DNA of 64,000 bases from Prevotella sp. (GTDB taxonomy: Bacteria > Bacteroidota > Bacteroidia > Bacteroidales > Bacteroidaceae): positions 31,535 to 95,534 of the forward strand of contig JAFTFG010000003.1 of NCBI GenBank assembly GCA_017449675.1. The letters are read 5' to 3'. Shown piece by piece: positions 1 to 64,000 of this stretch. Under the pieces are notes generated by a model, which saw only the letters and a program-made list of their open reading frames with translations, made no database searches and was not told the DNA's origin. Made by a program: the position numbers and the translations under genes. The first letter of the stretch is position 1. Every line of letters starts with the position of its first letter.

Positions 1-3000
1 GTATGTATCATAAACCGTTTTACCATCTACCACCTTTCCGTATGGGAAGGTTGAGCACGGCGCAAGAGAAGTAGTGACAGCCGTTTCGGACGGGTCAACA
101 AACTGTTCATTTGTATAGGGTTTAGGCTTACCGCCTTCTGTCTGGCCTGCTCCTACACCGATCTGACAGTTACCCTCTATCGTTACGTGCGTATTATCCA
201 GCACACGACCGAACTCACCACCGCCAATGATGGACTCTAGGATGAAGGCCGTGCCGCCGATGGTCACATCTGTGCTGCCTACGTAAGTCTTAAAGTGCGT
301 GTCAGGGTGTGTTGCCGGGTCCTCTATCAGACCACAGCCGCCGCCCCATACCCAGCCTTCGGGAACAGGGCCGCCCTCAGAGGCAGGCCTTGTCATACCC
401 TGTGTAGCCACCTCTATGGGGCCAATCTGGCCGCCAGTAACACTAACCGTACATTTACCAGTGCCTCCTTCACATGACATAGGCATGCCAATACAGCCAT
501 CATGAGCAGGATGAGAGCCAAAGACTGTTACATCGGCTTCAGCCGTAGACCTTGTGAATGTTCCTACCGAGCCGGAAAGTCCACCACCAAAGATTCCGTT
601 GAAGACATAACCGCCCGTCATCGTTACATTGGTATTGCCAAGCACATCGGCCTCGCAGCCACCACCGTAGACACTATAATGCACGGAGCCGCCACTGATG
701 CTGACGTTTGTGTCATGTTCAACCACACCTAGATTACCACCGCCAAAAACACTACCATTCGAGGCTCTACCCTGACCTTCTTCGCCAATCATTCCGCCAG
801 CAATAGAAACGGTAGTATTACCATTCACAGCAGATTCTTCACCACCGCCGTAAACGCTACCACCAACTTCAGTACTACCCTCTATATTCAGTGTAGCATT
901 GCCCGTTACAGTACCAAGGTCTTCAAGAGAAACGGTAGTATAGCAATACCACTTTCCATCGTACTGAAATGCAGGCTTACTGGTGTCAACACCATCAGGG
1001 ATAACGACACCTGCAGGAGAAACCACATTGGTTGTAGGGTTCTTATAGCACCATGTATATTGTCTAATATCATTCCCATCTTTCAAATAGCCGACACTTC
1101 CATTATGACATACACCAGAGGCATCACGATAAGGGAATGACACTTTTGTCTTGTCGTGAACAGGGAACGATGGTATAGAAGCAGAAAAGCCTGCACCAAA
1201 AACACTGCCCATGACGGTACAGTCAGTAAGCGTGGATGTGACATCGCCACTGACATTAGCCAAGTTGCCGCCACCATAGAAATTGTGCTTAAATGTACAA
1301 TCTGATAAAGTATTGGTAACATTACCTGTAGAGGTGACTCCAAACTGTGCCCAATGACGGTAACTACGAGCCACAGCAGATTTGTCGATACCATTAGACT
1401 GATTAAATACCTCAAACTCAAATTCTGCATGATAGCCTTTGCTGGCATCGTAGGTGGCTGTTGCATTTTGTCCAGAGATAGGAGTAAAACTGCTCCATCC
1501 ATAAGTATTTCCGCTCCACGTGCTTTCACTAGGCATATCATCAGGAGTTTCATCTTTAATCTGTTCACGATACAGATTCGTACCGCCATTGCCTCCACCG
1601 TAGTATTGATTGAAGACGGTGCCTTTGGCATTGGTGGTAACTGTCTGGCTGGTACCAACTTTAGGGCCACCACAATATTTTTCAAGTATAAGGCTATTGT
1701 TGATAGTGACGTTAATGCTTCCTGCTACAGGGTTGTTGGCATTGATACCACCACCGTAGAACTCGTCGATGACCGAGTGATCTATTTCGAAATAGACACT
1801 ATTCCTTACCGCCTCCATACCGGCACCGGCCATTATGCCAAAGCGACCGCCATTGGTGTAACAGTGGGGGTTGTCGTTGTAGGCGTTGTTGGTGGTAACA
1901 TCTGTACGGTATAGTCCTGAGAGATAGAATTCAGGGAATTCGCCACCCATAACGCTTACAGCACAATGGCGTGCTCTCACATTATTATTACCTGCATGAC
2001 TACCTGGAGTAAAGCGTTTCATCCAAACATGGCCACCCATGATAATATTCCTAGTAAAGGCAATCTCTGGCTTATTGGTATTGCCATGAGCAACGATCTG
2101 CTCAAACTCTCCTCCGTTGAATATTAATGGTTGCTGATGGTTGATATTGACCGATACGGACATATATTCGAACTGGGTGGTGTGCATAAATGAGGTTTCG
2201 GTAATCTCGAAATGTCCTTGCGGAACCATGATACCGATAGCGTAGGCATAAGTATTATGACGCATGGTTAAACCCAGTTCTGGTATTGGAAGGAAGTCGA
2301 AACGGACTGGCATGATGGGACGACGGTCATAATTGCTACGCCATTGAAGGGGGAAACAGAAATCTGGCTCGTTGTCCATATCGAAGTCGGCACTCATGAT
2401 GGTAAAACCACCCTTACCACTATTACCCAAGTCAATATCATTCTGGGCGTTCATCGGATAGTTGCCAACAAGTACCACGGCCTGATCATAAACATTGCAA
2501 GTTTTGTTTGTTTTAACAGCCGTCATCATCGTATTGAAGTCATCGTAGATAGAGATACTGTTGTAAGGCATAGTAGTGGACAATGTTCCTGCTGGTGTAA
2601 AAGCACGACCATAGTTCTTACTTTTGGTAACATCGACACGGTCAAGAGCATGACCTTTGCCATGCAGATAGAACGCAGTACCCCAATAGGCTTCAATTTC
2701 AATAGCAGTTACCCCCTCCGGCACATAGTAGTAGCCTCCTTGAGCAAAAGCACGGTTGCCGTTAGAATCGTAAATATCTTTGGCTGTACTGTGACGGTCA
2801 GCATAGTTATAACCACTTTCCCAGTTGGCAACAAAACTATGGTAATCTGTAACTGTTCCATCTGTTGTGACTGAGGTAATCTTCCATGCAGTAACTACTT
2901 TATTGGTATAGTTACCATAATAACGAGTTAGGTGATTGTTGGAAGAGGGGTCTCCGAATACTTCATTGTAGTAAGGCAACTGCACTTTAGCATAGCCGAA

Positions 3001-4542
3001 GTCACAGTTCAACGTATCCATATCAGTTACGACAACCTGATTCAAATCCCTGCTCTTCTCTGTTAATCCAGTAAGAGTGCCTGGATATGAGCCAGTTTTT
3101 ACGGTAATTTTTATCGTTCCAAGTTTCTTGCCTTCATAATCCTTCGCATTGGAACGATTGACCCATCTTGCATCCTCAACGATACCATCGGCATCTGTGG
3201 CTTTAGGCCGCCAAGTTCTATCAGGATCAGGATTAATGATAGACGGATACTTACCCCACTCCTTCAAAATGGGATAAGGAGCGATACTTGGGTCGAGCAC
3301 CCATTTAGCAATTCCTGTGCTCTTGACATCATCATCAGTGGGAGTTGTTCCGTTAGTTCCATTCACCCACCATGTACAAAGTCGGCGGTTGCTATTTAGG
3401 ATACTACGATAATACTCAAAACGCGTCAGGTTTCTCTCCTCTGCTGGCCATGAGCGATTGTAATGAGCAATTGCACTATAATTATCATCAAAGGTGGCAT
3501 CTCCACGATAGTAATTATAGTTGTTGATGGCATTGTCGCCTTCATTGTTAATGACGTTACCTCCATAAACGGGATAAGCACTTCCTGGACCGCCGCCACT
3601 AATTTCACCATAGAACATACAGTTCACCACAATGGTCTTTATGCTACTCATCGTTGAGGCCTGGTTATTGCGGCCCACTATACCACCCATCATAGAACCT
3701 CCGCTAACAGTGGCATAACTATAACAATTAATAACTCGCGCTGTGCCATTCAATAGCCCTACAAGACCACCGACATTGCCAGTACCACTAACAGTACTAC
3801 CACTAAAGCCAGTGATATTTCCGTCATCGTCACGCTCAACGGTGGTTGGCAAAATACCGCAGTTATAGATACGGGTATTACCTCCTGCATTAGCGGTAAT
3901 AGCACCAGCATCTCCACTTACACCGATGTTGACATCCTCAAAGGTAATATTCCGAATGACAGCATTTCCACTGGTAGAAGAGAACAACGGTTTCGAAAGA
4001 CCATATATCTTATGAAAGCCACCATCAAGTGTACCTTTGAAATCACCCAAACTGGCAGATAGGGATGAGGCCTCAATATCCGATGCCAACTCGTAAAAAG
4101 CCGTCTCTGTCAAATCCGTAATCTCTGAAAGGCTTGTAATCACATTTGCTGTACTGGGAGCAAACGTTGCGGTCACAAAAGCACCATCATATTCTTCTGG
4201 AATATCAAACGTATAAGTCACCTCTCCTGTTTGCCATCCGTCAGGACCATTAAGAGTAAACTGCCCTATCCCCGGAGCACGACGTGAAGAGGAAGGATCA
4301 ATCATTTTCTCAACTACTATAAGAGATTTCTTGATTTTGTAACCAGAGGCTGGGGTAACTACAATGGTTACGGTTCGCCCTGAGAGCCAACCATCTCCAT
4401 CTGGCAGTCTGACAGTACCTGCTTCAGCATTAGGCTTTACAGTATTAATGATAATGTTACCACGTTCAATAGCCCACATTTCACCTGCCCCCATCAACAT
4501 GAGTGCCACTAACAAAATGATGTATCTTATAGTATGTTTCAT
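1..4542 (-). CDS. Giant secreted adhesin-like protein with YGGG motifs (partial, C-terminus outside window)
   Basis: The reading frame is open from the ATG at 4542 to the left edge (1514 codons, no stop), so the C-terminus is missing. It starts with a signal peptide (MKHTIRYIILLVALMLMGAG, cleavage near residue 25). Residues 28-75 look like an InlB B-repeat-type domain (GTV..., ...TPASGYKIKK). Residues about 140-300 hold GLUG-like motifs (FKGTLDGGFHKIYGL, NVGGLVGLLNG). From about residue 925 onward, at least ten motifs such as FYGGGN, VYGGGE, VFGGGN and IFGGGL alternate with short beta-strand-like T-V-x-I-x-G-G stretches, suggesting a beta-helix or solenoid. The same motif fills the first half of the 3898-aa protein two genes upstream, so the two are probably paralogs. 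It is the last visible gene of the fimbrial operon, 13 bp after its neighbour. Surface adhesin is inferred; no ligand can be named. Confidence 0.85.
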   Translation of the reverse strand, partial: MKHTIRYIILLVALMLMGAGEMWAIERGNIIINTVKPNAEAGTVRLPDGDGWLSGRTVTIVVTPASGYKIKKSLIVVEKMIDPSSSRRAPGIGQFTLNGPDGWQTGEVTYTFDIPEEYDGAFVTATFAPSTANVITSLSEITDLTETAFYELASDIEASSLSASLGDFKGTLDGGFHKIYGLSKPLFSSTSGNAVIRNITFEDVNIGVSGDAGAITANAGGNTRIYNCGILPTTVERDDDGNITGFSGSTVSGTGNVGGLVGLLNGTARVINCYSYATVSGGSMMGGIVGRNNQASTMSSIKTIVVNCMFYGEISGGGPGSAYPVYGGNVINNEGDNAINNYNYYRGDATFDDNYSAIAHYNRSWPAEERNLTRFEYYRSILNSNRRLCTWWVNGTNGTTPTDDDVKSTGIAKWVLDPSIAPYPILKEWGKYPSIINPDPDRTWRPKATDADGIVEDARWVNRSNAKDYEGKKLGTIKITVKTGSYPGTLTGLTEKSRDLNQVVVTDMDTLNCDFGYAKVQLPYYNEVFGDPSSNNHLTRYYGNYTNKVVTAWKITSVTTDGTVTDYHSFVANWESGYNYADRHSTAKDIYDSNGNRAFAQGGYYYVPEGVTAIEIEAYWGTAFYLHGKGHALDRVDVTKSKNYGRAFTPAGTLSTTMPYNSISIYDDFNTMMTAVKTNKTCNVYDQAVVLVGNYPMNAQNDIDLGNSGKGGFTIMSADFDMDNEPDFCFPLQWRSNYDRRPIMPVRFDFLPIPELGLTMRHNTYAYAIGIMVPQGHFEITETSFMHTTQFEYMSVSVNINHQQPLIFNGGEFEQIVAHGNTNKPEIAFTRNIIMGGHVWMKRFTPGSHAGNNNVRARHCAVSVMGGEFPEFYLSGLYRTDVTTNNAYNDNPHCYTNGGRFGIMAGAGMEAVRNSVYFEIDHSVIDEFYGGGINANNPVAGSINVTINNSLILEKYCGGPKVGTSQTVTTNAKGTVFNQYYGGGNGGTNLYREQIKDETPDDMPSESTWSGNTYGWSSFTPISGQNATATYDASKGYHAEFEFEVFNQSNGIDKSAVARSYRHWAQFGVTSTGNVTNTLSDCTFKHNFYGGGNLANVSGDVTSTLTDCTVMGSVFGAGFSASIPSFPVHDKTKVSFPYRDASGVCHNGSVGYLKDGNDIRQYTWCYKNPTTNVVSPAGVVIPDGVDTSKPAFQYDGKWYCYTTVSLEDLGTVTGNATLNIEGSTEVGGSVYGGGEESAVNGNTTVSIAGGMIGEEGQGRASNGSVFGGGNLGVVEHDTNVSISGGSVHYSVYGGGCEADVLGNTNVTMTGGYVFNGIFGGGLSGSVGTFTRSTAEADVTVFGSHPAHDGCIGMPMSCEGGTGKCTVSVTGGQIGPIEVATQGMTRPASEGGPVPEGWVWGGGCGLIEDPATHPDTHFKTYVGSTDVTIGGTAFILESIIGGGEFGRVLDNTHVTIEGNCQIGVGAGQTEGGKPKPYTNEQFVDPSETAVTTSLAPCSTFPYGKVVDGKTVYDTY

Positions 4543-4555
4543 TTCTATATTCCTT

Positions 4556-7500
4556 TTATCTCACCAATACTTTCTGATTGTTTCTAATATATAGTCCCTT
4601 TTTGGTAGGCTTACCGCTGAAACGAAGACCATCGATGGTATACCACTCGTCGCTTTCATGCACAGAGGGCTGATCCTTTATCAGTTTCACCATGTCAGTA
4701 GCAGTCTCCTTAATAAGTCTCAGACTACGTGATGAAGCAGGATTGCCTGGATCTTCCTGAGAATCGGAACCTACATAGTTAGGATTATATATATAGAAAT
4801 GATGAGGAGTTATTGTACCCTTTAAGGTAAGTACAAATTCACCCCGATAATAAACATAAGTCTCTGTTGCTTCTACTTCGACACCAGCCTCACCATCTGG
4901 AACATACATCAATTTATTGTTTTCCAACACATTCCCCGAAATGTTTTTAATATCTTCCGTCTTGGGATAAACTGTTAAGCCGGTAGCATCATGCTCTGCC
5001 AACAGCAATACAGGAGTATCTTTAGGTATATAACTGAGTGGATACAAAGATACTGTGCCCACAGATGGGTTGACCCTGCTGATGATATAGGGGCGGACAC
5101 CAACAGCCGCTGTCACCTGATCCTGCTCAGTAGAGATATAGGCGGCCACTTTCTCGCTCGTTGCAGTATCATCAAGGGGATAGAAAGAAATGTTAGAAGA
5201 ATAGGATGCCTTTGCAGAGCCTGTACAGTTATCACCCCGAGCCGTGACCGTTACAATGTTTTCCCCATCGCCCGCTTCACTCACCACATAGGTATAATCA
5301 CTTTCCGCAAAGGCTCTTTCACCATTATATAATGATACGATCCAAGATTCTCCATCTTTCCTGGCATTGATGGTGATTCCTGCTGCCGTTGTTTCGCCAT
5401 TCCCTAGATTCTTCTTGTTAATTGTCAACGTACCTGCCACAAATGATCCTAATACATAATTAGAACTCTTTACCTGATGGCTTATCTTCGTAATACTATA
5501 GGTACCGGCATTCTCTCCTTCTTCTCGCTGAAGTTCACATGTCACTACATTATCCTTTGCATCTGAGTTTTTAAGACCCTCAACATCGAAAGTCAGTTCA
5601 GGATCCACATCAAGATAGTCTTTTTCCTTTGCAACAGCCTTAATAATAATCGAAGCCTTAGTGATGGAGAAATTCGTGGTTGCCACACCTGCCTCATAAG
5701 CACCTATTGCGGCAATCTCCGCTTTCACGGTATAAGTTCCCACATTCGTCGGTTTGGTGCTGGTATATTTATCATCCCCTTCACTCTGTTTCTTGTATGT
5801 ATAAGTCACTTTTCCTTTGCCTGTATTTCCTGAGACTGACGGGTTCTTGGGACTTCCATAGGTCCAATCAGCCAAAGTGACGGTTGGGGTGATTGCTGTA
5901 CCATGTATGGTAAATGTTGCTCCTGCAAAAGAAGCGATACTATAATTTGCAGTGGCCGCAAGATCGCCCTGAGAAATCACATATGCTTTAGAATCCTCAC
6001 CATTCTCACGAGACAAAGCACCAGTCAAAGCATCGCCTATCGTATCTTCATACTTCAGTTCACCATCACCTACATGATAGGTCAACTCTGGGTCGTCTTC
6101 GCCATAGTTTTTCTCAACATCATTAGCAGTTACCGTCAATGGCGCAGGAGTAATCGTCAACTTGGCATCATTCAGTGTTATCACGTAGTTCGATCCCGCC
6201 GTTAAGGTACCCTCGGTAATAGCATACTCGCCAACGTTCTGATTATCCACATCAGCACGAGACAGGGCACCTGACACTTCATCGCCTTCCAGAAGACCAG
6301 ACACCTCCGAATATGTAAACACCGGATCATCATCACCATAGACCTTTGTCTTCGTTTCTGCCGTAATGCTCAATGGAATCTTGGTAATACTAAAAATTGT
6401 AGTTGTTTCAGTTGGCAACTGATAATTCGTATTCGACAAGGCTGTTGCTGTAGCCGTATATTGCCCGCAATTTATTCCATCACCTTCCGCAACACTCACC
6501 GTTACTTCACACTCGTCGCCCGTAATGAGATTGGCAACCGTTGCAGTAGGTTTCTGAACTGTTTTATTGTACGGAATTTCTGTCTCCCAAGCCAAAGTCG
6601 CTGTAAGTGGGGCTATCGTGAATGTCTTAGAGCCACTGACGATATAGACACTGCTCTCATTACTGGTAATGGTGACCGTCGCATTTCCTGCATTGATATT
6701 ATTTTCATAACTGACAACATAGTCGGGAATATTTGTCTCACCTACTTTTACACTGACTACAGACGGTGTCTGTTCCTCGCCATCATAAGTACATGGCACA
6801 CCTTCCAATGTAATTTCGGGCATGTAAGCAATCTTCTTCGTTATAAGATTAGAATTCACACAACCATCCTTAACAGCAACAGCCTTTATCGTTGTAATAG
6901 TCGCAACTGGCGGCAATTGAAAAGGACTACTGTATCTTTGGGCATCATCAGAAGGGTCTGGATCACTTCCATCTGTCGTAAAGTATATGACACTACCAGT
7001 GGAAACACCGCCAATACTCACTGTTCCTTCGTCACAGGAGATAACTGGAGGGACACATTTGTTAAAAGGAATAAGATCCCATTTTGATCCTGCGTTATTT
7101 GATTCATTCCATAATCCTATCATACCAGCATGACTATTCGCATCTTCTGGTCCATAGTTATTTGCATTACCTCCACTGGGATTCAGATATTTATAAATTC
7201 CTTGTACTAATGTCTTATGGTATATGTTATATGGTCCCGTTTCAGCAGTGGCATCATATTCACGGGCAAAAACAAATTCATTTTCATCACCAAGTCTCTC
7301 AACAGACTGAAGATGAACCCTCCGGCGATGGGCTTGCGTAGAGACGGGTGCAGCATTGGTGGTAAGATATTTTTCCGCACCATTATTATCCTCATGTATG
7401 ATATAGTAGTAATCACCTACCTTTCGTACTAACCATAGGAATTTTGACATATTCTCCTCTGCCTTATGCGTTGTCAAGTAAGGTTGCCCCTCTGCCCAGA

Positions 7501-7702
7501 CTTGCGTAGGGGTCTCAGCAGGACAAAGGTAATAAGTTTTGTCTGCCTGATTAACAAAATAGTAATATCCTGTCAAGTCTGTCTGTGCCTCAACAGTCCC
7601 TGCTACTACCATCAGGCACAAAAGGCTGAGGGTTCGCAGGAGTCCCCATGCTGGGAACTGCCTGGAAACAAACATCTTTTGTATCGTTATCTTACTATTC
7701 AT
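4556..7702 (-). CDS. Secreted MBG-repeat protein with chitobiase-C-like domain
   Basis: 1048 aa with an N-terminal signal peptide (hydrophobic core LLRTLSLLCLMVVAG, cleavage near residue 40). Residues about 45-215 form a unique N-terminal region (GYYYFVNQADKTYYLCPA). Residues about 215-290 resemble a CHB_HEX_C_1 domain (IYFTTDGSDPDPSDD). Several MBG-type repeats follow; the clearest have the signature KVYGDDDP, KNYGEDDPEL and KDYLDVDPEL near residues 450, 530 and 695. These are Ig-like stalk modules of bacterial surface proteins. The C-terminus (WYTIDGLRFSGKPTKKGLYI, then NNQKVLVR) resembles the short tail on many exported Prevotella/Bacteroides proteins, probably a type IX-like sorting signal. 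It lies between two YGGG adhesins with spacers of 17 and 13 bp, so it should be co-transcribed. A structural or adhesive role at the surface is inferred. Confidence 0.85.
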   Translation of the reverse strand: MNSKITIQKMFVSRQFPAWGLLRTLSLLCLMVVAGTVEAQTDLTGYYYFVNQADKTYYLCPAETPTQVWAEGQPYLTTHKAEENMSKFLWLVRKVGDYYYIIHEDNNGAEKYLTTNAAPVSTQAHRRRVHLQSVERLGDENEFVFAREYDATAETGPYNIYHKTLVQGIYKYLNPSGGNANNYGPEDANSHAGMIGLWNESNNAGSKWDLIPFNKCVPPVISCDEGTVSIGGVSTGSVIYFTTDGSDPDPSDDAQRYSSPFQLPPVATITTIKAVAVKDGCVNSNLITKKIAYMPEITLEGVPCTYDGEEQTPSVVSVKVGETNIPDYVVSYENNINAGNATVTITSNESSVYIVSGSKTFTIAPLTATLAWETEIPYNKTVQKPTATVANLITGDECEVTVSVAEGDGINCGQYTATATALSNTNYQLPTETTTIFSITKIPLSITAETKTKVYGDDDPVFTYSEVSGLLEGDEVSGALSRADVDNQNVGEYAITEGTLTAGSNYVITLNDAKLTITPAPLTVTANDVEKNYGEDDPELTYHVGDGELKYEDTIGDALTGALSRENGEDSKAYVISQGDLAATANYSIASFAGATFTIHGTAITPTVTLADWTYGSPKNPSVSGNTGKGKVTYTYKKQSEGDDKYTSTKPTNVGTYTVKAEIAAIGAYEAGVATTNFSITKASIIIKAVAKEKDYLDVDPELTFDVEGLKNSDAKDNVVTCELQREEGENAGTYSITKISHQVKSSNYVLGSFVAGTLTINKKNLGNGETTAAGITINARKDGESWIVSLYNGERAFAESDYTYVVSEAGDGENIVTVTARGDNCTGSAKASYSSNISFYPLDDTATSEKVAAYISTEQDQVTAAVGVRPYIISRVNPSVGTVSLYPLSYIPKDTPVLLLAEHDATGLTVYPKTEDIKNISGNVLENNKLMYVPDGEAGVEVEATETYVYYRGEFVLTLKGTITPHHFYIYNPNYVGSDSQEDPGNPASSRSLRLIKETATDMVKLIKDQPSVHESDEWYTIDGLRFSGKPTKKGLYIRNNQKVLVR

Positions 7703-7719
7703 AACTCGACTTCTTAGGA

Positions 7720-10700
7720 TTACTTTAATGCCAGTTTCTTTTGATACCTGCCACCAGCGGCACGGACGATATAGACACCGCTGACAGGTATGTATGTCTC
7801 AACGGTCTCACCCGGCTGGATGGTGAAGTTAGCGACAGTGATACCAGCGATGCTGACAATGCGTACATCTGCCGACTCACGAAGTGAGGAGGTGACAGCA
7901 ATCGCATGACGACGGACTGAGAATATCAGACCACCCTCGCCGATCTCCTCCTTCGACGGGTCTTCATCACCGATAGCGAAAGATGTGCCGTCACTATCGA
8001 AGGTGATATATTGGACTGCCCTGCGAGAAGGAGCCGGAGTTGAACCGTTGCCTGCCACGAAGTACGGACGGAACGGTACAAGAGCAGTCGGCTCATCCAC
8101 TCGTTCGAAGAGACTGCCATTGGTATTCAACTGATAGCCCGTTACCGCCTTGCTGCTATAGTTAGGTTTGAAGATATAGCCGTCCAGAGCGGCTCCCTCC
8201 TGCTCATCATCACTGACACCGACAGTGATACCAGGATCAGACACGAAGGAGATCACCTGCTTGTCAAGTTTCGCAGGTGCGGCCTCTGCTGTATTCTTGG
8301 CCGTCCACTCACCGCTTAGGTCAAACTCATAATAAGTCTTGCCCGGGAAGCCGACAATATATGGTTTGGCGGCAGTCAACAGCGGGTAGGCTGTCAGGTT
8401 ACGGGATGACTCATAATACCGTTGATAGGTATCTTGGTTGGCATCCTTACGCGCGTTCTTATTATAATAATAGTCCCAGAGGAAGGTATTATCCACCGTC
8501 TTGGCAGAACCACCTGCTGTCGGATAATTGAAGGTCGCAGTGAAAGTACTCTCTGATTCCGTCTTCTTACCCAGATACTCACGCAGCCAATACTCATGAC
8601 CTATCTTCGTACCATTCTCATCAATTGAACGGCTACCACTGTAGAAGTGGGTTATCTCACCCTTCTGCTGGGTAGTAATGAGTTCGGCCGTGAACGGCAG
8701 ACTAACGGTCTCCCAACCTTCCGTCAGATTGACATAACGGTCAGGTGTACGCTGATACCACATACGTTTTCCATCAGCAAAGGTGTAACTGATAGGACAG
8801 TTGAAGTCTTGTTTGTCTACCAACAGATGATCGCTGGTTGCCTTGAGGCTGCTCTGTACCAGATGCCCATGAACAGACAGTGTCGGTGCGGTATTGACAC
8901 GGCGATAGGTATCATCCATATAATAAGAGGTGTAATCGGGATCCACGAAATAGTCATTCAGTACATCATGGGTCTTTTCATCAACCTCTGCCGATGGTGC
9001 GTAAACCAACAGGTTGGATGTCTCACCATTATTCACAATGCTGAGCAATCCGTCCTCACAGTCGAGAACAGGCTGATAGAACAGGTTGTCATGAAGTCCT
9101 AACGTATAAGTGTTGTCATTATGTCCTGCAAAGTCAATCGCTGTCATATTAGGATATGCCGCCTTCATTGTTTCGTCTGTCAGTGACTCCGGCTTAGAAT
9201 ATGCCGCCAAGTTTGCCCATAGATTAAAGTGGGCCATACCCATTTTCTCACTCTGATAATAGGCAGGAGCACGATAAACACGGTTGTTCAGATTGTCGCT
9301 CTGCAGTCGTCCGCTACTCTTGGCTATATGCGTTGGAGTATCATTATGAGGACGTGATGAGTCATAGTCATAGGTCAATGTCTGTCCAAAGAACATATAG
9401 TCATCAGGCCAGATAGGTACATAGTACGTCGTAATCGTCTCACCTTCTGTCTTGGTCCTCTGCCGTTCATCGGGTGATTCCGGTATCGAACCACCGGCAT
9501 AGATGAAGTCGATGTTATCGTAGCGACGCTCCACGTATCCCAAGTCACCATATTTGGCTGAGGCAGCAGCGGGATAATAGGATGAACTTTCTGTCAAAGT
9601 GCCATCCGCAGATACGTTGAGATAGTTATACTTCTGGTCTGCCGCAGCGGGAGAGTCACTGGCCATATGGTCGTAGTAACGCTTGTTCAGGTAGAAGCCA
9701 TTCAGATTATAAGCCACCTCACCATTGTAGAAGGCTGTAGAGTTCTTACGTATCGTGGTACCATAACTACTATTCTCTGCATGGTTGATATACTTATTGG
9801 CAGCGTTATCCTCTTCAAGATAGTAACTATTGACAATCTGAACAGGTTTCTCTGCATCATTCCTTGTCGGATAGCCAAACACCGGCTTCGTCGTCTTAAC
9901 GCCCGTATTAGAGGTGCTTATCCAACAATTCTCCACATAGCCATCACCTTTTTCTACAACACCCGCTCCAGTGAACGATCCCGTAACACCCAGATTATAC
10001 ACCTCGCCACAGAGTTTATAGAAGAGAGAATTGTCAAGACCACTGATGGTATAGCCGTCACCATGTAACGTACCTTCAAAGCAATGGGTATCACTACCGA
10101 TAGACGACCAGGCGGAGCCCTCATGACTGAGATTGCTCTTCAATATAAAGTCCAGATTCTTGCTATTGCCCACCTGATCAGTATTCAGTGCAGCATGACC
10201 AGCAACCGTTTCTCCTGTGCTCAGGTCGAAGAAACTCTTCAGCAGGTCAAGTTGATTCTCACCCTCATGCCTAACCTGATCCAGATAGATCTTCGGGTTA
10301 CGTACTCCTGGCAGTGCTAAGTCCTCGTGATCCACATACATATGGTGCTCCGTGTCTGCCATCACGTCGCTAAGGTCATGGTAGTTGGCCACAGTAACGA
10401 GTACCGGCTCGGAATAAGACTTGCCGAGATAAGTCTTCGAATAGAAGGCTACCCATCGTTTCTCATTCTGATACCAATATACGGGAGTAGCATTATTGGT
10501 GAAGGGCACGCCGTTACGATGCATATAGGCATCGGTCTCATTTTCGAACATCTCCCATCCATTGGAGATCACCTCATAGAGTCCGGGGTTCACCGTTGGA
10601 GCCTTCAGACGCAGTTTGTCACCCGGCAGTACCGTAGGAGGTGCGCTCAATGGTCCTATCTCCGGTGCACCACTCTCTAACTGCAAGTGGATGTTCACCA

Positions 10701-13700
10701 CGTGCAACTCATTCACCTGACTAATACCTTCACCATCATCATCTGCCTCATAGTAGGTATATTGATACACCACACTGATGACCTTTTCAGAAGTGACATC
10801 CCGGGCATTCGACTCACGTGAGACATACAGTGTGGTGGTCTCCGTAGGTTCTGAACCTTGAATGGTAAAGCCCTCCTGATAGTTCTTCAGCGCAGTATAA
10901 GCAGCATAGTCGATCACCGTTCCTTCGGTTACATCATCATAAGGCTTATAACAGTAGTACTTGACTTCATCAGTAGTACCTCTGTTGAGAACCACTGATG
11001 TCGTCTTAGCCTTATTCTCGTCTGTCAGATTATTATAGTCCTTCTGACTGATATCCTGTCCTTCTCCATAAGGTGTTCCATGATCGGTGAAGTTCTCCTT
11101 GGCAATATAAACCGTCAGCGTCTCGGAATCAACAGTCTTGGCTTTCACATCTATTCGTGTATAGTGCTTCTTCTCATTCTTGATTTTCTCAAACTCGTCT
11201 CTTGAGATAGACGCACCAACAGCCACCGTTTTCGGGGTACCGGTAGCCTCGCTCTCATTCTCATAATAATAGGTCAATGCCGTTGTCTCCGTATTGACGG
11301 CTGTGTACTCTACCGGCTTTACCGCACTATAGAGCGGACTGTTATTTCCGTCATAGACAGCGGTATGTCCCTCACCTGGATAAGTAGGAGCCGTCAACAC
11401 ATCGAAAGCATCATAGTTGAATGCGAACTTATCACGGTCTTCTGTCAGTGAGCACCAAGCCTTGATGGCACTATAGTTGGTGTTTGCCTCAAAGTATTGG
11501 CCACCATACTTACCTGCCTTCTTACAGTAATAAGCCTCTGACAGATGTTCCTTCACATAGGCGAGTGCCTCATCAGCGTCTTCAATGATATCAGCATTTG
11601 CTTGTGAGTTGTTGTAAGCCATATACTTCGCAGCGATAGCACTCAGACTGGTTGCCGAGACCAAATCACCCAGAAGCAGATACTCTTCCTCACCCAGTCT
11701 GATCGTACTGGTGCACACCATTGCCAGTGCGTAGTTCGACTTGTCGGCCAGCGCATTATATGCCGATTGGGAAATGCTACTACCCTTCTGAGTCGCACCC
11801 ACATCAGCCAACGCCACATAAGCCGGTTCCACCTCGGCCTGAGTTGCCTGCCAAGCAGTCCTCTCTGCCTCGGTCATCGTTGCAAGCATTCCACTGATAG
11901 TGGTCGTATAATCAGTATACACCTCCTTGGTGATGATCTCGGACTCTTCATAACTACGCTGGCCATAGAGACCATTGTCACCGATGAGTGTAAACGTCGG
12001 ACCTTCCCTATATTTGTCCTTTTCAGCAGATGTTGGTAATGCTTTATAGTCTTCCTTCCTTATTCTCGTATTTGTTTCATCATCACCGGTATAGATACTG
12101 CTACCCGTGAGAGGACTATACCAGTCATCCCAATCTTTGGGACTATCCATATCGAAGGTAAGCACATAACCTGTATTATGGCTGATATTGTTAGACGGAT
12201 GGAATGCGTCATCGACACTCATGGCAGAGCCCCTCAGGTTGGCAATGGTATGACTACCGGTCTTGAATACCGCATAGGCTGTCGCATTCGTATTTCCACT
12301 ATGTATAGATGCGTCATTCTCCAACACATAAGTACCGGCAGGATAGAGTGTGCCATCCACGTAGCATGTATCCACATTGACATAGGTCTCCTTCACGAAA
12401 TAGCCTTGCTCGTTGGCCGACAACTGGTGCCAGTCCCACCAAGTAATAACATCGTTAAGTTGGTAAACCTCACTCTCGTTGTTCACCTTCACACCCTCCT
12501 GTCCTATCTTATGTTCTTCTGTCTTATCAGTAGAAGAGGTATAATAGGCATAGAGGTTAGGCTGCACATTCAGCAACTTCAACTTACCACTAGAGCCGGC
12601 GGTAATGGTCAACGGTATCTTCACCTCCTTAGAATAGGCAGAGGCAGAACCTGCGTATGCCGACACCACCTGATCATAGATATACACCTCACCCTTAATA
12701 TACCAGTAATGGGCCGGTGATGCCTTATACTCATCACGGTACACACCATTATTCGGGAAACAGTCGTCTACAATACGTTTTGTCTTATGAATGAAGTTAC
12801 CGGAGGTCTCATGGTCTAGAATCTTCGTGGGATCATCTTTACCATCATCATAAGTATATCGTTTGTAGGTTCGGGCCTCCTGGTCACGTCCGACAGCAGT
12901 GTTCTGCATATTGTAGGGCGAGAGTATCACATTCTCATAGTCACTATGATAAGATCCCTGACCATGTTGGTTCTTGGCATAGACATAGCCACCGCCTTCG
13001 ATATCCTTCTTCACATTGATCAGGTCAAGTTCGATGATACCTGTGATATATCCATAGTCCTTCTTGGTCTTGGTACTGTTCTCAGTGGTCAGTTCGAGGA
13101 ACACGCCCGATGCCAAAGCCACCTGATTGTGACAGGTACCGTTATTACGGTCACGTTTCGTCAGTCGGTCTGTCTTCCATGTATAATAGGTATATAATTC
13201 CGATTCACTCCGAGACACCGTTTCTTCTTTCTTGTCGGTATTATCCCATCTCAGGTAGGTATCAGTAAACTTCACATCACTGGTAAGGTTACCTAGATAG
13301 TTCACCACGCTATAGATGCCGAAGTAATTACCATGCTGTTTCTTGCTTGCTTCCGTATCACCTGCTATAGACTTTTGCAGGTTAAGCGACAACTCACCCA
13401 CTCGGTTGATTGTGTACTCCGTCTTGTCACCGATATCCGCCACACGGTCATTGGCACCTTGCAGTACCATTCGTGAGCCGAACACGCCACAGAGGTCAGC
13501 ACGCTGGATGGTATTCAGCAGTCGTCCGGCATAGATGGAACAGAAGCCGTACTGCTCCCATTTATCCTTTTCACTTGAGGGTAAGTCATCGTATTCATCC
13601 TCTGAGATACGACTGACACCGCCCGTATAGGTCTTGCCATTGGAGGTATAAGTCACTTTGCACAGGTATTCCAACTGGAAGTAGGCACGCTCACGGTTGG

Positions 13701-16700
13701 TCAAAGAGTCGCGATAGGCCGTCAGACTGATCTGCTGGTTCAGTCCGTAATAGTCGGTACCATAGTTGGTGATGTTCAACTCACGATAGCCGTCGACCAT
13801 CGACAGGTTACCACCGCCATAGAGTCCTCCGGTATGCTCCGTACCCACAGTAATGAAGTCACGGTGATAGACATCGAAAAGCGTAGCCGTCGTATTACCG
13901 AATACCGTTGTGGCATTGGCATACGTCTTATCACTGTTCGATGATACATTACCACCGGCAAACACCGCATTATAAATATGCACACCACGTTCCTCCCGGT
14001 CATCAGGGTCGATGGTCGCTGTTCCGTCACCGCAGAAGAGTTGTTTCCATTTGGCAGCATCTTCACTCTTACCCTTCAGCGTATTCAAGTATTCTGTAGG
14101 TACGTAATCCCAAGGCTTGTATGTTTTCCCGCCATAGGAGATATAGTCTCCCTCGCTCACCGTAGGCCGTACCTGCAACATGGGAGAGATGACCACCTTA
14201 CAGTCTTCAGTCAGGTCGCCATTCTCATCATAATAATACCAGTGGTTGGGCGAACCGGTCATCCCTCCAGGGTTGTCTTCTTTCTCGCTTTTTGTCTTAT
14301 CGCTGAAATAACCTTTACTATAGACGAAGCCCACGTCGCCTCCACCAAAGACATTACCGAAGGAGCGCTCGTCAGCCAGGCCTTCCTCTGTACCCACTAT
14401 ACCACCGTGTATATACACTTCCGTCTGTCCAAAGACATAGCCGTCAGTATAAAGTTCGTTAGTACCGCCATAACCCTGAATATTATAGCCTTTACCACCA
14501 CCGAAGACATTACGCTGTACATAACCGTTGTACAGTTCAATATGTGTTTTTCCCGGCATATAGATTTTCTGCAAGCCGCGATCCACTCCCGACAACACTG
14601 CTGTCTTACCGCGGCCTACGGTAGCGATCTCTCCGCCACCATACATACTACAGCGTACTCGACCACCGTACATGATCACATTGGTAGAGTCAACACTACT
14701 CTTGTCATCATAGCCGCCACCGAAGGTATTACCGCAGTCTGCCAGACGAGCGTTCTCACCACCTGTGCCGTATGTCTCATCATGGATCTTCTCCTGATAG
14801 AAACCGCCACCATCAGCAAAATACGGAATATTGTCTTGTGGCTCCGTAGTAAAATATCTATAACCTATATAACCGTTATTAATAGTCAGCGTAGAAGAGC
14901 CGAACACAGAACCGCCCTCACCGGCACCATAAGCATTACGCTCAATAGCGGGGACACCCTTGTAGAAACCATATCCGTCAGGGAATTTCTCAGAATCGTT
15001 GAAGTCAATATTCTGATCCTTACGGATGCCGATAACCACATTTGCTTTTGCTGGACGATCACCCTCCGTCGTACCGGCTACGGCCACGAATTTACCATCA
15101 ACGGTTTCACCGTCATGCTTTCCGACATGTCCTTCGTAGCCGCCGCCATAGACATTACGCACCGTACCTCCCTCGACAAAGGCATTGGCAGTGGCCGTAA
15201 ACGCATCATCGCCAGTCACATCATATAATGCTGCTACCGAGCCTCCCCAACCACCGGCATAGAGGTCTTTCTTCACAGTACCGCCATGCAGACCGATGTA
15301 GGTCGTACCGCTAACAGTAGCCGTAGTACCGAGGCCGCCGCCATAGCAATAGCCCCAAACAGTGGCTCCCTTGTTAATGTATACATTGGTATTGGTTTTC
15401 TTGCCCAACGGGTTCGCTTGCACCAGATAGCAGTCAAGGCCCTCATCAGTATAGCCTTCACCAAGGTCAAGAGGCAATTTAGAGGGATCACCCTCGTTAT
15501 TGTCCTTATCCAAGTCTTCCTGCCATGCCTTGACCGTCTGGGTGTTGAGCACCCTACCACCATAGCCGCCACCATAGACCTCATAGACACTGGCTCCATC
15601 CAGCAGGTTAACTTCTGTATATTGTGACCAGGAGCCAGGACCATAGCCACCGCCAAATACTCTGGAGGAGTAACCTGATGTCGCATTCTGCAGTACGTTT
15701 GTATCTATCGTAATCTTGCTATACAGTGTACGGCCAAAGGAGTTATTACCCCCAAAGACGGCTCCTGACATAAACTCCAACTGACCGCTTGTCTCATTCA
15801 GTCTGAAGTCTTCCGCCACTGTCTGATCACCTTCAGCCACCGCCGCACCGCTATGGTAATTCACATTAGCCTCATAGACATCACACACCACATCATTTTT
15901 CAGACCGTAGGCACCACCGAAGAGTCGTTTAAAATAGATTGTGGAACCGGTAGGAACATTGACAATTGTACGTCTGGTGAAACCCTCTCTGTAACTGGCT
16001 CCATAGGCGGCATAAATCTGTCCGCGCATCAGGTCGATGACGGCAGCGGCAGTAACACCGTCGGTATTTGCTCTGGCTATGGCGGGATTGAGGGCGGGGG
16101 TCAGACTGGTAGCCTCCTCATTACGCATGCCGACACCGCTAAAGTCACCGGCTCCGAACACCTCCATGTTCTGGAAGTTTGTCTGGTTCTGCGGGATATC
16201 GATAAGCACATAACTACGGTCTTGCATGATGTCACGGTCGGAGTCACCGGTGTAGCCCTGTCCTGCTCCATAAATCTTGGTCACGGCATTACGACTGTTG
16301 CTGACTGGTTTGAAGTTGACAAAGGCACTCTCCATACGGGGTTTGGTAAAGTCCGTTCCTTCACGAGCCATACCAGCAGCCTTACCTTCAGGAATATCCG
16401 CCTCACCTGCTGTATAAGTAAAATCCTTATAGTGCGAATCCTTATAGTCGTAGTAGCCATAGCACCCACCGAAGATATAGTCTATACGTCCCTGCTGATA
16501 CTCGATATAGGCAGAAGCATCCGTGACTTTGGGAGTCTCAGCATGGGTAGGATTATAAACCTTACCCTTGATATCGTCACTGACACGGTCATAGAAATTC
16601 TCTGTACGGAGAATCCGTCCACCGAGGTCGTTACCGCAATAGATATGGTCACGAACCCATGGGAAGCCGCTGCCATAGGTGCCGTCAGTTTTCACCTGAC

Positions 16701-19416
16701 GACCCACATAGGTCTCCGTATGTCCTAAGATGTCGGCATTACAACTACCGGCAAAGGAGTTAAACACACGACCGTTACCAAGATTGATGACCGTATTACC
16801 GGCTATCGGAGCCTCAAAGGAGCCACCATAGATAAACTCTGCCTCCGCCATGTCATCGTTATCGTTCGTGTGACCTCGGTAGACACCAGGGTAATCACCC
16901 TTCACGTTGACATAGCAACTATAGGTTTCATCGTACTTGAAGGACTTTCCGTTGAAAGTATAAGTACCACCTGTGGTTACTGGTTTGCCAACGACACCCT
17001 TCTCACCGCCACCGAAGATCTGGAAGGCATAACCGGCATTCAGATTGATGGTGGTACTTCCCCATATCTCAGAGTTCTCACCAAAGCCGCCACCGAAGAC
17101 ATTCAGCGCACGACCCAACGGGTCCATTCCCTGCTCATCGAGGATGACACCAGAACGACGTTCGAGAATCTTAAATGACTCACCACTCTCCCTGTTATCG
17201 TAGAGAATGGCCTCACCCTCATTAACCTGAATGCTGTCAAACACGGCATACTTTCCTTTGCGGTCGACAATCGACGCATTGATGTTGATGACCACATTAC
17301 CATTCACATGTCCACTGTTATAACATCCGCCATAGATATTACCACCTTTCAGACGACGGTCGATATCCAATGGAGAACTCTCCACATCCCCTCCCGTCGT
17401 GACAGGGTCTACATCCTCACCCGTAGCGGCACGGATGGTATTCCACTCCAATTGTCTGTTGCCATTAGCATCAAGGGCATATTCTGTCGTATAGGCACCT
17501 CCTGCATCTTTCTCCATTTTCCAGCGCTTGGGCTGAATCTTCAGACCATTGAAGTTCATCACCAACTTATTGCCTGTCACCGCATCCTTGCTTCCTATCA
17601 GTCCTCCCTCATAGGCGGCATTATATCCTGATGCCTTAACATTGGCATTGTTACAGCCACCCACCACCTTATTATATATAATAACCTTTTTGTCGAATTC
17701 CAGCGTCACAACACCATCGTAGGTGATACTACCCACATTACCTCCACCGAAGATAGAGCCGAAATAGGTAGTATAATCCACATACGAAGCATCGAAAACC
17801 ACACGGGGTTTGATATCCATCGCAACGGCTTCCATATATTTGGCAAACTGGCTCCCCTGTGTCAGATCTAAAGAACTGAAATCATCATCCGCATACTTTC
17901 TAAGCACACCACCCTCAGTAGCGTCAATCATGTTGACACCATTATTACCAAGGAAGACATTGTCAGCATAAACATGTGAGCCAATCTTTAACTCTGAGTA
18001 GGCATCCGCATCCGGATTAGCATTATGTAAAGTTGCGCTATTTCCACCACAATAGATAGAACCGCCAATAATGGTAGGATGGTCAGCGTCAGAACCACTT
18101 ACAAAGATAGAGACTGACTCTGTAACAGGGCGAAAGGCATTCAACGCATCCACAGAACTGCTTCCCGGATTATAATAATAGTCACCATAGATAAGGTTAT
18201 TCCTCAACTCCTCTTTGTCAGTATATGCGTAAGAGCCGTTACCACCACCATAGACATCACCACTAATACTGTGATAGATACCTACGGAAGCACCTCCCCA
18301 CACCTTGCCTGAGATGTCATTGCCACCATAGACGTTGGTGATATCACCACCAAGTATTCTGACATGCGCGGAAAGACCTTTTGGGAAAGAATATCCCTCC
18401 CATGCAGGGGCTGTCACATCCCTGCCGTCCTGCTTGGGGCGTACATCTGCCTTACGACAACCCCCATAGACATTGTTGACCGTAATCGCAGCAGTAGCAG
18501 GTATCTCCAGCATCAAACCCTTAGGACTAGTCATATCTCCCTCATTTCCACCAGAATAGAGGTTATCGATTTTTCCATTTTTCAAATGCCAAGAGGGAGT
18601 AATAGCCATCTCAGCCTTGTTATTACCGCCAAAGACACGTGAGAACTGATAGGTATCCCTCAAGACCACATCCCCTAAAACTCCGATTCCCATCTTCTTG
18701 AGGCGATCGTTGTCATCCTTTAACAACTTATTGTTCTCACGATCAGTATTCTCACGATCAGTCCCTATCGGTATGATCGTTGTCACGGCACTGCTGTTGT
18801 CAATACAGATATCAGTAGCCCCGGTTACTGTCGCATTATTACCGCCACCATAGACATAGGCAATGGTACCCCCACGAAGTTCCAGATAAGTCTTATTGAG
18901 AACAGGCGGTTGCTTTCCTGGATAATCACCTCCTTCTGTATAGGTATAGTCACCATTACCACCTCCGAAGAGTTGTCCGATAAAGATATTATAAGGTTGT
19001 GAAGTGGTTTCCTCATCGCCAGTTCCCGTTGTCTCTTTACGCTCTGGCGTGGTCAATATAAAGGCATTGTAATTATCAACGCTTTTATTGCCTTCTAATA
19101 CCTCTGTCAACTGGGTCGGTTTGGTTCCTGACCCTATCGTTCCTGATACATCGTTACCACCATAGACAAAGTTAATCAGGATGTCGCCAGACATGTTCTC
19201 ACCGTCAATATTGACAAAGGCATTACCTCCGACATCCGCCATACGGGCACCGCCATAGACATGGTTCAAATCACCAGCACATACGGTAACAGAGGAACTG
19301 CCTCCTGTATTACCGGCATTACCACCGCCATAGACGCTACCGCTTATGACTATCTGCGCCTGCACCGGTATGGCAATCAGCAGAATGAAACTGATGATGA
19401 TATCTTTAATTCTCAC
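7720..19416 (-). CDS. Giant YGGG-repeat secreted adhesin, 3898 aa, with type IX-like sorting tail
   Basis: One uninterrupted frame of 3898 codons. A signal peptide comes first (MRIKDIIISFILLIAIPVQA). From residue about 25 to 1870 the chain carries more than 30 motifs of the form [VIL]-[YF]-G-G-[GNC] (VYGGGN, VFGGGY, IFGGGE), each followed by a short strand-rich linker ending in V-x-I/L-x-G-G. This is the pattern expected of a long beta-helix/solenoid. Residues about 1870-3000 are mixed and rich in Y, T, D and E. Residues about 3010-3180 contain a GLUG-like segment (FEGTLHGDGYTISGL). The last 50 or so residues (VRIVSIAGITVANF, GVYIVRAAGG, KKLALK) match the type A sorting tail of type IX-secreted proteins. 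Position in a fimbrial operon suggests a fimbria-associated or cell-wall-distant adhesin; the ligand is unknown. Long frames on the opposite strand are composition shadows. Confidence 0.9.
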   Translation of the reverse strand: MRIKDIIISFILLIAIPVQAQIVISGSVYGGGNAGNTGGSSSVTVCAGDLNHVYGGARMADVGGNAFVNIDGENMSGDILINFVYGGNDVSGTIGSGTKPTQLTEVLEGNKSVDNYNAFILTTPERKETTGTGDEETTSQPYNIFIGQLFGGGNGDYTYTEGGDYPGKQPPVLNKTYLELRGGTIAYVYGGGNNATVTGATDICIDNSSAVTTIIPIGTDRENTDRENNKLLKDDNDRLKKMGIGVLGDVVLRDTYQFSRVFGGNNKAEMAITPSWHLKNGKIDNLYSGGNEGDMTSPKGLMLEIPATAAITVNNVYGGCRKADVRPKQDGRDVTAPAWEGYSFPKGLSAHVRILGGDITNVYGGNDISGKVWGGASVGIYHSISGDVYGGGNGSYAYTDKEELRNNLIYGDYYYNPGSSSVDALNAFRPVTESVSIFVSGSDADHPTIIGGSIYCGGNSATLHNANPDADAYSELKIGSHVYADNVFLGNNGVNMIDATEGGVLRKYADDDFSSLDLTQGSQFAKYMEAVAMDIKPRVVFDASYVDYTTYFGSIFGGGNVGSITYDGVVTLEFDKKVIIYNKVVGGCNNANVKASGYNAAYEGGLIGSKDAVTGNKLVMNFNGLKIQPKRWKMEKDAGGAYTTEYALDANGNRQLEWNTIRAATGEDVDPVTTGGDVESSPLDIDRRLKGGNIYGGCYNSGHVNGNVVININASIVDRKGKYAVFDSIQVNEGEAILYDNRESGESFKILERRSGVILDEQGMDPLGRALNVFGGGFGENSEIWGSTTINLNAGYAFQIFGGGEKGVVGKPVTTGGTYTFNGKSFKYDETYSCYVNVKGDYPGVYRGHTNDNDDMAEAEFIYGGSFEAPIAGNTVINLGNGRVFNSFAGSCNADILGHTETYVGRQVKTDGTYGSGFPWVRDHIYCGNDLGGRILRTENFYDRVSDDIKGKVYNPTHAETPKVTDASAYIEYQQGRIDYIFGGCYGYYDYKDSHYKDFTYTAGEADIPEGKAAGMAREGTDFTKPRMESAFVNFKPVSNSRNAVTKIYGAGQGYTGDSDRDIMQDRSYVLIDIPQNQTNFQNMEVFGAGDFSGVGMRNEEATSLTPALNPAIARANTDGVTAAAVIDLMRGQIYAAYGASYREGFTRRTIVNVPTGSTIYFKRLFGGAYGLKNDVVCDVYEANVNYHSGAAVAEGDQTVAEDFRLNETSGQLEFMSGAVFGGNNSFGRTLYSKITIDTNVLQNATSGYSSRVFGGGYGPGSWSQYTEVNLLDGASVYEVYGGGYGGRVLNTQTVKAWQEDLDKDNNEGDPSKLPLDLGEGYTDEGLDCYLVQANPLGKKTNTNVYINKGATVWGYCYGGGLGTTATVSGTTYIGLHGGTVKKDLYAGGWGGSVAALYDVTGDDAFTATANAFVEGGTVRNVYGGGYEGHVGKHDGETVDGKFVAVAGTTEGDRPAKANVVIGIRKDQNIDFNDSEKFPDGYGFYKGVPAIERNAYGAGEGGSVFGSSTLTINNGYIGYRYFTTEPQDNIPYFADGGGFYQEKIHDETYGTGGENARLADCGNTFGGGYDDKSSVDSTNVIMYGGRVRCSMYGGGEIATVGRGKTAVLSGVDRGLQKIYMPGKTHIELYNGYVQRNVFGGGKGYNIQGYGGTNELYTDGYVFGQTEVYIHGGIVGTEEGLADERSFGNVFGGGDVGFVYSKGYFSDKTKSEKEDNPGGMTGSPNHWYYYDENGDLTEDCKVVISPMLQVRPTVSEGDYISYGGKTYKPWDYVPTEYLNTLKGKSEDAAKWKQLFCGDGTATIDPDDREERGVHIYNAVFAGGNVSSNSDKTYANATTVFGNTTATLFDVYHRDFITVGTEHTGGLYGGGNLSMVDGYRELNITNYGTDYYGLNQQISLTAYRDSLTNRERAYFQLEYLCKVTYTSNGKTYTGGVSRISEDEYDDLPSSEKDKWEQYGFCSIYAGRLLNTIQRADLCGVFGSRMVLQGANDRVADIGDKTEYTINRVGELSLNLQKSIAGDTEASKKQHGNYFGIYSVVNYLGNLTSDVKFTDTYLRWDNTDKKEETVSRSESELYTYYTWKTDRLTKRDRNNGTCHNQVALASGVFLELTTENSTKTKKDYGYITGIIELDLINVKKDIEGGGYVYAKNQHGQGSYHSDYENVILSPYNMQNTAVGRDQEARTYKRYTYDDGKDDPTKILDHETSGNFIHKTKRIVDDCFPNNGVYRDEYKASPAHYWYIKGEVYIYDQVVSAYAGSASAYSKEVKIPLTITAGSSGKLKLLNVQPNLYAYYTSSTDKTEEHKIGQEGVKVNNESEVYQLNDVITWWDWHQLSANEQGYFVKETYVNVDTCYVDGTLYPAGTYVLENDASIHSGNTNATAYAVFKTGSHTIANLRGSAMSVDDAFHPSNNISHNTGYVLTFDMDSPKDWDDWYSPLTGSSIYTGDDETNTRIRKEDYKALPTSAEKDKYREGPTFTLIGDNGLYGQRSYEESEIITKEVYTDYTTTISGMLATMTEAERTAWQATQAEVEPAYVALADVGATQKGSSISQSAYNALADKSNYALAMVCTSTIRLGEEEYLLLGDLVSATSLSAIAAKYMAYNNSQANADIIEDADEALAYVKEHLSEAYYCKKAGKYGGQYFEANTNYSAIKAWCSLTEDRDKFAFNYDAFDVLTAPTYPGEGHTAVYDGNNSPLYSAVKPVEYTAVNTETTALTYYYENESEATGTPKTVAVGASISRDEFEKIKNEKKHYTRIDVKAKTVDSETLTVYIAKENFTDHGTPYGEGQDISQKDYNNLTDENKAKTTSVVLNRGTTDEVKYYCYKPYDDVTEGTVIDYAAYTALKNYQEGFTIQGSEPTETTTLYVSRESNARDVTSEKVISVVYQYTYYEADDDGEGISQVNELHVVNIHLQLESGAPEIGPLSAPPTVLPGDKLRLKAPTVNPGLYEVISNGWEMFENETDAYMHRNGVPFTNNATPVYWYQNEKRWVAFYSKTYLGKSYSEPVLVTVANYHDLSDVMADTEHHMYVDHEDLALPGVRNPKIYLDQVRHEGENQLDLLKSFFDLSTGETVAGHAALNTDQVGNSKNLDFILKSNLSHEGSAWSSIGSDTHCFEGTLHGDGYTISGLDNSLFYKLCGEVYNLGVTGSFTGAGVVEKGDGYVENCWISTSNTGVKTTKPVFGYPTRNDAEKPVQIVNSYYLEEDNAANKYINHAENSSYGTTIRKNSTAFYNGEVAYNLNGFYLNKRYYDHMASDSPAAADQKYNYLNVSADGTLTESSSYYPAAASAKYGDLGYVERRYDNIDFIYAGGSIPESPDERQRTKTEGETITTYYVPIWPDDYMFFGQTLTYDYDSSRPHNDTPTHIAKSSGRLQSDNLNNRVYRAPAYYQSEKMGMAHFNLWANLAAYSKPESLTDETMKAAYPNMTAIDFAGHNDNTYTLGLHDNLFYQPVLDCEDGLLSIVNNGETSNLLVYAPSAEVDEKTHDVLNDYFVDPDYTSYYMDDTYRRVNTAPTLSVHGHLVQSSLKATSDHLLVDKQDFNCPISYTFADGKRMWYQRTPDRYVNLTEGWETVSLPFTAELITTQQKGEITHFYSGSRSIDENGTKIGHEYWLREYLGKKTESESTFTATFNYPTAGGSAKTVDNTFLWDYYYNKNARKDANQDTYQRYYESSRNLTAYPLLTAAKPYIVGFPGKTYYEFDLSGEWTAKNTAEAAPAKLDKQVISFVSDPGITVGVSDDEQEGAALDGYIFKPNYSSKAVTGYQLNTNGSLFERVDEPTALVPFRPYFVAGNGSTPAPSRRAVQYITFDSDGTSFAIGDEDPSKEEIGEGGLIFSVRRHAIAVTSSLRESADVRIVSIAGITVANFTIQPGETVETYIPVSGVYIVRAAGGRYQKKLALK

Positions 19417-19433
19417 GCGTACCTTATTATATA

Positions 19434-20453
19434 TTAATTGACCGTAAAGGTCGGGTTATCAATATCAGGATCTGACAAGACGCCCAAATAGGTTGGAGCA
19501 ACCGTCAGATTAATCGTCACACACTGTCCTCTTGCCGCACTCAAGTTTGGCAATGAGTTAGTGGCTGTACAGTCCTCACGTACCTTATTACCATATCTGT
19601 CATAGACATCATAGGTACTGACCATTGTCAGGTTACTGCTCAGGGCGGGAGCAAAGCAACAGGGATAATTACCAATCTCCGCTGCGGTGATGTCCACCCC
19701 TGCCGCATTCTCAAAGAAGGTGGCAGACGATGTACTGCCAGACGGAGTATAGGAGACGGAGGTGACAGGATCAGCACCTGTGGTATTAGGGGTCAGTGTG
19801 ACAGCGGCTGTCACGGCTGCTGATGTCGTGGTCAGTGTCAGCGATTTCAGTTTGATGATACGCAGGGCTCTATAGTCCGCATCCACTGCAAATTGAAACT
19901 TAACAGCCGCAAAAAGATGGTCCATCAGCAGACGCACATGGTTATCATCGACCTTCCCCCGATAATCAAACTGACCTTGCTGCAGGGCACCTGTTATGTC
20001 CTTGACACCTGTGACCAAGCAGACATCATCTGCCGTGACCGCAGGGATATTAGACAGTGTCAGCAGCACATTCCCTCCACTCTGTGAGATACTCGAAGTG
20101 ATAGGGTCTTTCTTAGGCATAAAGCCATAAATCGTATAGTCGTGCGACCCCTCCACCACAGCCTGCGAATGCCAGACACCACTACTGTAGCGGATCAGTT
20201 TCACCGTCGGAGTCTCCTCGGGCAGCACATACAGTCCGATAGCAAGGTCATGGTCAGGAGTATACTCACTATAACCTTCCGTCACGGCACGCATCAAATG
20301 ACCGATATTCTGATAAACTGTGGTATAGGGCACCACCTGTAAGGTACTGACAGCCCGCTGCTCATCAGCATGATCCGATGAACAGCCGACGGCCAATAAC
20401 CAACAGCCGACAGCCAACAGACAACAGCCAAACTTACCAGTTATATATCTCAT
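19434..20453 (-). CDS. Fimbrillin-family (Mfa-like) lipoprotein with doubled lipobox
   Basis: 339 aa. The signal peptide is unusual: its core is a tandem duplication (CLLAVGCWLLAVGC) giving two possible lipidation cysteines, C17 and C24, with C24 followed by SSDHADE. That acidic run fits the Bacteroidota lipoprotein export signal for surface display. The mature part has the alternating S/T-rich strand pattern of Mfa-like fimbrillins (KLKSLTLTTTSAAVTAAVTL; GNYPCCFAPALSSNLTMV) and ends RGQCVTINLTVAPTYLGV, a position where fimbrillins carry the donor strand. The start overlaps the end of the upstream fimbrillin gene by 20 bp, so the two are probably translationally coupled. Likely a minor or tip fimbrial subunit; family assignment rests on pattern and context rather than a strong motif. 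Confidence 0.75.
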   Translation of the reverse strand: MRYITGKFGCCLLAVGCWLLAVGCSSDHADEQRAVSTLQVVPYTTVYQNIGHLMRAVTEGYSEYTPDHDLAIGLYVLPEETPTVKLIRYSSGVWHSQAVVEGSHDYTIYGFMPKKDPITSSISQSGGNVLLTLSNIPAVTADDVCLVTGVKDITGALQQGQFDYRGKVDDNHVRLLMDHLFAAVKFQFAVDADYRALRIIKLKSLTLTTTSAAVTAAVTLTPNTTGADPVTSVSYTPSGSTSSATFFENAAGVDITAAEIGNYPCCFAPALSSNLTMVSTYDVYDRYGNKVREDCTATNSLPNLSAARGQCVTINLTVAPTYLGVLSDPDIDNPTFTVN

Positions 20454-21537
20454 GTCCTATTGCATTATTATTCCAATCCTTCACATACAACGCATTCAAC
20501 TGTAGGAAGCCGCCACCGGCATGGTAGGCATAGACGATCCAGGTATGGTTACGCAGGAAGTCTCCTGCCGCCTCCATTCGGAAGGTCTTTACTTGCTCTC
20601 CGCCATCTCCGAGCGTATAAGTGATTGTTCCCTCCAATTGCTTGTCAGACTCATGCAGGTAATACGGATCCGTTTTGGTCAGTTCTGACTCAGTGATGAA
20701 GTCCTCATACGCTTGTGCTTCCTGCCCGCTATAGATATAGATGGTCGGATTCTCTACTGCCTGTACCTCACTGATGGCCGTCGGCAACAGCGGGGCGGGC
20801 ACATCATTATAGGCCAATGTACGACTCTGGGGTATCAGGTATTCTTCATTGGGAATCATTCCCGCATTCAACTGGATTTTCTTGATACTCAACGTGGGAG
20901 TATTGGTAGTATTGGCGAAGACGAAACGTACCTTCGATACGGCACGTGTCAACGAGACCGTAGCAAGATTGCTCCGGGACCCGATTCGCAGGACAGGGGC
21001 ATCACCAATCACAGGCTGGTTTCTGAGCAGACCGGCCATCGGCAGACCGGCAACAGGTACGGCCGTTATCAGTGGTGACAATCCGAAATGGGTCTCATCC
21101 AACTTAGCCTCTCTCAGAGCCTCACGGGTCGAGTTCTCATTCAAGGTATCGCCGCAGTTGCTCTCTTCGATATTGGCCAGTACATAGATATCCACATCAG
21201 GCTTCTGCTGTGAGAAGGCATCATCGACCACAACCTGGAAGGTAGCCCCCTCTCCCGTATTCAGGAGAGATGTCTCTGTCGTCTCAAGATAGCCCACTTT
21301 CCTACCCGTATTACTCTCAAAGACCCATATCTGTAACTTATTGACACGGCTCTCCGCCACAGAGGGACTGACAGAGCCCACAGCGGCACGAATCAGCATC
21401 GGATGTTCCGGTGAGTAGACATAGACGGTCAATACAGCAGGCTGCCGCTCCCCCGTCCCATCGGAGGAACAGCCGACGACTAACAGCCAACAACTGATAG
21501 CCAGTAACCATCCTATATGTAATCTCCGTTTCTCCAC
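20434..21537 (-). CDS. Fimbrillin-family (Mfa-like/FimC-type) lipoprotein
   Basis: 367 aa with a lipoprotein signal (GWLLAISCWLLVVGCSSDG; predicted lipidation at C23, followed by SSDGTGE). Residues 35-60 (VLTVYVYSPEHPMLIRAAVG) and 65-90 (ESRVNKLQIWVFESNTG) are typical of the N-terminal domain of Mfa/Fim minor subunits. A second domain begins near LTRAVSKVRFVFANTTN and is typical of the Mfa-like fold. The C-terminus (GHEIYNW) is close to a conserved aromatic end. The gene lies 25 bp downstream of another fimbrillin-like gene and overlaps the next by 20 bp. The signal peptide shares the WLL-V-GC repeat unit with its downstream neighbour at both protein and DNA level. Probable accessory or tip subunit of the fimbria. 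Confidence 0.75.
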   Translation of the reverse strand: MEKRRLHIGWLLAISCWLLVVGCSSDGTGERQPAVLTVYVYSPEHPMLIRAAVGSVSPSVAESRVNKLQIWVFESNTGRKVGYLETTETSLLNTGEGATFQVVVDDAFSQQKPDVDIYVLANIEESNCGDTLNENSTREALREAKLDETHFGLSPLITAVPVAGLPMAGLLRNQPVIGDAPVLRIGSRSNLATVSLTRAVSKVRFVFANTTNTPTLSIKKIQLNAGMIPNEEYLIPQSRTLAYNDVPAPLLPTAISEVQAVENPTIYIYSGQEAQAYEDFITESELTKTDPYYLHESDKQLEGTITYTLGDGGEQVKTFRMEAAGDFLRNHTWIVYAYHAGGGFLQLNALYVKDWNNNAIGHEIYNW

Positions 21538-21562
21538 TTTACTTCTTTACCTTTCTTACCTT

Positions 21563-23194
21563 TTACAACTTCACGGTCGTGGGAGTGGACTGAATCCACT
21601 GAATCGCCACCTGCACTCCAAGTTCCAGACGCGGCTCCAAGAGGTCGGGCATACAGGAATAGGCATTCGCCAGAGAGGTCACCTTCATATTCACCGTTGT
21701 CGTATAGTCTTGGGTGAACACCCTGTTGGCATACGCCCCTGTTCCCTTTCCTGCCGGGTCCAACTGGGCAATGAGGTAGAACTTGGTATCGGGATAGATG
21801 ATACCGTCCCTACCATAGAACTGACGACCCGTCTTGTTCTCAAACTCCAAGATGACAGGAACCTTCTCATTGTCATACGACTGGAGCACCAGTGTGTTCA
21901 CGCTAGCGGGATTACCCTCCACAGGGTCGTAGATAAAACGTGCATCCACATCACTCTGCGGCTCGATGGGTTTGAAATCGAAGCCTACGGTATGCTGACC
22001 TCCGATAATCACACCCGTCATTGGCAGATTCGAGGCAGAGCCACCATATTCCACGACCATATTTTTCGCATCCCTTATCGTTCCCGTAATAGTCTCTAAC
22101 ACCGTCTGTAGACGACAGACTCCATACTGCAATGGTTCCTTCACACCTATTGCCTTTGTATGCAATCCAACCTGTCCACCATCATGAAAACTACCTTCCA
22201 ACAGACTAGTCCATCCGTCCGCATTCTCATATTTAGAGTGGGCGACATCAGCATCAGAAGTCTCAATAGGACTATTGGTAAGATACCATAATTCCGCAGG
22301 ATAAGTATAACGGATAATACCATTGACATTGTCCAGCGTTGTTGTGGCAGTACGTACCTCAAAAGCAGTACCTGTCCATCGTATCACGGCAGCACCGTCA
22401 GGTAAGCCCAAGGATGAGGGATAGCCGTTATCCAGGCAATCATTAAACTCCGCCGTGCTGTCAATATTTGCAATAATATCTGCCGGAAGGTCACCAGAGA
22501 AAGTCTGCAACTGCTCCCTCAATGCCTTTACATATGCCTTAACCACACGTGCTGATCCTCCCAAATAAGGACCGGAATCCTCTGAATTCGCCTTGATGAA
22601 GTTCAGATAGAGTGCTTTCAATGCTGATTCCGAGGTCTCACTCCATCCATCGGTATTGGCTATTGCCGTCAGATAGTCTGCCAGATCACGGGCATCATCA
22701 TGAACATCATAGGTGTCTCGGAAAGGAGACAAACTAAAGGTGATATCAGCAGGCAACGGACTAGTCCCCAATGTTGTGACAACTTTACCATTTACGACAG
22801 AGGTTTCTTTCGGGATAGCACGGCCATAGACTAATAAACGATTAGTGCCCCATGGGATAGGACAGTCTTCCAAGTAATAGTAATAGCGGTTCTCTACTCG
22901 TGTGAGTGACCCTGAGGATACATCTTTCACCAAAGGGGCATCATCGACCGATATATCGGCATTCGAATAGAAAGGAATAGCCACCACATCTTGAAGACCC
23001 CGGAAAGGTTGTCCCTCTGCCTGTACAACATCAGAACCCTGACGCATGGTCTGATTTGTCGCATTGACACAGAGAACCAACAAATAGGAATCCTTTGTGT
23101 CCGTATCCGACACATCATCTGACACAGAGCATGATGCCAGCATCACTGCTTGTGCCAGACAAAGGTAAAAGTATCGAACACCATTCATTCTCAT
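21563..23194 (-). CDS. Fimbrillin-like lipoprotein, paralog of the 613-aa protein at 24248-26089
   Basis: 543 aa. The lipoprotein signal ends in VMLASCSVSDDVSD, with C22 and a D-rich stretch after it that fits surface export. It is clearly paralogous to the gene two positions upstream: matching blocks include FRGLQDVVAIPF (FRGMQDMRLIAF there), LLVYGRAI (FLFYGRAT), LPDGAAVIRW (LPDGAAAIDW), YPAELWYLTNSP (YPTELIYRANTT), TGVIIGGQHTVGFDF (SAVLIGSQRNVNFQF) and a C-terminal PDLLEPRLELGVQVAIQW (PDLKTPQLEVAFSVNLDW). The conserved C-terminal strand could act in subunit polymerisation. The spacers on either side are 18 and 25 bp. Probable fimbrial shaft or accessory subunit; a specific Mfa/Fim number cannot be given. 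Confidence 0.75.
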   Translation of the reverse strand: MRMNGVRYFYLCLAQAVMLASCSVSDDVSDTDTKDSYLLVLCVNATNQTMRQGSDVVQAEGQPFRGLQDVVAIPFYSNADISVDDAPLVKDVSSGSLTRVENRYYYYLEDCPIPWGTNRLLVYGRAIPKETSVVNGKVVTTLGTSPLPADITFSLSPFRDTYDVHDDARDLADYLTAIANTDGWSETSESALKALYLNFIKANSEDSGPYLGGSARVVKAYVKALREQLQTFSGDLPADIIANIDSTAEFNDCLDNGYPSSLGLPDGAAVIRWTGTAFEVRTATTTLDNVNGIIRYTYPAELWYLTNSPIETSDADVAHSKYENADGWTSLLEGSFHDGGQVGLHTKAIGVKEPLQYGVCRLQTVLETITGTIRDAKNMVVEYGGSASNLPMTGVIIGGQHTVGFDFKPIEPQSDVDARFIYDPVEGNPASVNTLVLQSYDNEKVPVILEFENKTGRQFYGRDGIIYPDTKFYLIAQLDPAGKGTGAYANRVFTQDYTTTVNMKVTSLANAYSCMPDLLEPRLELGVQVAIQWIQSTPTTVKL

Positions 23195-23212
23195 TGCCTA
23201 ATCTGATCTTTA

Positions 23213-24238
23213 TTAAATCTCAGGGTTGTAATGTCCACCATCTTTCCAGTCAAGCGTAACACTTGTCACTACCTCCTGCAAACTCGTCTGTATACTACCA
23301 TTCTCGTTGATCCATCCTTTGATGATCTTCATCTGGCCTGCACGAAGTGGTTCCTTGACGTTTAGAATTGTCTCCGTAATCGTTGCGTCGGGCTGCTCCA
23401 CATAGACACGGAATTGCCAGAAGGTTGCTCCGGAAACATCTTTACTAAAAGGCTCCTCCGTTTCTATGACCGTACGCATCTCATCTTCTGAGGACGGAAA
23501 ATTCACAGAACAGAAACAGAGTTCATCTCCATCTGTTGTCAATTTGGCCGTACGTACTATCGGAGACTTCTCCGCAAAGACATAGACACTATCATTGATA
23601 TTAAACTGTGAGGCGAAACCTGTTGTAAACGCTTTCATCTCTTTCGTGTCATGTCCTCTCGGGTCAATCACCAGAGCGGCAGCACAATTGGCCATATAGA
23701 GTCTCACATGGAAAGTCTGGTCAACTCCCTCCAACACCTCCATCGGCTGACGGGCCGTGAAGAGTCCTGTTGCATGAGAGCCAATCGTATCCTTTACCGC
23801 TGTTGTAGTAAGACGAGCGGTTGGACAATGCTCATCATCGCGCAAATCCACCACCTGATTCTCTCCGATATTTGCTACCGCAAGGTGCATATACTCTCTC
23901 ATCGGCAGATAAATCGTATAACTCTGCTCACTGGCATTCATTACATGCTGGTCGTGACTCAAGCGTTCCTTGCTATTCTCCGTATCATAGAACGAGAGAT
24001 CCACATCATGTGCAAAGTCCGTGAAGATATCTCGCAAATGAGTACGAAGGGCATTGGCGACATTGACATCTGTCGTCGTATTGAGTTTGGTGGTGAGTTC
24101 TGTAGTGACATTTGTCACTAGCCGCATCTCATAGTCCAACTGAAAATCGTTGCCACAGTCCGACAGGTCGTCGTCAATAGTAGAACAACCCACCGTCAGA
24201 AACAATGGCAACAGAAAGATTGTCGTCTTCAACCTCAT
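23213..24238 (-). CDS. FimB/Mfa2-family fimbrial anchor lipoprotein
   Basis: 341 aa. The signal peptide ends LPLFLTVGCSTIDDDLSDC: lipidation is expected at C18, and the C-S-x-I-D-D-D-L-S-D-C context is characteristic of the Mfa2/FimB family, whose members anchor and limit the length of the fimbria. After it comes DFQLDYEMRLVTN, then a domain with YTIYLPMREYMHLAVANI, the usual 'H-L-A-V-A-N' strand of this family, and a second domain starting near TFHVRLYMANCAAALVIDP. It lies between two paralogous fimbrillin-like genes (9 and 18 bp spacers). Anchoring in the outer membrane is inferred from the family. Confidence 0.82.
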   Translation of the reverse strand: MRLKTTIFLLPLFLTVGCSTIDDDLSDCGNDFQLDYEMRLVTNVTTELTTKLNTTTDVNVANALRTHLRDIFTDFAHDVDLSFYDTENSKERLSHDQHVMNASEQSYTIYLPMREYMHLAVANIGENQVVDLRDDEHCPTARLTTTAVKDTIGSHATGLFTARQPMEVLEGVDQTFHVRLYMANCAAALVIDPRGHDTKEMKAFTTGFASQFNINDSVYVFAEKSPIVRTAKLTTDGDELCFCSVNFPSSEDEMRTVIETEEPFSKDVSGATFWQFRVYVEQPDATITETILNVKEPLRAGQMKIIKGWINENGSIQTSLQEVVTSVTLDWKDGGHYNPEI

Positions 24239-24247
24239 ATCTGTGTC

Positions 24248-26089
24248 TTAGAATTCCTTATTAAAGGTCAGACCTGGTTTCCAATCGAGATTCACAGAGA
24301 AGGCCACCTCCAACTGTGGAGTCTTCAAGTCAGGAATGACATTATATGCCGCACCAAGACCTGTGTCATTTGTACCTAATTCGGCAATGGTGAATGTCAC
24401 ATTTGTAATATAGTCCTGCTTGAAAATCATCTTAGGAGAACCATTATCACCAGTGTACTCACCCGCTTTGGACAGGTCCAACTGACCCACCAAATAGAAC
24501 TTGGCACCGGCAGGAACAATACCGTTCTTACTAACGAATGAGGTTCCAGAGGTATTGGTGAGTTCTACACACACATTGACCAACGTCAAGTCCTCACCAC
24601 TCTCCAGTACCAGCGTCTTATTGGTTCCCTGAGCAGCATTATTCAATGCGGCCATCGGCTCTGTCATCTCTCTATCATAAATGGTATAATGCGTAGAGGT
24701 GCTGATTGGATCAAACTGGAAGTTCACGTTGCGCTGACTACCAATCAATACGGCACTGATGGGAAAACCGCCGGTTGGAACGGTCACGTCATTACCCTCC
24801 TTGTCCTTTAACACTCCTTTGGCTGCTTTTACCTGTAAGTCAAGGCGACCTACGGCATACTCTATCTGACTTCTCAGAGCGATAGAACGGGTACTACCCT
24901 TTACCTCACCATCCCAACTATACTTCTGACCGTTGATAATATCAGTCCAACTCTCTTCACCATAGGTTTCAGACACTTTATCGTCGTCAGAGACACCTAT
25001 CGTTGTATTGGCACGATATATCAACTCAGTAGGATAAACATAACTATTCAAAGGTGCTACATAGACTGTTCCATTATGACCACCAACAATCGGCGTGGGG
25101 TTTGCAGGATTCTCCCAGTCAATAGCGGCTGCGCCATCAGGTAGGAAGATATTGGCAGGATAGCCGAGCATCTTGTTCATGATGATAGTCACCTTGTTGG
25201 TTGTCTCATCAATCGTTGCTCTGGATGTTCCCAAAATAGCAGCCTTAATAGCAGCAACATCAGCACGCTCCGCATCTGTAGTGACTGTAACATCGCAGAC
25301 TTTGTCCCAAAGATCCTGTACGGCAGCCTCTATACTTGCCGAAGAACCCGCAGTAGGCTGGAAGGCATTCAAATAGGAATGCAAGGTCACATTCGAGACA
25401 GTTACGGCACGAATACTTTTGATATAGGAGATCAATTCAAGTGCACGCTCATTCACACCATGCTGAGTAACCACACCGTCAGTTGTTGTCTCATAGATTC
25501 CGGGCTGGATAGGTTGCAGGGAAAACTCATATTCTTTGACCGCTGCGGTATAACTTGCCGGAGCATTGAGAACACCGGTATGGAATTTGTCTAAATGAGA
25601 TTTATCAGCATCTGTTGCTCCCGTCGGATAGGATGTTGCCGATTCTCTGGTGGCACGTCCATAAAAAAGAAAGGCTTTGGTACCTACCGGTATAGACAAA
25701 TCGCTATACACTTTGGCATTCTGACTTTCCTTGTCAAAAACACTCATGGAGCCAAGATTAATAACCTTGTCATTGAACGCTTTGATAGTTCCAGTGGCAT
25801 CGGCATCAACCTCACTCTTTGCAACCCACTTATTAAAAGCGATGAGGCGCATATCCTGCATACCTCGAAACACTGGAGTTGTCTGTCCCTGCACAATGTT
25901 GTTGGCCATACGCATCTGACTACCAGAACCGGAGCCTAGAGAAATTGCCAACTGCGCCTTTACGGTATTGTCCGTAGGATTGTAATTAGGATTATCCACC
26001 ACTGCGTCGTCACCCGACGAGCAGGCAGTCAAACCCATGCTTAGCAATGCTATCGCACCTGCATAAGCCAAATTCATCAGTTTCTTCAT
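24248..26089 (-). CDS. Fimbrillin-like lipoprotein, probable major subunit
   Basis: 613 aa. Lipoprotein signal with the lipobox LTACSSGDD (C23) and acidic residues after it. The mature protein has the blocks FRGMQDMRLIAF, KAFLFYGRAT, LPDGAAAIDW, YPTELIYRANTT and, at the end, PDLKTPQLEVAFSVNLDW, all shared with the 543-aa paralog downstream. As the first structural subunit after the DUF3575/OmpA protein and directly before the Mfa2-type anchor, it holds the place of the major fimbrillin (as FimA or Mfa1 precede FimB/Mfa2 in Porphyromonas). Whether it is processed by an arginine-specific protease, as FimA is, cannot be told. Role inferred from order and paralogy. Confidence 0.75.
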   Translation of the reverse strand: MKKLMNLAYAGAIALLSMGLTACSSGDDAVVDNPNYNPTDNTVKAQLAISLGSGSGSQMRMANNIVQGQTTPVFRGMQDMRLIAFNKWVAKSEVDADATGTIKAFNDKVINLGSMSVFDKESQNAKVYSDLSIPVGTKAFLFYGRATRESATSYPTGATDADKSHLDKFHTGVLNAPASYTAAVKEYEFSLQPIQPGIYETTTDGVVTQHGVNERALELISYIKSIRAVTVSNVTLHSYLNAFQPTAGSSASIEAAVQDLWDKVCDVTVTTDAERADVAAIKAAILGTSRATIDETTNKVTIIMNKMLGYPANIFLPDGAAAIDWENPANPTPIVGGHNGTVYVAPLNSYVYPTELIYRANTTIGVSDDDKVSETYGEESWTDIINGQKYSWDGEVKGSTRSIALRSQIEYAVGRLDLQVKAAKGVLKDKEGNDVTVPTGGFPISAVLIGSQRNVNFQFDPISTSTHYTIYDREMTEPMAALNNAAQGTNKTLVLESGEDLTLVNVCVELTNTSGTSFVSKNGIVPAGAKFYLVGQLDLSKAGEYTGDNGSPKMIFKQDYITNVTFTIAELGTNDTGLGAAYNVIPDLKTPQLEVAFSVNLDWKPGLTFNKEF

Positions 26090-26122
26090 AATCGATTATT
26101 TTTGCTATTAGTTTTGTTCTTC

Positions 26123-27454
26123 TTATTTGACATAGTCGAAGTAGACCCTCAGATAACCTGAATTACGCTGGTCATCCAGATGGTGCTCCTTGATATACTG
26201 ATAGGTACGTCCGCCCCTCAGTTTACGGATCTTCTGCTCTCGACGGACGACATCCGGCTCGGTATCGATGATCTCCAATACCTTCTGCAACTCAGCAGCC
26301 TTGCCGGGTTCGTTGGCAATGGTCTCCTCCAACTGGTCACGGAAGTCGGCCCAGTCCTCACCGCCATAGGAAAGGTCAAACTGGTCGTCGCTGACAGCCA
26401 GACGATCTTGGATATACTGCTTGAGGGCCAAGGCACGTTCCTTGGCAATACGCTCGTTAAAATTGCGTCCGCCATCGAAGGAGGCAAGACCCACAATCTG
26501 TATCTTACAGATCCGGCTACCGTCATCGGCCAGCATCTTACGGGTCACGTCAACGATACGGTCGAGGGTCTGCTGGTTGTTACGCCAGTCTGGTCGGATA
26601 TCACTCTTAGCCTGTGGGAAGTAGACGAACAGGGCTCGCTGGTCACGACGGAGCACCTGGCTACGGTCGTAGGCCTTATACTCAGAGATATGAGCCAGGA
26701 CGGGTTCCTCCCGACAGAGGATATCGATGGCCGGTTCCTTGACAGGCTCCTCGATGACGACGGGCTTCGCCGGCTCCACAGGCTGAACGGTCTCTGTGGG
26801 TTGAATCGTCTCAACAGGTTCGACAGGCAGGACCGTCTTCTTGGGACGACCCGGAATATTGAACACGATATTCAAGGCGGCCTGCGGCATCACAAACCAT
26901 TTCTTGTCATCCCCGATCTTCGTACCGCAATGACCACACTCGTAACGGTCATACTTGGTATAGCCGACGGCTGCACCGATCAGGGCCTCGATGTTCCAAT
27001 GACGACCCAACGGCCATGAGTAACCATAGTAGACACCCAAGGCTCCGAGGTCGCCTTGACGACGCTCGTCACGAACACTCTTATAGAGGCCGAAGGGGAA
27101 CTTGACATCGGCAACGTTATAGTGACTGTAAATCAAGTTAACGCCAAAGAAATGATGAACATTCACGGAGTCGGTCCAGTAACGGACATCGGGAGACACC
27201 AACAGGTGTTTCCACTTACGTGATTTGTTCTCATCAGCCGGCCAGGGGCAGTAACCTCCCGTCACGCCCAATGACCAATGAGGTGCCAAACGAAGTCCCA
27301 CCCGTAGATTGGGTGTCAACCACGCATCGTACAGAAGATTATTACTGATCGTTACTTGCTGTGCCTTGACTGACATGGCAAACAACAACAAAGTAATTAC
27401 TGCGACATAATTACGGTACCTCCTGCTTAACAATCTATTGCAATTTGCATGCAT
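26123..27454 (-). CDS. DUF3575 / OmpA-family outer-membrane protein, first gene of fimbrial operon
   Basis: 443 aa. A signal peptide ends near SVKAQQ (residue 32). Residues about 35-200 match the DUF3575 beta-barrel-like family (NNLLYDAWLTPNLRVGLRL, GYCPWPADENKSRKWKHLLV, EALIGAAVGYTKY). A P/V/E-rich linker (VEPVETIQPTETVQPVEP) joins it to an OmpA C-terminal peptidoglycan-binding-like domain at about 275-443 (FVYFPQAKSDIRPDW, IQIVGLASFDGG, NERIAKERALALKQYI). DUF3575 proteins commonly open Mfa/Fim-type loci in Bacteroidales, probably linking the fimbrial base to the wall. Start at 27454 is chosen because it is the first ATG, about 26 nt after the predicted transcription start. A second ATG at 27450 is out of frame. 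Confidence 0.82.
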   Translation of the reverse strand: MHANCNRLLSRRYRNYVAVITLLLFAMSVKAQQVTISNNLLYDAWLTPNLRVGLRLAPHWSLGVTGGYCPWPADENKSRKWKHLLVSPDVRYWTDSVNVHHFFGVNLIYSHYNVADVKFPFGLYKSVRDERRQGDLGALGVYYGYSWPLGRHWNIEALIGAAVGYTKYDRYECGHCGTKIGDDKKWFVMPQAALNIVFNIPGRPKKTVLPVEPVETIQPTETVQPVEPAKPVVIEEPVKEPAIDILCREEPVLAHISEYKAYDRSQVLRRDQRALFVYFPQAKSDIRPDWRNNQQTLDRIVDVTRKMLADDGSRICKIQIVGLASFDGGRNFNERIAKERALALKQYIQDRLAVSDDQFDLSYGGEDWADFRDQLEETIANEPGKAAELQKVLEIIDTEPDVVRREQKIRKLRGGRTYQYIKEHHLDDQRNSGYLRVYFDYVK

Positions 27455-27485
27455 ATTTTTAACGGTTATTATTGAAATTTCGCTG

Positions 27486-27493
27486 CAAAGTTA
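27486..27493 (-). promoter_or_regulatory. -7 box (TAACTTTG) of the fimbrial operon promoter
   Basis: On the minus strand TAACTTTG fits the Bacteroidota -7 consensus TAnnTTTG, and start of transcription is expected around 27480, 26 nt before the ATG. No good TTTG -33 box is present; the region 19-29 nt upstream is AT-rich and ends in a C9 run (G9 on the plus strand). No other -7 box is seen in the operon's short gene spacers, so this may drive all nine genes. Confidence 0.65.
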
Positions 27494-27522
27494 TATATTA
27501 ATGTACACATATATGAAAAATA

Positions 27523-27531
27523 GGGGGGGGG
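27523..27531. repeat. G9 homopolymer tract upstream of fimbrial promoter
   Basis: Nine consecutive G on the plus strand (C on the coding strand of the operon), 29 bp upstream of the -7 box, that is, at or just upstream of where the -33 element should be. No other homopolymer of G or C of this length was noticed in the window. Such tracts are prone to slipped-strand length changes. Confidence 0.85.
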
Positions 27532-27651
27532 CTTAACATATTTTAACACTATTAACACTGTAGGAGGTCTTTTACAACATCTCTGGCGTGTTTTCCAAAT
27601 TAATTGACAAAGTAGAAACCACAAAACGACAGGCCATGAACAAGGATTTTT

Positions 27652-27990
27652 CCTACTACAGGTTTTTAATTCTCTGCAACATCTTACATTCTGCAACACT
27701 CGTTGATAATCAGACGATTACGTGTTGCAGATGGGTTGCAGATATGTAAGATAGGGGCTTACAGGTCAACAGGTGCCGCCTCCGAGGGTCGAAGGTGCCG
27801 CCTTCAGGGGCAGAAGGTGCCGCCTCCCGGAGTATTCCCTTATGGGGAACAAGTTGTTTCATACAGGGAAACAAATCATTCCATACGATGGAACAAGTTA
27901 CTCCAAGGCCTGGGATGATGTATTCTAAGGCATCGGACAAAGTGTTCCTAGGTATGGGAAGGAAAAATCCCCCAATTACAGGGGCAATGT
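27652..27990 (+). repeat. Dispersed intergenic element, copy A (stem-loop plus ten 22-bp units)
   Basis: Fills most of the 538-bp gap between the fimbrial operon and the CYTH gene; the remaining 27532-27651 shows nothing recognisable. Copy A begins at CCTACTACAG (27652) and holds two nested inverted pairs: TCTGCAACAC 27690-27699 with GTGTTGCAGA 27722-27731 (22-nt loop), and TCTGCAAC 27673-27680 with GTTGCAGA 27735-27742. From 27771 to 27990 it runs as ten units of exactly 22 bp: three AGGTGCCGCC units, then seven degenerate units related to CCCTTATGGGGAACAAGTTG. It ends 2 bp before the CYTH stop codon. The same order of parts occurs inverted at 59946-60308. Small frames inside it are not credible genes, since 22 is not a multiple of three. 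Confidence 0.8.
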
Positions 27991-27992
27991 CG

Positions 27993-28463
27993 CTACCAAG
28001 TCTTAAAGGGGTGAAGTCGGAGTTGACTGTTATAGAAGCGGCGGTCTCCCGTCACTTCTTTTCCGATGAAATCGGGAATTTTTACTTCTTCACTGGCATT
28101 TTTAAGTTCCACTTCCGCCATGACAAGACCCTCGTTATCACCAAAAAACTCATCCACCTCGAAGGTATGAGCACCACTCTTCACCAACCAGCGTGTCTTG
28201 TCGATGATACTTGGTTCGCAGAGGGTGAGCAGGTGGCGGGCATCATCCATGGGAATCTCCTGTTCAAACTCATAACGGGAGAGACCGCCGTCCAGACTGG
28301 GGCCCTTGATGGTGATATAAGCATGGTCGTCACGAATACGGATACGTACCGTCCGGCCGCACTCACTACAGATATAACCCTGTCGGATGTGACTATGACT
28401 GAATGACTCCTTTTTATAGGAGTCATTCAGTACCAAGAACTTACGTTCTATCTCCAGCGCCAT
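27993..28463 (-). CDS. CYTH-domain protein (triphosphate tunnel metalloenzyme)
   Basis: 156 aa, the usual size of single-domain bacterial CYTH proteins. The N-terminal signature ExExK is present (MALEIERKFLV), followed by the expected charged strands RTVRIRIRDDHAYITIKG, YEFEQEIPMDDA, KTRWLV and HTFEVDEFFGDNEGLVMAEVEL; these line the tunnel that binds triphosphate and Mg. Family members hydrolyse inorganic triphosphate or other triphosphorylated substrates; adenylate cyclase activity is possible but rarer. Last gene of the acyl-CoA synthetase-prfB-small ORF operon: its ATG follows directly on the stop of the 47-aa gene. Its 3' end borders the 22-bp repeat array. Confidence 0.9.
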   Translation of the reverse strand: MALEIERKFLVLNDSYKKESFSHSHIRQGYICSECGRTVRIRIRDDHAYITIKGPSLDGGLSRYEFEQEIPMDDARHLLTLCEPSIIDKTRWLVKSGAHTFEVDEFFGDNEGLVMAEVELKNASEEVKIPDFIGKEVTGDRRFYNSQLRLHPFKTW

Positions 28464-28607
28464 TTATGCCATCATCGAGAAGGTCCAGATCAGATAGATA
28501 ATAGCCAGAAGAATCAGTCCTCCGAAAATCCAACCGACTACTTTCTTACCTTTCTCTTCTTGTTTCTTGGCATAAGCCTCACGCTTTGCTTGTCCTTTCT
28601 TACTCAT
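28464..28607 (-). CDS. Small membrane protein, 47 aa
   Basis: An ATG at 28607 opens 47 codons ending in TAA at 28464-28466, directly before the ATG of the CYTH gene (TAA then ATG with no gap). The peptide has a strongly basic head (MSKKGQAKREAYAKKQEEKG) and one transmembrane segment (VVGWIFGGLILLAIIYLIW), with the basic side expected in the cytoplasm. It starts 18 bp after the prfB stop, so it is in the same operon. The perfect spacing and the clear membrane topology argue that it is a real gene although it is short. No family was recognised. Confidence 0.75.
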   Translation of the reverse strand: MSKKGQAKREAYAKKQEEKGKKVVGWIFGGLILLAIIYLIWTFSMMA

Positions 28608-28625
28608 AATATTGATTTTTTAAAG

Positions 28626-29747
28626 TTACTCTTCATCGGTAGTGGGAAACTCCATCAGGTAAGCCTTGATGAAATCGTCGATTTTTCCATCCATCACCCC
28701 ATCGACATCCGAGGTCTGGTAGTTCGTGCGATGGTCTTTCACACGACGGTCATCAAAGACATACGAGCGGATCTGGGAGCCCCATTCTATCTTCTTCTTG
28801 CCGGCCTCTATCTTCGCCTGTGCCTCCAACCGTTTCTTCATGGCACGGTCGTAGAGTTGTGAACGGAGCAGGGCCATAGCACGCTCCTTGTTCTTCGGCT
28901 GGTCACGCGTCTCCGTATTCTCGATGAGGATCTCCTCTTCCTCCCCCGTATCCGGATCGGTATACCAATAACGCAGACGGACACCCGACTCCACCTTATT
29001 GACGTTCTGACCACCGGCACCACTGGAGCGGAACGTGTCCCACGAGAGTTTTGCGGGGTCCACATATACCTCGATGGTATCGTCGACCAAGGGGGTGACA
29101 AAGACAGAGGCGAAAGAGGTCATACGCTTACCCTGCGCATTGAAAGGAGAGACACGCACCAGCCGATGCACACCGTTCTCGCTCTTCAGATAGCCATAGG
29201 CATACTCGCCACCCTCAATCTGCATGGTGACACTCTTGATACCAGCCTCGTCGCCGTCCTGTAAGTTGGAGATACTGACCTTATAGCCGTGTGCCTCAGC
29301 CCATCGCTGGTACATACGCATCAGCATCGACGCCCAGTCCTGACTCTCCGTACCGCCGGCTCCTGAGTTGATCTTGAGGACACACTCCATCGGGTCTTCC
29401 TTCTGACGGAGCATATTCTTCAGTTCCAGTCCTTCTATCAACTCAATGGCCCTGGCATAGTCAGCATCCACCTCCTCTTCCGTCACCATCTCTTCCTTAT
29501 AGAAGTCAAAGGCGAGTTGGAGTTCGTCAGCGGCACTGCGGACATCATGATAGCCGTCAAGCCATTTCTTGATGGCCTTCACCTTCTTCATCTGCTCCTC
29601 AGCCCGTTTCTGGTCTTCCCAGAAGTCAGGAGCCTGGGTGCGAAGGTCTTCCTCCTCATATTCTATCTTCTTCTCGTCAATCTTGAGATAGTGCCTCAAC
29701 TTATCGGCCCTGTCCAAGACATCCTTCAGTTGGTCTTGTGTGATCAT
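28626..29747 (-). CDS. prfB: Peptide chain release factor 2
   Basis: 373 aa RF2, which releases the peptide at UGA and UAA stops. It shows the N-terminal helical domain, the SPF codon-recognition tripeptide (residues 200-202, VRVSPFNAQGKRMTSFASV), and the GGQ catalytic motif with Q247 (SSGAGGQNVNKVESGVRL). Most bacterial prfB genes carry a +1 programmed frameshift (CUU-UGA-C) near codon 25. Here the homologous place reads CAC TAT CTC AAG ATT GAC (HYLKID, residues 19-24) with no stop, and the frame is continuous, so that autoregulation is absent. Second gene of the operon, 9 bp after the acyl-CoA synthetase. Confidence 0.97.
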   Translation of the reverse strand: MITQDQLKDVLDRADKLRHYLKIDEKKIEYEEEDLRTQAPDFWEDQKRAEEQMKKVKAIKKWLDGYHDVRSAADELQLAFDFYKEEMVTEEEVDADYARAIELIEGLELKNMLRQKEDPMECVLKINSGAGGTESQDWASMLMRMYQRWAEAHGYKVSISNLQDGDEAGIKSVTMQIEGGEYAYGYLKSENGVHRLVRVSPFNAQGKRMTSFASVFVTPLVDDTIEVYVDPAKLSWDTFRSSGAGGQNVNKVESGVRLRYWYTDPDTGEEEEILIENTETRDQPKNKERAMALLRSQLYDRAMKKRLEAQAKIEAGKKKIEWGSQIRSYVFDDRRVKDHRTNYQTSDVDGVMDGKIDDFIKAYLMEFPTTDEE

Positions 29748-29756
29748 CGCTTCTAA

Positions 29757-31571
29757 TTAATCTTGGTACATTCTGTCAATCTCTGCCTTATAGTTCTCAT
29801 AAAGCACACGACGACGAATCTTCAACGTATTGGTCAGTTCCCCCTTCTCCATCGACAGATGGTGCGGCAACAGCGTGAAGCGCTTCACCTGCTCGTAATG
29901 AGCCAGTTGCTGCTGGAGCGTATCAATCCGCTCCTTCATCATGGCGATGATCTGCGGGTCGGCACATAACTGTTCCCGACTCTCAAACGGGATATTATGG
30001 GCACGGGCATACTCCTCCAGCAAGGAATAGACGGGAACGATGAGTGCGGAGACGAACTTACGCTGGTCGGCGATCACAGACAACTGGTCGATATACTTGT
30101 CGACCAACAGTTTCGACTCGATCATCTGAGGAGCGATGTACTTGCCGTTACTGGTCTTGAAGAGGTCTTTGATACGTTCTGTCAGGAACAGTTCCCCATC
30201 CTTCAGATAACCTGCGTCCCCAGTCTTGAAATAGCCGTCCTCCGTAAAGGCTGCCTTCGTCAGGTCGTCACGGTTATAATAGCCGGGCGTGATGGTCGGA
30301 CCCTTCAGAAGGATCTCCCCCTCCTCACTGATCTTAATATCAATACCCCCGATAGGCTGGCCTACCGACCCTACGGTATAGGGCTCGCCAAGATGGTCGC
30401 AGGAGACAGTGGCCAGAGACTCCGTCAAGCCATATCCCACAATCATATTAATACCGATGGAATGGACGAATTCTTCCACATGAGCACTCACGGCGGCTCC
30501 TGCGGTGGGGAAGAAATGGGCATTCTCCAGTCCCAGTTCCTTACGCACCAGTGAGAAGACGGTACGGTTGAGCATCTCATACTCCAGATGGAGGGCCATC
30601 GGCGGCTTCTTACCCAGACTCAGATACTCGATATTATGCTTACGACCCACCGACAGGGCATGCATGAACAACTTACGCTGCATCGCGCTGGAATGGTCGA
30701 TTTTGTCCATCACACCCATATATACCTTCTCCCAGAAACGGGGGACACTCGACATACAGGTGGGATGCGTCTCACGCATGGACTGCTGTACCTCCTGAGG
30801 ATGGGTATTGACAATCATGGTGGCTCCCTTGGTCAAGGAGAGGAGAGCCCATCCACGCTCAAAGATATGGGTATAGGGCAGGAAATTCATCACCCGATCC
30901 TTGTCATTCACAGGCACGCACTTGTTGTTGGCCTCAAAGGCTGCATGGAACTGTGAATGCGGCAGGATAACGCCCTTGGAGTCACCTGTCGTACCACTGG
31001 TATAAAGAATATTGGCGATATCGTCAAAGGAGGCCTCCTGCTGTCGTATCTCCACCTCTGTCTGACGAGGCAGGTTCTCTCCCAGTTTCAGGAAATCACT
31101 GAAATAGATGGCATTAGGATCATGGGAGGAGATGTGCACAAGCGGGTCGAAAACGATGATACGCTCCAAGGTGGGACAAAGGGACTCCACACGACGAGCA
31201 CGATCGTATTGCTCCTGCTCACCGACAAACAGGAAACGAATCTTCGCATCGTTGATCATAAACTGGATCTGCTGCTCAGAACTGGTGGCATAGAAGGGGA
31301 TGGTCACGGCACGGATGCCCCATGCGCCGAAGTCACACTCAATATACTGTACTGAGTTCTGGGAGAAGATACCGATATTCTCCTGCACCTTCACCCCCAG
31401 GTTCAACAAGGCGTTGCTCACCTGCTTGACAGTCTGTGACACCTGGTTCCATGACAAGGACTTCCACTCCTTGTCGCCAAAATCCTGATAAATCAGCATT
31501 TCACGATCGCCATAGTGCTTGGCTAAGTCGTGAATCAATACCGACATGTGGCTGTTTATCTGCATATGCAT
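29757..31571 (-). CDS. Long-chain fatty acid-CoA ligase (AMP-forming)
   Basis: 604 aa, normal for FadD15/ACSL-type enzymes, which activate fatty acids via an acyl-adenylate. Motifs in order: the P-loop ILYTSGTTGDSKGV (about residue 190), FLPYTHIFERGW, the YGLTES adenine-binding motif, and the hinge/catalytic part FKTGDAGYLKDGELFLTER followed by KDLFKTSNGKYIAPQ. No transmembrane segment is apparent; the enzyme is likely cytoplasmic or peripheral. Start at 31571 (MHMQINSHM) lies about 14 nt after the predicted transcription start; M3 and M9 are alternatives. It heads an operon with prfB, the 47-aa peptide and the CYTH gene, and diverges from the M20 gene. Confidence 0.93.
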   Translation of the reverse strand: MHMQINSHMSVLIHDLAKHYGDREMLIYQDFGDKEWKSLSWNQVSQTVKQVSNALLNLGVKVQENIGIFSQNSVQYIECDFGAWGIRAVTIPFYATSSEQQIQFMINDAKIRFLFVGEQEQYDRARRVESLCPTLERIIVFDPLVHISSHDPNAIYFSDFLKLGENLPRQTEVEIRQQEASFDDIANILYTSGTTGDSKGVILPHSQFHAAFEANNKCVPVNDKDRVMNFLPYTHIFERGWALLSLTKGATMIVNTHPQEVQQSMRETHPTCMSSVPRFWEKVYMGVMDKIDHSSAMQRKLFMHALSVGRKHNIEYLSLGKKPPMALHLEYEMLNRTVFSLVRKELGLENAHFFPTAGAAVSAHVEEFVHSIGINMIVGYGLTESLATVSCDHLGEPYTVGSVGQPIGGIDIKISEEGEILLKGPTITPGYYNRDDLTKAAFTEDGYFKTGDAGYLKDGELFLTERIKDLFKTSNGKYIAPQMIESKLLVDKYIDQLSVIADQRKFVSALIVPVYSLLEEYARAHNIPFESREQLCADPQIIAMMKERIDTLQQQLAHYEQVKRFTLLPHHLSMEKGELTNTLKIRRRVLYENYKAEIDRMYQD

Positions 31572-31588
31572 ATATTATTAATTAGGTG

Positions 31589-31596
31589 CAAAGATA
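31589..31596 (-). promoter_or_regulatory. -7 box (TATCTTTG) for acyl-CoA ligase operon
   Basis: TATCTTTG on the minus strand matches TAnnTTTG; the ATG at 31571 follows after a leader of about 14 nt. A TTTG stands about 20 bp upstream on the same strand. It is back to back with the plus-strand promoter at 31649-31656, only about 50 bp away. Confidence 0.65.
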
Positions 31597-31648
31597 CGGA
31601 TAAACGGTGGAAAAACCAAAAATATTTGGCATTTCTCTTGCTTTTTCA

Positions 31649-31656
31649 TATCTTTG
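31649..31656 (+). promoter_or_regulatory. -7 box (TATCTTTG) for M20 deacylase, near-leaderless
   Basis: TATCTTTG ends 7 bp before the ATG at 31664, so transcription should start only a few nt before, or at, the start codon. This position rules out the more upstream in-frame ATG at 31607. Confidence 0.6.
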
Positions 31657-31663
31657 CATCGAA

Positions 31664-32716
31664 ATGGCATACAAGAACTATACCAATGAAGCGGTGTCGT
31701 TGTTGAGCAGGCTCATCAGTACACCCTCTGTCAGTCGTGACGAACAAGCGGCTGCAGATATCCTGCAACAGCAGATCAAAGCATGGGGATTACCCTGTAA
31801 ACGGGTAGGCAACAACCTGATTGTCGCCCAGCGACACAGTAAGCGGAAACCCACCCTGCTACTGAATGCCCATATCGATACGGTAAAACCAGTGGCCACC
31901 TGGACACGGGACCCTTTCACACCGACCATCGAGGACGGGAGACTCTACGGACTGGGAGCCAATGACTGCGGGGGCGGACTGGTCAGTCTGCTGCAGGCCT
32001 ACCGGATCCTAAGCCAGAAGGAGGACACACCTTATAATATAATATATGTGGCATCCTGCGAGGAAGAGGTCAGCGGTGCTAACGGTTTTTCTGCCGTACT
32101 ACCCCATCTGCCCGCCATCGATGTCGCTATCGTAGGCGAGCCAACGGGTATGCAGCCCGCCATCGCCGAGAAGGGACTGATGGTCATCGACGGTGTCGCT
32201 CATGGCAAGAGCGGTCATGCAGCCCGCAACGAAGGCATCAATGCCATCTATGAGGCTCTCGATGACCTGCAATGGCTCCGCGACTATCGGTTCCGCAAGG
32301 TCAGTCCCCTGTTGGGTGAGACCAAGGTGACCGTCACGGTCGTCCATGCAGGTACCCAGCATAATGTCATCCCCGACAAACTGGAATTTGTCATCGACGT
32401 ACGTACTAATGAATACTATCAAAACGAATATCTCTTCGCCTTCCTGCAGAAACACATGAAGAGTGAGTTGAAGGCCCGTTCCTTCCGACTACACTCCTCT
32501 TCTATTCCTGAAGACCATCCTCTGGTCAGGAAGTGCAAGAAGATGAGAATGAAACCCTTTGGTTCACCGACTCTCTCCGACCAGGCACTCATGCCCTTCC
32601 CCTCATTTAAACTGGGGCCGGGGGAGTCCTGTCGTAGTCATTCTGCCGATGAATTCATCTGTATTGACGAGATTCATCAGGCGATAAACACTTATGTGAG
32701 GTTGATTTCGAGATAA
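31664..32716 (+). CDS. M20-family metallo-deacylase (ArgE/DapE-type)
   Basis: 350 aa from the ATG at 31664. An in-frame ATG at 31607 exists but lies upstream of the promoter's -7 box. Metal-binding motifs of the M20 family are present: LLNAHIDTVKP (H and D ligands), LYGLGANDCGGG (bridging D), ASCEEEVSG (catalytic and metal E), VGEPTGM, and HGKSGHAARNEG in the dimerisation lid. Such enzymes remove the acyl group from N-acetyl- or N-succinyl-ornithine, or from succinyl-diaminopimelate; Bacteroidota use a succinylated arginine route, so an ArgE-type role is plausible. No arginine genes are nearby to confirm it. The stop codon lies inside the 8-bp repeat array that fills the convergent spacer. 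Confidence 0.88.
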   Translation: MAYKNYTNEAVSLLSRLISTPSVSRDEQAAADILQQQIKAWGLPCKRVGNNLIVAQRHSKRKPTLLLNAHIDTVKPVATWTRDPFTPTIEDGRLYGLGANDCGGGLVSLLQAYRILSQKEDTPYNIIYVASCEEEVSGANGFSAVLPHLPAIDVAIVGEPTGMQPAIAEKGLMVIDGVAHGKSGHAARNEGINAIYEALDDLQWLRDYRFRKVSPLLGETKVTVTVVHAGTQHNVIPDKLEFVIDVRTNEYYQNEYLFAFLQKHMKSELKARSFRLHSSSIPEDHPLVRKCKKMRMKPFGSPTLSDQALMPFPSFKLGPGESCRSHSADEFICIDEIHQAINTYVRLISR

Positions 32717-32804
32717 CGATATATCGATATATCGATATATCGAAATGACGAGATGACGAGATGACGAGATGACGAGATTTCGAGATAACGAGACTCCGAA
32801 GAGT
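32709..32804. repeat. Octamer repeat array (CGANATNN x 12) in convergent spacer
   Basis: Twelve consecutive 8-bp units each begin with CGA: CGAGATAA, three CGATATAT, CGAAATGA, four CGAGATGA or near, CGAGATTT, CGAGATAA, CGAGACTC, CGAAGAGT. The array covers the whole 87-bp space between the convergent M20 and LytM-like genes and supplies both stop codons. A related octamer array occurs at 60092-60173. Confidence 0.85.
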
Positions 32805-34393
32805 CATCGTCCCAGCCACGACTCCGGATTCAACTTGGCCGTCTCCCGTCGAAGTTGGAACTGTAAGATATCATCTTGTCCTATGCGTCCTAATGCCTGA
32901 CGGGTGCTGACCTTCTGACCACGATGCACGTTGACGGAGGCCAGGTTACAGTATACAGAGATATAACTGCCATGGCGAACCATCACCACCATGGTACCTC
33001 CGAAACTGAATACGGCACTCACCTCACCATCGAAGATAGAACGAGCCTGACAACCCGCCTGTCCCTTGATATTGATACCTTTATTGTCAAGGGTGACATT
33101 ATTCAAGCCTTCCACATTATACTGGCCAAAATGACTGACGATGCGATACGGACCGGTAATGGGCATCGGAAGCCGGCCACGGTTGCTCTCGAAATTACCG
33201 CTAAGGCGACGGTCTTCAGAACTCATCGAATAATCCAACGTCTCGGTATTCTTCTTGGCCTCCGCTACCTCCTTGGCATGCTCACGAGCCTCATTCTCCG
33301 CACGACGCTCGGCAGCGATACGGGCTTCCTCGGCCGCTTTCGCCTGTCGCTCAGCCTCCGCACGGGCTTTCTTATTACGGGCAGCACGGGCTTCCGCCTT
33401 GGCTTTCTCCTCCTTGGCCTTCGCCTCAGCGATACGACGGGCGTTCTCACGGGCCGCAGCCTCCGCAGCCGCTTTCTTACGGGCCAGTTCCGCCGCCCTC
33501 TTCTTAGCAGCCTCAGCCTCCGCCTTACGCTTAGCCTCTGCCGCAGCACGGGCTTTCTGACGAGCCACCTCCTCTGCTATCAAGCGATCGATCTGCGCAT
33601 TCAGTGCCGCATCTTTCTTCTTCTGCTGGGCAATGACATTCTGGATTTCCTTCTGCTGTTTCTGCAAACCGGACACCACATTCTTCTGTTCTGTCTGCTT
33701 TCCCTCTAATGAGCGCTGTTCACTCTCACCGCGAGCCAACAACTGCGTCTTATTATCACGGGCTGCCAACAACTCCACCTGTTTGGCATTCACCTCAGCC
33801 TGCTTCACCTTCACATCCTCGCCCTGAGCACGTTGAAAGGAAGCATACTCCCGCATAAAACGCATGCGACGGAACATCTGCGTGAAACTATTGGCACTGA
33901 AGATAAACATCAGTTTACTTTGCAGCGACTGACTACGATGCATATAACGCATCGATTTCACATAACGCTGCTTGCACTCATCCAGTTCATACTTCAATTG
34001 AGCCAGTTCGGTGTTGAGCAACTCTATCTCCACATCCAGTGACGAGAGATCTTTGCGAATGGTATCAATCGTACGACGCTTCATGGCTATCTCCGTATTG
34101 AGCATCATCAGGTTCTCCAACCGTTTCTTGACATCACGCTCATTAGAACGCAACAGTTTCTCTTGCTCCTTGATCTGCTGTTGGATCTTCTGCCGTTGGT
34201 TCTGCAGACTCTGTACGGACACCGGCTGTTTGGACGACTGTTTCTTCACAGCCGTCTTCTGCGTCGTCTTTTTCGTCACTTGCTTCTTAGTGACTGCCGT
34301 CTTAGCCTTTGCCTTGGTGACCGTACGCTTCTGCTGGGCATACGGGCTCAGGGCAAAGGACAGCATTAACAGGATGATACCAATCCGCCTCAT
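32804..34393 (-). CDS. EnvC-like coiled-coil protein with degenerate LytM (M23) domain
   Basis: 529 aa with signal peptide (MRRIGIILLMLSFALSPYAQ). After a K/T-rich stretch comes a long coiled coil (about 60-280), then an A/K/E/R-rich helix (about 280-390), then a C-terminal LytM/M23-like domain (about 410-529). The usual zinc ligands are not where expected: the segment normally reading H-x-G-x-D is DNKGINIKG, and the usual H-x-H strand reads DDILQFQLRRE. It is therefore probably not a peptidase but an activator of an amidase during septum cleavage, as EnvC is in Escherichia coli. It is the last gene of the operon with dut, TPR protein and DUF4292 lipoprotein (6 bp spacer). Confidence 0.87.
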   Translation of the reverse strand: MRRIGIILLMLSFALSPYAQQKRTVTKAKAKTAVTKKQVTKKTTQKTAVKKQSSKQPVSVQSLQNQRQKIQQQIKEQEKLLRSNERDVKKRLENLMMLNTEIAMKRRTIDTIRKDLSSLDVEIELLNTELAQLKYELDECKQRYVKSMRYMHRSQSLQSKLMFIFSANSFTQMFRRMRFMREYASFQRAQGEDVKVKQAEVNAKQVELLAARDNKTQLLARGESEQRSLEGKQTEQKNVVSGLQKQQKEIQNVIAQQKKKDAALNAQIDRLIAEEVARQKARAAAEAKRKAEAEAAKKRAAELARKKAAAEAAARENARRIAEAKAKEEKAKAEARAARNKKARAEAERQAKAAEEARIAAERRAENEAREHAKEVAEAKKNTETLDYSMSSEDRRLSGNFESNRGRLPMPITGPYRIVSHFGQYNVEGLNNVTLDNKGINIKGQAGCQARSIFDGEVSAVFSFGGTMVVMVRHGSYISVYCNLASVNVHRGQKVSTRQALGRIGQDDILQFQLRRETAKLNPESWLGR

Positions 34394-34399
34394 CTTTTA

Positions 34400-35248
34400 T
34401 TACAATGCCATAAAGCGACGGAGAATCTCGTCAACGGTTACCTCACGATACTTTCCGGAAATCTCTGTACGTGTCTCCCACTCCTCGTCATTACCGAGGT
34501 AGTTAAGGGTCATACCCATCTTAATGGCCTTGTCAGGAGTATTGAACTGAATCTTGTGCGCATGAGGGAACTGCTTCTTGCCATTGGCACGGAAATCCTC
34601 ATAATCCCAGTTCAACTGATAGTTGCCACGGATTTTGTCCTCGTACATGATATTAGCCATCTTAATCAACGCTCCTTCCTTGTCGGCCAGCCAGCGATAG
34701 GAGAGTTTACCGTTCTCCATCGAGATAATCGCATCCTCTCCGAAAAGATCGGTCTGGTAGTTACTCAACAAAGCGTCAGACACTTTCGACTTACCCGGCT
34801 GGAAGAGTTCATTCCAGAACAACGACTGGAGCGAATAGAAGTTCAGACCGCTATTACGCATGAAGTCCAACTGGGTGTAACTGGCTTTGATAAACTGCTT
34901 GTTGATACGGTCCATGATGAGGACATAGTCCTTGGTAAACTCCAGACGTCCTGCCTCCACAAAGCCGAAGGCCATCAACTGCAAGCGAATCACGTCGTCA
35001 CGTTTCATCTTCAGGTTACCCGTCAGTGTCAACTGTTGGTTACCTACCTCAACAGAGAATTTCACTTTAGAAGTGATGAACTTGGTATACTGCGCATTGT
35101 CGTTCACTTTTTGCAGGAACTGTTGCGACTTCATCTCAGTAGGTGTCGTTGTCTTGACATCCTTCACTGCCTTCTTCTGTGTGCCGCACGCTACCAATAT
35201 CAATGGCAATGCTAAAGCGGCCAGTTTCATAATACGTGATGGTTTCAT
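34400..35248 (-). CDS. DUF4292 lipoprotein (LolA/LolB-like fold)
   Basis: 282 aa with a lipobox LILVACGTQKK (C21). The mature part matches DUF4292 of Bacteroidota: SKVKFSVEVGNQQLTLTG, LKMKRDDVIRLQLMAFGFVEAGRLEFT, YVLIMDRINKQFIKASYTQL, then the C-terminal KMGMTLNYL. This family has a half-barrel resembling LolA/LolB, so transport or insertion of lipoproteins is a reasonable guess but not shown. Its ATG overlaps the TPR gene's stop by 4 bp (translational coupling), and the LytM-like gene follows after 6 bp. Confidence 0.87.
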   Translation of the reverse strand: MKPSRIMKLAALALPLILVACGTQKKAVKDVKTTTPTEMKSQQFLQKVNDNAQYTKFITSKVKFSVEVGNQQLTLTGNLKMKRDDVIRLQLMAFGFVEAGRLEFTKDYVLIMDRINKQFIKASYTQLDFMRNSGLNFYSLQSLFWNELFQPGKSKVSDALLSNYQTDLFGEDAIISMENGKLSYRWLADKEGALIKMANIMYEDKIRGNYQLNWDYEDFRANGKKQFPHAHKIQFNTPDKAIKMGMTLNYLGNDEEWETRTEISGKYREVTVDEILRRFMAL

Positions 35249-36975
35249 TCTTTTAGGTATTTTTTGAGTTTTATTTTTCGTGTCAATACTTGTTTGCGCT
35301 CACCCGTGATCTCCGACTTGTCTGACGATTTCTCCAGGGCTTGCTGCCATAACGCGACAGCCCTGTCTTTCTCGCCCACATGATAGTAGATGTCTCCCGC
35401 ATGTTCCAACAGGACCGCTGAGGAGTCACTGTCACACTGCAATGTCTGATCGATATAGATCTTAGCCTCGGCAAAGCGCTCTTGCTTAAAGAGAATCCAG
35501 GCATAAGTATCCAGATAAGTGGCATTCTTAGGCTCGGCCTTTATCGCCCGATAGGACATTTGCTCGGCCTTGTCTAACGAGACTCCCTTTTCGCTCAGGT
35601 AATAAGCGTAATTGTTCAGGCAGCCGTAGTTATCATCTTTCCACTGAAGACAGGAGTCGTAAGCGGCATAGGCTTCTTGATCAAGACCTTTTTGATGAAG
35701 GATATCCCCCATCACCGCATAGAAGTCGCTGACGATATCCGGGTCACTCTGCTGACTGATCACACTGATGCCGTTCTGGAAGGCGTTCAGGGCAAGGTCC
35801 AACTCTTCCTGCTTATAATAGGCAATACCTTGATAGTAGTAAAATGCCATTTCATCGGGATTGTATTGGCGGGCATCCTGACAGAGGGCGATGATACGCG
35901 GCATGTCGTCTGCCTGCCATGCATAACTGACCAGTTGAAGACGGGCTGCCGCATGATCCGGAGCCACTTTCAAGACCTGTTCCAACACACTACTAATCGT
36001 ATCGTTAGGCATTTTCTTGAGATTCATATAGGTAGCACAGAGTATGGCCACATCAGCATCCATCTGTGGCTGCTCCAACATACGGCGGAAGAGTTCAAGA
36101 ACCCTTGTGGAATCGCCTCCCTCCTGTTCACTCTGACCAATCTCCTGACGCATGAGCAACACACGATCCTGGGAAGTGATGTTCTTGCTAAGCAAGACCT
36201 TCTCTGTCAGTGCTGCCGCCTTGTCAGGATCACCCTCGTCTTTCTCATATGCCAGCAGTGCCATCAACGCATTGCGATTCTCGGGCTCTATCCGTAGGAT
36301 CTCCTGATAAATCTCAAGGGCTTTCTTCTTCTGTCCGTTGACAAAGAGGGTATTGGCATACAAGGCACGGTAGTTCTGGTCGTTGGGATATTGGTCTGCC
36401 AGAAGTTTCATCTCTGCAATGGCTGCCTTCTTATCCCCCAACTGCGTATAGAAATTACTTTTCGCATAGGAGAGGCGCTCACTCCTTCCCTCAAGGATCT
36501 CCAGTTTGGCCAGTGCCTTAATGGCAGCCTCATAGTCATGCTGTTCCTCATAGAGTTGGACGAGGAGCCCCAACACGTCATCCCGATCCCGATGGCTGTC
36601 ATAAAGATGTTCCAGGACGCTGGCCGCCTTGTCATATTGGCGCATGTTGATATAGGCATTAGCCAAGGTCTCCTGATACGTGGTATTATCCGGCTCCAAT
36701 GCCACCGCTTTCTCGATATAGGCGATAGCACTCGCCTTTTGCTTCAAAGCACTATAGTATTGCGCCAGATAATAATAAGCCTCTGACTTCGTAGAGTCTA
36801 TCTCCACACAATGCTTTAACAAGTCGAAGGCGGCATCATTGTTTCCCTTAGCCCGTTCGCATACCGCCTCCAAGAAGAAAGCATCATAACGACAACGGTT
36901 GGAGACGGTCTGTGCAGACACAGACAATCCCATCGATGTGACAATCAGGACAATATATAACCTAAACTTCTTCAC
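35245..36975 (-). CDS. Periplasmic tetratricopeptide-repeat protein
   Basis: 576 aa with signal peptide (KKFRLYIVLIVTSMGLSVSAQ). Most of the rest consists of TPR units, for example AYYYLAQYYSALKQKASAIAYIEKAVALEPDN, where the A-x-x-x-L and Y-x-x-A-x pattern is regular, giving roughly ten or more repeats. TPR solenoids act as scaffolds; being co-transcribed with a DUF4292 lipoprotein and an EnvC-like protein suggests envelope assembly. Spacing is 9 bp from dut and a 4-bp overlap with the next gene. No catalytic domain is seen. Confidence 0.87.
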   Translation of the reverse strand: MKKFRLYIVLIVTSMGLSVSAQTVSNRCRYDAFFLEAVCERAKGNNDAAFDLLKHCVEIDSTKSEAYYYLAQYYSALKQKASAIAYIEKAVALEPDNTTYQETLANAYINMRQYDKAASVLEHLYDSHRDRDDVLGLLVQLYEEQHDYEAAIKALAKLEILEGRSERLSYAKSNFYTQLGDKKAAIAEMKLLADQYPNDQNYRALYANTLFVNGQKKKALEIYQEILRIEPENRNALMALLAYEKDEGDPDKAAALTEKVLLSKNITSQDRVLLMRQEIGQSEQEGGDSTRVLELFRRMLEQPQMDADVAILCATYMNLKKMPNDTISSVLEQVLKVAPDHAAARLQLVSYAWQADDMPRIIALCQDARQYNPDEMAFYYYQGIAYYKQEELDLALNAFQNGISVISQQSDPDIVSDFYAVMGDILHQKGLDQEAYAAYDSCLQWKDDNYGCLNNYAYYLSEKGVSLDKAEQMSYRAIKAEPKNATYLDTYAWILFKQERFAEAKIYIDQTLQCDSDSSAVLLEHAGDIYYHVGEKDRAVALWQQALEKSSDKSEITGERKQVLTRKIKLKKYLKE

Positions 36976-36984
36976 GCATTCACT

Positions 36985-37422
36985 TTACTTTACCCCGGTA
37001 TGTCCATATCCGCCTTCACCTCGTTCGGTCTGATCCAGTTCCTCCACAACGACAAAGTCGGCCTGTTCATGACGGGCGATCACCATCTGGGCAATACGTT
37101 CGCCATCATTGATAACGAATTCCTCTTGAGAAAGATTGATGAGCAACACTCCTATCTCGCCGCGATAGTCCGCATCTATCGTCCCAGGAGAATTCAAGAC
37201 CGTCAGACCATGCTTCAACGCAAGACCGCTGCGGGGACGGATCTGAGCCTCATAGCCTTCCGGCAAGGCGATATGCAACCCAGTGGGAATGAGACGGCGC
37301 TCCATCGGTTGAAGCACGATAGGAGACTCGATATTGGCACGGAGATCCATACCGGCACTCTGAGGTGTGGCATAGGCAGGCAATTGCTGATGCCCGCGAT
37401 TGACAACTTTTATTTGAATCAT
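36985..37422 (-). CDS. dut: dUTP diphosphatase
   Basis: 145 aa from the ATG at 37422, chosen because trimeric dUTPases normally begin with M-x-x-K-V ([10 protein letters not shown]); an in-frame ATG four codons upstream at 37434 is also usable. All five motifs of the family are visible: [41 protein letters not shown] and [10 protein letters not shown] (P-loop-like C-terminus). The enzyme hydrolyses dUTP to dUMP and pyrophosphate, keeping uracil out of DNA. It heads the operon with the TPR, DUF4292 and LytM-like genes and diverges from dgt. Confidence 0.95.
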
Positions 37423-37447
37423 TTCGAAATGCATGTATTATAATGTG

Positions 37448-37455
37448 CAAAATTA
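37448..37455 (-). promoter_or_regulatory. -7 box (TAATTTTG) for dut operon
   Basis: Minus-strand TAATTTTG fits TAnnTTTG, and transcription would start around 37444, 10 or 22 nt before the two candidate dut starts. The dgt promoter lies about 65 bp away on the other strand. Confidence 0.6.
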
Positions 37456-37518
37456 GTCATTTCTCTTCAAATATCCATATTTTTCGAAAGAAAATGTGGG
37501 TTTTTATATAAAAAACAC

Positions 37519-37526
37519 TACTTTTG
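37519..37526 (+). promoter_or_regulatory. -7 box (TACTTTTG) for dgt, near-leaderless
   Basis: TACTTTTG ends 4 bp before the ATG at 37531 (ATGATG, so 37534 is possible as well). Transcription would begin at or next to the start codon, implying a leaderless or almost leaderless mRNA. Confidence 0.6.
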
Positions 37527-37530
37527 CATC

Positions 37531-38874
37531 ATGATGAACTGGAATCAACTGATATCAAACAAGCGACTAGGGCAGGAACATCGTCATACGGAACGGCACG
37601 ACGACCGCACAGAGTTCAAACGGGATTACGACCGCCTCATTTTCTCTGCTCCCTTTCGTAGACTTCAAAACAAGACACAGGTATTCCCTCTGCCGGGAAG
37701 CATCTTCGTACATAACCGTCTGACTCATTCTCTGGAGGTTGCCAGTGTCGGGATGTCATTAGGTAATGACGTGGCACAACGGCTCATCAAGGAGAAGCAT
37801 CCCGAACTGAAAGACGCGCTGTTTGAGCAAATCGGACAGATCGTCAGTACTGCCTGCCTTGCTCATGACCTGGGCAACCCTCCCTTTGGTCATAGCGGAG
37901 AGAAGGCTATTCAGACCTTCTTTACCGAAGGACGAGGAAGTATCTTGAAAGAAAAGGTCAGCCCGACCTTCTGGGACGATATTACTCATTTCGAAGGAAA
38001 CGCCAATGCCTTCAGACTGCTGACCCATCAGTTTAAAGGACGACGACCGGGCGGTTTTGTGATGACCTACAGCACCTTGGCAAGTATCGTAAAATACCCT
38101 TTCTCTTCTTCTGCTGCCAGTGAGAAGGGGAAATTCGGGTTCTTCCATTCCGAGCAAGAGTCCTACCGGAGAATTGCCGATGAAATGGGCATTATTCGTC
38201 TCTCTGAAGAAGGAGGGGCCTTGCGATATGCACGCCACCCATTGGTCTATTTGGTAGAGGCCGCAGACGATATCTGTTACGAGATCATGGATATTGAAGA
38301 TGCCCACAAACTGAAAATCCTCTCTTACGAGGAGACCGAAAGACTCCTGCTCAGTTTCTTTGAACCTGATCACCAGAAGCAGATCAAACAACGCATTGCC
38401 GATGAGGGGTTACAGGACGACAACGAGAAAGTGGTCTACATGAGGGCATGCGTCATCGGCAAATTGGAGAACGAGTGCGTCAATACTTTTATTGAACATG
38501 AGGACAGGATTCTGGCAGGGACTTTCTCCGGCAGCCTGATCAGCCATATCAACCAACTACAAGGCGAGGCTTACCGGTCTTGCGCAAAACTATCTGTTGA
38601 GCGCATTTACAGAAGCCGTCCCGTTCTCGACGTAGAACTGTCCGGTTATAAGATCATGGCAACTCTCATGGAACAAATGACAGAAGCAGTGATGCACCCT
38701 GACCGCTTCTACTCCAAACAACTGATTGACCGTGTATCAAGTCAGTATGATATCAATGCCGCCGACCTAGAGTCGCGTATCATGGCAGTCATTGACTACA
38801 TTTCCGGCATGACTGACGTATACGCCTTGGATGTCTATCAGAAAATGAACGGCATCTCACTGCCCATCGTGTAA
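37531..38874 (+). CDS. dgt: Deoxyguanosinetriphosphate triphosphohydrolase (dGTPase)
   Basis: 447 aa HD-domain dNTPase. The metal-binding H...HD...D set is visible: FVHNRLTHSLEVASVG, then ACLAHDLGNPPFGHSGE, and the later D in VEAADDICYEIMDIED. N-terminal RRLQNKTQVFPL and C-terminal SQYDI segments are also typical. Such enzymes cleave dGTP (or other dNTPs) to nucleoside and tripolyphosphate, affecting dNTP pools and phage defence in some bacteria. It is divergent from dut, so two nucleotide-pool enzymes share a 100-bp promoter region. The stop is only 2 bp from the stop of the convergent glsB. Confidence 0.94.
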   Translation: MMNWNQLISNKRLGQEHRHTERHDDRTEFKRDYDRLIFSAPFRRLQNKTQVFPLPGSIFVHNRLTHSLEVASVGMSLGNDVAQRLIKEKHPELKDALFEQIGQIVSTACLAHDLGNPPFGHSGEKAIQTFFTEGRGSILKEKVSPTFWDDITHFEGNANAFRLLTHQFKGRRPGGFVMTYSTLASIVKYPFSSSAASEKGKFGFFHSEQESYRRIADEMGIIRLSEEGGALRYARHPLVYLVEAADDICYEIMDIEDAHKLKILSYEETERLLLSFFEPDHQKQIKQRIADEGLQDDNEKVVYMRACVIGKLENECVNTFIEHEDRILAGTFSGSLISHINQLQGEAYRSCAKLSVERIYRSRPVLDVELSGYKIMATLMEQMTEAVMHPDRFYSKQLIDRVSSQYDINAADLESRIMAVIDYISGMTDVYALDVYQKMNGISLPIV

Positions 38875-38876
38875 GA

Positions 38877-39872
38877 TTATGCTTCCCGATCCTTGTAGAT
38901 GACCTTATTGGCACCCGACGTGATTTCTATCTCATTCCGATGCTCTGCTATAAAAGTGTCAATATGGCGCTTGCGCTTCTCTTCAAAGATCTCGTCAATC
39001 GCAATCAAGATACCAGTCTCCTCAACATCCCCAAAACCATAATTAATGGCAGTGCCAAAGAGTTTCATGGTAGGCGACAGCCCCATATAGGCATTGACCA
39101 ACGGGGGAATATTATAGCCCAACTTACGGATCTCACGATTCAGGATACGATAGTCTTCCTTAAATGAATCCTTACAGAAAAGAGCCTCCAGCTCCGACTC
39201 ATCCGTTTCGATTTTCAACGGTTTCATCGGGAGAATCAATTTCTCTTTGTCATCAAAATACTTCTTGAGGAAATAAAGGATCATATCACGTCCCCTACGG
39301 ATGTAGGAAGGATACATCGTCATCTTACCAAAATAATAGCGCACATTAGGACGTATGACGGTAATCGCCCCCAGTCCGTCCCACAAGTTATCCAAAGCAA
39401 ACAAACTCTTGGCACCCATACGTGACGACTGATAAGGCAAAGAGACGAAGGAGCGGCCCAGTTCAACCGTATAGGGAGCATATTCTTTGAGAAACTTTTC
39501 AGAGAAATGAAACATATGACTGGTGGCAAGAATAGGCTGTCCCTTCTCATCATAGTCCCAATCCGTCCCCAACAAATAGCGATAGCCCCCAATGATCTCT
39601 TCCGCCTCAGGATTCCATACAATCAACTGTTTGTAACAATTCTCACAAAGATCGAATTCATCAAGGTCCATATCCTTGCCAGTACCACCTCCTGCCTCAC
39701 GGAAAGCGATTTCACGCAGCCGCCCGATCTCCTTCAAGACATTTGGTGCATTATGAGCGGTAACAACGTAGATTTCATTGTTGCTTTTGTTTGTAAGGCG
39801 CAACTGCTTTTCCGGTGTCAGTTCGCTTTTCAACAAGTTCTTTGCTATGGGTTGGATAATTTCCTTTTCCAT
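38877..39872 (-). CDS. glsB: GNAT-type N-acyltransferase, probable glycine-lipid synthase GlsB
   Basis: 331 aa. Begins RLTNKSNNEIYVVTAHNAPN, followed by the OlsB/hemolysin-type acetyltransferase core (LREIAFREAGGGTGKDMDLDEFD; EEIIGGYRYLLGTDWDY; VELGRSFVSLPYQ; SLFALDNLWDGLGAI). This is the family that attaches a 3-hydroxy fatty acid to the amino group of glycine in Bacteroides thetaiotaomicron (GlsB), giving commendamide-type N-acylglycine. The gene directly upstream encodes a PlsC-type O-acyltransferase (GlsA), 21 bp away, the same pairing as in Bacteroides. Alternative: an ornithine-type or unrelated N-acyltransferase. Named from family and pairing. Confidence 0.8.
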   Translation of the reverse strand: MEKEIIQPIAKNLLKSELTPEKQLRLTNKSNNEIYVVTAHNAPNVLKEIGRLREIAFREAGGGTGKDMDLDEFDLCENCYKQLIVWNPEAEEIIGGYRYLLGTDWDYDEKGQPILATSHMFHFSEKFLKEYAPYTVELGRSFVSLPYQSSRMGAKSLFALDNLWDGLGAITVIRPNVRYYFGKMTMYPSYIRRGRDMILYFLKKYFDDKEKLILPMKPLKIETDESELEALFCKDSFKEDYRILNREIRKLGYNIPPLVNAYMGLSPTMKLFGTAINYGFGDVEETGILIAIDEIFEEKRKRHIDTFIAEHRNEIEITSGANKVIYKDREA

Positions 39873-39893
39873 ACTGGTTATTGGATTTGGGGA

Positions 39894-40739
39894 TTATAGG
39901 GAATAAACTACATCTTGCACGTATTTAGCCCATTCTGACGGGCTTTTACTCTTGTCAAAGGTCTGCCACGGTATCGGTCTTCCGATTTTCACCTCAAAAG
40001 ACTTACCCACGTTCTTATACATCTCGTCAACCAAGAAAAGCATGGCGAGGTTGAATTTCAAATGCTTGTCACTGAAACTCGCCAACCTGTAGAAGAACTT
40101 GGAATTATGACCGCTAAAATAAATGGGAACGACATCACGCTGGTACTCCACACTCTTCACAATAAATGTTTTAGACCATGGTATGTCTCGAATACTACCG
40201 TCCGGCTGTCTGCGGGAGCAGATGCCGGCAGGATACATCAACATATGATTATCACTCTCAAACCCCGCCTTTACCATTGCCGGGAAATTACGTCCCTGCC
40301 TTCCGGTCTTATTGATCGGAATACAAAGCGGAGCAAGGCCTGGAAGATTCATCAGCAGATCATTCACCAAATAGCGGAAACGACTATCGTAATGACGTCC
40401 GATAATGGCACCTAACGCAACACCGTCTTCACCACCTAACGGATGGTTAGACACGAAAACATATTTGCGTCCGTCATTCTTATCAGGCAGGTTCTCTTTT
40501 CCTGTAATCTTGAGGGTCATCTGTAGGTATTCCACACAAGCCTCCAACCATTCCGTCCCCTCTTTGTCACGACTCTCCCACAGAAATGCATTCACCTCAT
40601 CTTGATGAACAATACGTTTCAACCATGACAACAAGAAGCGCGGAATCCATTTTGCCTTGGATCCCAACTTACCTCTCAGTATCTTCTCTATGTCAATCGT
40701 TTTCTCTGCAACCGACTCCATTTCTCCAACGGATAACAT
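39894..40739 (-). CDS. glsA: PlsC-type O-acyltransferase, probable GlsA
   Basis: 281 aa from the ATG at 40739. The H-x4-D acyltransferase motif is visible in VSNHPLGGEDGVALG, followed by a PINKTGRQGRN segment and FPAMVKAGFESDNHMLMYPAGICSRR with the conserved E/PAG-type block. In glycine-lipid synthesis GlsA adds the second acyl chain to the hydroxyl of N-acyl-3-hydroxy-acyl glycine. ATG at 40751 lies just 1 bp from a -7-like box (TATTTTTG, 40753-40760), so a start at 40739 or 40721 (MESVAEKTI) is preferred if that box is used. It forms an operon with glsB. Confidence 0.8.
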   Translation of the reverse strand: MLSVGEMESVAEKTIDIEKILRGKLGSKAKWIPRFLLSWLKRIVHQDEVNAFLWESRDKEGTEWLEACVEYLQMTLKITGKENLPDKNDGRKYVFVSNHPLGGEDGVALGAIIGRHYDSRFRYLVNDLLMNLPGLAPLCIPINKTGRQGRNFPAMVKAGFESDNHMLMYPAGICSRRQPDGSIRDIPWSKTFIVKSVEYQRDVVPIYFSGHNSKFFYRLASFSDKHLKFNLAMLFLVDEMYKNVGKSFEVKIGRPIPWQTFDKSKSPSEWAKYVQDVVYSL

Positions 40740-40961
40740 GACTAACCGCATGCAAAAATAACAAATTAGTTTGAGAAAATTACACTTTTAACAAAAAATG
40801 TGCAAATAGCACCCAAAAACAAAAAGAGCCACACGGCATCTCTCCTTTCGAAGAGCAAGGGAGGCGACAAAATCCCCCACTTTCAACAACCTTCATAATC
40901 TACTAAAAATCAATTAAATATAAAAACGCCTTTCGATTTTAAAAATTATTCACTAAAAAAA

Positions 40962-40991
40962 GTGGGGAAAAGTGGAGGAATGTGGTAGAAT
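40962..40991 (+). promoter_or_regulatory. MraZ operator: three GTGG boxes at 10-bp spacing
   Basis: GTGGGGAAAA, GTGGAGGAAT and GTGGTAGAAT stand head to tail with a 10-bp period, as known for MraZ binding sites (GTGGG-type box plus 5-bp spacer). They end 5 bp before the -7 box at 40997, so bound MraZ would block the promoter; autorepression of the dcw operon is inferred. The 40740-40961 stretch shows nothing else recognisable beyond AT-rich sequence. Confidence 0.75.
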
Positions 40992-40996
40992 TTGAT

Positions 40997-41004
40997 TAAT
41001 TTTG
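40997..41004 (+). promoter_or_regulatory. -7 box (TAATTTTG) of the dcw operon
   Basis: TAATTTTG matches TAnnTTTG, with the mraZ ATG 31 bp downstream. It lies directly downstream of the MraZ boxes, which cover the -33 region. Confidence 0.7.
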
Positions 41005-41034
41005 CATCCGATATCTTTTTAAAAAGAAGTACGC

Positions 41035-41493
41035 ATGCGATTTTTAGGTAATTTTGAAGCCAAGACAGACACCAAGGGACGAGCATTCCTTCCCGCATCC
41101 TTCCGCAAGGTTTTACAAACCTGCGGAGAAGAGCGACTCGTGCTCCGCAAGGATGTATTCCAGTCTTGCCTGGTCCTATATCCCGAATCTGTCTGGAACA
41201 AACAGATGGACTTCATGCGTCAACGTCTGAACCGTTGGAACAAGCAGCACCAACAAGTGTTCCGTCAGTTCGTCAGCAAGGTTGAAATCATCAGCCTGGA
41301 CGGGAACGGGCGATTTCTGATTCCCAAACGCTATCAACGCTTGGCATCCATCGAGCAAGAGATCCAATTTATCGGCATGGGGGACACCATTGAGATTTGG
41401 AGCAGCAAACAGGCAGAGGAGCAACAGATGGCACCAGAAGATTTCAGTAATGCGCTTGAAGAACTCATGGGTGAGAATAACACAGAAGTATAA
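41035..41493 (+). CDS. mraZ: Transcriptional regulator MraZ
   Basis: 152 aa. Two SpoVT/AbrB-like half-sites are visible: FLGNFEAKTDTKGRAFLPASFRK near the start and KVEIISLDGNGRFLIPKRYQ in the second half, each with the D-x-x-GR-x-x-x-P signature. MraZ binds direct repeats upstream of its own gene; three such boxes lie at 40962-40991. First gene of the dcw cluster, 6 bp before rsmH. Confidence 0.96.
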   Translation: MRFLGNFEAKTDTKGRAFLPASFRKVLQTCGEERLVLRKDVFQSCLVLYPESVWNKQMDFMRQRLNRWNKQHQQVFRQFVSKVEIISLDGNGRFLIPKRYQRLASIEQEIQFIGMGDTIEIWSSKQAEEQQMAPEDFSNALEELMGENNTEV

Positions 41494-41499
41494 AAAGAG

Positions 41500-42414
41500 A
41501 TGATTACCACTGCAGAGACATACCACGTACCCGTTCTCCTGAAGGAGAGTGTCGACGGACTTGACATCAAGCCCGATGGTATTTATGTGGATGTCACTTT
41601 CGGCGGAGGTGGTCATAGCAGGGAAATCCTGTCCCGACTAGGGGACAAAGGGCACCTGTACAGTTTCGACCAAGATGCTGACGCAGAGAGAAACATCGTC
41701 AACGACAAGCGTTTCACCTTTGTACGGAGTAATTTCAGATATATCCGCAACTGGATGAGTTACTACAAGGTAAAGAATATAGACGGTCTAATAGCAGACC
41801 TAGGAGTCTCCTCCCATCATTTCGATGATGAGACACGTGGGTTTTCCTTCCGGTTTGACACCACCCTCGACATGCGGATGAACAAACGAGCCGGTAAGAC
41901 TGCAGCAGATATCCTTAATGAGTATAGTGAGGAAAAACTGTCAGACATCTTCTATTTCTATGGAGAGATGAAAAAATCCCGACAAATTGCCGCTGCCATT
42001 TGCAACTTCCGCTCGAATCATCGCATAGAGACCACATCCGACTTGACTGCGGCTATAGAGAAGTGTATCCGGTCTGAAAAAGAGAAGAAAGACTTGGCAA
42101 GACTATTTCAGGCACTGCGGATTGAGGTTAACCATGAGATGGAAGCCTTACGTGACATGCTGGATGGGGCAATCCAACTTCTCTCTAGTGGTGGAAGAAT
42201 CAGTGTGATTACATACCATTCCCTGGAAGACCGGATTGTAAAGAACGTCATGAAGGCAGGCAATGCGGACGGAAAAGTCAAACAGGACTTCTACGGACGC
42301 ATCTCCAGTCCCCTACGCCCTATCACCGGTAAAGTGATTACTCCCCAGGAAGAGGAGTTACAGATAAACCCCAGGAGCAGAAGCGCCAAACTGAGAATAG
42401 CAGAAAAGATCTAG
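41500..42414 (+). CDS. rsmH: 16S rRNA (cytosine1402-N4)-methyltransferase
   Basis: 304 aa (MraW). SAM-binding and family motifs: HVPVLLKESVDGL at the start, DVTFGGGGHSREIL, LIADLGVSSHHFDDETRGFSF, and SVITYHSLEDRIVKN near the end. It methylates N4 of C1402 in 16S rRNA in the ribosomal P site. It has the standard dcw position between mraZ and ftsL. Confidence 0.97.
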   Translation: MITTAETYHVPVLLKESVDGLDIKPDGIYVDVTFGGGGHSREILSRLGDKGHLYSFDQDADAERNIVNDKRFTFVRSNFRYIRNWMSYYKVKNIDGLIADLGVSSHHFDDETRGFSFRFDTTLDMRMNKRAGKTAADILNEYSEEKLSDIFYFYGEMKKSRQIAAAICNFRSNHRIETTSDLTAAIEKCIRSEKEKKDLARLFQALRIEVNHEMEALRDMLDGAIQLLSSGGRISVITYHSLEDRIVKNVMKAGNADGKVKQDFYGRISSPLRPITGKVITPQEEELQINPRSRSAKLRIAEKI

Positions 42415-42418
42415 TTAC

Positions 42419-42853
42419 ATGGAAGAGAAGGACGAGATACAGGTAGAAAATATCGTAAACGAAGACACTGCCCTGAAAGAAACGATCAAGAAGATCAGGG
42501 AGACTGCAAGCGAGGAAGACCCCAGGCCTTCCCAGCATCTCAATCTCCGTACCATTCTTGGTGGAGATATCCTGACTGCCGAGATGGTGCGCTCACAGAT
42601 ATGGCTATTTGTCCTCATCGTCGCTTTCACCATTGTCTATGTGGCTTTCCGCTACCAATGCCAGTTAGATATGCAGACGATAGACCGGCTCGAGACCCAA
42701 CTGAAAGATGCTAAGAACAAAGCACTGGCCGCTTCCAGTACATTAACGGAGAAATGCAGGGAGAGCCACGTACTTGAAATTCTCAAACAAAACAAGGACT
42801 CGCTACTTCATGTTGCCGACCAGCCACCTTATATAATACAAACACCAGAATAA
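42419..42853 (+). CDS. ftsL: FtsL-like division protein
   Basis: 144 aa with an acidic cytoplasmic N-terminus, one transmembrane helix (IWLFVLIVAFTIVYVAF, about residues 61-78) and a periplasmic coiled-coil part (TIDRLETQLKDAKNKALAASST). This topology and the position between rsmH and ftsI identify it as the Bacteroidota FtsL. It is 4 bp after rsmH. It would bind FtsB/FtsQ-type partners to activate septal synthesis; sequence identity to proteobacterial FtsL is low, as usual. Confidence 0.87.
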   Translation: MEEKDEIQVENIVNEDTALKETIKKIRETASEEDPRPSQHLNLRTILGGDILTAEMVRSQIWLFVLIVAFTIVYVAFRYQCQLDMQTIDRLETQLKDAKNKALAASSTLTEKCRESHVLEILKQNKDSLLHVADQPPYIIQTPE

Positions 42854-42863
42854 AGAGACTGTC

Positions 42864-45011
42864 ATGAGTAAGTTTGACAACGATAAAGTAATGCCTCGCT
42901 ACATGGCTGTCGCCGTAGTGTTGACAATCATTGGATTTGCCGTCATTGGCAAGGCCTTCTATATCATGACGGTCAAGAAACAATACTGGACAGATGTCGC
43001 AGACCGTCTGAAACGAGACAGTGTCAGCGTAAAGCCTAAGCGAGGGAATATCCTCAGTTGCGACGGTCAGTTGATGGCCACCTCCATCCCCGAATACAAA
43101 ATCTATATGGATTTCAAGGCCGGAGGAAAAGAGAAAGACTCTATCTGGCAGGCCAATGTCGACTCTATCTGTATCGGGCTCCATGAGATATTCCCACAGA
43201 AGTCTGCTGAAGAGTTTAAGAAAGACCTGGAGGAAGGTCACCAGAAAACGTCACAGCACTGGGCTATCTGGCCTAAGCGCATCGACTATAACACCTATAC
43301 GGAGGTCAAACAACTGCCGCTGTTCCGTATGTCAAGATACAAAAGCGGCTTCCATGAGGAGGAATTCAATGCCCGCCGCCGTCCTTTCGGTTCACTGGGA
43401 GAACGAACGATCGGTTCTTTGTTTGGTGCCAAGGACAGTGCCCGACTGGGACTGGAACTCGCCTATGATTCCATTTTACGAGGGACACCCGGTCTGACCA
43501 ACCGCCGTAAGATTCTGAATAAGTACATGAACATCCCTGTCACCATGCCGATTGACGGTTGCGACATTGTCACCACTATTGATGTCAAGATGCAAGATCT
43601 TGCTGAACGCGCTGTCATTGACGAGTTAAAACTGATTGGCGGTGATCTCGGCGTGGCTATCTTGATGGAGGTGGAGACAGGAGATATCAAAGCAATAGTC
43701 AATATGACCCGCTGTGCGGATGGAGAATACCGCGAAGTAAAGAACAATGCTGTATCTGACCTGCGTGAACCAGGTTCCGTTTTCAAGACGGCCTCTATCT
43801 TAGTCGCCTTAGACGATGGTGTTGTCGACACGACCTATCACGTCGAAACAGGGTGTGGCGTATATCCTATGCATGGCAGGGAGATGAAAGACCACAACTG
43901 GCGCAGAGGAGGATATGGAAACATCTCCCTTCCCCGTATTCTGGAAGTGAGTTCCAATATCGGGGTAAGTCGTATTATTGACGAGAAATACGGCAGTAAA
44001 CCGGAAAAGTATATTGAAGGCATCTACCGTACAGGTCTTGCTGCAGATCTGAAACTGCCTATCAAGGGCTACGCCAAGCCACATATCCGTATGCCGGAAA
44101 AAGACAAATACGGCCACTGGACGAACTGGAGTAAAACGGCTCTACCTTGGATGTCTATAGGCTATGAGACCCAGATTCCTCCCATTTCAACGGTTACTTT
44201 CTATAATGCCATTGCCAATGACGGTGTCATGATGCGCCCTCGTTTCGTAAAAAGCATCATGAAAGACGGGAAAACCGTTGCAGAGTTTCCACCGGAGAAA
44301 GTGATGGAACGGAGGATTGCCAAGCCACAAACCATCAAGACCATGCAGACTATTCTGGAGCATGTCGTCAGTCAGGGACTCGGCAGAAAAGCAGGTTCCC
44401 GCATGTTCAAGGTAGCCGGAAAGACAGGTACTGCACAGATTGCAGAGGGCGGCGGATACAAGACAGGTACCGTAAAATACTGGCTTTCCTTTGCCGGCTA
44501 TTTCCCCGCAGATAATCCCCGATACAGTTGTATTGTGTGCTTGAAAAAATCCGGTCTCCCGGCTTCTGGTGGCGGTATGAGCGGTGTTGTCTTCCACCAT
44601 ATTGCGGAGGGTGTCATGGCTCGTAATTTGAAGATGAATGTCAAGGATGCGCATGACAGCACGTCTACGACCATCCCCGATGTCAAAAACGGCAACCTCC
44701 TAGAAACCAGTTATGTATTAAACCGTTTGGGTATTAAATCCAATCAATCGTGGGGCGGTTCGTATGCTAACGGTAATCCCATCTGGGGGAAAGCAGAACG
44801 CCAGCATTCACAAGTGGCCTTTCAAAAAACGTCTATCAACAGAGATGTCGCCCCCGACGTAACAGGCATGGGTGCCAAAGATGCCGTATTCCTCTTGGAG
44901 AACAACGGTCTGAGAGTCAAACTCCTGGGCAGAGGGAAAGTCAAGTCCCAAAGTTACCCCGCAGGAAAGGCTATCATCAAGGGAAGTGAGTGCGTTTTGG
45001 TTTTGAACTGA
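42864..45011 (+). CDS. ftsI: Septal penicillin-binding protein (FtsI/PBP3) with PASTA domains
   Basis: 715 aa class B PBP. One transmembrane helix near the start ([20 protein letters not shown]), then the dimerisation domain, then the transpeptidase with Ser305 in SVFK ([10 protein letters not shown]), SSN at 363-365 (VSSNIGVSR) and the KTG motif at 520 ([15 protein letters not shown]). Two PASTA-type modules end the protein ([40 protein letters not shown]). PASTA tails are usual in Bacteroidota and Gram-positive forms but not in Escherichia coli FtsI. It cross-links septal peptidoglycan together with FtsW. Confidence 0.95.
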
Positions 45012-45030
45012 TCATAAGATTCAAGAATAT

Positions 45031-46488
45031 ATGAAGTTAGGTGAATTACTCAAGTATGTGAAACCGCTCTGTATCATAGGAGATACAGACATGGAGATTT
45101 CCGGCGTGAATATTGATTCACGAAAAATAGAGAAGGGACATCTGTTTGTGGCCATCAAAGGTACACAGACAGACGGTCATATGTATATTCCCAAGGCTTT
45201 GGAACTGGGAGCCATTGCCGTCTTATGCGAAGACTTACCAGATACGAAAGTCGAAGGGGTGACCTATGTCCAAGTGTCTTCCACAGAGGGTGCTGTAGGA
45301 CCTGTTGCCACTGTATTCTTTGGTGAGCCTACAAAAAAACTAAAACTGATAGGCGTGACAGGGACCAATGGAAAGACGACCATTGCCACCTTATTATATA
45401 ATATGTTCCGGAAGTTCGGACACCGTTGCGGTTTGTTGTCTACCGTCTGCAACTATATTGAAGACAAAGCCATCCCAACCAGTCATACGACACCTGACCC
45501 TATCGAACTGAACAGCCTATTACACCAGATGGTGGAAGCAGGATGTGAATACGCCTTCATGGAGTGCTCAAGTCATGCGATTGCCCAACAGCGCATCGGC
45601 GGCTTGCGATTTACAGGAGGGCTCTTTACCAACCTGACGCGCGATCATCTTGATTACCACAAGACCTTTGAGAACTATCGCGATGCCAAGAAAGCCTTCT
45701 TCGACAGTCTCCCCAAAGACGCTTTTGCCATCACCAACGCAGACGACAAAAACGGCAGTGTCATGGTACAAAATTGTAAGGCAAAGATCAAGACATACTC
45801 AACACGTACCATGGCAGATTTCCGTGCCCGTATCATCGAGTGCCATTTCGAGGGCATGTACCTTGAGATAGACGGTAGAGAGGTCGGTGTTCAGTTTATC
45901 GGGAAATTCAACGTCAGCAATCTCCTTGCCGTCTATGGTGCTGCCGTGATGCTAGGTAAGAAGCCAGAGGATATCCTGGTTATACTAAGCACACTCAAGA
46001 GTGTCGCAGGACGCCTGGAGCCTATCCGTTCCAAAGAAGGTGTCACCGCCATCGTCGACTATGCCCATACACCGGATGCCCTGGAGAATGTACTCAATGC
46101 CATCCATGAGGTATTAGACAGCAAGGGCGGTCAGGTCATCACGGTCTGTGGTGCCGGTGGAAACAGAGACAAGGGCAAGCGTCCCCTCATGGCACAAGAG
46201 GCAGCGAAACAAAGTGACCGTGTGATTATCACTAGTGACAATCCGCGCTTTGAGGAGCCGCAGGACATCATCAACGACATGTTGGCTGGTCTCAACGCCT
46301 CACAGATGAAAAAGACCATTAGTATCACAGAGCGAAAAGAAGCCATCCGTACAGCATGTATGATGGCCCGGAAAGGCGATGTGATCCTCATTGCAGGTAA
46401 AGGCCATGAGGACTATCAGGAGATCAAAGGGGTGAAGCACCACTTTGACGATCGTGAGGTAGTACGTGAAATTTTTGAAAACCAATAG
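45031..46488 (+). CDS. murE: UDP-MurNAc-tripeptide synthetase (MurE, meso-diaminopimelate type)
   Basis: 485 aa Mur ligase. ATP-binding [19 protein letters not shown], substrate motif [33 protein letters not shown], and the specificity motif [10 protein letters not shown]. The D-N-P-R sequence marks enzymes adding meso-diaminopimelate rather than lysine. It catalyses the third amino-acid addition to UDP-MurNAc in the cytoplasm. It is 19 bp after ftsI, and mraY follows after 4 bp. Confidence 0.97.
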
Positions 46489-46492
46489 GCTT

Positions 46493-47767
46493 ATGTTATA
46501 CTATCTGTTCAGATTCCTAGAGCAATTCAATATCCCAGGAGCACATATCTGGTCGTATATTTCGTTCCGTGCCCTATTAGCACTCATTCTGTCCCTGATC
46601 ATCTCTGCATGGTTTGGAGAGAAGTTCATCAAATGGATGAAACGCCGTAATATCTCGGAGACGGCGCGAGACAGAGAGATAGACCCGTTTGGGGAGACCA
46701 AGAAAGGTGTTCCTACCATGGGAGGAATCATCATCATCGTGTCTATCCTTATTCCCGTATTATTACTGGGCCGCATGAGAAATATCTATCTCCTGCTCAT
46801 GATCATCACCACCATATGGCTGGGGTTTCTTGGATTCATGGACGACTATATCAAAATCTTCAGAAAGAACAAAGAAGGACTGAAGGGGAAATATAAGATC
46901 ATCGGACAAGTATCCATCGGTTTTATTGTAGGACTGACGCTATGGCTTAGTCCTGATGCGGTAGTACGTGAGAATATCTCAGAGCCAAGACTTAACAAAC
47001 AAGAAATGGTGGTGAAGCACAAAGCGGAGAATGTCAAATCCCTTCAGACCACCATCCCGTTCATCAAGAACCACAACCTGAACTATTCCGACGTCATGGC
47101 ATTCTGCGGGAAATACAAAGTGGCAGCGGGTTGGATTCTCTTTGTCATCATGACGATATTTGTCGTGACGGCTGTCAGCAACGGTGCTAACCTTAACGAT
47201 GGCATGGACGGTATGTGTGCCGGTAATTCCGCTATCATTGGTGTCGCCCTACTGATCTTTGCCTATGTCTCATCCCATATTGTATATGCGGCCTATTTCG
47301 ATATTATGTATATTCCGGGGTCACAAGAATTAGTGGTATTCCTCAGTGCCTTTGTCGGGGCTATGATCGGATTCCTGTGGTATAATGCGTTTCCCGCACA
47401 GGTCTTTATGGGAGACACGGGGTCACTGACCATTGGCGGTATTATCGGTGTATGTGCTGTCATCGTACATAAAGAACTGTTACTCCCCATCCTCTGCGGT
47501 ATCTTCTTCATCGAGAGTCTAAGTGTGATCATACAGACACAGTGGTTTAAGATACAGAAACGGAAAGGCAAACGAGTACGTGTATTCCGCTCAACACCTA
47601 TTCACGATACTTTCCGACGTCTGGACTCCCAACTGGATCCTACGAGTACCTATATCCTGAAAGGATGGCCACACCGACCATTCCATGAGTCGAAAATCAC
47701 CATCCGTTTTTGGATTACCACCATCATATTAGTTGCAATAACCATTATAACATTGAAAATCAGATGA
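46493..47767 (+). CDS. mraY: Phospho-MurNAc-pentapeptide transferase
   Basis: 424 aa from the ATG at 46493, chosen over an upstream non-ATG start inside murE because it follows the murE stop at normal spacing and opens directly on the first membrane helix (MLYYLFRFLEQF). About ten transmembrane segments. Catalytic motifs: GFMDDYIKIFRKNKEG, NLNDGMDGMCAG and FMGDTGSLTIGG. It transfers phospho-MurNAc-pentapeptide to undecaprenyl phosphate, giving lipid I. The loop between helices 4 and 5 is long, as usual for Bacteroidota. Its stop overlaps the murD ATG. Confidence 0.96.
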   Translation: MLYYLFRFLEQFNIPGAHIWSYISFRALLALILSLIISAWFGEKFIKWMKRRNISETARDREIDPFGETKKGVPTMGGIIIIVSILIPVLLLGRMRNIYLLLMIITTIWLGFLGFMDDYIKIFRKNKEGLKGKYKIIGQVSIGFIVGLTLWLSPDAVVRENISEPRLNKQEMVVKHKAENVKSLQTTIPFIKNHNLNYSDVMAFCGKYKVAAGWILFVIMTIFVVTAVSNGANLNDGMDGMCAGNSAIIGVALLIFAYVSSHIVYAAYFDIMYIPGSQELVVFLSAFVGAMIGFLWYNAFPAQVFMGDTGSLTIGGIIGVCAVIVHKELLLPILCGIFFIESLSVIIQTQWFKIQKRKGKRVRVFRSTPIHDTFRRLDSQLDPTSTYILKGWPHRPFHESKITIRFWITTIILVAITIITLKIR

Positions 47768-49095
47768 GCAGAATCGTCATATTAGGAGCAGGAGAGAGCG
47801 GTGCAGGTGCCGCTGTCTTGGCAAAGAAACAGCACTTCGACGTGTTTGTCAGTGACATGTCGAAGATCAATGAGAAATACAAGAAACTGATGGATGACCA
47901 CCAGATAGAATGGGAAGAGGGAAGGCATTCGGAAGAGAAGATACTGAATGCGGATGAGATTATCAAGAGTCCTGGTATTCCTGATACTGCACCCATGATT
48001 GTCAAGATCAAAGAGAAAGGTATCCATATCATCAGTGAGATCGAGTTTGCCGGCCGTTACACAGACTCCAAAATGATCTGTATCACAGGATCTAACGGAA
48101 AGACGACGACAACCAGTCTCATCTATCATATCTTCAAGAAAGCAGGATACGATGCCGGACTTGCCGGTAATATCGGTAATTCCTTGGCCTTACAGGTTGC
48201 TGAGGATCCCCACGAATACTATATCATCGAACTGAGTTCCTTCCAGTTAGACAATATGTATGACTTCCGTGCCAATATCGCCATTCTGTTGAACATCACA
48301 CCCGACCATCTGGATCGCTACGACTTCAAGATGCAGAATTACGTGGACTCCAAAATGCGCATCATACAGAACCAGACACCACAGGATGCCTTCATCTATT
48401 GGAATGATGACCCCATCATCAAGAAAGAACTGGAGAAATACCATATCCTGTCCATCCAATATCCTTTTTCCGAACTGAAAGAAAAAGGCAGTATCGGATA
48501 TATGGAGGAAGGGCAATACAAGATAGAGCAACCGGAACCCTTCAACATGGAACAGGAATCGCTCAGTCTTACCGGCAAACATAACATCTACAATTCACTG
48601 GCAGCAGGAATCGCCTCGAATATCGCAGGTATCAAAAAAGAGATTATCCGTAAGTCACTCAGTGACTTTCCCGGTGTGGAGCATCGTCTGGAAAAGGTAT
48701 GTACCGTACGTGGCGTACAGTATATCAACGACTCAAAAGCCACTAATGTAGATGCCTGCTGGTATGCCTTGGAATCGATGAAGACCAAGACGATCCTGAT
48801 CATCGGAGGGAAAGACAAAGGAAATGACTATGAACCCATCAAACCGTTGGTGAAGGAGAAATGTGCCGGACTCGTCTATCTGGGTGCCGACAATCAGAAA
48901 CTGCATGACAATTTCGATCATCTGGGAATTCCCGTACGTGACACCCACTCCATGAAAGAATGCATGGAGGCATGCTATGAGATGGCAGAACCCGGTATGA
49001 CCGTACTCCTGAGCCCCTGCTGCGCCTCCTTCGACCTCTTCAAGAATATGGAGGATCGTGGTGAACAATTTAAGGAAATAGCCAGGAATCTCTAG
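47764..49095 (+). CDS. murD: UDP-MurNAc-L-alanine:D-glutamate ligase
   Basis: 443 aa from the ATG at 47764 (MSRIVILGAGESGAG), which overlaps the mraY stop by 4 bp (ATGA). ATP site ITGSNGKTTTTSLIYHIF, then IELSSFQLDNM, NITPDHLDRYD, NDSKATNVDA and LSPCCASFDLF. It adds D-glutamate to UDP-MurNAc-L-Ala in the cytoplasm. It is followed by a 42-bp spacer carrying 9-bp repeats, and then ftsW. Confidence 0.97.
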   Translation: MSRIVILGAGESGAGAAVLAKKQHFDVFVSDMSKINEKYKKLMDDHQIEWEEGRHSEEKILNADEIIKSPGIPDTAPMIVKIKEKGIHIISEIEFAGRYTDSKMICITGSNGKTTTTSLIYHIFKKAGYDAGLAGNIGNSLALQVAEDPHEYYIIELSSFQLDNMYDFRANIAILLNITPDHLDRYDFKMQNYVDSKMRIIQNQTPQDAFIYWNDDPIIKKELEKYHILSIQYPFSELKEKGSIGYMEEGQYKIEQPEPFNMEQESLSLTGKHNIYNSLAAGIASNIAGIKKEIIRKSLSDFPGVEHRLEKVCTVRGVQYINDSKATNVDACWYALESMKTKTILIIGGKDKGNDYEPIKPLVKEKCAGLVYLGADNQKLHDNFDHLGIPVRDTHSMKECMEACYEMAEPGMTVLLSPCCASFDLFKNMEDRGEQFKEIARNL

Positions 49096-49111
49096 GATTA
49101 CCTGAGACTGT

Positions 49112-49138
49112 CTAGAACATCTAGAACAACTAGAAAGA
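49112..49138 (+). repeat. Three 9-bp CTAGAA repeats before ftsW
   Basis: CTAGAACAT, CTAGAACAA and CTAGAAAGA follow one another directly up to the ftsW start codon. They occupy the place of the ribosome-binding region; no strong Shine-Dalgarno sequence is seen otherwise. Confidence 0.6.
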
Positions 49139-50379
49139 TGAACAAAAAAATAGGTAATATCTTCAAGGGCGACAAGGGTATCTGGATGGTATTCTTCTTC
49201 CTCTGTATGATCAGTATCGTGGAAGTATTCTCTGCTTCCAGCAATCTGACCTACAAGAGCCAGAACTACGTAGGTCCCATCGCCTATCACACCTTCACGA
49301 TTATTGCCGGTGTGCTTGTCGCTATCATCACCTTGAATATCCCATGTAGGTTCTTTAAACTGATGACGCCCTTCCTATTACTTATCAGTGCGCTCACCTT
49401 GCTATGGGTACTCATCGGCGGTCAGACCATCAATGGTGCCAACCGTGTCATCTCCCTATTAGGTTTCACCTTCCAACCATCAGAAATCGCCAAAGGGACG
49501 ATCGTCCTGGCCACCGCACAGATTCTCAGTGCCATGCAACGGGAGAACGGTGCGGACAAGAAGGCCTTTAAATGGATTCTGTGGATTACCATACCCACCT
49601 GTATCCTGATTGGTCTGGAAAACCTCTCAACAGCAGCATTGCTCTTCCTGGTGGTGATTATCATGATGTTCATCGGACTGGTTCCCATGAGACAACTGGG
49701 AAAACTCATCGGTATTCTGGGATTGTTCGTCTTCCTGGCCGTCTCGATGGTCATGGTTGTCGGTCATGACAACAGTCAGGACGAAGTGGCAAAGACAGAG
49801 CAGACCGACCAGCCGAAGAAAAAGAACAAGTTGGAGAAGATGCTTCACCGGGCAGACACCTGGAAAGGAAGAATCCTCAAGTTTGGCAAGGAAGATGTAA
49901 CCCCGCAGGAATACGACTTGGACAAAGACGCTCAAGTGGCTCACGCCAATATCGCCATTGTGTCAAGCAATATCATCGGCAAAGGCCCCGGCCAGTCTGT
50001 TGAGCGTGACTTCCTCTCACAAGCATTTTCCGACTTCATCTACGCTATTGTCATCGAGGAACTGGGTATTCTTGGAGCGGCTTTTGTCGCCTTCCTCTAT
50101 ATCATCCTGCTCTATCGTGCCGCTCGCATAGCCAGCCGATGTGAGAACAATTTCCCGGCCTTCCTCGTCATGGGACTGGCATTGTTGTTGGTCATACAGG
50201 CTGCCTTCAACATGATGGTGGCCGTAGGTCTGGCTCCAGTGACTGGACAGCCGTTGCCACTGATATCCAAAGGCGGTACCTCAACCATCATCAATTGCGC
50301 CTACGTAGGGGCCATTCTGAGTATCAGCCGTTCTGCGAAAATGAAGAATGACCTTCATGACACAAAAAAAGTGGAGTAA
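49138..50379 (+). CDS. ftsW: Septal peptidoglycan glycosyltransferase FtsW
   Basis: 413 aa SEDS-family protein with about ten transmembrane segments. Typical blocks: GGQTINGANRVISLLGFTFQPSEIAKG, and near the end AFNMMVAVGLAPVTGQPLPLISKGGTS (only parts cited). A charged cytoplasmic insert (KTEQTDQPKKKNKLEKML, about 215-245) is longer than in many homologs. It polymerises lipid II at the septum with FtsI as partner. Downstream spacer of 60 bp contains a likely internal promoter for murG. Confidence 0.95.
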   Translation: MNKKIGNIFKGDKGIWMVFFFLCMISIVEVFSASSNLTYKSQNYVGPIAYHTFTIIAGVLVAIITLNIPCRFFKLMTPFLLLISALTLLWVLIGGQTINGANRVISLLGFTFQPSEIAKGTIVLATAQILSAMQRENGADKKAFKWILWITIPTCILIGLENLSTAALLFLVVIIMMFIGLVPMRQLGKLIGILGLFVFLAVSMVMVVGHDNSQDEVAKTEQTDQPKKKNKLEKMLHRADTWKGRILKFGKEDVTPQEYDLDKDAQVAHANIAIVSSNIIGKGPGQSVERDFLSQAFSDFIYAIVIEELGILGAAFVAFLYIILLYRAARIASRCENNFPAFLVMGLALLLVIQAAFNMMVAVGLAPVTGQPLPLISKGGTSTIINCAYVGAILSISRSAKMKNDLHDTKKVE

Positions 50380-50405
50380 CATTCGCCAAAAAGAAATTTA
50401 ATTCG

Positions 50406-50413
50406 TAATTTTG
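50406..50413 (+). promoter_or_regulatory. Internal -7 box (TAATTTTG) before murG
   Basis: TAATTTTG in the 60-bp ftsW-murG spacer fits TAnnTTTG, and the murG ATG lies 27 bp downstream. It may give the second half of the dcw cluster its own transcription. Confidence 0.55.
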
Positions 50414-50439
50414 CAAGGTATTATATATAAATAAGGTGT

Positions 50440-51564
50440 ATGAGTCAAGATTTAAGGGTGATTATCAGCGGAGGCGGAACGGGTGGACATATCTTCCCGG
50501 CTATTTCGATTGCCAATGCCATCAAGGTCTTGCGACCTGATGCCAGTATCTTGTTTGTGGGTGCCTTAGGGCGAATGGAGATGCAACGTGTACCTGCTGC
50601 AGGCTATGAGATCAAGGGATTACCTATCTGTGGTTTCGATCGTAAGAACCTGCTCAAGAACATCAAAGTACTGTATAAAATCTGGAGGAGCCAGCGGATG
50701 GCAAAGCGTATCATCAAGGATTTCCACCCGCAGGTTGCCGTAGGTGTCGGCGGCTATGCCAGCGGCCCTACCCTCAACAAAGCGGCTGCGATGGGTATTC
50801 CCTGCTTGATACAAGAACAGAACTCCTATGCAGGGGTCACTAATAAACTGTTAGCCAAGAAAGCAGAGAGGATCTGTGTGGCCTACGATGGTATGGAGCG
50901 TTTCTTCCCTGCCGACAAGATTATCAAGACCGGTAATCCTGTCCGCCAGTCTCTTTTAGAGACCACCACGTCACAAGAGGATGCCGTACGCTCCTTCGGA
51001 TTAGACCCGCAAAAGAAGACCGTCCTGTTGGTAGGTGGCAGTCTGGGGGCACGCACCATCAACGAGAGTGTCATGCAGCATCTGGATCTGATTCGTGAGA
51101 GTGGTGTTCAGTTTATCTGGCAGACCGGGAAATACTACCATGCCCAAATCATGGAGAAACTGAAGACAGACGGGCAACCGGAGAATCTCATCGTGACAGA
51201 CTTTATCAGTGACATGGGAGTAGCCTATAAAGCCGCCGACCTTGTTATCAGCCGTGCGGGAGCCAGCAGTATCTCTGAGTTCTGTCTGATAGGGAAACCG
51301 GTCATCCTGGTACCCAGCCCCAATGTGGCAGAAGACCATCAGACCAAGAATGCCATGGCATTGGTCAGTGTGGATGCCGCCATCTATGTGAAGGATAGTG
51401 AGGCCACCAAGATACTGGTATCGATGGCTATCGATACCGTCAAGGACGAGACTAAGTTGGCATCATTAAAAGAACACATCCTCAAGTTGGCACTGCCTGA
51501 TTCTGCAGAGATAATAGCGAAAGAGGTGATTAGATTAGCAAGCAATGGAAATGAAGGATATTAA
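50440..51564 (+). CDS. murG: Lipid II synthase MurG (N-acetylglucosaminyltransferase)
   Basis: 374 aa GT28 enzyme. N-terminal glycine-rich loop SGGGTGGHIFPAISIANAI, VGVGGYASGP, LIQEQNSYAG, VLLVGGSLGART and VISRAGASSISEFCLIGKPVILVPSP. It adds GlcNAc to lipid I on the inner face of the membrane. Overlaps murC by 20 bp, suggesting translational coupling. Confidence 0.97.
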   Translation: MSQDLRVIISGGGTGGHIFPAISIANAIKVLRPDASILFVGALGRMEMQRVPAAGYEIKGLPICGFDRKNLLKNIKVLYKIWRSQRMAKRIIKDFHPQVAVGVGGYASGPTLNKAAAMGIPCLIQEQNSYAGVTNKLLAKKAERICVAYDGMERFFPADKIIKTGNPVRQSLLETTTSQEDAVRSFGLDPQKKTVLLVGGSLGARTINESVMQHLDLIRESGVQFIWQTGKYYHAQIMEKLKTDGQPENLIVTDFISDMGVAYKAADLVISRAGASSISEFCLIGKPVILVPSPNVAEDHQTKNAMALVSVDAAIYVKDSEATKILVSMAIDTVKDETKLASLKEHILKLALPDSAEIIAKEVIRLASNGNEGY

Positions 51565-52921
51565 AGCAGTATATTTCATTGGTGCCGGAGGAATTGGCAT
51601 GAGTGCTATTGCCCGCTATTTCCTCGGTCGAGGACTGGTTGTCGCAGGATATGACAAGACACCCAGTGACCTGACCCGTCAGTTGGAAAAAGAGGGAATG
51701 CTGATTCACTATGAGGAGAATATAGACAAGATTCCGGAGGCCTGCCGACAGGCAGACTCCTGTCTGATCATCTATACTCCTGCCATCCCCTCTGACCATC
51801 AGGAGTTACGGTATTTCCAACAGCAGGGTTTCGAGATACAGAAACGTGCTCAGGTATTAGGAACACTGACCCGCCAACACAAAGGACTCTGCGTGGCTGG
51901 TACACATGGTAAGACCACGACTTCTACGATGTGCGCCCATATCATGCATCAGAGTCATCTTGACTGTAATGCTTTCCTGGGAGGTATTTCCAAGAACTAT
52001 GGCACCAACTATATCTTATCTGATTCCGATTACGTGGTCATCGAAGCCGACGAGTTTGACCGTTCGTTCCACTGGCTCAGTCCTTGGATGAGTGTCATCA
52101 CCTCTACAGACCCGGACCACCTCGACATCTATGGTACCAAGGAGGCTTATCTGGAGAGTTTCCGCCATTATAGCGAACTCATACAGCCCGGCGGTGCTCT
52201 GATCATCCATCGCGGACTGGAGATGAAAGACCATCTTCAGGAAGGGGTGCGACGTTATGACTATTCCCTGACTGAGGGTGATTTTCATGCAGAGAACATA
52301 CTCATCGAGAACGGTGAGATATCGTTTGACTTCATCTCTCCCATCGAGCGTGTCAACCATATAGAACTGGGACAGCCTATACCCATCAATATCGAGAACG
52401 GTATAGCAGCCATGGCAATGGCCCAGTTAGCCGGTTGCACAGCCGATGAGTTGCGTCAGGGTATGAAGACCTTTGGAGGTGTCGACCGTCGTTTCGACTT
52501 CAAGATCAAGACCGACCGCCTCGTATTCCTCAGTGATTACGCCCATCACCCCAAAGAGATCTTTCAGAGTGTGAGAAGTATCCGTGAACTGTACCGTGAC
52601 AGGAAGATCACCGCTATCTTCCAGCCACATCTGTATACACGTACCCGTGACTTCTACAAAGACTTTGCAGAGGCACTGAGTATGCTTGACGAGGTGATCC
52701 TCACAGAGATCTATCCGGCACGAGAGCAACCCATCGAGGGGGTCACGTCCGAACTGATCTATAATAACCTGCGGCCCGGTATCCAACGACAGATCATCCG
52801 TAAGGAGGATGTCCTCGACATGGTCAAGGAGCGCGACTTTGACGTTCTCCTTGTCTTGGGGGCAGGCGACTTAGACAACCAAGTACCACAAATTGCAGAA
52901 ATCCTGAAGAAAAGACTATGA
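51545..52921 (+). CDS. murC: UDP-N-acetylmuramate:L-alanine ligase
   Basis: 458 aa. Rossmann-type N-terminus (YFIGAGGIGMSAIARYFL), ATP loop VAGTHGKTTTSTMCAHIM, EADEFDRSFHWL, STDPDHLDIYG, DYAHHPKEI and QPHLYTRTRDF. It makes UDP-MurNAc-L-Ala, the first committed peptide step. The ATG at 51545 lies 20 bp inside murG; a second ATG two codons later is possible. The ftsQ start overlaps its stop by 4 bp. Confidence 0.97.
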   Translation: MEMKDIKAVYFIGAGGIGMSAIARYFLGRGLVVAGYDKTPSDLTRQLEKEGMLIHYEENIDKIPEACRQADSCLIIYTPAIPSDHQELRYFQQQGFEIQKRAQVLGTLTRQHKGLCVAGTHGKTTTSTMCAHIMHQSHLDCNAFLGGISKNYGTNYILSDSDYVVIEADEFDRSFHWLSPWMSVITSTDPDHLDIYGTKEAYLESFRHYSELIQPGGALIIHRGLEMKDHLQEGVRRYDYSLTEGDFHAENILIENGEISFDFISPIERVNHIELGQPIPINIENGIAAMAMAQLAGCTADELRQGMKTFGGVDRRFDFKIKTDRLVFLSDYAHHPKEIFQSVRSIRELYRDRKITAIFQPHLYTRTRDFYKDFAEALSMLDEVILTEIYPAREQPIEGVTSELIYNNLRPGIQRQIIRKEDVLDMVKERDFDVLLVLGAGDLDNQVPQIAEILKKRL

Positions 52922-53676
52922 GTCCGCTTTGGAAGAAATCAGCCATCATCATTGCAGATATCGCACTGGCATGCTATCTGCTTCTGGCCATCACCGCCTT
53001 CAACAAGCCTGATGACCAGCAATCAGTATGCACCCAGGTGGATGTGACGATCGAAGACGGGATGGTTGACGGATTCCTGGGAGGCAACGAGATCAAGGAA
53101 CAACTACAGCGTGCGAAGATATATCCTCAGGGGCAACCCATGAAGCAGATCGACATCCGCAAGATTGAGGAGACGATCCGTCAGAACCCCTTTGTGGAGA
53201 CTGTGGAATGTTACAAGACTCAAGGAGGTCATGTGAAGGTTAGTCTCACCCAGCGCCTGCCCGTCGTCCGTGTCAAGGCTGCGAATGGCGACGATTATTA
53301 TGTCGATGCGCACGGCGAGATCATGCCTAATACCAGATATACCAGTAATCTGTTGGTAGCCACAGGGAGTATCACCCGCCCCTATGCCCAGAAACGGCTC
53401 TCCCGTATCGGGAAGATAATCGTACAGGACGAGTTCTGGCAGAGCCAGATAGAGCAACTGAATATCCTGGACGACGGGACGGTGGAGATGGTACCTCGCA
53501 TCGGTGACCATATCGTCTATCTGGGTACTGCCGCCAATCTCAGGCAACAACTTGACCGCCTGGAGAAATTCTACCGCTACGGACTGAGTGTGGCAGGATG
53601 GAACAAATACGACTATATCAGTCTGGAGTTTGACAACCAGATTATCTGTAAGAAAAAGAACAAAAGTAAAACATAG
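52918..53676 (+). CDS. ftsQ: Cell division protein FtsQ
   Basis: 252 aa, bitopic: one transmembrane helix near the start (IIIADIALACYLLLAITAF), then a POTRA-like region (QIDIRKIEETIRQNPFVETVECY) and the FtsQ beta domain (VKVSLTQRLPVVRVKAANGDDYYVD). It links early and late divisome proteins in the periplasm. Overlaps murC by 4 bp; ftsA follows after 8 bp. Confidence 0.93.
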   Translation: MSPLWKKSAIIIADIALACYLLLAITAFNKPDDQQSVCTQVDVTIEDGMVDGFLGGNEIKEQLQRAKIYPQGQPMKQIDIRKIEETIRQNPFVETVECYKTQGGHVKVSLTQRLPVVRVKAANGDDYYVDAHGEIMPNTRYTSNLLVATGSITRPYAQKRLSRIGKIIVQDEFWQSQIEQLNILDDGTVEMVPRIGDHIVYLGTAANLRQQLDRLEKFYRYGLSVAGWNKYDYISLEFDNQIICKKKNKSKT

Positions 53677-53684
53677 ATCATAAG

Positions 53685-55127
53685 ATGCCAAAAGAATTTA
53701 TCGTTGCTATCGAACTGGGGTCATCCAAGATGACAGGTATCGCAGGAAAGAAGAACCTGGACGGCAGTATCCAAGTGCTGGCCATCGTGAAGGAAGAGTC
53801 TTCCTCATTCATCCGCAAGGGGTATGTGTACAATATCGACAAGACTGCCCAATGTCTGGCTTCTATTGTCAATAAACTGGAGAAACAACTCAAGACAACT
53901 ATTACACAAGTATATGTCGGCGTGGGAGGCCAGTCCATCCGCTCCGTCCGCAATATCATCTCCAAGGAACTGCCGGCAGATACGGTAGTCACACAGGATA
54001 TGGTCATCGAACTGATGGATGCGAACCGTAACATGAAATATCCTGACCAGGAGATTCTCGATGCCGCCGTCCAGGAGTATAAGGTCGACTCACAATACCA
54101 GTTGGATCCTGTGGGTATACAGTGTGGACATATCGAAGGTAACTTCCTCAATATCCTGCAACGTAAGGCCTTCTACAAGAATCTCAACATGTGCTTTGAG
54201 GCTGCCAATATCAATGTGGCAGAGATGTATCTCGCTCCACTGGCCCTGGCCGACAGTGTTCTGACGGAGACGGAGAAACGTTCCGGATGCGCCCTCGTCG
54301 ATATGGGAGCAGACACCACTACCGTCAGTGTCTATTCCAAGAATGTACTGCGCCATCTGGCCGTGATTCCGTTGGGTGGTAATAATATCACCAAGGATAT
54401 CGCCTCCTTGCAGATGGAAGAGCATGATGCGGAGAAGATGAAACTGAAGTATGCCTCCGCATATACGGAGAACAATGATATCGACAACAACATGAAATAC
54501 TCTATCGACCAAGACCGTCAGGTAGAGTGCCGCAAGTTCGTAGAGATTGTCGAGGGTCGTTTGGAGGAGATCATTGCCAACGTATGGTACCAGGTTCCTG
54601 AGGAACTGTGCGACAAACTGTTAGGCGGTATCATCCTGACAGGTGGCGGTGCTAATATGAAGGATATCGAGAAGGCTTTTGCCAACTATACACATATCGA
54701 CAAGATACGCACCTCTAAGTTCGTCACCCAGACCATTGTCTCTAACCTACCTGAGATCAACGCTCGTGACGGACAGTTGAATACGGTATTGGGACTCCTT
54801 GCCAAAGGCGACATCAACTGTGCCGGACAGGAGATTGACCCCAATGGCGACCTCTTCAAACAACAGCAACAGACAGAGAGTCCTCTGGACCAGCGCAAGG
54901 CTCGTCAGGCTGTAGAGACCCCCGCAGGTGTCGTCCGTACAGCAGATGAGATCCGCCGTGCCGAGGAAGAGGCACGACAGAAGCGGGAGGAGGAAGCCCG
55001 TATCGCTCGTGAGAAAGCCGAGGAGGAAGCCCGTATAGAGGCTGAGCGTCGCAAGCAGAACAGTGCCTTCAGCAAGATGGGACGCTGGTTGAAAGATTTT
55101 GGTAAGAAAATAGTTGAAGAAGAATAA
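53685..55127 (+). CDS. ftsA: Cell division protein FtsA
   Basis: 480 aa actin-fold protein (FIVAIELGSSKMTGIAG at the start; ALVDMGADTTTVSVY; GGIILTGGGANMKDIEKAF). After the core it carries a long charged tail rich in E, A and R (about 400-460), then an amphipathic membrane-binding end (KMGRWLKDFGKKIVEEE). The charged linker is longer than in Escherichia coli FtsA (420 aa). It tethers FtsZ filaments to the membrane. Followed by ftsZ after 14 bp. Confidence 0.96.
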   Translation: MPKEFIVAIELGSSKMTGIAGKKNLDGSIQVLAIVKEESSSFIRKGYVYNIDKTAQCLASIVNKLEKQLKTTITQVYVGVGGQSIRSVRNIISKELPADTVVTQDMVIELMDANRNMKYPDQEILDAAVQEYKVDSQYQLDPVGIQCGHIEGNFLNILQRKAFYKNLNMCFEAANINVAEMYLAPLALADSVLTETEKRSGCALVDMGADTTTVSVYSKNVLRHLAVIPLGGNNITKDIASLQMEEHDAEKMKLKYASAYTENNDIDNNMKYSIDQDRQVECRKFVEIVEGRLEEIIANVWYQVPEELCDKLLGGIILTGGGANMKDIEKAFANYTHIDKIRTSKFVTQTIVSNLPEINARDGQLNTVLGLLAKGDINCAGQEIDPNGDLFKQQQQTESPLDQRKARQAVETPAGVVRTADEIRRAEEEARQKREEEARIAREKAEEEARIEAERRKQNSAFSKMGRWLKDFGKKIVEEE

Positions 55128-55141
55128 AAAAGAAAGAAGAT

Positions 55142-56455
55142 ATGGACAATGTATTACTGGATTTCGGTGCACCCGAAAAAGAGAACAGCATCATCAAGGT
55201 GATTGGTGTCGGTGGCGGTGGCGGCAATGCCGTCAACCACATGTATCGTGAAGGCATCCACGACGTGACCTTCGTGCTCTGTAATACAGATAACCAAGCA
55301 CTGAACGACTCTCCCGTCCCTGTGCATCTGCAACTGGGTAAGGAAGGACTGGGTGCTGGTAACAAGCCCGAGAAGGCACGTGCTGCCGCCGAGGAGAGTA
55401 TCGAGGATATCAAACAGATGCTGAGTGACGGTACACGTATGGCCTTCATCACAGCAGGTATGGGCGGCGGTACCGGAACAGGTGCGGCCCCTGTCATTGC
55501 ACGTGTCTCTAAGGAGATGGGCATCCTGACGGTAGGTATTGTCACCATTCCCTTCCGCTTCGAGGGTGACCGTAAGATCGACCAGGCACTGGATGGCGTA
55601 GAGGAGATGTCTAAACATGTTGATGCTCTTCTGGTGATTAATAACGAACGCCTGCGTGAGATCTATCCCGACCTGTCGGTACTCGATGCCTTTGGAAAAG
55701 CCGACGATACCCTGTCGGTAGCCGCTAAGTCGATCGCAGAGATTATCACCGTACACGGACTCATCAACCTTGACTTCAATGATGTAAAGACAGTCCTGAA
55801 AGACGGCGGTGTAGCCATCATGTCGACGGGCTATGGTGAAGGAGAGGGCCGTGTGAGGAAAGCCATTGACGATGCGCTCAACTCTCCCCTGCTCAACGAT
55901 AATGATGTCTTCAACTCCAAGAAGATCCTGCTGAGCATCTCCTTTGCCGGTAATAAGGACGGTAAGGACTCCCTGATGATGGAGGAGATGAATGATGTCA
56001 ACGAGTTCATGGCGAAGTTCGGTGACTTTGAGATCAAATGGGGTCTCGCTACGGATCCGGAGTTGGGCAAGAAGGTCAAAGTGACCATCCTGGCCACTGG
56101 TTTCGGCATCGAGAACGTAGACGGCATGAACGGGCACCTGAAGAGACATACTCAGGAGGAGGCTACCCGTCTGGCCGAGCGACAGGAACGTGAGGCAGAG
56201 CGTCAGGACCGTCGTAACCGCTACTATGGCTCCGAGGGTTCCACCAAGCGCTACAAGCGGCGTCCGCATATCTATCTGTTCCGTCCTGACGACCTCGACA
56301 ATGACGATGTCATCTCTGCTGTTGAACAGACACCGACCTACAAACGTACCCGTGAGATACTAGACAGTATCTACCATCAGGCTACGGGTGATGAGCCTCA
56401 GCAACAGAATGAGACACCACAGGAACCGATCCAGGGCACAATCGTCTTCTCGTAA
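55142..56455 (+). CDS. ftsZ: Cell division GTPase FtsZ
   Basis: 437 aa tubulin homolog. GTP-binding VIGVGGGGGNAVNHM and the signature GMGGGTGTGAAPVIA, then the T7 loop NLDFNDVKTV, which completes the GTPase site of the next subunit. The C-terminal linker is rich in R and Q (ERQEREAERQDRRNRYY) and is followed by a Bacteroidota-specific tail with RRPHIYLFRPDDLDNDDVI. Last gene of the dcw cluster, convergent with recO with a 22-bp gap and no obvious hairpin terminator. Confidence 0.98.
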   Translation: MDNVLLDFGAPEKENSIIKVIGVGGGGGNAVNHMYREGIHDVTFVLCNTDNQALNDSPVPVHLQLGKEGLGAGNKPEKARAAAEESIEDIKQMLSDGTRMAFITAGMGGGTGTGAAPVIARVSKEMGILTVGIVTIPFRFEGDRKIDQALDGVEEMSKHVDALLVINNERLREIYPDLSVLDAFGKADDTLSVAAKSIAEIITVHGLINLDFNDVKTVLKDGGVAIMSTGYGEGEGRVRKAIDDALNSPLLNDNDVFNSKKILLSISFAGNKDGKDSLMMEEMNDVNEFMAKFGDFEIKWGLATDPELGKKVKVTILATGFGIENVDGMNGHLKRHTQEEATRLAERQEREAERQDRRNRYYGSEGSTKRYKRRPHIYLFRPDDLDNDDVISAVEQTPTYKRTREILDSIYHQATGDEPQQQNETPQEPIQGTIVFS

Positions 56456-56477
56456 GCCGATAACGAAAGGATAAAGA

Positions 56478-57206
56478 CTAATCCCATAACTGATTCAATA
56501 CTGCCAGGCTTCTCATCTCCGGGAAGTCTGGCAGGTGTTGTTTGTAATAGTGCAACAACACCTCCATGATACGATGACGATCCTGACGTGAGAGTTGGAA
56601 AAGATGCATCGTAGGGAAATCCATACGCATCAGCAGACGGACAAGACGGGCCTCCGCAGGTTGGAGAAAGTCAGGATGCAACGGGGCCATCCGACAGAAC
56701 CGCCCTTCTCGTAAGTCGAACATGAGAGACGTGCTTTCTTCCTCCTCCAAATTAGGATAGAAACCCAGGAACAGCGAGAGGCGCATCAGGAACGTCAGAT
56801 GGAAATTGGCATATCCTGCCTTGGCAGCATCCAACCACTGAAAAGAGTCGGCAATATAGTCGAACAATGGCTCGTTACGCTGCTCAGAACGCAGGGCATG
56901 ATAGAGAAACTCTGCCGTAAACAGGGAGATAGCCAACTTCTCGGGAGAGGAGGGTATAGAGACATAGGGAGACAGTAGTCGGACATCCGAGAGTTTTTGC
57001 AACTGGACTCGCGGACGCAGGTCACTCTCGATCTCCAACAGCATCATCGGCTGGAAATACTGCTTTTTAAGTCGTCCCTTGGCAGACTTGGAGACACTCA
57101 CGATGAAGGCAAGTCTACCTGCCTCCCTGGTGAACATATCCACGATGATTTTCGACTCACCATATTTCAACGTATGCAGTACTATGGCCGCTGTTTTCTC
57201 TAACAT
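56478..57206 (-). CDS. recO: DNA repair protein RecO
   Basis: 242 aa from the ATG at 57206 (MLEKTAAIVLHTLKYGESK), the normal start of the family with the OB-fold N-terminus; a longer upstream frame uses a non-ATG start in sequence overlapping the AT-rich promoter area and is not preferred. Further blocks: YVSIPSSPEKLAISLFTAEFL, RLSLFLGFYPNL. RecO works with RecR and RecF to load RecA on SSB-coated gapped DNA. Convergent with ftsZ. Confidence 0.92.
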   Translation of the reverse strand: MLEKTAAIVLHTLKYGESKIIVDMFTREAGRLAFIVSVSKSAKGRLKKQYFQPMMLLEIESDLRPRVQLQKLSDVRLLSPYVSIPSSPEKLAISLFTAEFLYHALRSEQRNEPLFDYIADSFQWLDAAKAGYANFHLTFLMRLSLFLGFYPNLEEEESTSLMFDLREGRFCRMAPLHPDFLQPAEARLVRLLMRMDFPTMHLFQLSRQDRHRIMEVLLHYYKQHLPDFPEMRSLAVLNQLWD

Positions 57207-57260
57207 TGGTGCGAATTTACACAAAAAAAGTGGAAAAAACGCATTTTTCCCAAAGAAAAT

Positions 57261-57291
57261 TTTGTGGGACAAAATAATTGATGTAACTTTG
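57261..57291 (+). promoter_or_regulatory. Promoter of tRNA-Glu/rpsT (TTTG-N19-TAACTTTG)
   Basis: TTTG at 57261-57264 and TAACTTTG at 57284-57291 with a 19-bp gap, an excellent match to the Bacteroidota promoter. The tRNA begins 20 bp further on. Confidence 0.8.
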
Positions 57292-57311
57292 CACCCGCTA
57301 AAAAAGGCGAT

Positions 57312-57383
57312 GGTCCCTTCGTCTATCGGTTAGGACGAGAGATTTTCATTCTCTAAAGAGGAGTTCGACTCTCCTAGGGACTA
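57312..57383 (+). tRNA. tRNA-Glu (anticodon TTC)
   Basis: 72 nt without encoded CCA. Acceptor stem GGTCCCT pairs with AGGGACT (one G-T) with discriminator A. D-arm GTCTATCGGTTAGGAC, anticodon stem AGAGA/TCTCT enclosing the loop TTTTCAT (anticodon TTC), and a T-arm with GAGTTCGACTC. All four arms fold, so the identity is secure. Confidence 0.96.
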
Positions 57384-57390
57384 CATTAAA

Positions 57391-57452
57391 TCCGCCATCT
57401 GCACAGCCAAGTGCTACTCGCAGGAGGAACGGTGGCGGAGGGTTCACAACCC
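57391..57452 (+). promoter_or_regulatory. Structured leader between tRNA-Glu and rpsT
   Basis: In the 138-nt spacer TCCGCCA (57391-57397) pairs with TGGCGGA (57433-57439), and GGGTT (57440-57444) pairs with AACCC (57448-57452). The stretch is GC-rich compared with the AT-rich 40 nt that follow up to the rpsT ATG. A ribosomal-protein leader that S20 could bind for autoregulation is possible, as is a processing spacer of the tRNA transcript. Confidence 0.4.
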
Positions 57453-57521
57453 GCCCAGGGCAGTCCTGAGAGACGCAAGACCCATAAGCTTTATATTAAT
57501 CATCAAAATTAAAAGAAAAAA

Positions 57522-57773
57522 ATGGCAAATCACAAGTCATCCCTGAAGAGAATTCGTCAGGACAAGAAAAAAGCCGAGCACAACCACTATTACGCCAAAA
57601 CCATGCGTAATGCTGTTCGCAAGTTACGTGCAATGACTAACAAGGAAGAGGCTGAGAAACTCTATCCCAGTGTTCAGAAGATGTTGGACAAGTTGACCAA
57701 GACCAATATCATCCACAAGAACAAGGCTGCCAATATCAAGTCAAGCCTGAGTCAGCACATCAACAAACTTTAA
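57522..57773 (+). CDS. rpsT: 30S ribosomal protein S20
   Basis: 83 aa, strongly basic, all-helical S20 ([59 protein letters not shown]). It binds the 5' domain of 16S rRNA. Preceded by a tRNA-Glu that probably shares its transcript, and followed by a clear intrinsic terminator. Confidence 0.97.
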
Positions 57774-57795
57774 AATAGTCAAAAAGCATAAAAAG

Positions 57796-57829
57796 GTCAG
57801 ATAAACTTTGTTTATCTGGCTTTTTTTTT
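57796..57829 (+). terminator. Intrinsic terminator after rpsT
   Basis: CAGATAAAC (57798-57806) and GTTTATCTG (57810-57818) form a perfect 9-bp stem, extended by a G-T and a G-C pair to 11, with a TTT loop, followed by nine T. It ends the tRNA-Glu/rpsT transcript just before the gyrB promoter. Confidence 0.9.
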
Positions 57830-57830
57830 G

Positions 57831-57838
57831 TACTTTTG
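57831..57838 (+). promoter_or_regulatory. -7 box (TACTTTTG) for gyrB
   Basis: TACTTTTG begins 1 bp after the T-run of the rpsT terminator; the gyrB ATG is 26 bp downstream of it. The -33 place lies inside the terminator hairpin. Confidence 0.6.
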
Positions 57839-57864
57839 CAACCATATAAGGACTATTTTAAACA

Positions 57865-59835
57865 ATGGCAGAAGAACTGAACAAAGAAAACAATTATTCC
57901 GCGAGTAACATCCAAGTACTCGAGGGACTGGAAGCAGTGCGTAAACGCCCCGCTATGTATATCGGTGACATCAGTGAGAAGGGCTTGCATCATTTGGTCA
58001 ACGAGACCGTTGATAACTCTATCGACGAGGCGATGGCCGGTTACTGTACTCATATCGAGGTAACCATCAACGAGGACAATTCCATCACAGTATTAGATAA
58101 TGGTCGTGGTATCCCTGTCGACGAGCATGAGAAGATGCACAAGTCGGCCCTGGAGGTCGTCATGACCGTGCTCCATGCCGGCGGTAAGTTCGACAAGGGC
58201 TCCTATAAAGTATCCGGCGGTCTGCACGGTGTGGGTGTCAGTTGTGTCAACGCACTCTCCACCCATATGCTGTCACAGGTATTCCGCAACGGACATATCT
58301 ACCAACAGGAATACGAGAAGGGAAAACCGCTCTACGACGTGAAGATCGTGGGTGATACCGACAAGACAGGTACCCGTCAGCAGTTCTGGCCCGACGGCAG
58401 TATCTTCACGACGACCGAATACAAATACGACATCATCGCCCGCCGTATGCGTGAACTGGCCTACCTGAACGCAGGTATCACCATCACACTGCGTGATATG
58501 CGCCCTGATGAGGAAGGCAAACTGAAAGAGGAGGTCTTCCATGCCAAGGACGGTCTGAAAGAGTTCGTGCGCTATGTCGACCGCCATCGTACCCACCTCT
58601 TCGACGATGTCATCTATCTGAAGACGGAGAAGCAGGGAGTACCCATTGAGGTCGCTGTGATGTACAATACCGACTATACGGAGAATATCCACTCCTACGT
58701 CAATAATATCAACACCATCGAGGGTGGTACCCATCTGGTGGGTTTCCGTATGGCACTCACCCGTACGCTGAAGAAATACGCTGATGCCGATCCCCAGATC
58801 TCCAAGCAGATCGAGAAGGCAAAGATTGAGATTGCCGGTGAGGACTTCCGTGAGGGTCTCTCCGCCGTCATCTCCATCAAGGTGGCAGAACCGCAGTTCG
58901 AGGGACAGACCAAGACGAAACTGGGTAACTCCGAGGTCGCCGGTGCCGTACAGCAGGCTGTCGGCGAGGCACTGAGCAACTATCTGGAGGAGCACCCGAA
59001 AGAGGCGAGACTCATCTGCGACAAGGTAGTACTTGCCGCTACCGCCCGTATCGCTGCCCGTAAGGCCCGTGAGAGCGTACAGCGCAAGAACCCGATGACG
59101 GGCGGCGGTCTGCCTGGTAAACTCGCCGACTGCTCTAATAAAGACCCAAAAGACTGTGAGATCTTCCTCGTAGAGGGTGACTCCGCAGGTGGCTCCGCCA
59201 AACAGGGCCGTGACCGTCACTTCCAGGCTATCCTCCCCTTGCGCGGTAAGATCCTGAACGTGGAGAAGGTACAGTGGCACCGTGTCTTCGAGGCCGAGTC
59301 GGTGATGAATATCATCCAGTCGATCGGCGTACGCTTTGGGGTTGAGGGCGAAGGCGACCGTGAGGCGAACATCGAGAAACTGCGCTATGACAAGATCATC
59401 ATCATGACCGACGCCGATGTCGATGGCTCTCACATCGACACCCTCATCATGACACTCTTCTATCGCTTCATGCCACAGGTCATCCAGGGTGGCCACCTCT
59501 ATATCGCCACACCACCGCTCTATAAGTGCACGTATAAGAAATTCTCAGAATACTGCTATACGGAGCAGCAGCGTCAGGCTTTCATCGACAAGTATGTGGA
59601 TGGCCGTGACGATGATAAAGCACTGCACACCCAGCGTTACAAAGGTCTTGGTGAGATGAACCCGGAACAACTCTGGGAGACCACCATGAACCCGGAGAAC
59701 CGTCTGCTGAAGCAGGTGACCATCGAGAATGCCGCAGAGGCCGACGAAATCTTCTCTATGCTGATGGGCGATGACGTAGAGCCGCGCCGTGAGTTCATCG
59801 AGAAGAATGCCACTTATGCGAATATCGACGCATAG
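57865..59835 (+). CDS. gyrB: DNA gyrase subunit B
   Basis: 656 aa, as usual for Bacteroidota GyrB without the proteobacterial insert. GHKL ATPase: RKRPAMYIGD, ETVDNSIDEAMAGYC, VLDNGRGIPVD, GLHGVGVSCVNALS. Toprim: FLVEGDSAGGSAKQGRDR, LPLRGKILNVEK and IMTDADVDGSHIDTL. The end reads GDDVEPRREFIEKNA, typical of GyrB rather than ParE. With GyrA it introduces negative supercoils. It has its own promoter after the rpsT terminator. No dnaA, dnaN or recF is nearby, so this is not a typical origin neighbourhood. Confidence 0.96.
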   Translation: MAEELNKENNYSASNIQVLEGLEAVRKRPAMYIGDISEKGLHHLVNETVDNSIDEAMAGYCTHIEVTINEDNSITVLDNGRGIPVDEHEKMHKSALEVVMTVLHAGGKFDKGSYKVSGGLHGVGVSCVNALSTHMLSQVFRNGHIYQQEYEKGKPLYDVKIVGDTDKTGTRQQFWPDGSIFTTTEYKYDIIARRMRELAYLNAGITITLRDMRPDEEGKLKEEVFHAKDGLKEFVRYVDRHRTHLFDDVIYLKTEKQGVPIEVAVMYNTDYTENIHSYVNNINTIEGGTHLVGFRMALTRTLKKYADADPQISKQIEKAKIEIAGEDFREGLSAVISIKVAEPQFEGQTKTKLGNSEVAGAVQQAVGEALSNYLEEHPKEARLICDKVVLAATARIAARKARESVQRKNPMTGGGLPGKLADCSNKDPKDCEIFLVEGDSAGGSAKQGRDRHFQAILPLRGKILNVEKVQWHRVFEAESVMNIIQSIGVRFGVEGEGDREANIEKLRYDKIIIMTDADVDGSHIDTLIMTLFYRFMPQVIQGGHLYIATPPLYKCTYKKFSEYCYTEQQRQAFIDKYVDGRDDDKALHTQRYKGLGEMNPEQLWETTMNPENRLLKQVTIENAAEADEIFSMLMGDDVEPRREFIEKNATYANIDA

Positions 59836-59945
59836 ACAGTCTATCTGACCTTTTTTTGCCGTGATCACTCCAGGTATTGGAATGAGTTGTCTTAGATATA
59901 GGTACGTTTGAAAGGGATGGCACTTTAAGGTTGTAAACAGATAGT

Positions 59946-60308
59946 GGAACAATTTGTTCCCCCGTACGGAACAACTTATCCCCCGGTACGGAACAAAGTG
60001 TTCCCCATAGGGGAACAACCCGGGAGGCGGCACCTCCAGCCCTCGAAGGCGGCACCTCCAAGGGCCGAACCCTGTGGCTTCGAGCGGGAAGTCGAGATAT
60101 CGCAGGTCGTTATATCGTTATCTCGAGATATCGCAGGTCGTTATATCGTTATCTCGATATATCGAAATATCGATTTTTTAGCCCTTTTGCCCCCATTTTA
60201 GCCCCTTATCCTACAATCTGCAACCCATCTGCAACACGTAAACGCCTGACTTTCAAGAAGTGTTGCAGAATGGCAGATGTTGCAGAGGATTAAAAATCTG
60301 TAGTAGGC
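59946..60308 (-). repeat. Dispersed intergenic element, copy B (inverted relative to copy A)
   Basis: Read on the minus strand it repeats the part order of 27652-27990: CCTACTACAG, TTTTAATCCTCTGCAACAT, a 10-bp stem TCTGCAACAC/GTGTTGCAGA (plus-strand arms 60228-60237 and 60260-60269, 22-nt loop), then GGTGCCGCC units of 22 bp (60026-60047, 60048-60069), then GGAACAA units of 22 bp (59946, 59968, 59990). Between stem and units lies an extra octamer stretch (60092-60173) that copy A lacks. It fills most of the 616-bp gap between gyrB and the regulator; 59836-59945 shows nothing recognisable. Confidence 0.8.
60092..60173. repeat. Octamer-type CGA repeats inside element copy B (31-bp tandem duplication)
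   Basis: On the minus strand the stretch reads as units starting with CGA, of 8 bp with an occasional 7: CGATATTT, CGATATAT, CGAGATAA, CGATATAA, CGACCTG, CGATATCT, then again CGAGATAA, CGATATAA, CGACCTG, CGATATCT. The last four units are thus a perfect 31-bp tandem duplication. The unit CGAGATAA and the unit CGATATAT are also the building blocks of the array at 32709-32804. Confidence 0.8.
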
Positions 60309-60337
60309 GTGTAGTGTACTGAATAAGTGGGGATAAA

Positions 60338-60445
60338 TTTGTTTTTTCTCATTCTATTTTCGTATCTTTGGCTCCGCCGAACTGACTCGGCACTCGAAAG
60401 AACTCAAATAAATTTGGTTCTTTACTCGTTTTTTTCGTAACTTTG
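60338..60445 (+). promoter_or_regulatory. Two duplicated promoters (P1, P2) with hairpin over P2 -33
   Basis: P1 has TTTG 60338-60341 and TATCTTTG 60363-60370. P2 has TTTG 60413-60416 and TAACTTTG 60438-60445. Both have a 21-bp gap and the same ATAAATTTG start, so one looks like a copy of the other, 75 bp apart. An inverted repeat AAAGAAC (60397-60403) / GTTCTTT (60417-60423), with inner CAAAT/ATTTG, covers the -33 box of P2. P2 lies 6 bp before the regulator's ATG at 60452. Confidence 0.65.
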
Positions 60446-60451
60446 CAATCG

Positions 60452-62197
60452 ATGAAGCGACTGTTGTACATACTGATAATCCTATTCCTTCAACTCTCAT
60501 GCTCTGTGGATCATGAGGCAGAACGGTTCCTTTCTAATGTTGGCGAACTGATAGAAGATGGCTATCCTGATTCTGCAATGTTGTTGTTAGATGAGGTTCA
60601 AAAGGAGGATTTGTCGAAGAAATATAGGATGAAGTATGAACTGCTGAGGACACAGGCAATGAATAAGGCCTATGTGCCATTAGATTCCATTACAGTTATG
60701 GATACTGTCCTGGAGTATTACGAGTTACATGGCAACCAAGAAGATATAATGATGGCAAACTATATGGCAGGGTGCGTCCAAAGAGATCGAGGAAACTCCC
60801 CCGTTGCCTTGAAATATTATAGGAAAGCCATAGAATTTGCAGATACAACAAATTTGAAAGATATACGGACATTAAGCCGTATTTATGGACAGATATCATC
60901 ACTGTTTAACGAGCAGAGATCTCCCCAACTGGATATAGAGGCAGAAAGGATGGCTTATTATTGGGCTTTAAAGGCTAGAGATACCATCGCTGCAATCAAT
61001 TATTATGCTTATATGGCCAGTCCTTATCACATGATGGACAAGATGGATTCTGCGCTTCTGATAAACCAGACCGCAGTAAATGATTACATAAAAATAGGAC
61101 GCAAAGATCTGGCAGCCGGTATTCTGCCTATTTCAATAGATATTTATATTCGGCAGAAAAGGTATGAAGAGGCCAAAAGAGCAATGACCATATTTGAACA
61201 AGAGTCAGGATTGTTTAAAGATGGAGATATCTCTCAAGGACATGAATTCTACTATTACTATAAAGGCGTATACTATGAGGGACTGGGGTACAACGATTCT
61301 GCATTACATTACTACAGACAATTGACCCATTTCCCCAAGATGGAGAATTTGCAGGCAGCCTATGAGGGATTAGCAAGAGTCTATAGGGCAATAGGAGTAG
61401 CAGACTCTGTCATGAAATATGCATTTCTATTTGCTCAAGCCAATGACTCTGTAAGCCTGAAAAGTTCTTCACAAGAGATTGTCAAAATGCAGGCACTGTA
61501 TGACTACAGTGAAAATCAACGCCTTGCGGCTATAAAGGCAAAAGAGGCCGAGCATTTGAGACAAACGCTTTACCTTATTATAATAATAGCGGGCTTTGCC
61601 ATATATCTCCTTTTCTTGTATTTCAAACGTCAGAAAGAGAAAAAGATGAAAAAGATTGTGGCTATCAACACCCAATACTCAGAAGTCCTTTCCCACTATA
61701 ACAAGTTAAAGGATGAGATGGGCCTGCTGAAAAGCGGCTTTGATCTTTTTCAAGAAGAAAAGGAGAAAGAAATGGCACACCTACAAAAAGTATTGACTTT
61801 CTATCAAAACGACAATACCAGCCCAGATGCGTGGGATGTAGAGCAGGCCTTATTGGACAGTAATATTGTAAACCATCTCCATCAACTGGCAAGTAGAGGT
61901 CGTAAAGCCTCCAATGCTGAATGGGAAGACCTAAGGCAGGTAATTGAAAATCATCTTCCGGACTTCTATCAACAGATTACGCATCCTGCAAATATAACTG
62001 ACAAAGAGGTTTTTGTATGTATTCTGAGTAAACTGAGATTTATACCTTCTGAAATGGCTGTCTTATTAGACTTGTCCTCCCAACGAATTACAAATATCCG
62101 TGGAAATATCAATTTGAAGTTATTTAAGGCAAAAGGTGCTCAAACGCTAGATGACAATCTTCGTAAGATTAAAGAAAACCACAAAAAAGAGATGTAA
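60452..62197 (+). CDS. Membrane-anchored TPR lipoprotein regulator with C-terminal HTH
   Basis: 581 aa from the ATG at 60452. A lipoprotein-type or signal-anchor start (LLYILIILFLQLSCSVD, C17) is followed by TPR units over about residues 25-340 (VALKYYRKAIEFADTTN; SALHYYRQLTHFP), then a transmembrane helix near 372-392 (LYLIIIIAGFAIYLLFLYF). Next come a cytoplasmic coiled coil and a C-terminal region resembling a LuxR/GerE-type HTH (ITDKEVFVCILSKLRFIPSEMAVLLDLSSQRITNIR, partly cited as the HTH at about 520-560). Such one-component sensors are common in Bacteroidales: the TPR part senses outside, the HTH binds DNA. No kinase domain is seen. The near-leaderless P2 promoter precedes it. Likely regulator of the secreted genes downstream; inferred. 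Confidence 0.8.
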   Translation: MKRLLYILIILFLQLSCSVDHEAERFLSNVGELIEDGYPDSAMLLLDEVQKEDLSKKYRMKYELLRTQAMNKAYVPLDSITVMDTVLEYYELHGNQEDIMMANYMAGCVQRDRGNSPVALKYYRKAIEFADTTNLKDIRTLSRIYGQISSLFNEQRSPQLDIEAERMAYYWALKARDTIAAINYYAYMASPYHMMDKMDSALLINQTAVNDYIKIGRKDLAAGILPISIDIYIRQKRYEEAKRAMTIFEQESGLFKDGDISQGHEFYYYYKGVYYEGLGYNDSALHYYRQLTHFPKMENLQAAYEGLARVYRAIGVADSVMKYAFLFAQANDSVSLKSSSQEIVKMQALYDYSENQRLAAIKAKEAEHLRQTLYLIIIIAGFAIYLLFLYFKRQKEKKMKKIVAINTQYSEVLSHYNKLKDEMGLLKSGFDLFQEEKEKEMAHLQKVLTFYQNDNTSPDAWDVEQALLDSNIVNHLHQLASRGRKASNAEWEDLRQVIENHLPDFYQQITHPANITDKEVFVCILSKLRFIPSEMAVLLDLSSQRITNIRGNINLKLFKAKGAQTLDDNLRKIKENHKKEM

Positions 62198-62232
62198 ATT
62201 GACCTGTTGTGTAAAAAGTGTAATCATTTTAT

Positions 62233-62263
62233 TTTGTTAAGAAATGTATTGATAATAATTTTG
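62233..62263 (+). promoter_or_regulatory. Promoter of DUF3244 gene (TTTG-N19-TAATTTTG)
   Basis: TTTG at 62233-62236 and TAATTTTG at 62256-62263 with 19 bp between, a very good promoter; transcription would start near 62267, about 34 nt before the ATG. The -7 box forms the end of the left arm of the inverted repeat at 62247-62301. Confidence 0.7.
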
Positions 62264-62301
62264 CCACAAGATACTTAAAACAAACAAAATTATTATCAAT
62301 A
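62247..62301. repeat. Perfect 17-bp inverted repeat around the DUF3244 promoter
   Basis: TATTGATAATAATTTTG (62247-62263) is matched without mismatch by CAAAATTATTATCAATA (62285-62301), with a 21-bp centre. The left arm contains the plus-strand -7 box; the right arm contains the same box for the minus strand and ends on the A of the start codon. Confidence 0.9.
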
Positions 62302-62660
62302 TGAAAAAGTTTTATATTGTATTTTGCTTGCTTACATTCTCTCTTGTTTCTTATGCTATGAGAGACGGTTCTCCCATTGATTTGTCTACAGAAGTCATTG
62401 ACCCAGAACATGGACAAGGAATTAGGCCAATGGCACCAATGCAGCCGCCTACTATTTATTTGGAAGACTACACCCTTCTTTTTGGAAGCAATCATCCTGA
62501 ATATGTTGTTAATATCAAGGATGAGGATGATGATGTCGTCTTTTCAACCACTGTGTATTCTACCTTGACGCAAGTCGTATTACCATCAACCCTCTCTGGT
62601 GACTATGAGATAGAACTGCTCATGGGCAACTGGAGATTTACTGGCTGGATTAATTTATAA
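62301..62660 (+). CDS. Small exported DUF3244-type protein
   Basis: 119 aa with a signal peptide (MKKFYIVFCLLTFSLVSYA). The mature part of about 100 residues has the DUF3244 layout of Bacteroidales: a proline-rich start (RPMAPMQPPTIYLEDYTLLF), a beta-sandwich-like stretch with YVVNIKDEDDDVVFSTTV, and an end with SGDYEIELLMGNWRFTGWINL (cited up to 20). DUF3244 proteins are small Ig-like exported proteins of unknown role. The gene has its own promoter, inside a perfect inverted repeat, and follows the regulator by about 100 bp. Confidence 0.75.
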   Translation: MKKFYIVFCLLTFSLVSYAMRDGSPIDLSTEVIDPEHGQGIRPMAPMQPPTIYLEDYTLLFGSNHPEYVVNIKDEDDDVVFSTTVYSTLTQVVLPSTLSGDYEIELLMGNWRFTGWINL

Positions 62661-62698
62661 TATTTACCAAAGACTAATTTACATAAAAAACAAATCTT

Positions 62699-63712
62699 AT
62701 GAAAAAAGCAACAATTACATTTTTAACAATCTTGTCTTTCTTTGCTTCATCGTGTACTAAAGAAGGAATAACACTTGAAAATAACAAATTGACCAATTCT
62801 CTTTCACAGGGTTTTAACGATGAGTTGAGAGCCAATTTTTTAAGAAGTGGAGGTTCTAATTCTAAGAAAAACCATGTGGAACAAGCAGATGCCGCTGCCG
62901 CATTGGCTGCTGGCTTAGAAAAAGCGTATCAAACTGTATCAGATTGTGAACAAAAAGGAATGACATATTCTCAGATACAATCGCATATGAATTCAGATGA
63001 ATATAAACGAGAGTTTCAGATATATGTAAGTGCCGCATCACAAAGTGCATCAAAGAAAGTTGCAAAAAACACAGGAGATTGTGCAATAATTGAATGGCCT
63101 ACAACTTCAACTACATATCTTGATGCATATCGCTTTTTTAAAGATGAAGAGCAACATACTAAAGATTCTATAATGATGACATTTGATATTGATGAGATCG
63201 AAGACTTGGAACTTCCTACTAATAGTGAGGATATCCTGTCAATAGGAATGTACCATAATGGAATAATAAAAAAGAGTCTAATGCCAATGCACCCTGGTCC
63301 CAGAAAGAGTTTGTCATATCCAATTGACATCCCAGAACTAGATCCTGATTCGGAAATAGACAACCTATTTGGAGCAGAAGATTTTTCCACTCAATATTAT
63401 AACTTTGGAGATAATGTAGACGACAATCTCTCCATGTACACTATGGACTATTCTTCCTTGCTTGATAGCATACCATGTACCAACAATATATCAAAACAAA
63501 TTGGAATGCTATTTCTAGATGAAATCATGTATTGTAATTCATATAGTGATGTTCTTGACCTAACAAACACATATATCAATATAGTAGAATCAAACAATGT
63601 TTTGGAACTATACGAAAAAAGGGCATTGTACGCATGTTTTGTAGTTGCTACGTATAGTAGTTTATTATGGGAAGAGTTTATCTTTGATGGAGAAGTAATG
63701 CCAGAAGAATAG
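62699..63712 (+). CDS. Lipoprotein of unknown function, 337 aa
   Basis: A lipobox LSFFASSCTKEG (C19) follows a normal signal peptide; the lysine-acid pair after the cysteine is compatible with surface export. The mature part shows an Ala-rich helical stretch (EQADAAAALAAGLEKAYQTV), acidic segments (FDIDEIEDLELPTNSEDIL) and a hydrophobic C-terminal helix region (LYACFVVATYSSLLWEEFIF). No family is recognised. It is 38 bp after the DUF3244 gene and probably in the same transcript. AT-rich compared with the core genes. Confidence 0.75.
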   Translation: MKKATITFLTILSFFASSCTKEGITLENNKLTNSLSQGFNDELRANFLRSGGSNSKKNHVEQADAAAALAAGLEKAYQTVSDCEQKGMTYSQIQSHMNSDEYKREFQIYVSAASQSASKKVAKNTGDCAIIEWPTTSTTYLDAYRFFKDEEQHTKDSIMMTFDIDEIEDLELPTNSEDILSIGMYHNGIIKKSLMPMHPGPRKSLSYPIDIPELDPDSEIDNLFGAEDFSTQYYNFGDNVDDNLSMYTMDYSSLLDSIPCTNNISKQIGMLFLDEIMYCNSYSDVLDLTNTYINIVESNNVLELYEKRALYACFVVATYSSLLWEEFIFDGEVMPEE

Positions 63713-63751
63713 TTATCATGTAACAATAATATTTGTATATTGAGAAATCGG

Positions 63752-63780
63752 TAGGTTATCTGTTAAAAAAAGATAATCTA
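63752..63780 (+). terminator. Possible hairpin after the 337-aa lipoprotein gene
   Basis: TAGGTTATCT (63752-63761) pairs with AGATAATCTA (63771-63780), ten pairs with one G-U, loop GTTAAAAAA. The T-run expected of a terminator is missing, so it may be a weak terminator or an operator of the following gene. Confidence 0.4.
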
Positions 63781-63803
63781 CTTGTATAATTAAAAAAAAA
63801 TTA

Positions 63804-63811
63804 TATCTTCG
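63804..63811 (+). promoter_or_regulatory. -7-like box (TATCTTCG) before the last gene
   Basis: TATCTTCG differs from TAnnTTTG in one base and is followed by the ATG at 63848 after 36 bp. It would give the last gene its own transcript. Confidence 0.45.
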
Positions 63812-63847
63812 CAATATATAACATAGAATAATTAAAACTGAAAGAAG

Positions 63848-64000
63848 ATGAAAAGAATCAAGTTTTTTGCAGTTGCAATGTTATTAAGTTTAACTGTATC
63901 TGCACAGGAGAAGTATGAGATGACAATCAACGCCATCGACACATGGGTGGGAAGCGAGATTGATCATGAGACGTTCATAAAGAATATGATGGAGGGAGTC
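63848..64000 (+). CDS. Exported protein (partial, cut by right edge)
   Basis: 51 codons are in the window from the ATG at 63848, all open. A signal peptide (MKRIKFFAVAMLLSLTVSAQ) is followed by EKYEMTINAIDTWVGSEIDH. Too little remains to give a family. Its place after a regulator, a DUF3244 protein and a lipoprotein suggests another exported member of that locus. Confidence 0.7.
   Translation, partial: MKRIKFFAVAMLLSLTVSAQEKYEMTINAIDTWVGSEIDHETFIKNMMEGV

Follow-up and report, generated by a model that had tools for sequence, protein, structure and literature searches.

Two intergenic repeats of a Prevotella genome are probable gene-less members of a family bounded by terminal inverted repeats and carrying DUF6078 and VapE genes

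The window (the whole stretch of Prevotella sp. DNA analyzed here, 64,000 nucleotides) contains two similar repeats in opposite orientations, copies A and B, which raises the question of what they are and what spreads them. A sequence-only reading had taken them for one unnamed intergenic element of 340–360 bp. Both copies are real and mutually inverted (A at 27652–27990 on the plus strand, B at about 59941–60309 on the minus strand), and a 26-base head pattern, allowing up to three mismatches, found no others in the window (expectation from 100 shuffles, 0.00). The presumed uniformity did not hold, as the copies are mosaics of modules, namely a terminal inverted repeat (TIR) head, a linker, GGTGCCGCC units, and GGAACA palindromes, with TATCGA units that are present in B and absent from A.

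The head of copy A (27652–27755, plus strand) matches a gene-bearing element on contig C5 of the same genome (described below), sharing 84.6% identity with the right TIR of that element over 104 bp. It is composed of 9-bp words of the type TCTGCAACA and holds an internal hairpin (z −5.3). On the same strand follow a 22-bp GGTGCCGCC minisatellite of 2.6 units (27771–27827, from TRF), a palindromic 22-bp GGAACA array (27831–27904; TRF 27845–27905) homologous to the array lying between the two genes of the C5 element (pieces of 58–93 bp, 62–74%), and a decayed tail of the array module (27905–27990, placed by eye against other copies), with the right TIR missing. Copy B, read on the minus strand, begins with a head (60216–60309) that matches both TIRs of the C5 element (88.3% over 94 bp for the right and 84.0% over 94 bp for the left) and continues with a TATCGA-type satellite of periods 8, 16, and 31 bp (60092–60172; TRF rows 60092–60164 and 60107–60172), two GGTGCCGCC units recognized in the sequence (60021–60059), and a palindromic GGAACA array again homologous to that at C5 (59941–60020; TRF 59946–60006). 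Its tail module (CTTTAAGTGCC ... ATCACGGCA; 59852–59940, by eye) is common to other copies, and here too the right TIR is missing. Copy A is neighbored by a CYTH gene and a DUF3575 gene, and copy B by gyrB and a TPR-like gene; the GyrB of the window is 95–98% identical to five Prevotella-type records, including P. communis at 96% (the 98% match spans 502 of 656 residues). Elsewhere in the window, we noted a headless satellite of the TATCGA/CGAGATGA type (32708–32793), which resembles the one in copy B, and, on the minus strand, a 3898-aa frame that runs without interruption (7720–19416).

Two copies in the window had been taken to suggest many in the genome, and this was borne out by a search of the home genome (G000; 1.80 Mb in 30 contigs, 54% complete) with copy A and its head. 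Copy A at E up to 10 gave 66 match pieces, many of them satellite pieces or chance, while the 25-base 3′ part of the head, with up to two mismatches, gave 20 matches (7 forward and 13 reverse on the contigs). A single C15 head, read at either end of that contig, is counted twice among these, leaving 19 heads, so that an absence of further copies is excluded; nor was any one known repeat family matched in the searches made. Frames overlapping the heads reach at most 176 aa from stop to stop (18 distinct heads, row L149 repeating the L010 head). Read from the head, the copies begin with CCTACTACAG or CCTACCAGAAATG, followed by the TCTGCAACA-type words, a variable middle with TGATAATCA and TTACG, reverse-complement words, the linker, and then the satellite/palindrome mosaic, which is found in either direction relative to the head.

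What kind of end the head represents is indicated by a gene-less copy at C17:260634–261147, where two heads face inward; the head is thus a terminal inverted repeat, and copies A and B have evidently lost their second end. Copy B and the copy at C17:326777–326906 have an outside flank in common, pointing to segmental duplication rather than separate insertions, and the 60-base flanks of the remaining heads are unrelated by eye. Headless arrays of GGTGCCGCC also occur at other places in the genome, such as on contig C6, where they lie beyond a further VapE gene and TATCGA-like units are present too. GGTGCCGCC is absent from the C5 element; these satellites look like unrelated minisatellites that expanded within gutted copies.

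The gene-bearing partner lies on contig C5, where two inverted heads occur about 2.7 kb apart. This full element (C5:44822–47666) comprises a TIR, a DUF6078 gene, a palindromic GGAACA array, a BT4734-like/VapE gene, and an inverted TIR. The DUF6078 protein has 148 aa (PF19555, E 2.5e-36), and the second protein, of 614 aa, carries BT4734-like_N, VapE (PF05272, E 7.2e-33), and DUF3874 domains. In a comparison of copies A and B with this element at E up to 0.01, nothing matched outside the TIRs and the spacer array (the longer array pieces at 62–75%), which marks the two as internally deleted copies; their membership in the family is well supported. Since the genome is 54% complete, other partners may have been missed. 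We also noted a 143-bp inverted pair (L176:2336–2478 and L176:8360–8502, 91.6% identity) that flanks the C5 element from outside.

The association of TIRs with this gene pair extends beyond the home genome. DUF6078 is present in 87 of 150 genomes of the genus, and a TIR census covered 42 DUF6078 loci (40 of those listed and two known). Inverted repeats of 34 to 158 bp span the pair at all nine loci where DUF6078 is followed by VapE in the same direction, compared with four of the 33 other loci (three of 18–37 bp and one, L257, of 99 bp). At L257, TIRs enclose DUF6078, and all that matches the VapE protein is a 35-aa stretch of its C-terminus, a layout that looks like an intermediate deletion form. 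The specificity of the arms was assessed across loci with ten pairs, these being eight of the nine (L263 was dropped as its VapE gene is farther off) together with L265 and L268. Nine of the ten exceeded every control between different TIR families (90 cross pairs, maximum 18, setting aside two L176/L177 pairs, which share a TIR family); L268, from Parabacteroides distasonis, scored 17, below the control maximum, and its right end looks eroded. Among ten further VapE loci, TIRs above the cross controls were found at seven (L305 with just 17 bp), the three missed being a C-terminal remnant (L304), a contig edge (L308), and L309, which has a full-length VapE protein with no DUF6078 match nearby and no TIR above controls.

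A second arrangement consists of a TIR, a VapE gene alone (~400 aa), a TIR, and then DUF6078 just outside the right TIR. Of these VapE-then-DUF6078 loci, all six have TIRs around VapE (L225, L228, L230, L231, L256, and L259; L227, cut by a contig end, is not counted). No TIRs were found at two non-VapE control loci, whose upstream gene is unrelated, and four Bacteroides or fecal VapE relatives without DUF6078 (L264, L266, L267, and L269) had either no TIR or one of 28 bp, so the tie between TIR and VapE is looser outside this group. At one full element, a tRNA-Phe gene (L245:1697–1770) immediately precedes the left TIR.

Between the TIRs, 10 of 11 full elements contain exactly two non-overlapping frames of at least 100 aa, DUF6078 and VapE (TIR bounds set by hand), and none of the non-overlapping frames in these ten is an integrase. 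The eleventh, L263, which belongs to another TIR family, contains one frame more, which encodes a DDE_Tnp_1 transposase domain (3156–5036), and its VapE protein, beside the transposase gene, has 375 aa and lacks the N-terminal domain. We tentatively read the DDE gene as a later insertion, as a transposon landing in the VapE gene would give such a layout; it is nevertheless the one result that favors an ordinary transposase.

Further Prevotella genomes show the same design, built from other TIR words and other arrays. In G027, the full element has a TACCAA/TTGGTA array and a TIR related to but distinct from that of the home genome, and all five gene-less copies (compared in 1.4-kb windows) match their own full element in TIR and array, the match running about 70 bp past the TIR in two of them. 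The one-contig genome G024 has a full element of 3172 bp, running from CTAC to GTAG, with TGTCACTAA words and a GATTACCCAACGTGGGTAAT array, alongside gene-less copies of 826 and 798 bp (L301 and L302) that keep both TIRs and the array and have different flanks. In G056, a 99-column inverted pair surrounds a TTTCCCA/TGGGAAA spacer, and VapE pieces were found in the same genome. The head DNA itself was found in 2 of 200 genomes of the genus and 2 of 149 relatives (among the best four or five candidates per genome, own genome included), and the head pattern in 3 of 100 genomes, again including its own; the exact pattern had no matches in either genome_contigs or viral_contigs. The head is therefore lineage-specific, whereas the design is not.

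Copy A had no match in phage or plasmid collections. Relatives of the VapE protein occur in 510 phage records, seven of them covering at least 80% (the best being unverified fecal scaffolds), and in 101 plasmid records, four of them at that coverage. One of the seven phage records, L265, is itself a TIR-DUF6078-VapE element. In viral_contigs, the VapE profile found no relative among 186 stretches, and three single VapE proteins used as queries gave no match, no match, and one weak match.

Among nine spacers (L268 left out), palindromes exceeded all 200 shuffles in six and did not go beyond shuffles in L235, L237, and L260. Single-strand hairpins with z below −2 were predicted for 27 of 44 TIRs, against 12 of 44 control windows, 10 of which were second windows that start at about the end of the DUF6078 gene and lie inside the spacer array. 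The TIRs of L256 and L259 folded no better than shuffles. Since a strong hairpin is present in many TIRs yet missing from others, the feature that the ends share is their repeated words.

Several sequence features of the two proteins bear on how such an element could work. The invariant residues of DUF6078 are four Cys, an Arg, and a Tyr-Tyr pair, and no HxH pair, as in an HUH nuclease, occurs among the invariant residues of DUF6078 or of the VapE protein. In the latter, the Walker motif reads GYNKST in six of seven sequences and GDGKTS in the seventh, with LDEFN in all seven, and the VapE domain matches a solved chain (7pds, ‘Similar to D. nodosus vapE’, E 5.4e-11). Motif I of AEP primases is given as hhhDhD/E (PMC5862659). 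At the corresponding position, placed by eye, all ten aligned N-terminal domains lack D in the first place (E in four) and an acid in the second, making priming by this domain unlikely; the BT4734-type protein on contig C6 of the home genome reads VDID.

The Rep/Cch2 helicases of SCCmec and SaPI elements are described as self-loading and as recognizing short iterons (PMC7581432). By analogy, the TIR words would be sites of the VapE helicase. More generally, we infer that the TIR words and the array are cis-acting sites, and the array, which is seen where DUF6078 sits within the TIRs, may be recognized by DUF6078 or by the N-terminal domain. In the working that we propose, the VapE helicase would bind the TIR words, much as staphylococcal-island Rep helicases bind their iterons, while the array would be bound by DUF6078 or the N-terminal domain. 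The helicase would open or replicate the element starting at its ends and would also serve gutted copies in trans. Cutting and joining could be the work of an element-borne enzyme, for which DUF6078 is the candidate, or alternatively of a host nuclease or recombinase. We regard copies A and B as probably being truncated, gene-less members of a TIR-bounded family on whose words and array the helicase and DUF6078 would act, and, judging from the sequences compared, a VapE element driving the family without a transposase is the most likely arrangement. That this represents a widespread transposase-less class, in which a VapE helicase and a cysteine-rich DUF6078 with lineage-matched words leave gene-less repeats behind, is a more tentative proposal to which we give somewhat less than even chances.

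Among the options raised for the repeat was a non-autonomous mobile element, and this is now supported by the dispersed copies, the two-headed C17 copy, and a gene-bearing partner in the genome whose ends and inner array are the same. As no clean empty site was found, we infer mobility from the dispersed, truncated, and both-ended copies. At copy A, the CYTH gene is present in seven of eight related genomes with no element piece nearby, and the other flank is non-syntenic; for the G035 and G024 elements, no match spanned both flanks in relatives (best three candidates per genome).

The family could also be moved by other means. The strongest contender, though still unlikely, is that a tyrosine recombinase (host or foreign), an Xer pair, or a REP-type (RAYT) transposase does the cutting and joining, with VapE replicating the excised form. 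This would suit the three complete G024 elements, at which no target duplication of at least 3 bp was seen by eye, as well as the several TIRs that are interrupted palindromes of short words and the CTAC/GTAG carried by some element ends. A tyrosine recombinase gene does lie ~1.6 kb beyond the C5 element, but outside its TIRs, and GTAG is on the opposite side of the hairpin from that in the REP arrangement.

Quite unlikely, in our estimate, is that the repeats are ordinary MITEs moved by a conventional DDE transposase, encoded by an insertion sequence whose ends match theirs, VapE being a passenger. Mobilization of this kind has been proposed for BrickBuilt and IS5-type elements of Porphyromonas gingivalis (PMC4596501), whose general form (short, intergenic, with inverted ends and an inner minisatellite) is the same. 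Inverted ends without a gene are likewise present at C17:260634–261147, L301, and L302, and L263 does carry a DDE_Tnp_1 gene between its TIRs. However, the other ten full elements have no transposase frame, the G024 elements show no duplication, and a passenger would not explain why the TIR word varies between VapE elements while the arms of each agree. The G024 search took the best 3 of 127 candidate stretches, so that an insertion sequence with these TIRs could have escaped it.

It is improbable that the TIRs and arrays instead serve resident VapE genes as sites of replication or control, with the gene-less copies having spread by recombination rather than transposition. The flank shared by copy B and C17:326777 does mean that at least one copy arose by segmental duplication, yet the flanks of the other heads are unrelated by eye, and those of the both-ended G024 copies differ. 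Highly improbable is a structured RNA gene or chromosome-organizing site, for although the stem is conserved in the aligned heads of the home genome and no head lies within a long frame, Rfam at gathering score matched nothing in the window except a tRNA, covariation lends the stem no support (266 of 500 shuffles reach the observed score, in a stem too conserved for a strong test), the L256 and L259 TIRs fold no better than shuffles, and the gene-bearing partner accounts for the repeat.

No TIR-bounded VapE/DUF6078 element was found among the titles and abstract openings surveyed in mainly open-access journal literature. The nearest described repeat is BrickBuilt, a minisatellite-bearing MITE of P. 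gingivalis with 12-bp ends that match IS5-family insertion sequences (PMC4596501). Like the present family, it is an intergenic repeat of the Bacteroidales with inverted ends and an inner 22–23-bp tandem repeat, and most of its 19 copies in one strain, as described there, lack an intact end. The family described here differs in its ~80–120-bp ends of repeated words, which match a VapE/DUF6078 element; the GAGACC-type 12-bp ends given for BrickBuilt are absent, the ends here being CTACCAG or CTACTACAG, and it is by their ends that the two are set apart. PINSR, a 188-bp repeat of Prevotella intermedia and P. nigrescens with 177 and 184 copies in two strains (PMC4755523), is likewise a high-copy intergenic Prevotella repeat, but the portion of its description consulted gives it no TIR and names no partner, and it is by this description that it is set apart.

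The replication modules of SaPI and SCCmec elements resemble the full elements in having a VapE/D5-type helicase, short repeated words nearby, and a primase-type domain or partner. In the elements described here, by contrast, both ends are built of the repeated words, and the primase-type domain has lost motif I. SaPI and SCCmec elements carry integrases or recombinases and are not known to have TIRs. The BOX and RUP repeats of pneumococcus and REP/REPIN with RAYT, a Y1 transposase, are, like the present family, modular and non-coding, and are thought to be mobilized in trans; none is known to have a VapE partner. Parvovirus-type genomes with TIRs and an SF3 helicase, and Helitrons, offer an analogy in that a helicase is the main gene and the ends hold protein-binding repeats, but these carry an HUH nuclease, and none was recognized here.

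An otherwise unnamed Prevotella repeat thereby gains a concrete parent element, and the DUF6078 and BT4734/VapE proteins gain a likely job, the former having no assigned function in Pfam. If a helicase element does move without a transposase, this would add to the ways in which bacterial DNA is known to spread, and the lineage-specific TIR words and arrays would provide a ready set of specificity variants.

Finally, contig C15 (1–4211; L178), whose one head carries GGTGCC units, has identical first and last 141 bases and thus forms a circular assembly path of ~4.07 kb, with an excised circle, a tandem copy, and a loop in the assembly as possible origins. Besides the head, it contains two FdtA-like genes, a DegT-type aminotransferase gene, and a HipA gene.
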